Of a stretch of DNA of 39,854 bases, positions 1 through 39,854 are shown piece after piece. The translations under genes were made by a program, and so were the position numbers. Below the pieces are notes generated by a model. It did no database searches and was not told the DNA's origin. It was given only the letters and a program-made list of their open reading frames with translations. Origin of the DNA: Embleya hyalina (GTDB lineage Bacteria > Actinomycetota > Actinomycetes > Streptomycetales > Streptomycetaceae); contig NZ_BIFH01000064.1 of NCBI RefSeq assembly GCF_003967355.1, positions 1 to 39,854 on the forward strand. Direction: 5' to 3'. Position 1 is the stretch's first letter. Every line of letters starts with the position of its first letter.

Positions 1-190
1 CCGCAACAGACCCGACCCACCCGCGAACGCACGCCCGGCGAACCCGACCCGACCACCCACCCCGCCGGCCGCCGCAGGCCGGTTTTCGCCGAGCAACACA
101 CCCACCTCGCCGGAAACCCCAAGCCTCCGAGCCCCGCACGCCGGTGGCGGGCCACCCCGCGACCCGGGCCCGCACCGCACCGGCGCCGCG
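1..190 (-). repeat. Single inverted copy of the ~208-bp dispersed repeat
   Basis: Read on the minus strand, this stretch matches the tandem units at the other end of the window. The most conserved piece is the plus-strand run around 81-98 (GGTTTTCGCCGAGCAAC), the reverse complement of the landmark near 38956, 39150, 39359, 39568 and 39773. The flanking blocks also align in order: the CGACCCGACC block near 45-55, the TCCGAGCCCCGCACGCCGG block near 125-145 and the CGACCCGG block near 160. It is cut by the window edge. No gene is seen in 1-286. Confidence 0.7.
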
Positions 191-247
191 CTACCCCCAT
201 CCCTCCCCATGCCCAACCCCCCGGTGGGCTAAGGCAGTCCGTCTTGA

Positions 248-1723
<1,476 letters not shown>

Positions 1724-1727
1724 GCCG

Positions 1728-1766
1728 TCGGCGGCGCGAACCTCCGCCCCGGGAGCGCGCCGCCGA
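1728..1766 (+). terminator. Hairpin terminator after guaB1
   Basis: A perfect 11-bp inverted repeat, TCGGCGGCGCG (1728-1738) and CGCGCCGCCGA (1756-1766), with a 17-nt loop begins 5 nt after the guaB1 stop. There is no U-tract, as is common in high-GC actinomycetes. Confidence 0.6.
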
Positions 1767-1813
1767 GACCCCCTCCGTACGAAACGGATTGACGGCCGAG
1801 TGACACTCTTGTC

Positions 1814-2359
1814 ATGACGCACGCCACCCGCACCGGTACCTGGACGATCGTTCCCACCCCGGTCGACTCGCCCGAGGCACTCGCGCTGCATCGCGCGTAC
1901 TACGTCGAGGTCAGCGACCGCTACTACCGGTTGCACGAGGGCCGCGACTCCACCCCCGCCGAGATCGAGGCGGGCCTCGCCGAGACCACGCACGACGATC
2001 TCGTGCCGCCCGTCGGGGTGTTCCTGGTCGGCCGGTACGACGACGAGCCGGCCGCCTGCGCCGGAGTGCGACTGCGCGCCGACGGCGCCGCCGAACTCAC
2101 CCGCGTCTTCGTCCGCGCCGACCTGCGCGGCACCGGCGGCGGCCGGCGCCTGATGGCCGCCGCGGACGACGCCGCGCGGGCGATGGGCGCCGAACGCATC
2201 ATGCTCGACACCCGGCTGGACCTGATCGAGGCGCGCACCCTGTACACCAGGACCGGCTACGTCGAGGTGCCGGCGCACAACGATTGCCGGTACGCGGAGA
2301 TCTGGTACGCCAAGGACCTCACCACCGACGGCGCGCCGGAGCCGGCCGACCCGGCCTGA
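1814..2359 (+). CDS. GNAT-family N-acetyltransferase
   Basis: 181 aa with one GNAT fold. Motif A, which binds the pyrophosphate of acetyl-CoA, is RADLRGTGGGRRLM at about residues 103-116. It is preceded by the usual beta-strand ELTRVFV, and followed by the C-terminal strand LDTRLDLIEARTLYTRTGY, which is typical of small-molecule acetyltransferases. The acceptor substrate cannot be read from the sequence. The gene stands 90 bp after guaB1 beyond a terminator, and 45 bp before the AbiEii-type gene, so it may share a transcript with the latter. Confidence 0.85.
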   Translation: MTHATRTGTWTIVPTPVDSPEALALHRAYYVEVSDRYYRLHEGRDSTPAEIEAGLAETTHDDLVPPVGVFLVGRYDDEPAACAGVRLRADGAAELTRVFVRADLRGTGGGRRLMAAADDAARAMGAERIMLDTRLDLIEARTLYTRTGYVEVPAHNDCRYAEIWYAKDLTTDGAPEPADPA

Positions 2360-2404
2360 GCACCCGGACGGGCACGACGGCGGAGACGACGAACGGGAGC
2401 GGGC

Positions 2405-3727
2405 ATGACCGGCGACCAGGACGACAACTGGTACAACCTCGGGTGGGGGCCGTGGGACGAGAGGCTGGAGCTCCCGCAGGGGCCACCGAGCGAACAGGAC
2501 CGTGAGCAACAGGAGTTGCCCCGCTCACTGCTGGCGGCGGCCGGCCCCGGGATCGTGCAACGCGCCGTGTTCGACCCGGCGTTGAAGCAGTACGCCAGCG
2601 CGATGCGGGCCGGGGAACCGCAGTTCGCCGCGCCCGATGACGCCGAACGCTGGCACACCGCGCGCCGCCGCGCGATCGACCACGTGCTCGCGGCGATCAC
2701 GGAATCCCGGTGGGCCGAACACCTGGTGCTGCGCGGCAGCATGCTGCTCCGCGCCTGGTACGGCGACGCCGCGCGGGAGCCCGGCGACCTGGACTTCGTC
2801 GTGGTCCCGGCCACCTGGGAACTGGGCGAGCCGCGCACGGAGCGGATGTTGGCCGGGATCGGGCGCGGCGCCGAGGCACACGCGCGGGCGGCGGGCGACG
2901 TGCGGATCGACGCGGCCGGCGCGGTCGACGACGAGATCTGGACCTACGACCGGGTCCCGGGACGTCGCCTGGTGTTGCCCTGGCGGGCCGACGGCCTGCC
3001 GTCCGGGACGGTGCAACTCGACTTCGTCTTCTCCGAGACGCTGCCCTCGCCGGCCGCGTACACCGAGGTCCCCCGCCGCGACGGCACGGGCGTGCACCGG
3101 ATCCTGGCCGCCACGCGCGAGCAGTCCCTGGCCTGGAAGTTGTTGTGGCTGATCGCCGACGCCTACCCGCAGGGCAAGGACCTGTACGACGCGGTCCTGC
3201 TCGCCGAGTCGACACCGCTGCGCGCCGACCTGCTGCACACCACCCTGACCGCGGCGGAACCGCACTGGGCCGGCCGGCGGGTGGGGCGCGGGGCACTGGT
3301 CGACCAGGACCCCGACTGGAGCGAATTCGCCAAGGAGTACCCGCACCTCGGCGGCTCGACCGAGGAGTTCATGGAGCGCCTGCTCACCGCGCTGGCCCCG
3401 GTCTTCGCCGAGGAGGCGGGCGGCCCGGCCGTCGACGGCTACACCTGGCGACTGCGGTGGCTCGCGCCGCTGCTCCCGGACGGTCGGCGCGAGGCGGCAC
3501 ACGGCGGGATGCCGGCGCTGGCGGGGTGGCTGCGCAGCCGCGCCCTCGGCCTGACCGAGAGCATCGTGGTGATCCGCGAGGTGGTCGGGCCCGAGCGCTG
3601 CACACCGGAACGGGCGGCCGCCGCGTATGTGGCGGAACTGCCGTACGGGTCGAGCCAACTCGGCTACTACGAGCGCAATCCGGATGTCGTGCGCAACGCG
3701 TTGGAGGCGCTGCGGGAGGAGGTCTGA
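2405..3727 (+). CDS. AbiEii/AbiGii-type nucleotidyltransferase (orphan toxin-like protein)
   Basis: 440 aa. A nucleotidyltransferase core of the AbiEii (former DUF1814) type spans about residues 75-285. The NTase signature is LRGSMLL (about 107-113) followed by GDLDF (about 125-129), giving the G-S...D-x-D metal site. Later come the conserved Lys in the WKLLWL helix and the GKDLYDAVLL motif (about 257-266). In type IV toxin-antitoxin and abortive-infection systems such proteins transfer nucleotides to tRNA. Here the protein has an N-terminal extension of about 70 residues and a helical C-terminal part (about 330-440) not needed in classic AbiEii. No AbiEi-like winged-helix antitoxin is encoded on either side, so a toxin role is only a family-based possibility. 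Confidence 0.75.
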   Translation: MTGDQDDNWYNLGWGPWDERLELPQGPPSEQDREQQELPRSLLAAAGPGIVQRAVFDPALKQYASAMRAGEPQFAAPDDAERWHTARRRAIDHVLAAITESRWAEHLVLRGSMLLRAWYGDAAREPGDLDFVVVPATWELGEPRTERMLAGIGRGAEAHARAAGDVRIDAAGAVDDEIWTYDRVPGRRLVLPWRADGLPSGTVQLDFVFSETLPSPAAYTEVPRRDGTGVHRILAATREQSLAWKLLWLIADAYPQGKDLYDAVLLAESTPLRADLLHTTLTAAEPHWAGRRVGRGALVDQDPDWSEFAKEYPHLGGSTEEFMERLLTALAPVFAEEAGGPAVDGYTWRLRWLAPLLPDGRREAAHGGMPALAGWLRSRALGLTESIVVIREVVGPERCTPERAAAAYVAELPYGSSQLGYYERNPDVVRNALEALREEV

Positions 3728-3790
3728 CGGGCCGATCGTCCGGCCGACGTTCCGCCCGGCCGACGTCCCCGACGCCCGACGCCCGACCGC

Positions 3791-3822
3791 CCGATCGTCG
3801 AATCGCCCGATCGTCGAATCGC
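3791..3822. repeat. Perfect 16-bp tandem duplication
   Basis: CCGATCGTCGAATCGC occurs twice back to back (3791-3806 and 3807-3822) in the short gap between two rightward genes. It ends about 28 bp before the next start codon. Confidence 0.85.
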
Positions 3823-3850
3823 TCGGATCACCGTTCAGGAAGGACCATCG

Positions 3851-5164
3851 GTGAGCACCATCGACCCGTCCGTGGTCAAGGCCGTCTTCACGCTGGCGGA
3901 TGCCGCCATCGTGCCCGTGCTCGTCGACCGGCTCGGGGACGAACTCGGCCCGGCACTACGCTCGTTGCCCAGCGTTCCGGGGCCGTTGGCCGACGCGGTC
4001 CGGGCCGGCGGCGACCCGTTGCTGGTCGAGGCCGTCGAGGCCGTCCAGGCGCGCGAGGACCGGGCGGATTCGCCCGTCGCGAGCCTGTTCGTGCTGCCGG
4101 GGCCCGCCGACCCGGCCGCCGACGCCGCTGATGCCGCGTCGCACGATCCCGTCGCTCGGGCCGCCCGGACCGACCTCACCGCCGAGGAACTGGACGCGCT
4201 CCTCGACCTGGACGACCCGCTCGTGGACGCCCGCCTGTTCGCCGGACCGGTCCTGGATCGCACCGAACGTGCCCGGCTGCTCGCGGGTGTGCGTCGCGAC
4301 GGAACGGTCGGCCCGGTGCCCACGGCGCTCACCGACCTGCTGTGGGCGGCCGAACTGGGCCGCTGCGCCCGGTGGCTCGCCGCCGGGATGGCCTCGGGCG
4401 ACGCCGAGGTGGCCCGGATCGTGGTCAACCGCCTGCCGCTGCGCACCGAGGCGGGCCGACTGCGGCTGATCCTCGGCGTGTGGGCGCGGCACGGCCGGGA
4501 CGAGGTGCGCCGGGTGCTCGCCGAGGCCGACTTCCCGGCCGAGGCGCGGGCCGAGATCGACGAGGCCCTGGGTCGCCACGACGGCCGAACCCTCCTCGAC
4601 GCACGCCTGGCCGAAGCGGAAGTCCCGGAGCGCATCGTGGAGTTCCTGTGCGGGGGCGACGACTCCGAGCGGCCCGACCGGGTGGACGGGATCCTCGACG
4701 ACGGCGGCACGATCCCGTGGCCGGAGCTGATCCGGGTGCACCGAAGCGGCTCACTGCCCGCCGCGCTGCCTGCCCGACTGGCCGAACTGCCGGACTGTCC
4801 GCATGAGTTGCTGATCGCGCTGCTGGCCGAGGGGCTGCCGCCGTCGGGCCGCGACGACCGCCCGTGGCTGCACACGGCGCTGGTCGCCGGCCGGCTGACG
4901 GGCGCCGACGTGCTGGACCACGCGCGCCCGGCGGCGGTGGCGTTGTCGATACTGGCCGGCACCGACGGACGTACGTCGCCGGACCGATGGGCGTCGGGTG
5001 CGCCGCGCGCCCGGGCGTATCTGCTGGCCGACCGCCATCTGGGGGCGGACGTGGAGGCGTGGATCGTCGCGCTGCGGCTGTTCCCGGACTTCACCGGCAC
5101 CATCCCGGAACTCCTGGCCACCGCCGGCGCGGTGACCGGGGATCGGGCGGGGCCGGTTCACTGA
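3851..5164 (+). CDS. Protein of unknown function, alpha-helical
   Basis: 437 aa starting at GTG 3851, with an AGGAAGG ribosome binding site ending about 6 nt upstream. I recognise no domain. The protein is rich in Ala, Leu, Asp and Arg, lacks a signal peptide and membrane segments, has only one cysteine, and shows successive amphipathic helices (for example residues 80-130, 160-240 and 310-430), which would suit a HEAT-like or other helical-repeat scaffold. GC3 is very high throughout, so coding is not in doubt. It lies 123 bp after the AbiEii-type gene on the same strand and could be co-transcribed. A functional link to that gene is speculation. Confidence 0.8.
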   Translation: MSTIDPSVVKAVFTLADAAIVPVLVDRLGDELGPALRSLPSVPGPLADAVRAGGDPLLVEAVEAVQAREDRADSPVASLFVLPGPADPAADAADAASHDPVARAARTDLTAEELDALLDLDDPLVDARLFAGPVLDRTERARLLAGVRRDGTVGPVPTALTDLLWAAELGRCARWLAAGMASGDAEVARIVVNRLPLRTEAGRLRLILGVWARHGRDEVRRVLAEADFPAEARAEIDEALGRHDGRTLLDARLAEAEVPERIVEFLCGGDDSERPDRVDGILDDGGTIPWPELIRVHRSGSLPAALPARLAELPDCPHELLIALLAEGLPPSGRDDRPWLHTALVAGRLTGADVLDHARPAAVALSILAGTDGRTSPDRWASGAPRARAYLLADRHLGADVEAWIVALRLFPDFTGTIPELLATAGAVTGDRAGPVH

Positions 5165-5186
5165 CCGGCGGCCGGCCCGGATCGCC

Positions 5187-5480
5187 TCATCGACCGGAGG
5201 AGTGCCCGGCGGAGACGGCCGCCGGCTCGCCGTCCGAGTCGTCCCGATCCCGCTCCGCTTCCGCTTCCGTCTCCGCGCCGAGCAGGGTGAGCTGCTCGTG
5301 GCCGTCGAGCAGGTCGTGGGCCCGCTCGGCGGCGGGCGTCCAGGACCCCCGGCAGGAGATCGGCGCGTCGCCGGCCCGCACGTGTCCGGGATCGTCGTGC
5401 CGCCAGACCGCGTGCGTCTCGGTCACCGCGACCCGACGCCCGCACACTCCGCAGGTGCCTCGTGGGCGGTGTGTGTTCAT
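5187..5480 (-). CDS. Small Cys-containing protein of unknown function
   Basis: 97 aa. Starts at ATG 5480 (MNTHRPRGTCGVCGRRVAVT). An N-terminal CxxC (residues 10 and 13) and a later single Cys followed by a Trp-rich stretch suggest half of a zinc ribbon. The C-terminal third is acidic and low complexity (Glu, Asp, Ala), probably disordered. It is convergent with the unknown gene ending at 5164. Frame choice rests on GC3 and on the CxxC motif. Confidence 0.55.
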   Translation of the reverse strand: MNTHRPRGTCGVCGRRVAVTETHAVWRHDDPGHVRAGDAPISCRGSWTPAAERAHDLLDGHEQLTLLGAETEAEAERDRDDSDGEPAAVSAGHSSGR

Positions 5481-5614
5481 CCCCCCATGATGTCCGACAG
5501 GACGGACACCACCCGGCCCCGGCCCACCCCACCCGGCCGGCCCGCCCGCTCGCCCTGTCGGCCCGGCCGTCGCCGCCCGAGTCGCCGGACGGACGGCGCC
5601 GAGGACGACGTGCC

Positions 5615-5932
5615 GTGGCCCGCGATCCGGTCGGCCACCCGGAACCGCCGAACCGGCTCGCGGTGATCGAGGCGATGGCGGCGGAGCACACGATCGTCGA
5701 CGAGCACTGCCCGCCCGAACCGCTCCGGCGGTTCGGCGCCGAGCACCGGGTACGGATCGGGCCGGGCACTCCCGAATGCCTCCCCCGGCTCCTCCGGGGC
5801 GTGAGCGACGAACACATCGCGATCGCCCCCGGTGTACCGCCCGAACCGGTCCGCGCCGCCTACCACGCCGCCGGCTACCAGCCCACGCGGAACGTCTGCC
5901 CCGTCTGGGCGCCTTCGATCGAGCGTCGGTAG
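5615..5932 (+). CDS. Hypothetical protein, convergent with the next SDR gene
   Basis: 105 aa if GTG 5615 is used (GTG 5663 and ATG 5675 are alternatives). The rightward frame has nearly complete G/C at third positions from about 5615 to 5930 and encodes a plausible globular sequence (EAMAAEHTIVDEHCPPEP, then DEHIAIAPGVPPEPVRAAYH). No family is recognised. Its 3' end overlaps the 3' end of the leftward SDR gene by 58 bp. No clear ribosome binding site is seen, so the start is uncertain. Confidence 0.4.
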   Translation: MARDPVGHPEPPNRLAVIEAMAAEHTIVDEHCPPEPLRRFGAEHRVRIGPGTPECLPRLLRGVSDEHIAIAPGVPPEPVRAAYHAAGYQPTRNVCPVWAPSIERR

Positions 5933-6480
5933 GCGAGTGCGGCGGTGGCCACGTCGACCGGGGGAAAACCGGGGAAGACCGCGTCGTAGGCCTCGGCGGA
6001 TTCGGTGAACACCGTCGGGCTGACCGAGTTGATCCGCAACCCGCGCGGGAGTTCGACGGCCGCACCCCGGACGAACGCGTCGATGCCGCCGTTGGCCATC
6101 GAGGACATCGATCCGGTGCGGACCGGCTCGCCCGCCAGGATGCCGGTGATCAGCGTGAACGAGCCGTTGTCCGCGACCGCGTCGAGGCCGCGACGGACCA
6201 GTTCGACCTGTCCGAGCAGCTTGTTCAGCGCCGCGCTCTCGACGTCCTCGCGCGAGAGGTCCCCGACCTCCTTGAACGGGACACTGCCCGCGGTACAGGC
6301 GACCGCGTCGACGCGGCCGACCTGTTCGTACATCGCCGCGATCGACGCCGGGTCGACGATGTCCACCTTCACGTCGGTCGGCCCCGTCCGCGACGCGGTG
6401 ACCACGTCGTGTCGAGTGGCGAGCAATGTGGTGACCGCGGCACCCAGGGTGCCGGTGGCACCGACCACGAGGACCTTCAC
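5875..6480 (-). CDS. Short SDR-family oxidoreductase lacking the YxxxK motif
   Basis: 201 aa. The Rossmann glycine motif GATGTLG is at residues 7-13, and the cofactor-site sequence at the usual NNAG position is CTAGS. The segment that normally carries Tyr-x-x-x-Lys reads SSMANGGIDAF, so both catalytic residues are absent, although the following structural motif (LRINSVSP) is intact. The protein is also shorter than the usual 245-255 aa. Start GTG 6480 has a GGAGG site 5 nt upstream. Family membership is clear. The protein may bind NAD(P) without classical alcohol dehydrogenation, or belong to an atypical SDR subgroup. Confidence 0.85.
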   Translation of the reverse strand: MKVLVVGATGTLGAAVTTLLATRHDVVTASRTGPTDVKVDIVDPASIAAMYEQVGRVDAVACTAGSVPFKEVGDLSREDVESAALNKLLGQVELVRRGLDAVADNGSFTLITGILAGEPVRTGSMSSMANGGIDAFVRGAAVELPRGLRINSVSPTVFTESAEAYDAVFPGFPPVDVATAALAYRRSIEGAQTGQTFRVGW

Positions 6481-6582
6481 GACGACCTCCGACGCGGGAT
6501 ACGAACACGAACACCGCCGATCCTCGCCGGTTCGTCGGGGATCGGCAAACGACCGACGCGACCGGCCCGGGTGTCCGGGGGT

Positions 6583-7419
6583 TCAGGGACGGGTGCCGGC
6601 CGCGACGAACATCGGGACGGCCACGAACGATCGGTCCGCGTTCGCGCGTTCGCGTTGGTCGGCGATCCAGGCGCGGCACCCGTCGGCGGTGATCGTGCCG
6701 TTCGCCCGGGCCGATTCGGCCAGACCGACGAGCAGTGGGAGCAGGGATCCGTCCACCACCACCCACGTGTCCACCTCGACCCGGACGTCCCGGAACCCCG
6801 CGTCCAGCAGCAGTGCCCGGTAGCGGCGGGCGGTACGGGGGCCGGGAACGCGGTCGGCGCGGGCGTGTACCAGGGTGCGGGTGAGCGCCGGGTCGGCGGC
6901 GTCGACGAGGATGGTGTCCCAGTCCTGCCCGGTCAGCACGATCCGCCCGCCCGGTCGCAGCACCCGCCGGGCCTGGGCCACCACGGCCGCCGGGTCGGCC
7001 GATTCGTGCAGGACCTTGTCCGCGCGATAGCCGCCGAACGAGGCGTCGGCGAAGGGCGGCGCGTGGGCGTCTCCGCGCCGGAACTCGCCGGTGGGGTGGC
7101 GTAGTTCGGCCGCCGCGAGCATCCGGGGATCGAGGTCCAGGCCGACCGCCCGTACCCCGCGCGCGGCCAGTTCGGCGACCGCGAGCCCGGCGCCGCAGCC
7201 GACGTCCAGGACCGGCCCGAACGGGGCGTCCCCGTCCTCGCCCCCGGCGCCGCCGGCCTCGGCTTCGGCTTCGGCGAGCAGCGCGTAGGTACGGGCGCGC
7301 AGTCGTACCGCGTCGGGCCGCGCGTCCACGGCGTCGAGGCGGGCGAGGAGGGTGTGGTCGGGTTCGGCGGTCGGCACGTCGGGGCGGGCGTCGGGGCCGG
7401 TTCGGTTCGTACTGGTCAT
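6583..7419 (-). CDS. Class I SAM-dependent methyltransferase
   Basis: 278 aa from ATG 7419 (MTSTNRTG). SAM-binding motif I is VLDVGCGAGLAV at about residues 70-81, followed by GLDLDPRMLAAAEL (motif II, with the acidic residue that holds the ribose), DAHAPPFADASFGGYRADKV and LRPGGRIVLTGQDWDTIL. This is the Methyltransf_11-type small-molecule fold; the acceptor cannot be told. It is divergent from the MerR gene with only 28 bp between the two start codons, so both may use overlapping promoters and be controlled together. Confidence 0.85.
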   Translation of the reverse strand: MTSTNRTGPDARPDVPTAEPDHTLLARLDAVDARPDAVRLRARTYALLAEAEAEAGGAGGEDGDAPFGPVLDVGCGAGLAVAELAARGVRAVGLDLDPRMLAAAELRHPTGEFRRGDAHAPPFADASFGGYRADKVLHESADPAAVVAQARRVLRPGGRIVLTGQDWDTILVDAADPALTRTLVHARADRVPGPRTARRYRALLLDAGFRDVRVEVDTWVVVDGSLLPLLVGLAESARANGTITADGCRAWIADQRERANADRSFVAVPMFVAAGTRP

Positions 7420-7433
7420 GCCGACCACCGTGC

Positions 7434-7455
7434 GACTTAATGACGACATGAAGTC
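7434..7455. promoter_or_regulatory. 22-bp dyad at the merR start, candidate MerR operator
   Basis: GACTT (7434-7438) and AAGTC (7451-7455) form an exact inverted repeat with 12 bp between the arms. It lies in the 28-bp gap of the divergent methyltransferase/merR pair and spans the merR ATG (7448-7450). MerR proteins bind such dyads in elongated promoter spacers; that it is the operator is inference. Confidence 0.45.
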
Positions 7456-7897
7456 AACCCCCGATCCCGGACCGACCCTCGCCATCGGCGACACGGCCGC
7501 CCGCTTCGGACTCGCCGCACACGTACTGCGCCACTGGGAACACGTCGGCCTGCTTCGCCCGGACCGCGACGGAGCCGGTCGCCGCCGCTACGGCGAGGCG
7601 GACGCCGACCGGATCGCGATCATCCTGCGCGCCAAGGAGGCCGGCCTGCCCCTGGACGACATCGCGGCCCTGCTCGCCGACGCCGACCCGCACGCCCGCC
7701 GGGCCACCCTGCGCCGCCGGCAGGCCGCCCTCGAGGCCGAACTCGCCCGCACCCGCACCGCGCTCGACCTGGTCACGTGCGCGCTGTCCTGCACCCACGA
7801 CGACCCGACGCACTGCCCGCACTTCCGGGACGCCCTCACCGGCGCCCACCCGAGCGCGGCCCGGGCCGCAGCTCACGAGACATCGCTCAGATGTTGA
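7448..7897 (+). CDS. MerR-family transcriptional regulator
   Basis: 149 aa from ATG 7448; an upstream in-frame ATG at 7418 is less likely because the MerR domain starts soon after 7448. The HTH with wing occupies residues 11-80 (IGDTAARFGLAAHVLRHWEH, then LLRPDRDGAGRRRYGEAD). It is followed by the dimerisation coiled coil (HARRATLRRRQAALEAELAR) and a C-terminal Cys/His cluster, CALSCTHDDPTHCPHF, which could sense a metal or redox signal. The 3' end overlaps the convergent SDR gene by 11 bp. It probably regulates itself and the divergent methyltransferase. Confidence 0.88.
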   Translation: MKSTPDPGPTLAIGDTAARFGLAAHVLRHWEHVGLLRPDRDGAGRRRYGEADADRIAIILRAKEAGLPLDDIAALLADADPHARRATLRRRQAALEAELARTRTALDLVTCALSCTHDDPTHCPHFRDALTGAHPSAARAAAHETSLRC

Positions 7898-8627
7898 ACC
7901 CCCCGTCCACTTCGATGGCGGTGCCGGTGATGTAGTCGCCGCCCGGACCGGCCAGGTGCACGACGGTGCGGGCTATCTCGTCGGTGGACGCGAAGCGCCC
8001 GAGCGCGGTGTGGCTCCGCACGCCCTCGGCGTTCGGGCCGTCGGCGGGGTTGAGGTCGGTGTCGGTCGGGCCGGGCTGGATCACGTTGACGGTGATCCCG
8101 CGCGGACCCAGCTCCCGGGCCAGGCCCTTGGTCATGCCGACCACGGCGGACTTGCTCAGCGTGTACAGGGTGAAACCGGGGAAGGGGAGGCGCCCGGCCA
8201 CGTTGCTGCCGATGGTGATGATCCGGCCGCCGTCGACCATGTGCCCGGCCGCCGCACGCGAAGCCAGGTACGGGGCACTCACGTTGGCCGCGAGCGTCTC
8301 GTTCAGCTCGGCCGCGCCCAACTCCTCGATCGGGCCGAGCCGGAACACCGCCGCGTTGTTCAGCAGGATGTCCAACCGGCCGAACGTGGCGACCGTCTCG
8401 TCCACGGCCGCGACCACCGCGTCCGTGTCCACGCCGTCCGCGCGGATCGCCAGCGCCCGCCGCCCCAGCGCCTTCACCTGCTCCACCACACCGGCCGCCG
8501 CGTCGACGTCGGACCGGTAGGTGAACGCCACGTCGGCTCCGTGCGCGGCCAACGCCCGCACCGACGCGGCGCCGATGCCTCGGCTGCCGCCGGTGACCAA
8601 CGCGATTTTTCCTTGGATCTCGTTCAT
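7887..8627 (-). CDS. SDR-family oxidoreductase (3-oxoacyl-ACP reductase-like)
   Basis: 246 aa from ATG 8627. It is a classical SDR with TGGSRGIG at about residues 13-20 for NAD(P), DILLNNAAVF (the NNAG position), the catalytic Ser in the ITIGSN strand, YTLSK as the Tyr-x-x-x-Lys motif and the C-terminal substrate-loop/strand ending YITGTAIEVDGGFNI. An Arg after the glycine motif (GGSRGIG) and the FTYRS sequence after the second strand favour NADPH. The substrate is not predictable. No ribosome binding site is evident. It is convergent with merR and 117 bp from the stop of the upstream aldo/keto reductase reading frame. Confidence 0.88.
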   Translation of the reverse strand: MNEIQGKIALVTGGSRGIGAASVRALAAHGADVAFTYRSDVDAAAGVVEQVKALGRRALAIRADGVDTDAVVAAVDETVATFGRLDILLNNAAVFRLGPIEELGAAELNETLAANVSAPYLASRAAAGHMVDGGRIITIGSNVAGRLPFPGFTLYTLSKSAVVGMTKGLARELGPRGITVNVIQPGPTDTDLNPADGPNAEGVRSHTALGRFASTDEIARTVVHLAGPGGDYITGTAIEVDGGFNI

Positions 8628-8744
8628 GTCCCCAAGCCTGGCCGACCCCCATCCGCGGAGCCGGCGGAAAATCGCCCTGGCATTCCGCCCGCTCCGACGG
8701 CGCCCCCCGCGGGCCCGGCCCGGCACCCGCCGTCACCGACGCCC

Positions 8745-9686
8745 TCACCGGACGGCCGGTTCCTCCCACAGTTCGTCGGGGATGGGCTCGGCGGCGAGGG
8801 TGACGGTGTCCGTGATCTGGGCCGCGTCCCGGGCGCCGACCACGATGGTGGCCACCGCCGGGTGGGCCGCGACGAAGCGGAGGGCCGCGGCGCGCAGCGG
8901 TACGTCGTACGCCTCGCAGATGTCGCGGAGTCGCAACGCCCGCGCCAGCAGCCGGTCGTCGGCGGGCGCGTAGTCGTAGGTGGCGCCCGGGCGCGGGTCG
9001 GCGAGGAGGCCGCTGTTGTAGACGCCGGCGCCCAGGACGGAGACACCTCGGCGGGCGCACAGGTCGAGCAGGTCGGCGCCGCTGCGGTCGAGGAGGGTGT
9101 AGCGGCCGGCGAGCATGACGCAGTCGAGGTCGGTCTCGGCGACGAACCGGGCGGGCATCGCGCTTTGGTTCATGCCGACGCCGATCGCGCCGATCACGCC
9201 CTGGGCGCGCAGTTCGGCGAGGGCGGGATACGCCGCGCCGACGGCCTCGGCCCAGTGCTCGTCCGGATCGTGGATCAGCACGATGTCGATCCGGTCCAGC
9301 CCGAGCCGGTTCAGGCTCGCGTCGAGACTGCGCCGCACACCGTCGGCCGAGTAGTCGCGCACCCGACGCCGGGCCGGCGTGTCGACGAACCCCTCCCCGG
9401 AGGTGGGCGCGTCGGGGTCGTCCACGAGGAGCCGACCGACCTTGGTCGAAACGGTGAACTCACCACGCGGCCGCCCACGCAACGCGTCCCCGAGTCGGGA
9501 TTCGGACAACCCGACGCCGTAGTGCGGCGCGGTATCGAAGTACCGAATCCCGGCCCGCCAGGCGGCGTCCACGATCGCGCCGGCCGTCTCGTCGTCGATC
9601 GGCGACCCGAGATTCCCCAACGGCGCCGCCCCGAGCCCCACTTCACTCACCAACACATCGGTCCCACCGACCACACGCCACTTCAC
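8745..9686 (-). CDS. Aldo/keto reductase, probable L-fucose/L-galactose 1-dehydrogenase
   Basis: 313 aa. GTG 9686 is preferred because a full GGAGGTGA site lies 5 nt upstream; ATG 9692 would leave no spacing. The AKR barrel shows FDTAPHYGVGLSESRLGDAL (Asp and Tyr of the catalytic tetrad), STKVG (Lys) and DIVLIHDPDEHW (His), and the C-terminal cofactor strand IVVGARD. The GVGLSE sequence is typical of the D-threo-aldose/L-fucose and L-galactose 1-dehydrogenase subfamily. Its place directly after L-fuconate dehydratase and an SDR on the same strand supports oxidation of L-fucose (or L-galactose/D-arabinose) at C1 as the first step. The gap to the preceding gene is 207 bp, so it may have its own promoter. 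Confidence 0.85.
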   Translation of the reverse strand: MKWRVVGGTDVLVSEVGLGAAPLGNLGSPIDDETAGAIVDAAWRAGIRYFDTAPHYGVGLSESRLGDALRGRPRGEFTVSTKVGRLLVDDPDAPTSGEGFVDTPARRRVRDYSADGVRRSLDASLNRLGLDRIDIVLIHDPDEHWAEAVGAAYPALAELRAQGVIGAIGVGMNQSAMPARFVAETDLDCVMLAGRYTLLDRSGADLLDLCARRGVSVLGAGVYNSGLLADPRPGATYDYAPADDRLLARALRLRDICEAYDVPLRAAALRFVAAHPAVATIVVGARDAAQITDTVTLAAEPIPDELWEEPAVR

Positions 9687-9893
9687 GACCATCACCTCCG
9701 ACTCCAAACCCACCCGCGACGACCCGACCCGTCGGCCGCCCCGCTCCGTCCCCGAAGCGAGCCGACCATGCCCGCGATCCGGTGTTCGAGGACAGGGCCG
9801 GCCGCGGGCCCGTGCGGGGAACGCCGCTCCGTTCCGACGGCGAGCCGACAGCCCGTCCGGCGTCCGAGGACAACCCCCGACCGCGGGCCGATC

Positions 9894-10652
9894 TCACGAC
9901 GGCCGCAACCGCAAACCCTGCATCCCGCCGTCCACCGCCACCGCCGCTCCGGTGGTCGCGGAGGCGAGTGGGCTGGCCAGCGTGCAGATCGCGTAGGCGA
10001 CCTCCTCCGCGCTGACCAACCGCCCCAGCGGCTGTCGAGCGTTGAGCGCCGCCCGCTCCCCGTCGGGGTCGGTCGCGGCGGACAACAACCGCCCCACCCA
10101 CGGCGTGTCGGCCGTACCGGGATTGACGCAGTTGACCCGAATCCCCTCGCGCACGTGGTCGGCCGCCATCGCCAGCGTCAGCGCCTGGACCGCGCCCTTG
10201 GACGCCGAGTAGAGCGCCCGCTGCGGCAACCCCGCCGTCGCCGCGATCGAGCACGTGTTGACGATCGCCGCGTGCGCGGAAGCCCGCAGGTATGGCAGGC
10301 ACGCGCGCGTGACCCGAACCAGGCCGAGCACGTTGACGTCCAGGACCCGGTGCCATTCCGCGTCGTCGTTGTCCGCGACGGTCCCGGCGGCGCCGATGCC
10401 GGCGTTGTTGACCAGGATGTCCAGCCCGCCGAGTTCCACGCCGACGGCCTCGACGGCCCGGACCACCGACGCGTCGTCGGTGACGTCGGCGGTGTGGCCC
10501 GCGAGTTCGCCCGGCAGGCCGCCGAGGTCGCGATCCAGGACGGCGACGGCGGCCCCGCGCGCGGCGAGCAGGCGCGCGGTGGCCAGGCCGATGCCGGACG
10601 CGCCGCCCGTGACCAGCGCCCGCAGGCCGGCGAATTCCTGATGGGTGCTCAC
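9894..10652 (-). CDS. SDR dehydrogenase, probable 2-keto-3-deoxy-L-fuconate dehydrogenase
   Basis: 252 aa from GTG 10652; the start overlaps the L-fuconate dehydratase stop in the sequence GTGA, so translation is coupled. Classical SDR motifs are all present: TGGASGIG (about 15-22), an acidic DRD after the second strand favouring [13 protein letters not shown], the Ser in [25 protein letters not shown] and VAVDGGMQ near the C-terminus. In the non-phosphorylated L-fucose pathway an SDR oxidises 2-keto-3-deoxy-L-fuconate to the 2,4-diketo acid. Operon position right behind the dehydratase makes this the most likely role, but L-fucose dehydrogenase activity is an alternative. Confidence 0.88.
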
Positions 10653-12040
10653 GAGGCGGCTCCGACATGGGTTTCGGCGAGTTCGGCGGCCCGGTCGGCG
10701 ATCCAGAACAGGCCGTCCGGGTAGCGGTAGGTGTCGATCGACGCGGGGTGCATCGTCGCGGAGAAGCCGGGCGCGGTGGGCGCGCGGTAGGCCCCGCGCT
10801 CGATCACCACCGGATCGACGAAGTGCTCGTGCAGGTGGTCGACGTACTCGATGACCCGGTCCTGGACCGTGCCGCTGACCGCGACGTAGTCGAACATCGA
10901 AAGGTGCCGGACCAGTTCGCACAGCCCCACCCCGCCCGCGTGCGGGCAGACCGGCACGCCGAACCTGGCGGCCAGCAGCAGGATGGCGATGTTCTCGTTG
11001 ACCCCGCCGACCCGACACGCGTCGAGTTGCAGGAAGTCGATCGCCCCGGCCTGGAGCAACTGCTTGAACACGATCCGGTTCTGCACGTGTTCCCCGGTGG
11101 CGACCTTGACCGGGGCGATCGCGGCGCGGATCGCGGCGTGGCCGAGGACTTCGTCGGGACTGGTGGGTTCCTCGATCCAGTGCGGGTCGAACTCGGCGAG
11201 CCGGCTCATCCACGTGATCGCCTCCGCCACCTCCCAGCGCTGGTTGGCGTCCACCGCGATGCGGATGTCCGGCCCGACCGCCGCACGCGCGATCCGCAAC
11301 CGACGGACGTCGTCCTCGACATCCGCGCCGACCTTCAGCTTGATCTGACCGAAGCCGTCGGCCACCGCCTCGCGGCACAGCCGGGCGAGCTTGGCATCGT
11401 CGTAGCCCAGCCAGCCGGGCGACGTGGTGTAGGCGGGGTAGCCCCGCGCCCGCAATGTCTCGACCCGCTCGGCTCGTCCGGGCACGGCCCGGTGCAGGAT
11501 CTCCAGCGCCTCTTCGCGGGTGAGCGCGTCGCCGAGGTAGCGGAAGTCGACCAGGTCGACGATCTCTTCCGGGCTCATCTCGGCGAGCAGCCGCCACAGC
11601 GGTTGCCCGGCGCGCTTGGCCTTGAGATCCCAGGCGGCGTTGACCACGGCCGAGATGGCCATGTGCATGACGCCCTTCTCCGGCCCGAGCCACCGCAGTT
11701 GGCTGTCGCCGATCAGGGCGCGCGAGAACTCGCCCAGATCGTCGAGGAGTTCGGCGAGCGGTCGACCGACCACATAGGGGCGCAGCGTCTCGATCGCGGC
11801 GACCTGCACATCGTTGCCACGCCCGATGGTGAACGCGAACCCGTGGCCCTCGTGCCCGTCGCCGGCGTCGGTACGCAGGATCACGTACGCGGCCGAGTAG
11901 TCCGGGTCGGGGTTCATCGCATCGGAGCCGTCCAGTTCCCGCGAGGTGGGAAAGCGGATGTCCGCGGTGACGAGTTCGGTGACTCGGGGGACGGCGCCGG
12001 CGACCCGCCGGGGCGGATCATCGGAGTGGTGCGGGATCAC
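10649..12040 (-). CDS. fucD: L-fuconate dehydratase (enolase superfamily)
   Basis: 463 aa from GTG 12040, with GAGGAG 6 nt upstream. It is a mandelate-racemase-type enolase superfamily member, and the characteristic N-terminal block [20 protein letters not shown] is that of L-fuconate dehydratases. Catalytic residues can be placed: IKLKVG (K234, K236), VDANQ (D264, N266), WIEEP (E290), ATGEH (E317), LQLDACR (D340) and CPHAGG (H367). This gives the Lys-x-Lys and His-Asp bases and three Mg2+ ligands. It dehydrates L-fuconate, and in characterised homologues also L-galactonate and D-arabinonate, to the 2-keto-3-deoxy acid. It is the first gene after the FadR-type regulator and its putative operators, and its stop overlaps the SDR start by 4 bp. 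Confidence 0.93.
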
Positions 12041-12125
12041 GTGCGACTCCTCGGTTCTCGACCGTGCGACCCGATCGCCGAACGCGGGAACGGGAATGCG
12101 CCCGAGCGGGGTGAAGGACGATCAG

Positions 12126-12162
12126 ACATCCGATGTATACCCCGTTTCCGATCGCTCGTCTA
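12126..12162 (-). promoter_or_regulatory. Candidate fucD promoter with operator 1 over the -10
   Basis: On the minus strand TAGACG (12162-12157) and TATACA (12139-12134) are separated by 17 bp. The start site would fall near 12127, about 87 nt before the fucD GTG. The -10 is embedded in a small palindrome, ACATCCGATGT (12126-12136). The region is clearly AT-richer than its surroundings. Confidence 0.45.
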
Positions 12163-12225
12163 CGAGTCATCGGAGGACTGGCCGAGAAATGCCGTGTTTA
12201 TGCTGCAATTATCCTTGAGGATGCC

Positions 12226-12242
12226 TGATACATCGGGTCAAT
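12226..12242. promoter_or_regulatory. Operator-like site 2 upstream of fucD
   Basis: ATACATCGGGTCA (12228-12240) repeats, in the opposite orientation, the ATACATCGGATGT read on the minus strand at operator 1; the shared core is ATACATCGG. Two related sites about 100 bp apart suggest binding by the FadR-type regulator encoded just upstream, possibly with looping. Inference from sequence only. Confidence 0.4.
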
Positions 12243-12477
12243 GATGCTCACTGGGAGGGTAAGGGCGCCGATCGCTCCGCATGCACCCGCCACTTCCCGC
12301 ATCGACGGCGGTCGACGCCGGTCGACGCCGGTCGGCCTCGGGTCGACGCCCGCGTCGGGCACGGGCCCGACGGCGGCTCCGGCGCGAATCCGGCGCGGCC
12401 CGAATCCCCGGGCACCTCACCCCGCCGCTTCGCCGACCACCCGCCCCGCGGGCCGCCCGCGCCCACACCCCTCGGAC
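12243..12477. other. Intergenic stretch between the regulator and the fucD operators
   Basis: With 12041-12242 this makes a 437-bp gap. Apart from the promoter/operators it holds a short tandem repeat of GGTCGACGCC (about 12310-12330) and otherwise GC-rich sequence in which I see no gene. All open frames here are shadows. Confidence 0.5.
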
Positions 12478-13149
12478 TCAGGCCATCCGCCGCAGCCACT
12501 GCTCGACCCCGCTCGTGTGCACCGTCGACCACGCGTGTGCCGCCGCCGCGTCGTGGTTCTCCAGAGCGTCCACGATGGAGTGGTGCTCGCGGATCGTGCG
12601 CAGCCACGAGTCGTCCTCGGTCAGCCCGCGCCAGATCCGGGCGCGCGTGGTCGGGCTCGACAACGTCTCGAGGAGCGAACACAACACCTCGTTGCCGCTG
12701 AACACGGCGATTTCGTGATGGAAGCGCAGATCCTGCTCGATCAGCGCCTCGTGCCCCGCGTCCGGACTCGGTGCGTCCGCGAGTGCCCGCAGCTTGGCGA
12801 TGCCCTCCGCGTCGATCCGCTCGGCGGCCAGCGCGGTCGCCGCGGGCTCCAGGATCCGGCGTACCTGGAGGAAGTCGAGCACGCTCTTGTCGTGGTGGAA
12901 GTCGACCACGAAGGAGATCGCGCCGAGCAGCAGATTGGGCTCCAGGCTCGTCACGTAGGTGCCGTCGCCCTGGCGCACGTCGAGGATCTGGATCAGCGAC
13001 AGCGCCTTGACCGCCTCGCGCAGCGAATTCCGGGACAAGCCGAGCTTCGCCGCCAGGTCGGCCTCCTTGGGCAGCTTCTCGCCCGGCTGAAGCTCCCCGG
13101 AGACGATCATGCCCTTGATCTTGTCGATGGCTTCGTCTGTGACCGCCAC
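12478..13149 (-). CDS. FadR-subfamily GntR regulator (FCD domain), probable fuc regulator
   Basis: 223 aa from GTG 13149. The winged HTH lies at residues 8-70 (IDKIKGMIVSGELQPGEKLP, LAAKLGLSRNSLREAVKAL, then the wing RQGDGTYVTS). The C-terminal all-helical FCD ligand domain follows, with its metal/ligand residues visible as the FHHEIAVFSGN helix (His), the TIREHHSIVDALENHD helix (His pair) and AWSTVH near the end. FCD regulators sense small carboxylates and sugar acids and usually repress a neighbouring catabolic operon. The next genes on this strand are the L-fuconate dehydratase group, so a 2-keto-3-deoxy acid or L-fuconate is a sensible effector guess. Confidence 0.88.
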   Translation of the reverse strand: MAVTDEAIDKIKGMIVSGELQPGEKLPKEADLAAKLGLSRNSLREAVKALSLIQILDVRQGDGTYVTSLEPNLLLGAISFVVDFHHDKSVLDFLQVRRILEPAATALAAERIDAEGIAKLRALADAPSPDAGHEALIEQDLRFHHEIAVFSGNEVLCSLLETLSSPTTRARIWRGLTEDDSWLRTIREHHSIVDALENHDAAAAHAWSTVHTSGVEQWLRRMA

Positions 13150-13341
13150 GCCGATGACCCTTCCAGAGCTCCGATGACTCCCCAGTATGGCGGGTCGGCC
13201 CGTACATGGACAGGGCCGCCCGCCGGCCCGCGCGGGACCGGGACGGGGGAGGGTCGGATCGGGTCGGGCACGGGGCCGATCCGCGCCGGGACGGTGCGGC
13301 CGCGTCGCGAACGGCTCGCTCTCCGGAGCCGCCAAAGATCG

Positions 13342-13480
13342 GTGGACTTTCGCTCCGGGATCGCTCAATCGTGCCCTTCGCCGAGCGTCGCGGTCCAGGC
13401 AATGGTCGCGGCCGGCCTCGGGGTCACCACGCTGCCCGGCCCGGCCCTGGCCGCGCAGCGCGACGCGGCGGTGCGGGGAC
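13342..13480 (+). pseudogene. Remnant of a LysR-family substrate-binding domain
   Basis: One rightward frame encodes VDFRSGIAQSCPSPS followed by VQAMVAAGLGVTTLPGPAL, the signature of the effector domain of actinomycete LysR regulators (normally near residues 215-250 of about 300). Codons in this segment have typical high GC3, whereas no HTH domain is found upstream and the downstream frame loses similarity. It lies in the 420-bp gap between the FadR-type gene and the DUF3068 gene; nothing else is seen in that gap. Probably a decayed fragment. Confidence 0.45.
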
Positions 13481-13570
13481 GGTGCGGACGGCGGGTGATC
13501 GGCGATCGGAGGGGTGCGGCCCGGCCGCCGGGTGGGGTTCCGGGGGCCGGGCCGCTCGCGTGTGCGTGGT

Positions 13571-14779
13571 TCAGGTGGTCGAGGCGTTGTTGGTTCGGTG
13601 GTTGGTTTCGGCATCGGAGTCGGCACCGGCGGCCGAGGCCGACGAGGCGGTGTCGGGGTCCGCCGTCGTGTTCGATTCCGTGGTTCCGGCCGCGGTTTCG
13701 GGCGCGGCCCCAACCGTCGCCGGATCCGGTGACGGCTCGGGAGCGGGGCCGGCGTCGGCCTCCGTGCGTGGCCCCGGGACGGTCGGGTCGGGCTGCGCCC
13801 GCCGGGCACGGAATTCGAGGTACCCGGCCAAGCCGAGCAGTGCCAGGCCGAGGAGCAGCGCGACCAGCGGACCCACGACGCCGAGCAGCCACAGGGCCTG
13901 GGCGCCGTCGGCGGCGGTTTCGGCCAACTCCGCGCGCGAGGCCGGCGTGGTGGTCATCTTGAGTTGCACCACCGGGAAGACCTCGGTCGGGGTGCCGTTC
14001 GCGGTCACGGCGGTCGCGGTGACCGACTGGGTGGATTCGAGGTCCACGGTGGTGCCCGTCTCGCTGTCGACCCAGCCGGTGAGGTCGGTGGTCGCGGTGT
14101 ACGCGAGGGGCGTGGGATCGGCCCCGCCGGTCAGGTCGACGGGCCGATTCGGGAACGCGACGCCGGCCAGGCCCTGCACGGCGGCCTTGGGCATCGCGGG
14201 CGGCAGCGAGCGCAGCGTGTCCGGATCGGCGAGCGGACCGCTCGTGCGGATCGAGAACACGTACGTTTCGCGGCCGGCGCGTTGTTCGGTGCGCATGTAC
14301 GTGGCCGGGACGGTGGTCTGGGTCGGCGAGTCCCAGAACGGATAGTTCTTCTTCTTCGGCTCCAACGGGAAGCCCGCGGTCAGACCCTTGTGCGGATTGG
14401 CGCGGACACCCTTGGGAACGGACCGCTCCAGCAGCGTCCTGCGGTCCACCGCCCAGCGGTTGTCCACATCGGTCAGGGTCTGCTTCTGCGGACCGGACAC
14501 CACGGTCCGGTCGCTCAGCACGATCGTCGAACCGGAGGTGTGCACGGCGTGCACGTGCCGGTCCACCTTCACCGGCAGGTCCCGCACGATGGCTCCGGGG
14601 AGATTGCCCGCCTGCAACGCCCGGGCATCCAACATGGTCATGCCGCCGGCGAAGTGCATCGTGAAGTCGGCGTCGTCGGGCACCTGGTGCACGGCGGGCA
14701 GCACGGCGAACCGGGTCACCGCGCTCGCCGTCACCAGCAATGTGGCGGCGGCACCGAGATACCAGGACGTCTTTCTCAT
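13571..14779 (-). CDS. DUF3068 (PorA-family) membrane-anchored protein
   Basis: 402 aa from ATG 14779, with GGAGG 8 nt upstream. There is an N-terminal membrane anchor (about residues 7-27), then a large extracytoplasmic beta-rich domain with paired internal repeats (TLTDVDNRWAVDRRT and DLTGWVDSETGTTVDLEST are equivalent elements), a second membrane helix near residues 325-350 (LWLLGVVGPLVALLLGLALL) and a disordered acidic Pro/Ala/Asp-rich cytoplasmic tail of about 60 residues. This architecture matches DUF3068 proteins of actinomycetes, annotated as PorA-family; a porin function is not demonstrated for Streptomyces-type members. Monocistronic, leftward. Confidence 0.85.
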   Translation of the reverse strand: MRKTSWYLGAAATLLVTASAVTRFAVLPAVHQVPDDADFTMHFAGGMTMLDARALQAGNLPGAIVRDLPVKVDRHVHAVHTSGSTIVLSDRTVVSGPQKQTLTDVDNRWAVDRRTLLERSVPKGVRANPHKGLTAGFPLEPKKKNYPFWDSPTQTTVPATYMRTEQRAGRETYVFSIRTSGPLADPDTLRSLPPAMPKAAVQGLAGVAFPNRPVDLTGGADPTPLAYTATTDLTGWVDSETGTTVDLESTQSVTATAVTANGTPTEVFPVVQLKMTTTPASRAELAETAADGAQALWLLGVVGPLVALLLGLALLGLAGYLEFRARRAQPDPTVPGPRTEADAGPAPEPSPDPATVGAAPETAAGTTESNTTADPDTASSASAAGADSDAETNHRTNNASTT

Positions 14780-14897
14780 CAGACCAGCCTCCGCAGGTCG
14801 CCGGATGGCCCCGGGAGGGCCGGATGTCCCCCCGTCGCGTCGGCACACGCGACCTGTTGGCCCGTACCTCACCAGGATTCACAACGGATTGCGCCAG

Positions 14898-14975
14898 ATA
14901 CCATGATTCCCACCTCAGTACGGTTGGTTCGTGGTATATCGGGCGTACGAGCTGTAGCGCCTCACTTGAACCAAC
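14898..14975. other. Two overlapping long-loop dyads in an AT-richer gap
   Basis: ATACCA (14898-14903) pairs with TGGTAT (14932-14937), and GTTGGTTC (14923-14930) pairs exactly with GAACCAAC (14968-14975). They lie between the DUF3068 start and the 12-bp repeat array. They could be regulator sites or an RNA structure at the 3' end of a leftward transcript; there is no U-tract. The sequence from about 14860 to 15290 is noticeably AT-richer than the rest of the window. Confidence 0.4.
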
Positions 14976-15225
14976 GTGCTTCGAGCCGGTGTTCGGCCGG
15001 GTCGGACGTCGCCCCGAAAGCGGGTGCGCAACCGTCCTCGTTGCCGGTGCCGTTGCAAGCATCGTTGCAAGTGTCGTTTCGGATGCCGTTGCAGGTGTCG
15101 CTGCAGTCCTCCGAACATGCCTTCATGCAGCCTCTGTTGCAGCTCGCCATGCAAGTCCCAGGTCGGAGGCCCTTTTTAATGCCCCGTCGGAAACATGAAC
15201 AGCTCTTTGTCGTCCAACGGGTCAC
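14962..15225 (-). CDS. Possible Cys-rich tetrapeptide-repeat peptide
   Basis: Open frame of 87 aa from GTG 15225, or 62 aa from ATG 15150. Counting from ATG 15150, cysteines fall at residues 4, 8, 12, 16, 20, 28 and 32, exactly every fourth position with only 24 replaced (Arg). One more Cys in register sits just before that Met, which favours an upstream start. Units read CNRG, CMKA, CSED, CSDT, CNGI, RNDT, CNDA, CNGT, GNED. A C-terminal tail of about 22 residues ends RWFK. GC3 over the repeat is about 79 per cent by my count. No convincing ribosome binding site is seen, and the opposite strand is also open across the repeat, so coding is uncertain. No modifying enzyme or transporter is adjacent. 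Function unknown. Confidence 0.35.
   Translation of the reverse strand: MTRWTTKSCSCFRRGIKKGLRPGTCMASCNRGCMKACSEDCSDTCNGIRNDTCNDACNGTGNEDGCAPAFGATSDPAEHRLEARWFK
15028..15153 (-). repeat. 12-bp tandem repeat array, about ten units
   Basis: Read on the minus strand, degenerate 12-mers follow one another without gaps: TGCAACAGAGGC, TGCATGAAGGCA, TGTTCGGAGGAC, TGCAGCGACACC, TGCAACGGCATC, CGAAACGACACT, TGCAACGATGCT, TGCAACGGCACC. The consensus is about TGCAACGRCACC. Because 12 is a multiple of three, every frame crossing it reads as a tetrapeptide repeat, including a Leu-Gln-rich one in phase with the following rightward gene. Confidence 0.8.
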
Positions 15226-15292
15226 CGTGTGCAAAAGTGGACGAAAGGGTGAGATGTGCAAGTCGACCGAGCCCCGCAGAGGTGGTGCGATC

Positions 15293-15541
15293 ATGCTCGT
15301 GGTCTACGAACTGTGCGCCGAATACGCCGAATCGGTCGGAGGTGGCGGGGACGCCGGGGACGGCTCCGCCACTCGGCCCGCCCCGATCAAGCTCTGGCAC
15401 ATGATCCGCAACGCCGGTACCGACGCCCTGTGCGGCCGCGCCCTCCTGCCGCACGCCGAAACCAGGTCGGATCTCGAATGGGGCAGCATCCACCCCGTCT
15501 GTCACACGTGCGGCGCCCTCTACCTCCGCCAGGTGCCCTGA
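15293..15541 (+). CDS. Conserved small protein with a C-terminal CHTC motif
   Basis: 82 aa from ATG 15293, with AGAGGTGG 7 nt upstream; ATG 15254 in the same frame, with an AAAGGG site, is a possible alternative. The sequence KLWHMIRNAG...ALCGRALLP, then HPVCHTCGALYLR, matches a type of short protein common in Streptomyces, with three conserved Cys plus His that could bind one zinc ion. Function unknown. A short hairpin follows the stop. Confidence 0.7.
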   Translation: MLVVYELCAEYAESVGGGGDAGDGSATRPAPIKLWHMIRNAGTDALCGRALLPHAETRSDLEWGSIHPVCHTCGALYLRQVP

Positions 15542-15860
15542 CGGCACTGGATACCGGTCGGGAGCCGGCGCGGCTCCGGGGATCCGGGGTTCGGGGTCCG
15601 GGGTCCGGGTTCAGGGTCCGGAGGTTAATACGCCCTCACCCTATGGGAATTCGCGTACGGCCTGAAGGCGCATCGATCGCTGTACGGTTCCGCGACAACG
15701 AGCCGCCGGGGACGGGCGCGGCGTCGGGTGTTCGTACATGTCGGATCGATCGAGCCGCCGGGGGAGTCCGGCGGTTTCGGCGGCGTGCGCGTTTCCGGGG
15801 CGCGTTGTGGCGTTGTGGCCGAATGGCGCGACGGGGTGGACACGAACAACAGGGGTGCAT
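15542..15860. other. Intergenic gap with hairpin and short direct repeats
   Basis: GGAGCC-GGCGC-GGCTCC (15561-15577) forms a small hairpin 20 bp after the preceding stop, a candidate terminator without U-tract. It runs into imperfect tandem copies of GGGGTCCGG (about 15578-15632). GTACGG occurs at about 15655 and 15684. The remaining sequence up to the TPR gene shows no gene I can support. Confidence 0.45.
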
Positions 15861-17138
15861 GTGGCGAATGCCGATGTGGTGGCTCGCGCGCGAGTCGCGC
15901 TGTTCGACGTCGAGCGGTTGTCGGCGGAGCGATTGGTCGGGATCTACCGGGTGTTGGGAGAGGTCGACGGGCCGCGGCACTACGCGCGACGGTTGGCCGT
16001 GGCATTGCACACGACCGGGCACGTCTTCGCCCGGCACGGGGCCGACATGGGTCTCACCCTCGGGCGGTTGACCGAGGCGATCGAGTTGTGCCGAAGGCTG
16101 GACCCGGCCGAACACCGGGACCGGGACGCGGTGTTGCGGGGGATGCAGACCACGCACCAATGGGCGCTGTACCGCTACGGGCGGCGCGGAGAGGCGCTTG
16201 CCGTCCGACGTGAGCTTGTCGCGCTCGCCCGGGCCGGAGGGGGTGAGCGCCGGGTCCTGGCCGAGGCGATGCTGGGACTCGCCGTCGGTCTGGTCGAGGA
16301 CGGACGGGACGACGAGGCCGAGTCGTTGTTCGCCGAGGCGGTCGCGGTCACCGCCGGGCTGCGGCGGGACCATCGGTTGACGGCCGACCGGCACTGGTAC
16401 GTCACCGCCCACGCGGGCCACCTCGCCACGCGGGGCCGCTTCGCCGAGGCGGCCGAGGTGTACGCCCCACTGCTCGGCGGCGTCGGCGACGGTGGCGATG
16501 GCGGCCTCGCCGTCGCCGTCGACGCCATGCCGGACGACCGTCGGGTGCCGATCCTGCTCTACGGCGCCCACCTACTGGCCGCCGCGCAACGGCGGGTGGA
16601 GGGGCGGGCGGTGTTCGCGCGTGCCGTCGAGACGTATCGCCGAGGCGTCGATCCGGGCCCGGTCCACGCTCCGGTTCGTGGCCGGTTCCGCGGTTCGGTG
16701 CACAGCCTGAGCCACGATCGACTCGCCCACCACCTGGCCGTCTTCGGCGCCGCCGACGAGCCGGCGGACGTCGCGCACGCCACGACTCGCGACCACTGGT
16801 CGCCGACGCGCCTGGACCGGTACGTCCGAGCCGAAACCGCGCTTCGGGGCGCGCTCGACGGCCCGACCGCCGGCGCCGCGGAACGCCTCGTGCTCGAACG
16901 TCGGCTCAACGTCCGGGCCGCGTTCGCGTGGATGCCGCGTGCCGCCGTGATCGATCGGCTGTTGCCGGCCTTCGCCAAGGCCGTCGACCACGCGCGGGCG
17001 TTCGCCGTCGCCGATCCCGACGCCGGCGCGCCGTTGCTCGTCCGTGCCCTCACCGACCATGCCCTGCTTCTGGCCGGCGTGGGTCGCGCGGCCGAGGGCG
17101 TCGCGGACTTGGAGGAGGCGGGCGCCGTGTACGGGTGA
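15861..17138 (+). CDS. TPR-like helical repeat protein
   Basis: 425 aa from GTG 15861, with AGGGG 5 nt upstream; the reading frame stays open to 15738 but the upstream part lacks protein-like composition. Successive helix pairs with A-x-x-x-Y/L-x-x-G-R spacing are visible (RLAVALHTTGHVFARHGADM, TTHQWALYRYGRRGEALAVR, AEAMLGLAVGLVEDGRDDEA, AHAGHLATRGRFAEAAEVYA, ALLLAGVGRAAEGVADLEEA), the pattern of tetratricopeptide repeats. No catalytic or DNA-binding domain is attached. Stand-alone TPR proteins of this type serve as protein-interaction scaffolds; the partner is unknown. A strong hairpin separates it from the convergent RidA gene. Confidence 0.75.
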   Translation: MANADVVARARVALFDVERLSAERLVGIYRVLGEVDGPRHYARRLAVALHTTGHVFARHGADMGLTLGRLTEAIELCRRLDPAEHRDRDAVLRGMQTTHQWALYRYGRRGEALAVRRELVALARAGGGERRVLAEAMLGLAVGLVEDGRDDEAESLFAEAVAVTAGLRRDHRLTADRHWYVTAHAGHLATRGRFAEAAEVYAPLLGGVGDGGDGGLAVAVDAMPDDRRVPILLYGAHLLAAAQRRVEGRAVFARAVETYRRGVDPGPVHAPVRGRFRGSVHSLSHDRLAHHLAVFGAADEPADVAHATTRDHWSPTRLDRYVRAETALRGALDGPTAGAAERLVLERRLNVRAAFAWMPRAAVIDRLLPAFAKAVDHARAFAVADPDAGAPLLVRALTDHALLLAGVGRAAEGVADLEEAGAVYG

Positions 17139-17161
17139 CGGCGCAGGGTCTTCGCCGGGTT

Positions 17162-17191
17162 CGGCCCGGGAGCCGACTGGCTCCCGGGCCG
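17162..17191. terminator. Bidirectional hairpin between convergent genes
   Basis: A perfect 13-bp stem, CGGCCCGGGAGCC (17162-17174) and GGCTCCCGGGCCG (17179-17191), with a GACT loop, lies midway between the TPR stop (17138) and the RidA stop (17201). It would serve both transcripts. Confidence 0.8.
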
Positions 17192-17200
17192 GGCCCGTCC

Positions 17201-17596
17201 CTACCGGACGGCCAGACCCTCGATTTCGATCAGCATGTCCGGGTCGGAGAGGGCGGTGACGCCGACCAGGGTCGTGGCCGGGCGGCAGTTCTCTCGTTCC
17301 AGACGGGCGGTGATCACGTCGAAGTGGCTGGTGACGGCGGCGACGTCGAGCGCGAAGTAGCGCAGTCGCACGACGTCGGTGAAGGTGAAACCGGCCTCGC
17401 CCAGGGTTTCGGCGATTCGGTCGAAGGTGGTCTCGATCTGGCCGCGCAGATCCCGTACATGCACGATCGCACCGTCGGGTCCACGGGATTCGTGACCGGC
17501 CAACACCAGCCACCGATCCGGGCGGTCCACCGAGACGGCCCGGTTGTAGCCGAGTCGATCGCCGAACATTCGAGGTCCGATGTCCTGCCGGTGCAT
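17201..17596 (-). CDS. RidA (YjgF/YER057c/UK114) family protein
   Basis: 131 aa from ATG 17596. A single RidA domain: N-terminal strand pair AVSVDRPDRWLVLAGHES, central helix RDLRGQIETTFDRIAETLGE and the conserved end RPATTLVGVTAL...LIEIEGLAV, with the Arg that binds the imine carboxylate present. RidA proteins hydrolyse reactive 2-aminoacrylate and related enamines, or have drifted to other roles. An insertion after the second strand makes it slightly longer at the front than canonical members. The start is preceded by GAAGGA at about 8 nt. Confidence 0.85.
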   Translation of the reverse strand: MHRQDIGPRMFGDRLGYNRAVSVDRPDRWLVLAGHESRGPDGAIVHVRDLRGQIETTFDRIAETLGEAGFTFTDVVRLRYFALDVAAVTSHFDVITARLERENCRPATTLVGVTALSDPDMLIEIEGLAVR

Positions 17597-17628
17597 CGCA
17601 TCATCCTTCGCCCGTGCGCTTGAGAGTT

Positions 17629-17679
17629 GGCAAAATCCGGCAAAATGGTGCAAGTTGCCCCATGGACTCTAACCAACTT
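17629..17679. promoter_or_regulatory. Direct and inverted repeats upstream of the RidA gene
   Basis: GGCAAAATCC (17629-17638) is followed directly by GGCAAAATGG (17639-17648), and AAGTTG (17652-17657) pairs with CAACTT (17674-17679). This AT-richer 50 bp lies between the RidA start and the IS5 remnant and is a plausible promoter/operator region; the regulator is unknown. Confidence 0.35.
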
Positions 17680-17768
17680 CCATGCTCACCCCCACCGAAC
17701 ACGCCGGCCCGTCCGAGATACCCACATCGGCACCGTGTCGGATGGGTGGGTGCGTCGTTGGTTCGGGT

Positions 17769-18134
17769 GTGGGTCGTCGGGATGGGCTGACGGATGGTCA
17801 GTGGGCGCTGGTGGAGCCCCTGCTGCCGGAACGGGCGCGGCGGCGGGGCGGGCGGTGGCTCGATCGGCGGGCCGTGATCGACGCGGTGGCCTGGAAACAC
17901 GAGCGTCGGTGCGCGTGGTGGGAATTGCCGGACCGGTTCGGGCCGTGGCGGACCGTTTATCACCGGTACACCGTGTGGGGAAACGACGGCACCTGGCGTC
18001 GCATCCTGGCTCGGCTGCAACACTGTCCCGACCCGGACGGCAACCTGGACTGGCTGGTCGAGGTCGACGCGGCGCTCAGCGCCCGGGCGGCCGGGGCGGG
18101 TGTCGAGCGGGGGGACGAGTCGGCGGCGTCGTGA
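17769..18134 (+). pseudogene. Truncated IS5-family transposase (N-terminal part)
   Basis: About 121 aa from GTG 17769 (an in-frame ATG at 17682 is also possible). GLTDGQWALVEPLLPERARR, then VIDAVAWKHERRCAWWELPD and YHRYTVWGNDGTWRRILARL, is the N-terminal domain (DUF4096) of IS5-group transposases, and DWLVEVDAALSARAAGAG corresponds to the strand that carries the first catalytic Asp. The remaining DDE domain (over 130 residues) is absent: the alpha/beta hydrolase begins 70 bp later. I found no terminal inverted repeats. It is therefore a remnant, or half of a two-frame transposase whose second half is lost. Confidence 0.7.
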
Positions 18135-18203
18135 TCCCCGCCGGAGCCACGCCCCGCGATGCGGCCTCCGGCCGATGTGCGTCTGCTCTGTCACGATGTT
18201 GAC

Positions 18204-19094
18204 ATGCGTGTGTCCATAGGTGACATCCGGCTCTATTTCGATATCGATGGGCCGAAAGTCGTTCCGTACGGCCCGATCATGGTCGAGCGGCCGACCCTGG
18301 TGCTGCTGCACGGTGGTCCCGGCGCCGACCACTCGACGTTCAAGCCCGCGATGTACGCCGCCGCGCGGTTCGCCCAGGTCGTCTACCTCGACCAGCGGGG
18401 CAGCGGGCGGTCCGAGCGGGGTGACCCCGCGCTGTGGACCTGGGAACGCTGGGCCGACGACGTGGTCGCGTTCTGTGACGTCGTGGACATTCCCGCGCCG
18501 ATCCTGGTGGGCACCGCGAGTGGCGGACGGGTCGCGCTCACCGCGGCCATCCGGCATCCGGGGCGGGTCGGCCGGCTGGTGCTGGACAGCGTGCTGCCCG
18601 GCCGCGTCGACGAGCGACTCGACGTGTTCGAACGCCTCGGTGGCGCGCGGGTTCGGGAGATCGCCCGCCGCCACTGGCAGGGCGAGCGTTCGGACGAGAT
18701 ACGGCGGGGCTGGGAGCAGGTCTGCGTACCGCTGTACTCCCGCCGTGCGGACGGCGACCCGGACGCCGTGGACCGCGCGCGCCGGATCCGGTGGAACCAC
18801 GACGTCGGGGAGCGGTTCCGGTACCACCTCGCCGACCACTTCGAGGAGTGGATCGGGCTCGACGCGGTCACCTGCCCGACGCTGGTCCTGGCCGGCGAGC
18901 ACGACCCGGTGACCACCGCGAGCGCGGCGCGGCGTCTGGCGGCCGGCCTGGTCAATGCCGAGACCCGGCTGCACGTACTGCCGGACGCCGGTCACGGGGC
19001 CTTTCGGGAGGCCCCGGAACGGTCCCTTGCCGTGCTTCGGGCCTTCCTGTCCGGACGCGACGGCGTGTCCGCCCGAGCCGAGCGCGGCGGGTGA
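18204..19094 (+). CDS. Alpha/beta hydrolase, proline-iminopeptidase-like
   Basis: 296 aa from ATG 18204. The alpha/beta hydrolase fold shows LLHGGPGADHST (oxyanion hole HGGPG), YLDQRGSGRS, the nucleophile elbow VGTASGGRVAL in which Ser replaces the usual G-x-S-x-G context with T-A-S-G-G, the acid in LVLAGEHDPVT, and the catalytic His in LPDAGHGAFREAPE. HGGPG plus DQRGSGRS is typical of proline iminopeptidases and related amide/ester hydrolases (peptidase family S33). A helical cap domain lies between residues 135 and 225. Rightward; ends 17 bp before the end of the convergent carrier-protein gene. Confidence 0.87.
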   Translation: MRVSIGDIRLYFDIDGPKVVPYGPIMVERPTLVLLHGGPGADHSTFKPAMYAAARFAQVVYLDQRGSGRSERGDPALWTWERWADDVVAFCDVVDIPAPILVGTASGGRVALTAAIRHPGRVGRLVLDSVLPGRVDERLDVFERLGGARVREIARRHWQGERSDEIRRGWEQVCVPLYSRRADGDPDAVDRARRIRWNHDVGERFRYHLADHFEEWIGLDAVTCPTLVLAGEHDPVTTASAARRLAAGLVNAETRLHVLPDAGHGAFREAPERSLAVLRAFLSGRDGVSARAERGG

Positions 19095-19111
19095 TCGCCG
19101 GTCGCCCTTGA

Positions 19112-19366
19112 TCAGGCCGTGCCGCCCGCGCGCACCTGGTCGACGAACTCGGCCAGGCCACTGGGCGTGACCCGCGCCAGGATCGCCGCCGGCGCGACGG
19201 AGATGCCGTAGCGCTTGCCGAGCACGTCCGCGAACTCGACCGCGAGGATCGCGTCCACGCCCAGTTCGGCGAAGGTGTCGTCGGGGTCGATCCGGGTCAC
19301 GTCGAGGGAGATGAGTCGGGCGGTCTGATCGACGATCTCGTCCAGCAGAGCGGCGTTGACGGGCAT
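19112..19366 (-). CDS. Acyl-carrier-like protein lacking the phosphopantetheine serine
   Basis: 84 aa from ATG 19366, with AAGGAG 7 nt upstream. Length and helices fit a discrete ACP/PCP, and the sequence TFAELGVDAILAVEFAD aligns without gaps to the carrier signature LGxDS(L/I)xxVE. The residue at the attachment site is Ala39 (codon GCG, plus-strand 19250-19252) instead of Ser; a single T-to-G change from TCG would produce this. A normal 4'-phosphopantetheine arm therefore cannot be attached. The rest of the fold (helix 2, and the TPSGLAEFVDQV last helix) is well preserved, so it is probably not simply decayed. It is the downstream neighbour of a PLP decarboxylase on the same strand, 307 bp away. 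Confidence 0.85.
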   Translation of the reverse strand: MPVNAALLDEIVDQTARLISLDVTRIDPDDTFAELGVDAILAVEFADVLGKRYGISVAPAAILARVTPSGLAEFVDQVRAGGTA

Positions 19367-19673
19367 GGCGTGGCTCCTTGGCGGGTCATGGATGCGTCCC
19401 GGGGGGAGAGAGGGGGACGGTACGCGGACACCGGCGGGGCGGCCGATGGCGAGGATGTTCCGGGCCGGCCCGTCGACCGGGCCCCGAGGCGGCCGATCGA
19501 CGGCATCGGCTCCTGTCGTACCGGAGGAAACGCTAGTCGGCGCCCAGGTTCCGGCGGTAGGACACAATCGGTGCGGCGCGGGTGGCGAAGCATGGCGAAT
19601 CGCCGTGCCGACCAGGCCAGCGGCGGTTCGGCCGGGCGCGGCGGGCGGTTTCGCGCGGGTGCCGGGCCGGGGC
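19367..19673. other. 307-bp gap between decarboxylase and carrier-like gene
   Basis: I see no gene on either strand and no strong hairpin. The length allows a separate promoter for the carrier-like gene, but no confident -35/-10 pair is seen. Confidence 0.4.
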
Positions 19674-21107
19674 CTACAGGGGCGGGTTGAGGCCCTCGAA
19701 GAAGGCGAGTAGGACGGCCTTGCGCAGACCTGGCGGCAGATGGTCCAGCAGCGCGTGTACCGGGGCCAGTCGGCCGTCGCTCAACAGGCCGGTATCGACC
19801 ATGAGTTCGGTCAGCGCGTCGGGCGACACCCCGCCGTCGGCGGCGGCGAGCGCGGTGAGCCGGTCGACCGCACGCAACTGCTCGGCGGTGGGCAGCGGTT
19901 CGCGGGTGGCCGCGGTGCGGGCGGCGGTGCGGAGCGCGTGGAGGAGATCCGGGACGTGTGGGCCGTGTGTCGCGGTCATGGTCAGATGGATCGTCGGGGG
20001 CACGTTGGGCTGGGACAGTTGGGGCTGTACGGACCGGCCCAGGCGCTCCAGTTCGTCCAGGAAGGCGAAGAAGTCGACGCCGTTCGTGGTCACCGCGACC
20101 AGACTGGCGGCGGGGGCGCCCAGGATGCGCAGTTCCGGGATCTCTCCGACCCCGTCGACCAGTTCGCGGGTGGCGGCCAGTGTTTCGGTGACCAATTCGC
20201 GGTAGCCGTCCGCCCCGAGGTGGCGCAGCACCGCCCACGCGGCGGCGATCAGGCCGCCCGACTTCGAACTCTGCATGGTCGGATTGACCACCGGATAGCC
20301 GGTCCAGTCGGATCCGACGAAGTACTGGGATCGGCGCAGTGCCGCGGTACGGTACAGCAGGATCGAGCAACCCTTGGGCGTGTAGCCGTACTTGTGCAGG
20401 TCCACCGAGATCGAGTCCACGCCGGGGACGCGGAAGTCCCAGGGCGGGACGGGGTGCCCGAGCTGTTCGGCGAACGGCAGCACCCAGCCGCCGATGCACG
20501 CGTCCACGTGGCAGCGCACGCCGCGCCGGGCGCAGATCGCGGCGATCTCGGGGATGGGGTCGACGACGCCGTGGCCGTAGGACGGCGCCGAGGCGACCAC
20601 CAGGACGGTGTCGTCGTCGATCGCCCGCTCGATCGCGGCGACGTCGGCGGTCATCGCGACGGGGTCGATCTCCACGATGACGGGGTCGAGGCCGAAGTAC
20701 CCGGCCGCCTTGGCCCAGGCCGCGTGTGCCGAGCGGGCGAACACGATGCGCGGGCGCTGTACGTCGGGGCGCGCGTCCCGGGCCGCCTTCGCCGCGAGCA
20801 GGCAGCTCTCGGTGCCGCCGCTGGTCCAGCTCCCGGCGGCGCCCGGCGGGGCGTGCACCTGCTCGCCGACGATCGCGACGACCTCGTGCTCCAGCGTGGC
20901 CACGCTCGGGAAGGAGGTCGGGTACAGGCCGTTCACGTGGAGATACAGCTCGAACGCGCGGACCGCGACGTCCTCGACCGAGGCCGAACCGGAGTCGAAG
21001 GTATTGGCCACCCCGGGCCGCCCACGCCCGGGTTCGTCCCCGGCGTGCAGCGCGGTCAACTCCGCCAACACCTCGGCCGCCGGCCGCCCGTCCGCGAATC
21101 CGCCCAT
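19674..21107 (-). CDS. PLP-dependent decarboxylase/lyase, sphingosine-phosphate-lyase-like
   Basis: 477 aa from ATG 21107, with GGGAGG 5 nt upstream. It is a fold-type I PLP enzyme of the group II decarboxylase family: SGGTES at 97-101 (phosphate-binding loop), His128 stacked on the ring, the HVDAC Asp (D202) and the Schiff-base Lys in SVDLHKYGYTPKG (Lys239). The HKYGYTPKG(S/C) context is that of sphingosine-1-phosphate lyases rather than of glutamate decarboxylases. The C-terminal 90 residues include an extra helical region ending LLAFFEGLNPPL. The substrate is unknown; it could be an amino acid or an amino alcohol phosphate. Divergent HTH-PNPOx gene upstream, carrier-like protein downstream. 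Confidence 0.87.
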   Translation of the reverse strand: MGGFADGRPAAEVLAELTALHAGDEPGRGRPGVANTFDSGSASVEDVAVRAFELYLHVNGLYPTSFPSVATLEHEVVAIVGEQVHAPPGAAGSWTSGGTESCLLAAKAARDARPDVQRPRIVFARSAHAAWAKAAGYFGLDPVIVEIDPVAMTADVAAIERAIDDDTVLVVASAPSYGHGVVDPIPEIAAICARRGVRCHVDACIGGWVLPFAEQLGHPVPPWDFRVPGVDSISVDLHKYGYTPKGCSILLYRTAALRRSQYFVGSDWTGYPVVNPTMQSSKSGGLIAAAWAVLRHLGADGYRELVTETLAATRELVDGVGEIPELRILGAPAASLVAVTTNGVDFFAFLDELERLGRSVQPQLSQPNVPPTIHLTMTATHGPHVPDLLHALRTAARTAATREPLPTAEQLRAVDRLTALAAADGGVSPDALTELMVDTGLLSDGRLAPVHALLDHLPPGLRKAVLLAFFEGLNPPL

Positions 21108-21322
21108 TCGTGCCTCCCGATCGTTTCTGCGCGATGCGACCGATCACGACCCGGTCCGGCGGTGTTCCCACACGCTTCGACCGGGGGTTCGGGCACGGTA
21201 GCGCGGCCGGTGCGGGATGTCTGTAGGGATCGACGCGCGGTGTTCGGCCGGCGCCCGAGGGGGCGCGCCGCCGATCGGCGCAATGCCCGGTCGAACCGGG
21301 TCGTGGGGAGTGGGCTGGGGTG

Positions 21323-22009
21323 ATGACCGAGGAGACTGCGGGTACCGTCCGTCCATCCACCGACGCGTTGCCCCGGCGGGTGGCCGCCCGACGACGCGAA
21401 CTCGGGTTGTCCGTACCGGACATCGCGCGTCGTACGGGGTTGCCCGGCGGGTGGGTGCACTCCGTCGAGACCGGTTCGACCGCGCCGTCGGCGCCGGCTC
21501 TGTCCCGACTCGCCGACGCGCTCGAAACCACCGTCGACGACCTGCTGGCCCCGTCGTCCGCGGCCTTCACGCATCGGGTCGCGCTGGAGCCGCCGGGTCG
21601 GGAGCCGGCCCCGGAGCGGGAGGTGGTGGTGATGACGGAGGAGGAGTGCCTGGCCCGGGTCGCCCTGCAACTGGTCGGACGGGTGGCCGCGCTCGACGCT
21701 CCCGATCCGTTCGTACTGCCGGTCAACTACGTGCTGCTCGGCCGCGACGTGGTGTTCTGTACCGCGGCCGACTCGTCCCTGGCCCGGGTCGCGGGCCCGG
21801 TGCTGTTCGAGGTGGACGACATCGTCGACGCGGCGCGGATCGGCTGGAGCGTACTGATCCGGGGCACGGCGGAGCCCGACGACGACCCCGCCGACGCGCC
21901 GGGCGCGGACGCGGGCCCGTGGCCGGCCGGGCGCCGCGACGTGTGCATCCGGATCCGCGTCGAACGCATGACGGGGCGGCGGGTACGACCCCCGGCGGGG
22001 GAGGCGTAG
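21323..22009 (+). CDS. HTH (XRE) domain fused to pyridoxamine-5'-phosphate-oxidase-like domain
   Basis: 228 aa from ATG 21323 (the GTG at 21320 is directly adjacent). The N-terminal XRE helix-turn-helix lies at about residues 12-75 (LPRRVAARRRELGLSVPDIA, LPGGWVHSVETGST, LSRLADALETTVDDLL). The C-terminal split-barrel flavin-binding fold of the PNPOx type runs from about residue 105 (CLARVALQLVGRVAAL, LPVNYVLLGRDVVFCTA, GPVLFEVDDIVDAARIGWSV), ending in CIRIRVERMTGRRV. Such fusions are common in actinomycetes and may sense a flavin, F420 or heme cofactor. Its position back to back with a PLP enzyme gene raises the possibility of vitamin B6-linked or cofactor-linked control, which is inference. 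Confidence 0.85.
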   Translation: MTEETAGTVRPSTDALPRRVAARRRELGLSVPDIARRTGLPGGWVHSVETGSTAPSAPALSRLADALETTVDDLLAPSSAAFTHRVALEPPGREPAPEREVVVMTEEECLARVALQLVGRVAALDAPDPFVLPVNYVLLGRDVVFCTAADSSLARVAGPVLFEVDDIVDAARIGWSVLIRGTAEPDDDPADAPGADAGPWPAGRRDVCIRIRVERMTGRRVRPPAGEA

Positions 22010-22140
22010 CGGGCCCGGCGGGGAGGGGTGGCGGCGGCCGGCGGGGAGGCGTGGCGGCCTTCGGCGGGGCGTCGGGCGGGGCCTGCGGAGCATGCCCCGG
22101 CGAGGGCGCCCCGGTCGTCCCGGGCGCGACGCCGGCCGCA

Positions 22141-22153
22141 TATCGTATGGATC
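22141..22153 (+). promoter_or_regulatory. -10-like element of a leaderless lpdA transcript
   Basis: TATCGT (22141-22146) ends 7 nt before ATG 22154, and no Shine-Dalgarno is present. This spacing is what a transcript starting at the ATG would need. No good -35 is seen. Confidence 0.4.
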
Positions 22154-23560
<1,407 letters not shown>

Positions 23561-23579
23561 CCGAAGGCCCCTCCGGCCG

Positions 23580-23610
23580 AGCCGCCTCGCCCCCGGGCGA
23601 GGCGGCTTTC
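23580..23610 (+). terminator. Rho-independent terminator of lpdA
   Basis: AGCCGCCTCGCC (23580-23591) pairs perfectly with GGCGAGGCGGCT (23596-23607), followed by TTTCC. Confidence 0.9.
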
Positions 23611-23781
23611 CACGGCACGACGGCCGAGGCCGATCCCTGCCGAGTCCGCGCCCCACACGACCGCGGCCGCGACATCGCCCCACCCCGAGGCGCGACGGCC
23701 GGCCGGACACCGGCTGATACACCTCGCCCGCCGTTCCGGCAGGGCATTTCGAAGTGTGGTGGGCGTGTGGGTGGGGGTGGC

Positions 23782-23793
23782 TATGTTGCGGGG
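23782..23793 (+). promoter_or_regulatory. -10-like element 6 nt before a start codon
   Basis: TATGTT (23782-23787) is separated from ATG 23794 by GCGGGG, again the spacing of a leaderless transcript; the GCGGGG is too close to the ATG to be a normal ribosome binding site. Confidence 0.4.
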
Positions 23794-24849
23794 ATGATCT
23801 TTCGCGAGCGTGCTCTGTCCAAGGCGGTCGACCGGCTCGAGCGGGCCTTGGAGGAGCAGGATGAAGTGTTGCTCAATGAGGCTTTCCACGCGTTGAGCGG
23901 CGCGATACAGGATGCGAAGCCGGCGAGTCGGGTGGAGGCGGGGCCGCGGATGGCGGCGTTGTTGCCGCGGGTTCCGATGGGGGCCGAGGGGATTCTCGCC
24001 GTGATGGTCGGTGCCTGCGTGGAGCACGGGGCCGATCCGCAGGCCTGTTCGGAGCCGATCCTCGCCGGGGTGGGCGAGGCCATGCGCGATGTCATGGAGT
24101 TTCCGGCGCTGTGGGAGGACACCGTGGGTGGTGAACTGCCCGAACGCAACCACCTGGTGCTCGGCGAGGTGGTGGAGCGGATCGCGGCGATCGGTGGCAT
24201 GGACGCGCGGAAGTTCGGTGCGGTGTCCGCGTGGATGCAGTTGCCGCTGTGGGAGATGGCCGGCGTCGCGGTGTTGCTCCACGCCGGGGTACGCCGGGCG
24301 GCGCAGGCCGACGGGACGTTGGTCGCGCTGGTCGAGGAGGCCGCGCGCGGGGATGCCGACCTCAAGTGCCTGCGCTACCTGCTCAAGATGTTCGAGGACG
24401 AGCCCCTGGTCGTTCTGCACCGTCCGTCCGGGACGGGCTACCGCGTGCGGGTGACCCGGATCGGCGACAACTTCCAACTGCACACGCTCCTGGCGCATCT
24501 CCTCGTCGGAGGTGGCCACATCGCCGGCGACGCGCCGTCGGCCGAGGTGGTCGCCGCGTACCGGGATGCCGTGCCCGATGGGCAGCCGCAGGCGACCGGC
24601 GTGTTCAACCTGTGTGCGGCGGACGGCTCGTGGATCTGGAACGAGGGTTGCCCGGCGGACATCCCGCTCGTCGACGGCGAGCGCCTGCTGGTGCTGGATC
24701 CGCCGACGTACGGCCGCACCTGGAACGCCGGCCGCTTCTACCCGGCCCTCCCCGGCGACCTCACCCTGGAGGCGGTGCTGACCCGGGCCGACACCGAGGC
24801 ATACCTGGCCAAGACCGGCCCGACCCGAGCCTGGCCGGACGCCGCCTAG
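23794..24849 (+). CDS. Protein of unknown function, conserved-looking
   Basis: 351 aa from ATG 23794. The N-terminal 230 residues are helical, beginning MIFRERALSKAVDRLERALE, with repeated aliphatic helices. The C-terminal 110 residues are probably beta-rich and Trp-containing (VFNLCAADGSWIWNEGCPAD, then LLVLDPPTYGRTWNAGRFYP). No signal peptide or membrane segment is present, and I recognise no family. Coding is supported by consistent GC3 and by the start context. Monocistronic between the lpdA terminator and a convergent membrane protein gene. Confidence 0.8.
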   Translation: MIFRERALSKAVDRLERALEEQDEVLLNEAFHALSGAIQDAKPASRVEAGPRMAALLPRVPMGAEGILAVMVGACVEHGADPQACSEPILAGVGEAMRDVMEFPALWEDTVGGELPERNHLVLGEVVERIAAIGGMDARKFGAVSAWMQLPLWEMAGVAVLLHAGVRRAAQADGTLVALVEEAARGDADLKCLRYLLKMFEDEPLVVLHRPSGTGYRVRVTRIGDNFQLHTLLAHLLVGGGHIAGDAPSAEVVAAYRDAVPDGQPQATGVFNLCAADGSWIWNEGCPADIPLVDGERLLVLDPPTYGRTWNAGRFYPALPGDLTLEAVLTRADTEAYLAKTGPTRAWPDAA

Positions 24850-24929
24850 AGGATGCCGTCTCGGCCGTTCGGTCGGTCGAAGGGGGACGTCCGGGCGGTC
24901 GACCGCCGTCGGGTGTGCGGGTGTCGGGG

Positions 24930-25499
24930 TTACTTTCGGCGGCGGTGGTAGGCGATGGTGAGGATGGCGAGTAGCGGGCCCCACAGGATCAACGGGGCGT
25001 AGCAGATGTAGTAGGAAGCGGCTTCCCAGCCGCCCGCCCGGCTCGGGAAGTCGTCGGGCAGGTCGTCGCCGCGGACGGTGGTGCCCATGATTTCGGTGAT
25101 CAGGGTCAGGACCGTCCACAGGAGGGTCAGGAACGTGGCGCCGAGGGCGGCGACGATCGTGACCGGCTTCGGGGGGACTCGACGGCCGCCGAGGATCGGG
25201 ATCCGACGCGGGAAGACCTCGCCCCAGCGGGCGATCAGGCCGATCGCGGTGAAGGCGACGGCCTCGGAGAAGGCGGACAGGAACACGATGTAGCACCGCT
25301 CGCCGATGCCGATGCTCTCGTCGAGGACCGCCGCGAGGCGCCAGAGGCCGGCCGGTAGCACGGTGAACGGCACGGCGTAGGCCACGAGTCGCAGGCGGCG
25401 GGAGACGCCGGGGACGGGCTCGTGGGCGGCGTGCCACGCGGCGCGAAGTCGACCCGAGGGGGTTGGGTCTCGGGCTTCGGTGTGATGCAGCGGCTGCAT
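24930..25499 (-). CDS. Four-helix integral membrane protein of unknown function
   Basis: 189 aa from ATG 25499. Four hydrophobic segments at about residues 38-56 (LVAYAVPFTVLPAGLWRLAA), 68-88 (CYIVFLSAFSEAVAFTAIGL), 112-135 (VTIVAALGATFLTLLWTVLT) and 160-182 (YYICYAPLILWGPLLAILTI). The N-terminal tail is polar with Arg/His, and the C-terminus YHRRRK is basic and should face the cytoplasm. No enzyme motif is seen. Convergent with the unknown gene ending at 24849. Confidence 0.8.
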   Translation of the reverse strand: MQPLHHTEARDPTPSGRLRAAWHAAHEPVPGVSRRLRLVAYAVPFTVLPAGLWRLAAVLDESIGIGERCYIVFLSAFSEAVAFTAIGLIARWGEVFPRRIPILGGRRVPPKPVTIVAALGATFLTLLWTVLTLITEIMGTTVRGDDLPDDFPSRAGGWEAASYYICYAPLILWGPLLAILTIAYHRRRK

Positions 25500-25801
25500 G
25501 TGGGATCCCCGTGTTCGGTGGGCCGACGTGGGTCGACCCGTTCACCGACCAAGATCGCAGCAGGCGACGCCCCGCGGATCGCTCGCGGGGTCGAGCCGAG
25601 TGGGCTTCGTGGCGCACGAATTCGCCCGACCGGAGGGTGACGGCGGATGGTCGCCCCCGACCTGGGTCGCATCGTCGGCGGGAGGCGGCCGGAGGCGGGA
25701 CGCGTCACGAACCACCGGCCGTCCCGGTGACATTCGCGGTCACGTCGGCGTCCCCGTCCGAACCCGTGCCCACGAAGCGGGAGTTCGGTCGCCTTGCGGT
25801 C
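25500..25801. other. Gap before the HAD pseudogene
   Basis: No gene is seen. A 7-bp hairpin CCCCGCG/CGCGGGG (25570-25576 and 25584-25590) is the only structure noticed. Confidence 0.4.
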
Positions 25802-26330
25802 TCACCCGCCGGATCGGGACGATCCCTCGGAGGCATCCTCCGCACGGATGATCGCGAACGCGTCGAGTACGTCCGTGACCCGATGATCCGGCGGAGCCGC
25901 CGACCGGCCGACCCGACCGGCCACTCCGGGATCCGCCACACCCGGATCGTGCTCGGTCCGGCCGCGCGTCCGCCCCCGATATCGGCCGTCGGGTCGTCCC
26001 CGACGCACCAGCCGCCGTCGGCGGGCGAAGCCACGCCACACCGCGCGGCCGCGATCTCGAGGAGGCGCCGCGCGGGCTTGCGGACGCCCTCCTCGACCGA
26101 GGCGGCCCATCCGTCGAGGCACACGGCCACACCGCATCGTGGCCGCCTGCCGACGTGGACGACCGTTCGTCGCCACGCCCACCCGCCGATCGGCACCCGC
26201 AAGTCGGCGAGCCCGGGCGGTACTTCCGGCCGACACCGGGCAAGGCGCGACATTCGGCCCCGATACCCCGCGCACAGCGTCTCGACGGAATCCGGCAGTC
26301 GAAAAGCACGAGGCGCTGCCGTATGGCGGG
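25802..26330 (-). pseudogene. HAD-superfamily hydrolase, broken by frameshifts and a deletion
   Basis: HAD landmarks occur in the right order but in different frames of the minus strand. RLVLFD (motif I, normally DxD) lies near 26300-26317. VGVATNG (motif II) follows in a second frame near 26160-26190. DGWAASVEEGVRKPARR (motif III Lys), EIAAARCGV and CVGDDPTADIGGGRAAG (motif IV) are in a third frame to about 25960. VTDVLDAFAII returns to the second frame near 25850. The first Asp motif is itself altered (LVLFDCRI) and the segment for the cap domain is missing. At least three frame changes and a deletion make a functional product very unlikely, while the preserved family words show recent decay. 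Confidence 0.65.
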
Positions 26331-26383
26331 ATTCTCGCCCGGCGAGGCGCCCGGCTTCGCCCCGGTCGACGGCCGCCCGTGCG

Positions 26384-27358
26384 CTACGGGATCGTCACGA
26401 CGACCTTGCCCCGTGCGTGCCCGGCGTGGATGTACCGTACGGCCTCCGGGGTTTCGGCGAAGGGGAAGGCGCGGTCGAGTACCGGGGTCAACCGGCCGCT
26501 CTCGATCGTTTCGCGGAGGAAGCGCAGATCGTTCGGGCGTTCGGTGGAGACCAGGCCGCGTAGACGATGGCCGACGAAGGGGCTCAGGAGTACGGCTCGC
26601 AGGGTGCGGTCGGTGCCGCCGAGCCATCGGCCCCCGGTCTCGCTGCCGACGAGTACGAGGGTGCCCCGAGGGGTGAGCGCGCGGCGCAGGTCGGTCAACC
26701 GGCGGTGACCCGCGGTGTCGACGATCAGGTCCCAGTGGCGTGTTCCGTCGGTGAAGTCCTCGCGCGTGTAGTCGATCACCTCGTCCGCACCGAGCGAGTG
26801 CACCAGGTCCGCCTTGCCGGTGCCGCACACGCCGGTGACCCGCGCGCCGAACACCTTCGACAGCCCGACCGCGTACGTCCCGATGCCGCCCGCCGCGCCG
26901 ACGACCAGGACCGTCTGCCCGGACCGCACCCGCCCCGCGTCCCGAAGCGCCTGGAGCGCGGCATAGCCGGATACCGCGACGACTGCGGCCTGTTCGAAGT
27001 CGAGATTCGCCGGTTTCGCCGCGAGCCTGTCCTCCGCCGCGCACGCGTACTCGGCGAAGGCGCCTCGGCACGTGCCGAACACCTCGTCTCCGGGCCGGAA
27101 TCGGGTCACCTTCGGACCGACCGCCTCGACGACACCCGCGACGTCCATGCCACGTACCTTCACCTTCGGCGCGCGCAGACCGAATCCGGTGAGCCGCAGC
27201 ACATACGGCCGACCCGTGATCAGATGCCACACGCCCGGATCGACGCCCGCCGCGCGGACCCGTACCAGTACGTCCGCATCGCCCACCACCGGCGGCTCGA
27301 CGTCCGCGCACCGGAGTACGTCCGGTGGCCCGTACGCGTCCTGTAGGAAAGCCCTCAC
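26384..27358 (-). CDS. MDR-family NAD(P)-dependent oxidoreductase (quinone-reductase-like)
   Basis: 324 aa from GTG 27358, which overlaps the stop of the XRE gene in GTGA. The GroES-like domain comes first (VRVRAAGVDPGVWHLITGRP, RGMDVAGVVEAVGPKVTRFR), then the Rossmann domain with VVGAAGGIGTYAVGLSKVFG (about residues 145-165) and VIDYTRED. The catalytic-zinc Cys and Glu of alcohol dehydrogenases are not in place, so it is a zinc-free quinone/enone reductase type. It is the third gene of an operon with a membrane protein and an XRE regulator; the physiological substrate is unknown. Confidence 0.88.
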   Translation of the reverse strand: MRAFLQDAYGPPDVLRCADVEPPVVGDADVLVRVRAAGVDPGVWHLITGRPYVLRLTGFGLRAPKVKVRGMDVAGVVEAVGPKVTRFRPGDEVFGTCRGAFAEYACAAEDRLAAKPANLDFEQAAVVAVSGYAALQALRDAGRVRSGQTVLVVGAAGGIGTYAVGLSKVFGARVTGVCGTGKADLVHSLGADEVIDYTREDFTDGTRHWDLIVDTAGHRRLTDLRRALTPRGTLVLVGSETGGRWLGGTDRTLRAVLLSPFVGHRLRGLVSTERPNDLRFLRETIESGRLTPVLDRAFPFAETPEAVRYIHAGHARGKVVVTIP

Positions 27359-27588
27359 GGCAACTCCTCTGGCTCGTCGGGGTATTGAAAGACCTCGTCG
27401 AGTCGCACGCCCAACACCCGCGCGATCCGGAACGCCATCTCCAACGACGGTGAATAGCGGCCCTGTTCGATGGCGATGACGGTCTGGCGGGTGACCCCGA
27501 TCCGACCGGCCAGGTCGGCCTGGGTCATCTCGCCGCGGGCGAAGCGCAGCGCGCGGATGGTGTTGGTGACCCTGGTCGGCTTGTTCAC
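27355..27588 (-). CDS. Small XRE-family regulator
   Basis: 77 aa from GTG 27588. Almost the whole protein is one HTH_3 domain: NTIRALRFARGEMTQADLAG, IGVTRQTVIAIEQGRYSPSL, FRIARVLGVRLDEVFQYPD. This minimal YozG/Cro-like type is often encoded next to a small membrane protein in actinomycetes and Firmicutes. Both ends are coupled: its GTG overlaps the membrane-protein stop and its TGA overlaps the oxidoreductase start. Two TGTAAAG half-sites flank the operon promoter and are the likely operator. Confidence 0.88.
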   Translation of the reverse strand: MNKPTRVTNTIRALRFARGEMTQADLAGRIGVTRQTVIAIEQGRYSPSLEMAFRIARVLGVRLDEVFQYPDEPEELP

Positions 27589-28013
27589 CACGGCAGGAAA
27601 CCCCGCCGATAGGCCATGATCCGGGTCGCCGAACCGAGCACCGCCGACAGACAGAAACCCAGGTGGATCGCGTTGGCGATCCAGAACGGCTCGGCCTCGG
27701 CGAGCGCCAGACCCAACGCCGTGACGGCGCCGACCACCACGAATGAGCCGCCGACGTATCCGCCGAATCGGCCGATCTCCCGATCGCGTTGGTCCTTTCG
27801 ATCGGCTCCCTCGGGAGACGCGATCGAGACCACGATGTGCAGGACGATGGTCGCCACGATCGCGGCGCCGACGCACCACAGCAGGGTCGCCGCGTAGGAC
27901 ACCTCGGCGAGCGGGGCGTCGCCGGCCCGGCCCAGGATCAGGGCGAGGTAGGTCCCGTAGGCGACGACCGTGACCACGGCCATGATCCACGCACGCTTCT
28001 CTTCGAACGCCAC
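27585..28013 (-). CDS. Four-helix membrane protein, partner of the XRE regulator
   Basis: 142 aa from GTG 28013, with GGGAG 5 nt upstream. Four membrane segments: about residues 9-29, 41-65, 84-107 and 112-131. They are linked by a charged cytoplasmic loop PEGADRKDQRDREIGRFGGY that precedes the third helix. This loop motif and size resemble small DUF2178-like membrane proteins coded with XRE regulators. First gene of the three-gene operon. Function unknown. Confidence 0.82.
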   Translation of the reverse strand: MAFEEKRAWIMAVVTVVAYGTYLALILGRAGDAPLAEVSYAATLLWCVGAAIVATIVLHIVVSIASPEGADRKDQRDREIGRFGGYVGGSFVVVGAVTALGLALAEAEPFWIANAIHLGFCLSAVLGSATRIMAYRRGFLPW

Positions 28014-28048
28014 GCCGACTCCCGGTCAGGACAACGATGACACCGCGA

Positions 28049-28088
28049 ATGTAAAGCAAGCCAGACGCGGAGTCTAGTTTTCTTTACA
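28049..28088 (-). promoter_or_regulatory. Promoter and flanking inverted repeat of the XRE operon
   Basis: TGTAAAG (28050-28056) and CTTTACA (28082-28088) are exact inverted copies. Between and over them, the minus strand carries TAGACT and TACATT separated by 17 bp, a plausible -35/-10 pair with the -10 inside one arm. Binding by the XRE protein of the operon is a natural inference. Confidence 0.5.
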
Positions 28089-28193
28089 TCCCTGCCGGTG
28101 CCGCCGCCCCCGCAGCGGAGCCCACCACGGCCCATCGCGCTCCACCCGTTACTAGACTCGGGGCATTCGATACGCGCATGCCTGGGGGCCTTG

Positions 28194-28865
28194 ATGAGCG
28201 TCGACGAACGTTTCGAGCGGGCGAGGGTGTTCTACGAGCGATCGGTATTCGGCGGCGACACCGCCGCGTTGCCCGCCGCCGACCGCGAACTCGACGCCGT
28301 CGAGGCGGATTTGGCCCTGTCGCGGGGCCGCGTCCTGCACGCGCGCTTCCTGGAGCGCCGGGCGGACGGCGAGGATCCGCGCGAGTCGGCCCTGTTCGAA
28401 CGTGCCGCGGAGCTGTACCGCGATCTGGGCGACGAACGCGGCGAGGGCGAGGCGCTGTTCTGGATCGGCGTACTGCACCAGGTGATCCGGGACGACGACG
28501 CCGCAGCGGTGCCCGCCCTCGAACGTTCCCTGGAGTTGGCCACGGGCGCCGACGACCGGCGGACGATGTCGTACGCGCTCCGGCACCTGGGCATCGCCGA
28601 ACACCGCGCCGGCCGGCTCGATCGGGCGCGGGAGCGGTTGGAGCGGTCGACCCGACTGCGCCGCGAACTCGACTTCCCCGCCGGGGTCGCGGCCAACCTG
28701 GTCGGCCTGGCCTACATCGCCGCCGGCCAGGACCGCCGCGACGACGCCCTCGCGCTGATCGAGGAGGCGAGCGCACTCGCCGAGACGGCCGACGCGAAGG
28801 GCATCACCACCTCGATCGAGGAGGCCCGCACCGCCCTGACCGGCGGCGGCCTCCCACCCGCCTGA
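28194..28865 (+). CDS. Tetratricopeptide-repeat protein
   Basis: 223 aa from ATG 28194, with GGGGG 5 nt upstream. Four TPR-like helix pairs: SALFERAAELYRDLGDERGE, ALFWIGVLHQVIRDDDAAAV, ALRHLGIAEHRAGRLDRARE and ANLVGLAYIAAGQDRRDDAL. The Gly/Ala/Asp spacing is typical of actinomycete stand-alone TPR proteins with no attached domain. A TAGACT hexamer at 28152-28157 is a possible -10. Role unknown, probably protein interaction. Confidence 0.83.
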   Translation: MSVDERFERARVFYERSVFGGDTAALPAADRELDAVEADLALSRGRVLHARFLERRADGEDPRESALFERAAELYRDLGDERGEGEALFWIGVLHQVIRDDDAAAVPALERSLELATGADDRRTMSYALRHLGIAEHRAGRLDRARERLERSTRLRRELDFPAGVAANLVGLAYIAAGQDRRDDALALIEEASALAETADAKGITTSIEEARTALTGGGLPPA

Positions 28866-29293
28866 CCCCACCGGGACCGGCCCGACGCCCCTGCCCCGAC
28901 TCCGACGACCGGTGCCGGCTCGTCGTCCACCGCACCGGTCGTCGGCCCGCAGCGACCCGTCGCGCAGGCCGTGCAGCGCCCGGCGCCAACGCCCGAGGCG
29001 GAGTTCGGCGCGGTCGGCGGGTGTCCGCGTCCTCGTGGGTCGCGGCCGTGCGGAGGGCTCGCGCCGGTTGCCCGCCGACATGGGTACCGGCGGCGTTCTC
29101 GGGCGTGGGCCCCGGTCACTGCTCTCCGCTGTCGTCCATGGCCGGCATGGCGGGTTCCGCCCCGGCGCCCTCCGGGTCCCGAGCCTGGTGCTCCTGCCGA
29201 GCTACACGCCGTCGTCGTCGCGGACTCAGGTTGGCGGCGGACGCGGGGCGGAACAATCGGATTCGCGGCGTGGCCCGGTCCGCCTCGGGTGGG
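28866..29293. other. 428-bp gap without a supported gene
   Basis: The strands between the TPR gene and the MFS gene end contain only short shadow frames. No terminator with a clear stem, no repeat and no family word could be recognised. Confidence 0.45.
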
Positions 29294-30544
29294 TCAAGCG
29301 TGCTTGGCGGGGGCGGACTCGGTCGGGGGCTCCGCCGCGAGGGGCGCGTCCGTTGCCGCGTTCTCCGTCGCATTCGTGGTCATCCGGACGTCCGGCAGCA
29401 GCAACAGGGCCAGGTTCGAGGCCAATACGAGTACGGCGGCCACCAACAGCGGTGTCGTACTGCCGATCGCCGCCGCGACCGGAGCGGCGACGGCGAGACC
29501 GAGCGGGCGGGCCGCGAAGGAGATCAGTGCGTCGAACGAGCCGACCCGGCCCAACGCGTCCGCCGGGATCCGGCGCTGCATCGTGGTCTCCCACAACGGG
29601 CTGAGCACGCCGAGACCGAGCATGGCGACGAAGTAGCCGGCCGCGACGACCGGCATCGGCGTGTGCAGGGCCAGGGCGGTGAGCGGGACCGCGTAGAGCG
29701 CGGCGCCGAAGGTGGTGGCCACCAAGGGGCGGCGAATCGGCAGTCGGGAGGAGACCCACACGCCGAACAGCAGTCCCACGGTGCCCACTTGGGCGATGAT
29801 CACCCAGGACCGGTCGCCACCGAGGCGGTCCACCGCGATGATCGGGCCGAGGGTGAGCAGGAAGCCGGCCGCCAGGTGCCAGACGCCGTGCGTGATCACG
29901 CTGGCCAGGAACCAGGGATGGCGCCTGGTCTCCGCCCACCCGGCCCGCAACTCGCCCAGGAACGGCCCCGGTTCGGCCCGGCGCAGGACCCGCTCGGGAC
30001 GCAGGCCGCCGAACGTGGCGGCCGATCCGACGAACAGCAGCCCGGTGAGCAGCGAGGACCAGCCGGCGCCGACCGCGAGCATCAGTCCGCCGGCGGCCGC
30101 GGGCGCCGCCATCTGGGCCAGGCCCTGGACCACGCCGAGGCGGGAGTTGGTCCGCATCCGCTCCGGTTCGGGCACCACCGACACCACCAGGGTATGGATC
30201 GCCGACGTGCCGAACGCGACGGCGGCGCCGGTGAGCGCGGACAGTACGGCCAGGTCGGCGATCCTGGGCGGGGCCGAGAGCAGTTCGACGCCGATCGCCG
30301 ACTGGGCGGCGGCGCGTACGAGGTCGGCGATCAGTACCACCCGGTGCGGAGGGAAGCGGTCCGCCATGACCCCGGCCACCGGGAGCAGGAGCAACATCGG
30401 GATCAGCTCGCACGCCAGGACCAGGCCCAGATCGCCGTTGGAGCCGGTGTGTACGAGCGCCAGGGTCAGCGTGGTCGGGATCAGCGCGGTCGCGAAGGCC
30501 GCGAAGGAGCGGCCGAGGACCAGCCGCCGGGTCGAGGACGTCAT
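29294..30544 (-). CDS. MFS transporter, probable drug/metabolite exporter
   Basis: 416 aa from ATG 30544. Eleven to twelve hydrophobic segments in two halves, with the cytoplasmic loop motif A-like sequence GVMADRFPPHRVVLIADLVR after helix 2 and the equivalent VWVSSRLPIRRPLV in the second half. This is the MFS_3/EntS-like exporter type. The C-terminus is a polar Ala/Thr/Glu-rich tail. Start choice: a perfect TATATT -10 (30556-30551 on the minus strand) ends 6 nt before ATG 30544, so the mRNA would begin at this ATG. An upstream ATG at 30598 would lie inside the operators. Divergent from a MarR gene that probably represses it. Confidence 0.88.
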   Translation of the reverse strand: MTSSTRRLVLGRSFAAFATALIPTTLTLALVHTGSNGDLGLVLACELIPMLLLLPVAGVMADRFPPHRVVLIADLVRAAAQSAIGVELLSAPPRIADLAVLSALTGAAVAFGTSAIHTLVVSVVPEPERMRTNSRLGVVQGLAQMAAPAAAGGLMLAVGAGWSSLLTGLLFVGSAATFGGLRPERVLRRAEPGPFLGELRAGWAETRRHPWFLASVITHGVWHLAAGFLLTLGPIIAVDRLGGDRSWVIIAQVGTVGLLFGVWVSSRLPIRRPLVATTFGAALYAVPLTALALHTPMPVVAAGYFVAMLGLGVLSPLWETTMQRRIPADALGRVGSFDALISFAARPLGLAVAAPVAAAIGSTTPLLVAAVLVLASNLALLLLPDVRMTTNATENAATDAPLAAEPPTESAPAKHA

Positions 30545-30550
30545 GGCCGC

Positions 30551-30606
30551 AATATAATTCGTCAGCGAATCTTTCGCCAGCGAATCAGTGGTCCGCATAG
30601 CATAAT
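30551..30606. promoter_or_regulatory. Divergent MFS/MarR promoters with twin operators
   Basis: Two adjacent 15-bp copies, ATTCGTCAGCGAATC (30557-30571) and TTTCGCCAGCGAATC (30572-30586), each contain a palindrome (ATTCG-N4-CGAAT and TTCGC-N2-GCGAA). Leftward -10 TATATT (30556-30551) abuts them, and rightward -10 CATAAT (30601-30606) ends 6 nt before the MarR ATG, its -35 region falling in copy 2. Confidence 0.7.
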
Positions 30607-30612
30607 GACCGG

Positions 30613-31188
30613 ATGCAAGGTGAGCGTCGGGACCGGACACCGGACCAGGATCGGCGGACGCGGGGCGGCGAGCGCGCGGAGCCGAGGCCGCCCGGGACCG
30701 AGGACTCGGTCGACCGGCACATCGCGCGCTGGCGGGACAAGGCGCCCTTCGACGAGCGGGTGGAGGGCATCGTCACCCGCATCCAGATGCTGAACAGGCA
30801 CATGCGGCAGGTCAAGGAACGCGCGCTCGCCGAGGTGGGGCTCCAGGGCTTCGAGTTCGAGACGCTGCACCGACTGTCCTCGCGTGGCGCGCCGTACCGG
30901 GCCACCCCGTCCGAACTGGCCGGCGAGCTGATGGTGTCGCCGGCCGGCATCACCGGGCGGCTGGACACCCTGGAGAAGGCCGGCCTGATCCGCCGCATCC
31001 GGGGCACCGAGGACCGCCGCCGGGTCGACGTCGAACTGACCGACACCGGCCGGGAACGCTGGACGGCCGCGATGAAACTGCTCGACCGGGCCGAGCGGGC
31101 GATGGTCGGGCCGCTCGACGAGGCGGATCGGGATGTACTGAACGCGCTGCTGAAGCGGATGTTGTCGCGGGTGGAGAACGAGGACTGA
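30613..31188 (+). CDS. MarR-family transcriptional regulator
   Basis: 191 aa from ATG 30613. After a basic, probably disordered N-terminal extension of about 40 residues comes the winged HTH: FEFETLHRLSSRGAPYRATP, SELAGELMVSPAGITGRLDT and LEKAGLIRRIRGTEDRRRVD, with the canonical DRR wing (about 140-145) and long flanking helices for dimerisation. It is divergent from an MFS exporter with two palindromic sites between them, the classic arrangement of a ligand-relieved MarR repressor. The transcript is probably leaderless. Confidence 0.92.
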   Translation: MQGERRDRTPDQDRRTRGGERAEPRPPGTEDSVDRHIARWRDKAPFDERVEGIVTRIQMLNRHMRQVKERALAEVGLQGFEFETLHRLSSRGAPYRATPSELAGELMVSPAGITGRLDTLEKAGLIRRIRGTEDRRRVDVELTDTGRERWTAAMKLLDRAERAMVGPLDEADRDVLNALLKRMLSRVENED

Positions 31189-31323
31189 GCGGGGGCGGGA
31201 CGGGTCCGGCGCCGGCTCGCGGCCCGGGCCCGGTCCGGGAGGGGCGAGGCAGGCCGGGCCGGGGCGGTGGACGGGCGGGTGGCTGGTGCCGCCCTGCGTC
31301 CAGTCCCCGGACGGGCCCGACCC

Positions 31324-32481
31324 CTACTTCTTCACGGCCCGCAGCACGACGAACTTCGGGTCGCTCGCCACGATCTCGCAGTTGCCGAACAACCGGCGCA
31401 GCTTCACGTGGTAGCCCAGATGCCGATTGCCGATCACCCACAGTTCGCCGCCGGAGCGCAGCGCCGCGCGCGAACCGGCGAACATCCGCCACGAGATCCC
31501 CTCGGTGGTGGCCCGGTGGGTGTGGAACGGCGGATTGTTCAGGATCAGGTCGACACTCTCGGGCGCCACGTCGGTCACCCCGTCGCCCACCGCGAACTCG
31601 GCGCCCGCGTCGGTCCCGAGGTTCGCCTCGAACGTGGCCCGCGCCGACGCCACCGCCTGATGCGACTCGTCGACGAACAACACCTCCGAGCGCGGATTGG
31701 CCAGCATCGCCGCCGTACCCACCACGCCGTTGCCGCAGCCCAGGTCCACCACCCGGTCGCGGCCGACGCGACGCGGCAGGTTGCGCAGCAGGAAGCGGGT
31801 ACCGATGTCGAGCCGGTCGGCGCAGAAGATGCCCGCGTGGTTGACGGTCACGATCCCGGACGCCGCGCCCAGGCCGTCCGGCAACGTGTAGCCGTGCGGC
31901 CACGGGCTCGCGGTACGCGGCAGCGCGGGGTCGGGCGTGGCGAAGATCAGCCGGGCCTTCTTGACCGCGAGCGAGGTCCGGGTCGGGCCGATGATCCGCT
32001 CGAACAGCTTGAGCGTGGACGTGTGGATCTCGGTGGTCATCCCGGTACCGACCACCACGGTGTCGGCGTGCACCCCGGGCGCGAGCCGGTGCAGCTGGTC
32101 CTCCAGCAGGGCCAGGTTCTTCGGCACCCGGACGATCAGTACGTCGATCCGCTCCGGCGGCGCGTCCCGCGTGGAGAGCAGCCGCACCCAATCCGGGTCG
32201 GCGTCGTTGCGCGCCAGGTTCGTCCGTGTGGCCTCCTGGCCGAGGAACGAGTCGCTGATCTGTACCGGCCGGGACTCGGCCAGCGCGGTCGCCAGCGCAC
32301 CCCATCGGTCGCCCACGACCACGACGGAGCCGGACAGATCCGTCGGCTCGGCGTCGTCGATGCCGGCGAGGTACCGCAATACGTACTCGTCGGCGGCATC
32401 CCAGGCGCGCAGCAGATCACGGGGATCCTCGGGATACCGGCCGAGCTCGAACTCGCCCGAAGGCGCAGAAAACCAGTTCAT
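31324..32481 (-). CDS. rlmG: RlmG/RsmC-like 23S/16S rRNA guanine-N2 methyltransferase
   Basis: 385 aa from ATG 32481. Two methyltransferase-like halves, as in RlmG/RsmC. The N-terminal half (residues 1-190) is degenerate (VVVVGDRWGALATAL). The C-terminal half is catalytic, with VVDLGCGNGVVG (244-255) for SAM and the NPPF motif in LILNNPPFHTH (316-319), characteristic of guanine N2 methylation. By family it would modify 23S rRNA G1835 (E. coli numbering); the exact target is inferred. Start lacks a normal ribosome binding site, but TAGGGT lies 9 nt upstream. Confidence 0.88.
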   Translation of the reverse strand: MNWFSAPSGEFELGRYPEDPRDLLRAWDAADEYVLRYLAGIDDAEPTDLSGSVVVVGDRWGALATALAESRPVQISDSFLGQEATRTNLARNDADPDWVRLLSTRDAPPERIDVLIVRVPKNLALLEDQLHRLAPGVHADTVVVGTGMTTEIHTSTLKLFERIIGPTRTSLAVKKARLIFATPDPALPRTASPWPHGYTLPDGLGAASGIVTVNHAGIFCADRLDIGTRFLLRNLPRRVGRDRVVDLGCGNGVVGTAAMLANPRSEVLFVDESHQAVASARATFEANLGTDAGAEFAVGDGVTDVAPESVDLILNNPPFHTHRATTEGISWRMFAGSRAALRSGGELWVIGNRHLGYHVKLRRLFGNCEIVASDPKFVVLRAVKK

Positions 32482-32490
32482 TATCCCTTT

Positions 32491-32496
32491 ACCCTA
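32491..32496 (-). promoter_or_regulatory. -10-like hexamer before rlmG
   Basis: TAGGGT on the minus strand ends 9 nt before ATG 32481; the intervening AAAGGG could also act as a weak, too-close ribosome binding site. Confidence 0.3.
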
Positions 32497-32863
32497 GCCG
32501 CCCTTACCGGCCATGTGGGCGGGGGCGCGGGGGCGCGGGTGGGGCTGCGGGGCGGGGCGCAGGCGCGGGGTCGTGGGGCGGCGTGCCGGAGCGGAGCGCG
32601 GGGTGGGGCGCCGGGGCGGGCCGTCGGGTCGCCGAGGTCCGGGGCTGCGCCGTCGGGCGGATGCGGCGACCCTGGCGAACCGCCGCAGCCGGCCCGGGGT
32701 CGGCCGGCGGACATCGCGAACAGGGTGCCACGGCACCGTGTGCCGGAATCGGCTCGGCGCGCCGGCACGGCCGGCGGCGGCGTACTCCCTCGGCCGCCCC
32801 GCTGCCGTTTGGGGGCGAGGTCGGCTCGTCACGGCCGCTGCGCCGAAGTCGCCCGTGGGGTGG
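32497..32863. other. GC-rich gap without a supported gene
   Basis: About 370 bp of extremely G-rich sequence with short reiterations of GGGGCGCGGG near 32520-32540. All frames are open because of composition, and none has protein-like content. Confidence 0.45.
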
Positions 32864-33973
32864 TCAGGTTGCGGACGCGGGGCGGAATTCGCGGGCCAGG
32901 TGGGTGGCGGCCTCGCGGAGCCAGTGGGTGGGGTTGGTTCGGGCCTCGGTGGGTGAGCCGGACAGCGTGGTCAGGTCGGTGGCGGCCGGCACGCCCGGAG
33001 GCAAGGGGGCGGCGATCGAGCCGGCGATCAGGGCCACGGGGACGCCGGCGCCGCGGTGCGCCAGGTCGAGGACCGTGCCGACCACCTTGCCCTGCGCGGA
33101 GGTGGCGTCGAAGCGGCCCTCGCCGGTGATCACGAGGTCGGCGCCGACGAGTGCGTCCGGCAGGCCCGCGAGTTCGGCGACGCGCAGGGCGCCCGGCACG
33201 ATCGAGGCGTTCCAGGCGGCGGCGAGGCCGTACGCGGTACCGCCCGCCGCACCGGCGCCGGGGGCGGTCGGGTTGCCGCCGAGGAGCGCGGCCAGGCGGG
33301 CGAGGCCGGCGTCCAGGGCCGCGACGTCGGCCGGGGTCGCGCCCTTCTGCGGGCCGAAGACGGCCGCCGCGCCGGTCGGGCCGAGCAGCGGATTGGTGAC
33401 GTCGGTGAGGATCTGTACGCCGCCGGGCGGAGGAGCGGCGAGCCGGCTCGTGTCGATCGCGGCGATTCGGGCCAAGGGGCCGCCGCCGTACGGCAGTTCG
33501 CGACCGTCGTGGTCGTGGAAGCGGGCGCCGAGCGCGGCCAGGGCGCCGGTACCGCCGTCGGTCGAGGCCGAACCGCCCACCGCGACCACCAGGGCGGACA
33601 CGCCGGCCCGCAGCGCCGCGCCGGCGACCGTGCCGAGGCCGGCGGTATGCGCCCCGGTCGGATCGGGCGCGGCCATCAGCGGCAGCCCCGACACGGCGGC
33701 GAGTTCGACCACGCCCGTACCGTCCGGCAGCCGCAACCACGCACCGTCCACGGGCCGCCCATCGGGCCCGGGCACCGGGCCCACCGGCACCCGAACCGCC
33801 CCCGGCACGGCCCGCGCCACCGCGTCGAGCGTCCCCTCGCCCCCATCCGCCAACGGCACGGACACCACCTCGTCCCCCGGCCGCCCCCGCAACCACCCCT
33901 CCGCCCACACCTCGGCCACCACCGAAGCCTCGACGGTCCCCTTGAACGAGTCGGGAGCAAGCACGATGCGCAT
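32864..33973 (-). CDS. glxK: Glycerate kinase (GarK/GlxK family)
   Basis: 369 aa from ATG 33973. The N-terminus MRIVLAPDSFKGTVEASVVA and the motifs PLADGGEGTLDAVA, VVAVGGSASTDGGTGALAAL, VLTDVTNPLLGPTGAAAVFG and DLVITGEGRFDATSAQGKVV are the complete signature of the PF02595 glycerate kinases, which use ATP to make 2-phosphoglycerate from D-glycerate. It lies downstream of the LacI-controlled operon on the same strand but beyond a terminator (34241-34279), with a 317-bp gap. It may finish the degradation of a three-carbon product from that operon or serve glyoxylate/allantoin metabolism. Confidence 0.93.
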   Translation of the reverse strand: MRIVLAPDSFKGTVEASVVAEVWAEGWLRGRPGDEVVSVPLADGGEGTLDAVARAVPGAVRVPVGPVPGPDGRPVDGAWLRLPDGTGVVELAAVSGLPLMAAPDPTGAHTAGLGTVAGAALRAGVSALVVAVGGSASTDGGTGALAALGARFHDHDGRELPYGGGPLARIAAIDTSRLAAPPPGGVQILTDVTNPLLGPTGAAAVFGPQKGATPADVAALDAGLARLAALLGGNPTAPGAGAAGGTAYGLAAAWNASIVPGALRVAELAGLPDALVGADLVITGEGRFDATSAQGKVVGTVLDLAHRGAGVPVALIAGSIAAPLPPGVPAATDLTTLSGSPTEARTNPTHWLREAATHLAREFRPASAT

Positions 33974-34240
33974 GATGGATCCACTTTCGTATCGGTGAGA
34001 GTCGGCCGGACGCGTGCGGGCGGGGCCGACCCCGGGCACGCCTGGGGCGGGGTACCCCGTGACGGCTCCTGCCCACGTCCGATGGGTGGAGCCGGTTCCT
34101 CCGCAGGCCCGACCGAGCCACCCGGACCATTGTCGGCGCCGCTCGGCCGCGCTCGACGTGGGGCCGGTTCGGACGCCCCCGCCGGTACCCATGCGGTGGC
34201 AGGCCGACGCCGGCTCGGGGCGACCGGATGGTGAACGGCC
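33974..34240. other. Gap upstream of the glycerate kinase
   Basis: Together with the adjoining terminator it makes a 317-bp gap. No gene is seen, and no confident promoter for glxK was found; the ATG is preceded by GTGGAT only. Confidence 0.4.
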
Positions 34241-34279
34241 GCCCCGAGCGCTCCGGCCGAGTCGCCGGGCGCTCGGGGC
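34241..34279 (-). terminator. Terminator of the LacI-controlled operon
   Basis: GCCCCGAGCGC (34241-34251) and GCGCTCGGGGC (34269-34279) form a perfect 11-bp stem with a 17-nt loop, beginning 11 nt after the stop codon of the isomerase gene on the minus strand. Confidence 0.75.
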
Positions 34280-34290
34280 AACCCGTGGGC

Positions 34291-35274
34291 TCAGCGCAGG
34301 AGTTCCGTCACGTACCGGCGCTTCATCGTGGCCAGCACCGCGTTCGGGTCGGCGGACCAGACGTCGGCGTTGAAGATCTCCACCTCGATGTCGCCCCGGT
34401 AGCCGGCCGCCTCGACCATCGTCGCCATCGCCCGGAAGTCGATCGTGCCGTCGCCCATCATGCCTCGGGCGAGGAGGGTGTCGGCGGGCAGCGGGAGCAC
34501 CCAGTCGCAGATCTGGAACGAGGCGATCCGCGCACCGGCCCGGCGGATGGCCGCCGGGAGGTACGGGTCCCACCACACGTGGAACGCGTCCACGACCACG
34601 CCGACCTGCTCCACCGGATGCGGCTCGGCCAGGTCCAGCGCCTGGTCCAGGGTGGAGAGCACCGCACGGTCCGCGCAGTACATCGGGTGCAGCGGCTCCA
34701 ACGCGAGCCGAACCCCGTGCGCCCCGGCGTACGGCGCGAGTTCGGCCAGCGCCTCGGCGACCCGCTCCCGGGCTCCCGGCAAGTCCCGTTCGTCGGCGGG
34801 CAGTCCGCCGACGACCAGGACCAGACAGGCCGCCTCCAACGCCGCGGCCTCCTCGATCGCGCGACGGTTGTCCGCGATCGCCTCGGCCCGCGCGCCCGGT
34901 TCGCGCGCGGTCAGGAACCCGCCCCGGCACAACGACGAGACGCGCAACCCGGCCTCGCGCACCAGCTTCGCCGATTCGGCGAGCCCCGCGTCGGCGACCT
35001 TGTCCCGCCACAGCCCGATCGCCGGCAGCCCCGCTCGCACACACCCCTCGACCGCCTCGTGCAGCGACCACTCCCGCGTCGTCCACTGGTTCAGCGCGAG
35101 CCGCGCCAACCGCGCGTCGCCGACCGCGGGCGTCGGCACGCCGGCGGGTCGCCCGCTCGGGACGTCCACCGCTGTCGGGTCCGGGGCGGGTCGGTGTGAT
35201 GCCGATGCCGTCGCGGACTCCGCCGCGGCCGTCACGGTCGGCGCCTCCGATCCCGTCGCCTCGTTCGTGCTCAC
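34291..35274 (-). CDS. Sugar phosphate isomerase/epimerase-type TIM barrel
   Basis: 327 aa from GTG 35274, which overlaps the DUF993 stop in GTGA. The first 50 residues are a low-complexity Ala/Pro/Thr extension. The AP-endonuclease-2-type barrel follows (LALNQWTTREWSLHEAVEGC, RVSSLCRGGFLTA, CLVLVVGGLPADER). Probable metal ligands are the Glu in RLALEPLHPMYC, the Asp and His in VVVDAFHVWWDP, the His-equivalent region IASFQICDWVLPLP and the Glu in IEVEIFNADVW. Family members include IolE/IolI, hydroxypyruvate isomerase and 3-keto-sugar isomerases/dehydratases. Last gene of the operon; the exact reaction is unknown. Confidence 0.87.
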   Translation of the reverse strand: MSTNEATGSEAPTVTAAAESATASASHRPAPDPTAVDVPSGRPAGVPTPAVGDARLARLALNQWTTREWSLHEAVEGCVRAGLPAIGLWRDKVADAGLAESAKLVREAGLRVSSLCRGGFLTAREPGARAEAIADNRRAIEEAAALEAACLVLVVGGLPADERDLPGARERVAEALAELAPYAGAHGVRLALEPLHPMYCADRAVLSTLDQALDLAEPHPVEQVGVVVDAFHVWWDPYLPAAIRRAGARIASFQICDWVLPLPADTLLARGMMGDGTIDFRAMATMVEAAGYRGDIEVEIFNADVWSADPNAVLATMKRRYVTELLR

Positions 35275-36443
35275 GACGCCACCCCCGCCACCGTCAACAG
35301 TGCCCGCATCCGGGACGCCGCCAACTCCGGATCCGGGAACAGGCCCGCCGCGTCGGCCAGTCGGAACGCCTCGGCCAAGTGCGGTACGGAGCGGGCCGAC
35401 TGCGCGCCCGCCACCATCGTGAAGGCGGACTGGCGGCCGGTCAGCCAGGCCAGGAAGACGATGCCGGTCTTGTAGTGGTAGGTGGGCGCCGCGAACAGAT
35501 GCCGGGACAGCGGGACCGTCGGCGCCATCAGGGCCTCGTACCGATCCGTGTCGCCCGCGTCCAACGCCCGCAACGCGCCCGCCGCGACCGGGGCGATCGC
35601 GTCGAAGATGCCGAGCAGGGCGTGGCTGAAGTGTTGCCCGTCGCCCCGGATCAGCTCCGGGTAGTGGAAGTCGTCCCCGGTGTAGAGGCGTACCCCGGCG
35701 GGCAGTTGCGCGCGCAGCCGGACCTCGTGGTCGCGGTCGAGCAGCGAGACCTTGACCCCGTCGACCCGATCCGCGTGCTCGCGCACCAGGTCCAGGAACG
35801 TCTCCGTCGCCGCGTCGACGTCCTCGGAGCCCCAGTAGCCGGCCAGCGCCGGGTCGAACACCTCGCCCAGCCAGTGCAGCACGACCGGCCGCCGCACCTG
35901 CCGCAACAGGGCGTCGTACACCCGCCGATAGTCCTCCGGCCCCCGCGCCGCCGCGGCCAGTTGCCGGCTCGCCATCAGCACGACCTTGGCGCCCGATTCC
36001 TCGACCACCGCGATCTGCTCCGTGTAGGCGGCGATCACCTGATCCACGGTCAGCCCGACGCCGGCGTGGTCCGTGCCCGCGCCGCAGGCGATCAACGCGT
36101 ACGGGTCGCCGATCGTGGCCGCCTCGGCGGCGCTGCGGCGGATCAACTCGGCGGTGGCCGCCCAGTCCAGGCCCATGTTGCGCTGCGCGGTGTCCATCGC
36201 GTCCGCGACGGCGAAGCCGTGCGACCACAGGTGGCGTCGGAAGGCGAGCGTGGCGTCCCAGTCGGGCGCCGCCGGCCGGCCCGGGGTGTTGTCGGCGAGC
36301 GGATCGGCCACCACGTGCGCGGCGGCGTACGCGGTGCGTTCGCGGAAGGCCGGGCCGCCGGGGACCGCGCCCAGGTGTACGCCGGTGAGCTCGTACGGCT
36401 CGATCGCGCCGGTCGTCGTGGGGAGCAACAGGCGGGCGGTCAC
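35271..36443 (-). CDS. DUF993 protein (dihydrodipicolinate-synthase-fold)
   Basis: 390 aa from GTG 36443, overlapping the oxidoreductase stop in GTGA. It matches the DUF993 type by its blocks ALIACGAGTDHAGVGLTVDQ, PVVLHWLGEVFDPALAGYWG, GVKVSLLDRDHEVRLR and RLYTGDDFHYPELIRGDG. The TIM barrel resembles Schiff-base aldolases of the DHDPS/NAL class, and Lys231 in GVKVSLL sits where the Schiff-base Lys would be. An aldolase or dehydratase acting on a keto sugar acid is therefore plausible but unproven. Middle gene of the LacI-regulated operon. Confidence 0.87.
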   Translation of the reverse strand: MTARLLLPTTTGAIEPYELTGVHLGAVPGGPAFRERTAYAAAHVVADPLADNTPGRPAAPDWDATLAFRRHLWSHGFAVADAMDTAQRNMGLDWAATAELIRRSAAEAATIGDPYALIACGAGTDHAGVGLTVDQVIAAYTEQIAVVEESGAKVVLMASRQLAAAARGPEDYRRVYDALLRQVRRPVVLHWLGEVFDPALAGYWGSEDVDAATETFLDLVREHADRVDGVKVSLLDRDHEVRLRAQLPAGVRLYTGDDFHYPELIRGDGQHFSHALLGIFDAIAPVAAGALRALDAGDTDRYEALMAPTVPLSRHLFAAPTYHYKTGIVFLAWLTGRQSAFTMVAGAQSARSVPHLAEAFRLADAAGLFPDPELAASRMRALLTVAGVAS

Positions 36444-37609
36444 GCGGACTTCCCGTCGAGAACGGGGAGCTCGATCCGCCGGCCCTCGGCCGAGGAGCGC
36501 AGGCCGCACTCGGCCAGCTGTACGCCCCGCGCGCCCGCGAGGAAGTCGAAGGCGAACGGCGCGTCGGACACCACGTGGCGGACGAAGTCCTCCCACTGGA
36601 CCTTGAATCCGTTGTCGAAGCCGCTGTCGCCCGCGTTGTCCGGGACCTCCTGCCACTGGTCCCGGAAGGACTCGGTGACCGGAAGGTCCGGGTTCCACAC
36701 CGGAGTCGGCGTCGCCGAGCGGTGCTGGACGCGGCATCGGCGCAGCCCGGCGACGGCGCTGCCCTCGGTGCCGTCCACCTGGAACTCCACCAGTTCGTCC
36801 CGGTTCACCCGCACCGCCCAGGACGAGTTGATCTGCGCGACGACCCCGCCCGCGAGTTCGAAGATGCCGTAGGCCGCGTCGTCGGCGGTCGCCGGGTATT
36901 CCCGGCCCTGCTCGTCCCAGCGGGTGGGGATGTGCGTGACGGCCTTGGCGGTGACCGCCTCGACCCGGCCGAACAGGTTCTCCAGGACATACGACCAGTG
37001 GCAGAACATGTCGACGACGATGCCGCCGCCGTCCTCGGCCCGGTAGTTCCAGCTCGGCCGCTGTGCGGCCTGCCAGTCGCCCTCGAACACCCAGTAGCCG
37101 AACTCGCCGCGCACGGACAGGATTCGGCCGAAGAAGCCGCCCTGGATCAACCGGCGGAGCTTGAGCAGTCCGGGCAGGAACAGCTTGTCCTGCACCACGC
37201 CGTGCTTGACCCCGGCGGCGTCGGCGGCCCGGGCCAGGTCCAGCGCGCCGGTCAGGGTCTCGGCGGTCGGCTTCTCGGTGTAGATGTGCTTGCCCGCCGC
37301 GATCGCCGCGTGGATCGCCCGCTCGCGCGCCGTGGTCACCTGCGCGTCGAAGTAGATCGTGTTCGCGGGGTCGGCAAGCGCGGTGTCCAGGCTGGTCGTC
37401 CAGGCGGCGATGCCGTGCCGGTCGGCCATCGCGCGCAACTTGTCCGCGTCGCGCCCGACCAGCACCGGCTCGAGCACGACCCGCGACCCGTCGGCCAACG
37501 CCACGCCGCCCTGCTCGCGGATGGCCAGGATCGAGCGGACCAGATGCTGGCGGTAGCCCATGCGGCCGGTGACGCCGTTCATCACGACGCCGAGGGTTTG
37601 GGTGGTCAT
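36440..37609 (-). CDS. Gfo/Idh/MocA-family oxidoreductase
   Basis: 389 aa from ATG 37609, with GAGAGG 5 nt upstream. The Rossmann domain begins GVVMNGVTGRMGYRQHLVRS, where the glycine loop GVTGRMG is of the dihydrodipicolinate-reductase style rather than the usual GxGxxG. The family EKP motif is present in HIYTEKPTAETL (catalytic Lys). The C-terminal alpha/beta domain contains GGGIVVDMFCHWSYVLENLF with the conserved Asp/His pair. It should oxidise a sugar or cyclitol hydroxyl with NAD(P). First gene of the operon, directly behind the promoter with the palindromic operator. Confidence 0.9.
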   Translation of the reverse strand: MTTQTLGVVMNGVTGRMGYRQHLVRSILAIREQGGVALADGSRVVLEPVLVGRDADKLRAMADRHGIAAWTTSLDTALADPANTIYFDAQVTTARERAIHAAIAAGKHIYTEKPTAETLTGALDLARAADAAGVKHGVVQDKLFLPGLLKLRRLIQGGFFGRILSVRGEFGYWVFEGDWQAAQRPSWNYRAEDGGGIVVDMFCHWSYVLENLFGRVEAVTAKAVTHIPTRWDEQGREYPATADDAAYGIFELAGGVVAQINSSWAVRVNRDELVEFQVDGTEGSAVAGLRRCRVQHRSATPTPVWNPDLPVTESFRDQWQEVPDNAGDSGFDNGFKVQWEDFVRHVVSDAPFAFDFLAGARGVQLAECGLRSSAEGRRIELPVLDGKSA

Positions 37610-37639
37610 GGGGGCCTCTCGGTAGGCGGGTGGACGGAG

Positions 37640-37687
37640 CGGGAAAGCGCTTTCCCGTAAGCTAGGGCGCGAGGCCGCCGAGGTCAA
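37640..37687 (-). promoter_or_regulatory. Operon promoter with perfect LacI-family operator
   Basis: Minus strand: TTGACC (37687-37682), 17 bp, TAGCTT (37664-37659); the start site would be near 37652. The palindrome CGGGAAAGCGCTTTCCCG (37640-37657) covers it. The central AAAGCGCTTT matches the LacI/GalR consensus of actinomycetes, so repressor binding would block initiation. Confidence 0.88.
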
Positions 37688-37737
37688 GGGAAGGCGGGGC
37701 GGAGGCGCAGTGCGCGCACACGGCTCCCGGCATCCAC

Positions 37738-37766
37738 TTGGGTATGCGCTTTCCAATCGCTACTCT
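37738..37766 (+). promoter_or_regulatory. lacI-type gene promoter with second operator
   Basis: TTGGGT (37738-37743), 17 bp, TACTCT (37761-37766), then 6 nt to ATG 37773, so leaderless. TTGGGTATGCGCTTTCCAA (37738-37756) keeps one intact half-site (GCGCTTTCC) of the operon operator and overlaps the -35, suggesting autoregulation. Confidence 0.65.
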
Positions 37767-37772
37767 GTGCCC

Positions 37773-38858
37773 ATGCCGACTCCGACCTCCGACGCGCCTG
37801 CGGCCCGCCCGACGGGCCCCGTCACCCTCCAGCAGGTGGCCGAGCGCGCCGGGGTCTCCTCCGCCACCGCCTCCCGCGCCCTGCACGGCAGCAGCGGGAC
37901 CCGGATCGTGGGGGAGGAACTGCGCAAGCGCGTACTCGACGCCGCCCGCGAACTCAGGTACGTCTCCAACGCCCCCGCGCAGGCGCTGGCCCGCTCCACG
38001 ACGAGCGTGGTCGGAGTGGTGGTGCACGACGTCGCCGACCCGTACTTCGCGGCGATCGCGGCCGGCGCGATGGGCGTCGCCCGCGAACACGGGCTGCTGG
38101 TGATGCTCGCCGCCACCTTCCGCGACCCCGAACTGGAGCTCGACTACCTGGCCCGGCTGCGCGCCCAACGCGCCCGCGCGGTGGTCCTGGCCGGCAGCGG
38201 CTTCGCCGACCGCGAGTTCACCCGACGACTGGCCGCCGAGGTGGACGCCTACCGCGCCGACGGCGGCCACGTGATCGCGGTCGGCTCACACGGAATCGCG
38301 GCCGACACCGTACGCCCGGCGAACCGCGCCGGCGCCGCCCTCGCCGTGCGCCACCTGTACGACCTCGGCCACCGCCGCTTCGGCATCGTGTCCGGCCCGC
38401 GCGCGCTCACCACGGTCCGGGATCGGCTGGACGGCGCCCGGCGGCAACTCCGTTCGCTGGGACTTCCCCTGACCCCGAGTCAGGTGGTCGACGGAGGGTT
38501 CACCCGCGAACAGGCCCGAACCGCCGCGCGCACCCTGCTGACCGGCCCGTCCGCACCGACCGCGCTCGTCGTCCTCAACGACGTGATGGCCGCCGGCGTC
38601 CTGGCCGCCCTGCGCGAGGACCTGGGCCTGCGCGTACCGGACCAGGTCTCGGTGGTGGGCTTCGACGACGTCCCCTTCGCCGCCGACCTCAACCCACCCC
38701 TGACCACGATCCGCCTCCCCCTGGCCGACATCGGCACCCAGGCCATGCACATGATCCTCACCGGCCCGACGGTCACCCCACGCACGGTGGACGTGGACGC
38801 GGAACTGATCCCCAGATCCAGCACAGCCCCCGCACCCGCACCCGCGCCCACTCCCTGA
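37773..38858 (+). CDS. LacI/GalR-family repressor of the divergent operon
   Basis: 361 aa from ATG 37773; the open frame continues upstream to 37710 but would cover the promoter. The HTH is at residues 17-39 (VTLQQVAERAGVSSATASRA) with the minor-groove hinge helix NAPAQALARSTT near 70. The periplasmic-binding-protein-like effector domain follows: VVGVVVHDVADPYFAAIAAG, LYDLGHRRFGIVSGP, ALVVLNDVMAAGVLAALRED and VSVVGFDDVPFAADLNPPLT. The tail is Pro/Ala repeats. It faces the Gfo/Idh-DUF993-isomerase operon across two related operators and is almost certainly its repressor. The inducer is presumably the operon's substrate or an intermediate. Confidence 0.93.
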   Translation: MPTPTSDAPAARPTGPVTLQQVAERAGVSSATASRALHGSSGTRIVGEELRKRVLDAARELRYVSNAPAQALARSTTSVVGVVVHDVADPYFAAIAAGAMGVAREHGLLVMLAATFRDPELELDYLARLRAQRARAVVLAGSGFADREFTRRLAAEVDAYRADGGHVIAVGSHGIAADTVRPANRAGAALAVRHLYDLGHRRFGIVSGPRALTTVRDRLDGARRQLRSLGLPLTPSQVVDGGFTREQARTAARTLLTGPSAPTALVVLNDVMAAGVLAALREDLGLRVPDQVSVVGFDDVPFAADLNPPLTTIRLPLADIGTQAMHMILTGPTVTPRTVDVDAELIPRSSTAPAPAPAPTP

Positions 38859-38944
38859 CCAACCGCGCCACCGCAGCCCGGCCGGACCATCGAGCCCAAC
38901 ATCAGCCGTTGCGGCGCCACTGCCCACCCACGCGGGGCCACCGC

Positions 38945-39854
38945 GACAACATTTACGTCGCTCGGCGAAAACCGGCCGGCGGTGGGGAGCGGGAGGCGGT
39001 CGGGTCGGGTCTGCCGGGTGGCTTCCGGCGGGCGCTGCGCCTTGGGTTGCGGGCCGGCCGGCGGTGCGGGACCGGCCCGGGTCGTGGGGTGGGCCGCCGG
39101 CCGGCGGCGTTCGGGGATCGGAGGCTTGGGGCTTTCGGCGAGGCGGGCGCGTTGCTTGGGGAAAACCGGCCAACAGCGGCCGACAGGGAGGGGGCTCGGA
39201 TCGAGTTCCCGGGGGTGCCTTTCCGAGTGGGCCGGGGCGGCTTCCGGCGAGCGTTGCGCTTGTCGCTGAGGGTGGCCGGTGCGGGCCGATCCGACACGTG
39301 TGGTGGGCCACCGCCGGCGTTCGAGCTTCGGAGACTGGGGCTTTCGGCGAGACGGGTGCGTTGCTTACCGAAAAGCGGCCTGCAGCGGCAGGGAGGGAGG
39401 GCGGTCGGGTCGAGTCCGCCGGGGAACCTTTTCGAGTAGGCAGGTCATCCTCGACGGACGTTGCGCCTTTGGTGGCGGGGTGCCGGTGCGACGTCGGTCC
39501 GGGTCGTGAGGCGGGCCGCCGCCGGCATGCGGGGCTCGGAGACCCGAAGCTCCCGACGAGACGGGTGCGGTGCTCACCGAAAACCAGCCCGCAGCGGCAG
39601 GCAGGGAGGGGGTCGGGTCGAGTTCGCCGGGGAGCGTTCCCGAGTAGGCAGGTCATCCTCGGCGGGCGTTGCGCTTGTGGTCGCGGGGGCTGGTGCGGGC
39701 TGGTCCGGGTCGTGGGGCGGGCGGCGCCGGCGTGCGGGGCTCGGAGACCCGAAGCTCTCGACGAGACGGGTGCGTTGCTCACCGAAAACCGGCCCGGCAG
39801 CGGCGGGAGGGGAGGGGGGTCGGGTCGAGTGTGCCGGGGAGCGTTGCCGAGTGG
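38945..39854 (+). repeat. Tandem array of ~208-bp repeats (about 4.5 copies)
   Basis: A landmark of the form CGTTGCTCACCGAAAACC recurs at 38956, 39150, 39359, 39568 and 39773, spacings 194, 209, 209 and 205 bp. Between landmarks further blocks recur in the same order: GCAGCGGCAGG, GTCGGGTCGAGT, CCGGGGAGCGTT, CGAGTAGGCAGGTCATCCTC, GTTGCGC, GGTCCGGGTCGTG and CTCGGAGACCCGAAGCT. The last three copies are closest to each other; the array runs off the window. Unit lengths are not multiples of three, so long frames through it shift phase and are unlikely to be coding. 38859-38944 holds no gene. Confidence 0.88.

Follow-up and report, generated by a model that had tools for sequence, protein, structure and literature searches.

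Known carrier proteins and PLP enzymes

Carrier proteins and S1P-lyase-like enzymes are in themselves well known. The carriers are defined by a serine that holds the phosphopantetheine arm, and PPTases need this Ser at the attachment position. Discrete carriers are represented by the solved structure 2mf4, which comes from a hybrid PKS/NRPS system and is presumably the virginiamycin carrier. A carrier gene and a PLP decarboxylase-like gene also occur together in macrolactam pathways, where ACP-linked PLP decarboxylases of the FlvO/VinO type act on carrier-bound amino acids and need the carrier Ser. Another point of comparison is AcpM, which we take to be an ordinary Ser carrier. AcpM is reported in complex with MmpL5 (PMC11633376, PMC12346298), likewise a carrier bound to another protein, in a gene context unrelated to that of the carrier considered here. 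In a further study (PMC12838833) the engineered S36A variant of DltC was crystallised, yet its stimulation of DltA was lost, so that a Ser-to-Ala exchange can deprive a carrier even of its effect on a partner enzyme. Among the matches listed, the titles and abstract openings of open-licence PMC articles contained no description of a natural stand-alone Ser-less carrier or of a carrier-PLP pair.

The locus in Embleya

The analysed DNA, referred to as the window, is a stretch of 39,854 nucleotides from Embleya hyalina (contig NZ_BIFH01000064.1). Its relevant features are the following:

19112..19366, minus strand: Ser-less stand-alone carrier protein, 84 aa, with ATG start and the Ala39 codon at 19250-19252
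19374..19379, minus strand: ribosome-binding site AAGGAG ahead of the carrier ATG, identical in four of four sequences
19367..19673, minus strand: PLP-carrier intergenic region, 307 nt, with blocks conserved in four of four sequences
19674..21107, minus strand: S1P-lyase-like fold-type-I PLP enzyme, 477 aa
21320..22009, plus strand: divergent HTH_31 and PNPOx-like (Pyridox_ox_2) gene (PF13560 and PF12900)
22154..23560, plus strand: pyridine-nucleotide-disulphide oxidoreductase by its Pfam domains, lpd-like; syntenic in all four carrier-bearing genomes

The order of these genes, with the PLP and carrier genes on one strand and the HTH-PNPOx and lpd-like genes divergent from them, is kept in the window, in two further Embleya genomes (G001, G002), and in Embleya sp. 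NBC_00888 (4/4). The convergent neighbour of the carrier in the window and in NBC_00888 is an alpha/beta-hydrolase gene, which had no match among the gene calls of the other two carrier loci. The window contains no other PF00550 match, and among the 20 of its 38 gene calls that were scanned none had a PKS, NRPS, or PPTase domain.

Several further elements accompany the locus. An IS4/5-type DUF4096 fragment of 150 aa is located at 17682-18134, with similar copies (74-88% identity) close to the carrier in the remaining three carrier-bearing genomes, and for the gene of a PorA-like (PF11271) protein at 13571-14872 the same three genomes show matches in the equivalent position. In Embleya sp. NBC_00888 the locus together with the lpd-like gene is carried by NZ_CP108785.1, a 5.73-Mb linear replicon filed as plasmid unnamed1, on which 8 features are annotated.

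The carrier protein and its residue 39

The 84-aa product begins with MPVNAALLDEIVDQ and contains the downstream core LGVDAILAVEF (translation of 19112-19366, minus strand). It matched PF00550 over profile positions 2-67 of 67 with 48.7 bits against a cut-off of 20.8 (8.9e-13), and the attachment-Ser column of the profile fell on Ala39, encoded by GCG at 19250-19252. The frame, the codon, and the domain match thus bear out the original prediction of a carrier signature in which Ala stands in place of Ser. The nearest solved relative by sequence was 2mf4 (1.1e-9), which shares with the Embleya protein the whole PF00550 profile and the LGVD-x-IL-VEF core; in contrast to such discrete carriers, the Ser of LGVDS is Ala in Embleya and the 20 scanned gene calls (of 38) in the window are devoid of synthase domains. 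A single-sequence model placed helices at residues 5-23, 37-53, 59-63, and 68-79 with a mean pLDDT of only 60, and when this low-confidence model was submitted to Foldseek the top 12 matches were carriers or carrier complexes, yet none of the 37 matches reached E ≤ 0.001.

All 125 PF00550 matches in the genome of the window were aligned at the attachment site, where 123 carried Ser, one Ala (the 84-aa carrier), and one Glu. An explanation of Ala39 as ordinary Ser-less background is excluded by this count, since Ser-less domains make up only 2 of 125. The Glu-bearing domain (GGDET, C13:679415-679600) belongs to a 376-aa protein that carries a thioesterase domain at its C-terminus.

Of three other genomes from the genus, two contain a carrier orthologue, with 96% and 76% of positions identical to the window protein over the full alignment; another orthologue is present in Embleya sp. 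NBC_00888 (88.9% identity over 81 residues). All four sequences have intact frames and carry Ala39, with the GCG codon throughout; as this residue is shared by four separate genomes, a sequencing error or a recent mutation is excluded. The comparison of residue 39 among close homologues, proposed with the original prediction, therefore gave Ala in all three orthologues and not the uniform Ser that a recent change would have left. When the four sequences were compared by eye, none of the 16 residues at 3-18 (mostly helix I) varied and LGVDA was unchanged, while 5 of the 16 residues at 37-52 (helix II, with limits taken from the low-confidence model) were variable. The residue next to the attachment site is Thr40 in the three orthologues and Ile40 in the window.

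In the third genome (G003), which is fragmented into 1650 contigs and has 7% contamination, the carrier was not found at E ≤ 1e-8 and no orthologous PLP enzyme was recovered (best match 3.9e-20); its lpd-like gene sits in a different neighbourhood. Of the five Embleya records, four thus contain carrier and PLP orthologue together and one contains neither.

More distant relatives were sought in overlapping genome samples from the family (394), the order (391), and the phylum (396), with 13-14 candidates scored in each genome. The family search gave 22 matches outside the genus at E ≤ 1e-7 with 30-41% identity, and the order search gave one at E ≤ 1e-12 (L196). Inspection by eye, which left out L054 with its short flank, indicated Ser at the site in 21 of the 22 family-search matches and in L196; some of these Ser-bearing relatives adjoin apparent ketosynthase genes, also as judged by eye. 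A wide family of Ser-less carriers accordingly found no support in the family, order, and phylum searches, where the inspected matches outside the genus carry Ser.

Selection on the carrier

Pairwise comparison of the four sequences by the Nei-Gojobori method gave carrier dN/dS values of 0.25-0.38 over six pairs, while those of the neighbours were 0.13-0.21 (PLP enzyme) and 0.10-0.12 (lpd-like), so that the constraint on the carrier is weaker. For the three pairs (of six) put to a Fisher test, the contrast between synonymous and non-synonymous changes was significant (p = 0.0002, 0.0005, and 0.002). Neutral simulations kept the number of nucleotide changes at the observed value. Between the window and G001 20 amino-acid changes were observed against about 28.5 expected, and under three transition biases 0, 2, and 3 of 2000 runs gave so low a count; between the window and NBC_00888 12 were observed against about 21.8 expected (0 of 2000 runs at each transition bias). 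The window-G002 pair, which is the closest, has 6 nucleotide and 3 amino-acid changes, and here neutrality was not rejected, 21% of 2000 runs giving the observed count or fewer.

These substitution patterns show genuine purifying selection on the carrier, although of lower strength than on its neighbours. Since Ala39 is common to all four sequences, parsimony most simply places this selection after the loss of Ser. The claim that the carrier is retained and not decaying is supported by the shared Ala39 (4/4), by the intact frames and ribosome-binding sites, and by purifying selection, and a retained pseudo-carrier, whichever partner it has, is probably what the locus encodes.

The PLP enzyme

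The sphingosine-phosphate-lyase-like nature of the PLP enzyme, also suggested originally, was confirmed both by sequence and by predicted fold: its best solved sequence relative is the S1P lyase StSPL (3mad, 7.4e-82), and the model (pLDDT 89.8) had the same protein as best Foldseek match (8e-42). The accompanying term "decarboxylase" has to be taken as a family label only, because the enzyme stands closest to S1P lyase and, with 193.7 bits, does not reach the 299.4 bits demanded by the MfnA decarboxylase model (TIGR03812, NCBIfam).

The residues K239, D202, C204, H128, H238, G98, and T99, which represent the PLP Lys, the Asp, the Cys/His sandwich, and the phosphate cup, were found in 48 of 48 aligned sequences, and N59 and K245 were also invariant in this alignment; the catalytic Lys, Asp, Cys, and His and the phosphate cup are thereby common to StSPL and the Embleya enzyme. 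At three other positions, close to the putative substrate-phosphate pocket, the Embleya and Labedaea enzymes have N35, F37, and Y62, against Y35, Y37, and D62 in 43 of 43 other aligned relatives, and in a tree of the 48 sequences they form one clade with support 1.0. In StSPL the substrate-phosphate pocket comprises Y105, H129, A103, N126, and K317, according to Table 3 of PMC6148460. StSPL His129 aligns directly with Tyr62 of the Embleya enzyme (chain index minus one, set by Lys311), while Tyr105 probably corresponds to Phe37 and A103 to the N35 region, a mapping made visually, as an insertion interrupts the alignment at this point. Of the pocket residues N59 and K245 are kept, so that the Embleya enzyme has only part of the set. 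The same table gives Gln at the His129 place in BsS1PL (PMC6148460), so that a change of the pocket does not exclude lyase activity. Judged from the aligned residues, the enzyme has retained its PLP machinery and is altered at its substrate end.

The PLP family outside Embleya

Genome contigs were scanned with a 13-sequence alignment of the PLP family, and the best 80 of 581 relatives (595 stretches) were examined; identity to the window enzyme was 43-51% in 79 of these loci and 68% in Labedaea. A stand-alone carrier near the PLP gene was found in none of the 80 loci outside Embleya, either by tblastn (none under E 0.01) or with a carrier HMM, the sequence downstream of the PLP match being under 1 kb in six of them (L075, L087, L089, L092, L122, L141). 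The HMM had been built with six wrong-strand rows (L002-L007) and still recovered every Embleya carrier given; its scan also took in 10 further PLP homologues with flanks of at most 1.5 kb, and outside Embleya it gave one carrier-type domain, within a 940-aa frame of L145. The original linkage of the carrier to the PLP and HTH-PNPOx genes consequently holds within Embleya (4/4) and does not extend to the PLP loci outside the genus (0/80). As the carrier is missing from all 80 loci, that of the Labedaea enzyme included, the PLP enzyme does not generally need a carrier.

The usual neighbour in these best 80 of 581 loci is different. A gene matching an MFS transporter lies upstream on the same strand in 66 of the 80, nearly all actinobacterial: 64 matches are directly adjacent and about full length, that of L071 is a short piece, and that of L110 is about 1.3 kb away. 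The 14 loci without a match include L136, which has only 966 bases upstream. Two transporters that were checked (L018, L067) are of MFS_2/GPH type, being over the Pfam MFS_2 cut-off and under that of NCBIfam GPH. The MFS_2 family also includes vertebrate lysolipid/S1P carriers, which makes a lipid-related lyase-transporter pair possible. Although their enzyme is homologous to that of the actinobacterial pair, Embleya and Labedaea lack the transporter: in the window the PLP gene is flanked by the carrier and the HTH-PNPOx gene, and in Labedaea rhizosphaerae, the closest outsider among the best 80 of 581, neither transporter nor carrier is present and a MarR-type gene precedes the PLP gene.

Possible function of the Ser-less carrier

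A carrier without Ser cannot hold the phosphopantetheine arm, so that any role maintained by selection has to rest on contact with other proteins. The first candidate for such contact is the PLP enzyme, because both genes are jointly present or absent in five Embleya records and adjacent in four. Our preferred, still tentative, interpretation is a retained pseudo-carrier that would work non-covalently by docking on this neighbour. By parsimony, the exchange of the attachment Ser for Ala would predate the divergence of the four Embleya lineages sampled, and selection would then have kept the Ser-less protein, which, not being open to phosphopantetheinylation, would act by non-covalent contact and may tune or target the PLP enzyme. 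Conservation in the four sequences, viewed on the low-confidence model, suggests a contact surface around helix I and loop 1 instead of the usual helix II. The partnership is possible on the evidence of gene linkage, and synteny within one genus can be inertia, the lpd-like and truncated IS5-type genes being linked too.

A partner other than the PLP enzyme, such as a synthase, transporter, or regulator encoded elsewhere, is a serious although doubtful alternative, in which the pseudo-carrier would have its own promoter in the gap and the PLP gene would be a mere neighbour. The gap of 250-318 nt across the four sequences, with conserved non-coding blocks in each, suggests separate control of the carrier and PLP genes. 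One block, GATTCGCCATGCTTCGCCACC at 19581-19601, is conserved in 4/4 and repeats TTCGCCA about one helical turn apart. A 21-base block of the gap, GATTCGCCA-N-GCTTCGCCACC, has a single exact copy in the genome. A role of the block as repeated operator was unsupported, the genome having one exact and three 3-mismatch copies. Together with the gap and its blocks, the carrier-less PLP homologues elsewhere point to a lineage-specific and possibly unrelated role of the carrier, and the 124 other PF00550 matches of the genome offer many possible partners. The joint presence in four Embleya records and joint absence in one argue against an unrelated partner, as does the lack of a promoter-like match in the gap, where neither a sigma-70-like promoter nor a terminator was matched in a scan with the sigma-70 consensus only, which says little in an actinomycete.

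It is rather unlikely that the protein is a relic, a discrete carrier left over from a biosynthetic cluster that is gone or inactive, which has parted with its Ser and is slowly decaying. The weaker constraint compared with the neighbours, the window-G002 pair in which none was demonstrated, the window without other PF00550 matches or (in 20 of 38 gene calls) PKS, NRPS, and PPTase domains, and the Ser-bearing distant relatives beside apparent ketosynthase genes (by eye) would all suit such an origin. However, by parsimony all sampled divergence postdates the loss of Ser, yet the frames, the ribosome-binding site, and the sequence have been kept; for the sequence, the two wider comparisons show more conservation than neutrality predicts.

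The kept attachment-site motif (apart from Ser) and loop 1 would also allow a decoy, in which the unmodifiable apo-carrier occupies a PPTase or a carrier-using enzyme and lowers its activity; this is highly improbable, given that no PPTase domain was seen in the 20 scanned of 38 window gene calls and that engineered DltC S36A no longer stimulated DltA (PMC12838833). Cargo carried via another residue, for example the Thr40 of the three orthologues, is scarcely credible with Ile40 in the window copy and PPTases that need Ser at the attachment position.

Significance for Embleya and the carrier family

Returning to the retained pseudo-carrier, its fullest form would be that in Embleya an unmodifiable carrier was recruited to a pocket-shifted PLP enzyme as a non-covalently bound subunit with a regulatory or targeting role, where it replaces the usual transporter neighbour; taken as a whole this is speculative and on balance unlikely. 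The idea is directly testable, since a single enzyme faces a single candidate partner and related genomes either have or lack the two, and the Embleya pair would be a good starting point for finding a carrier-type subunit among PLP enzymes. A Ser-less carrier kept by selection across several species would, if true, provide a natural test of the carrier fold as a pure protein-contact module.
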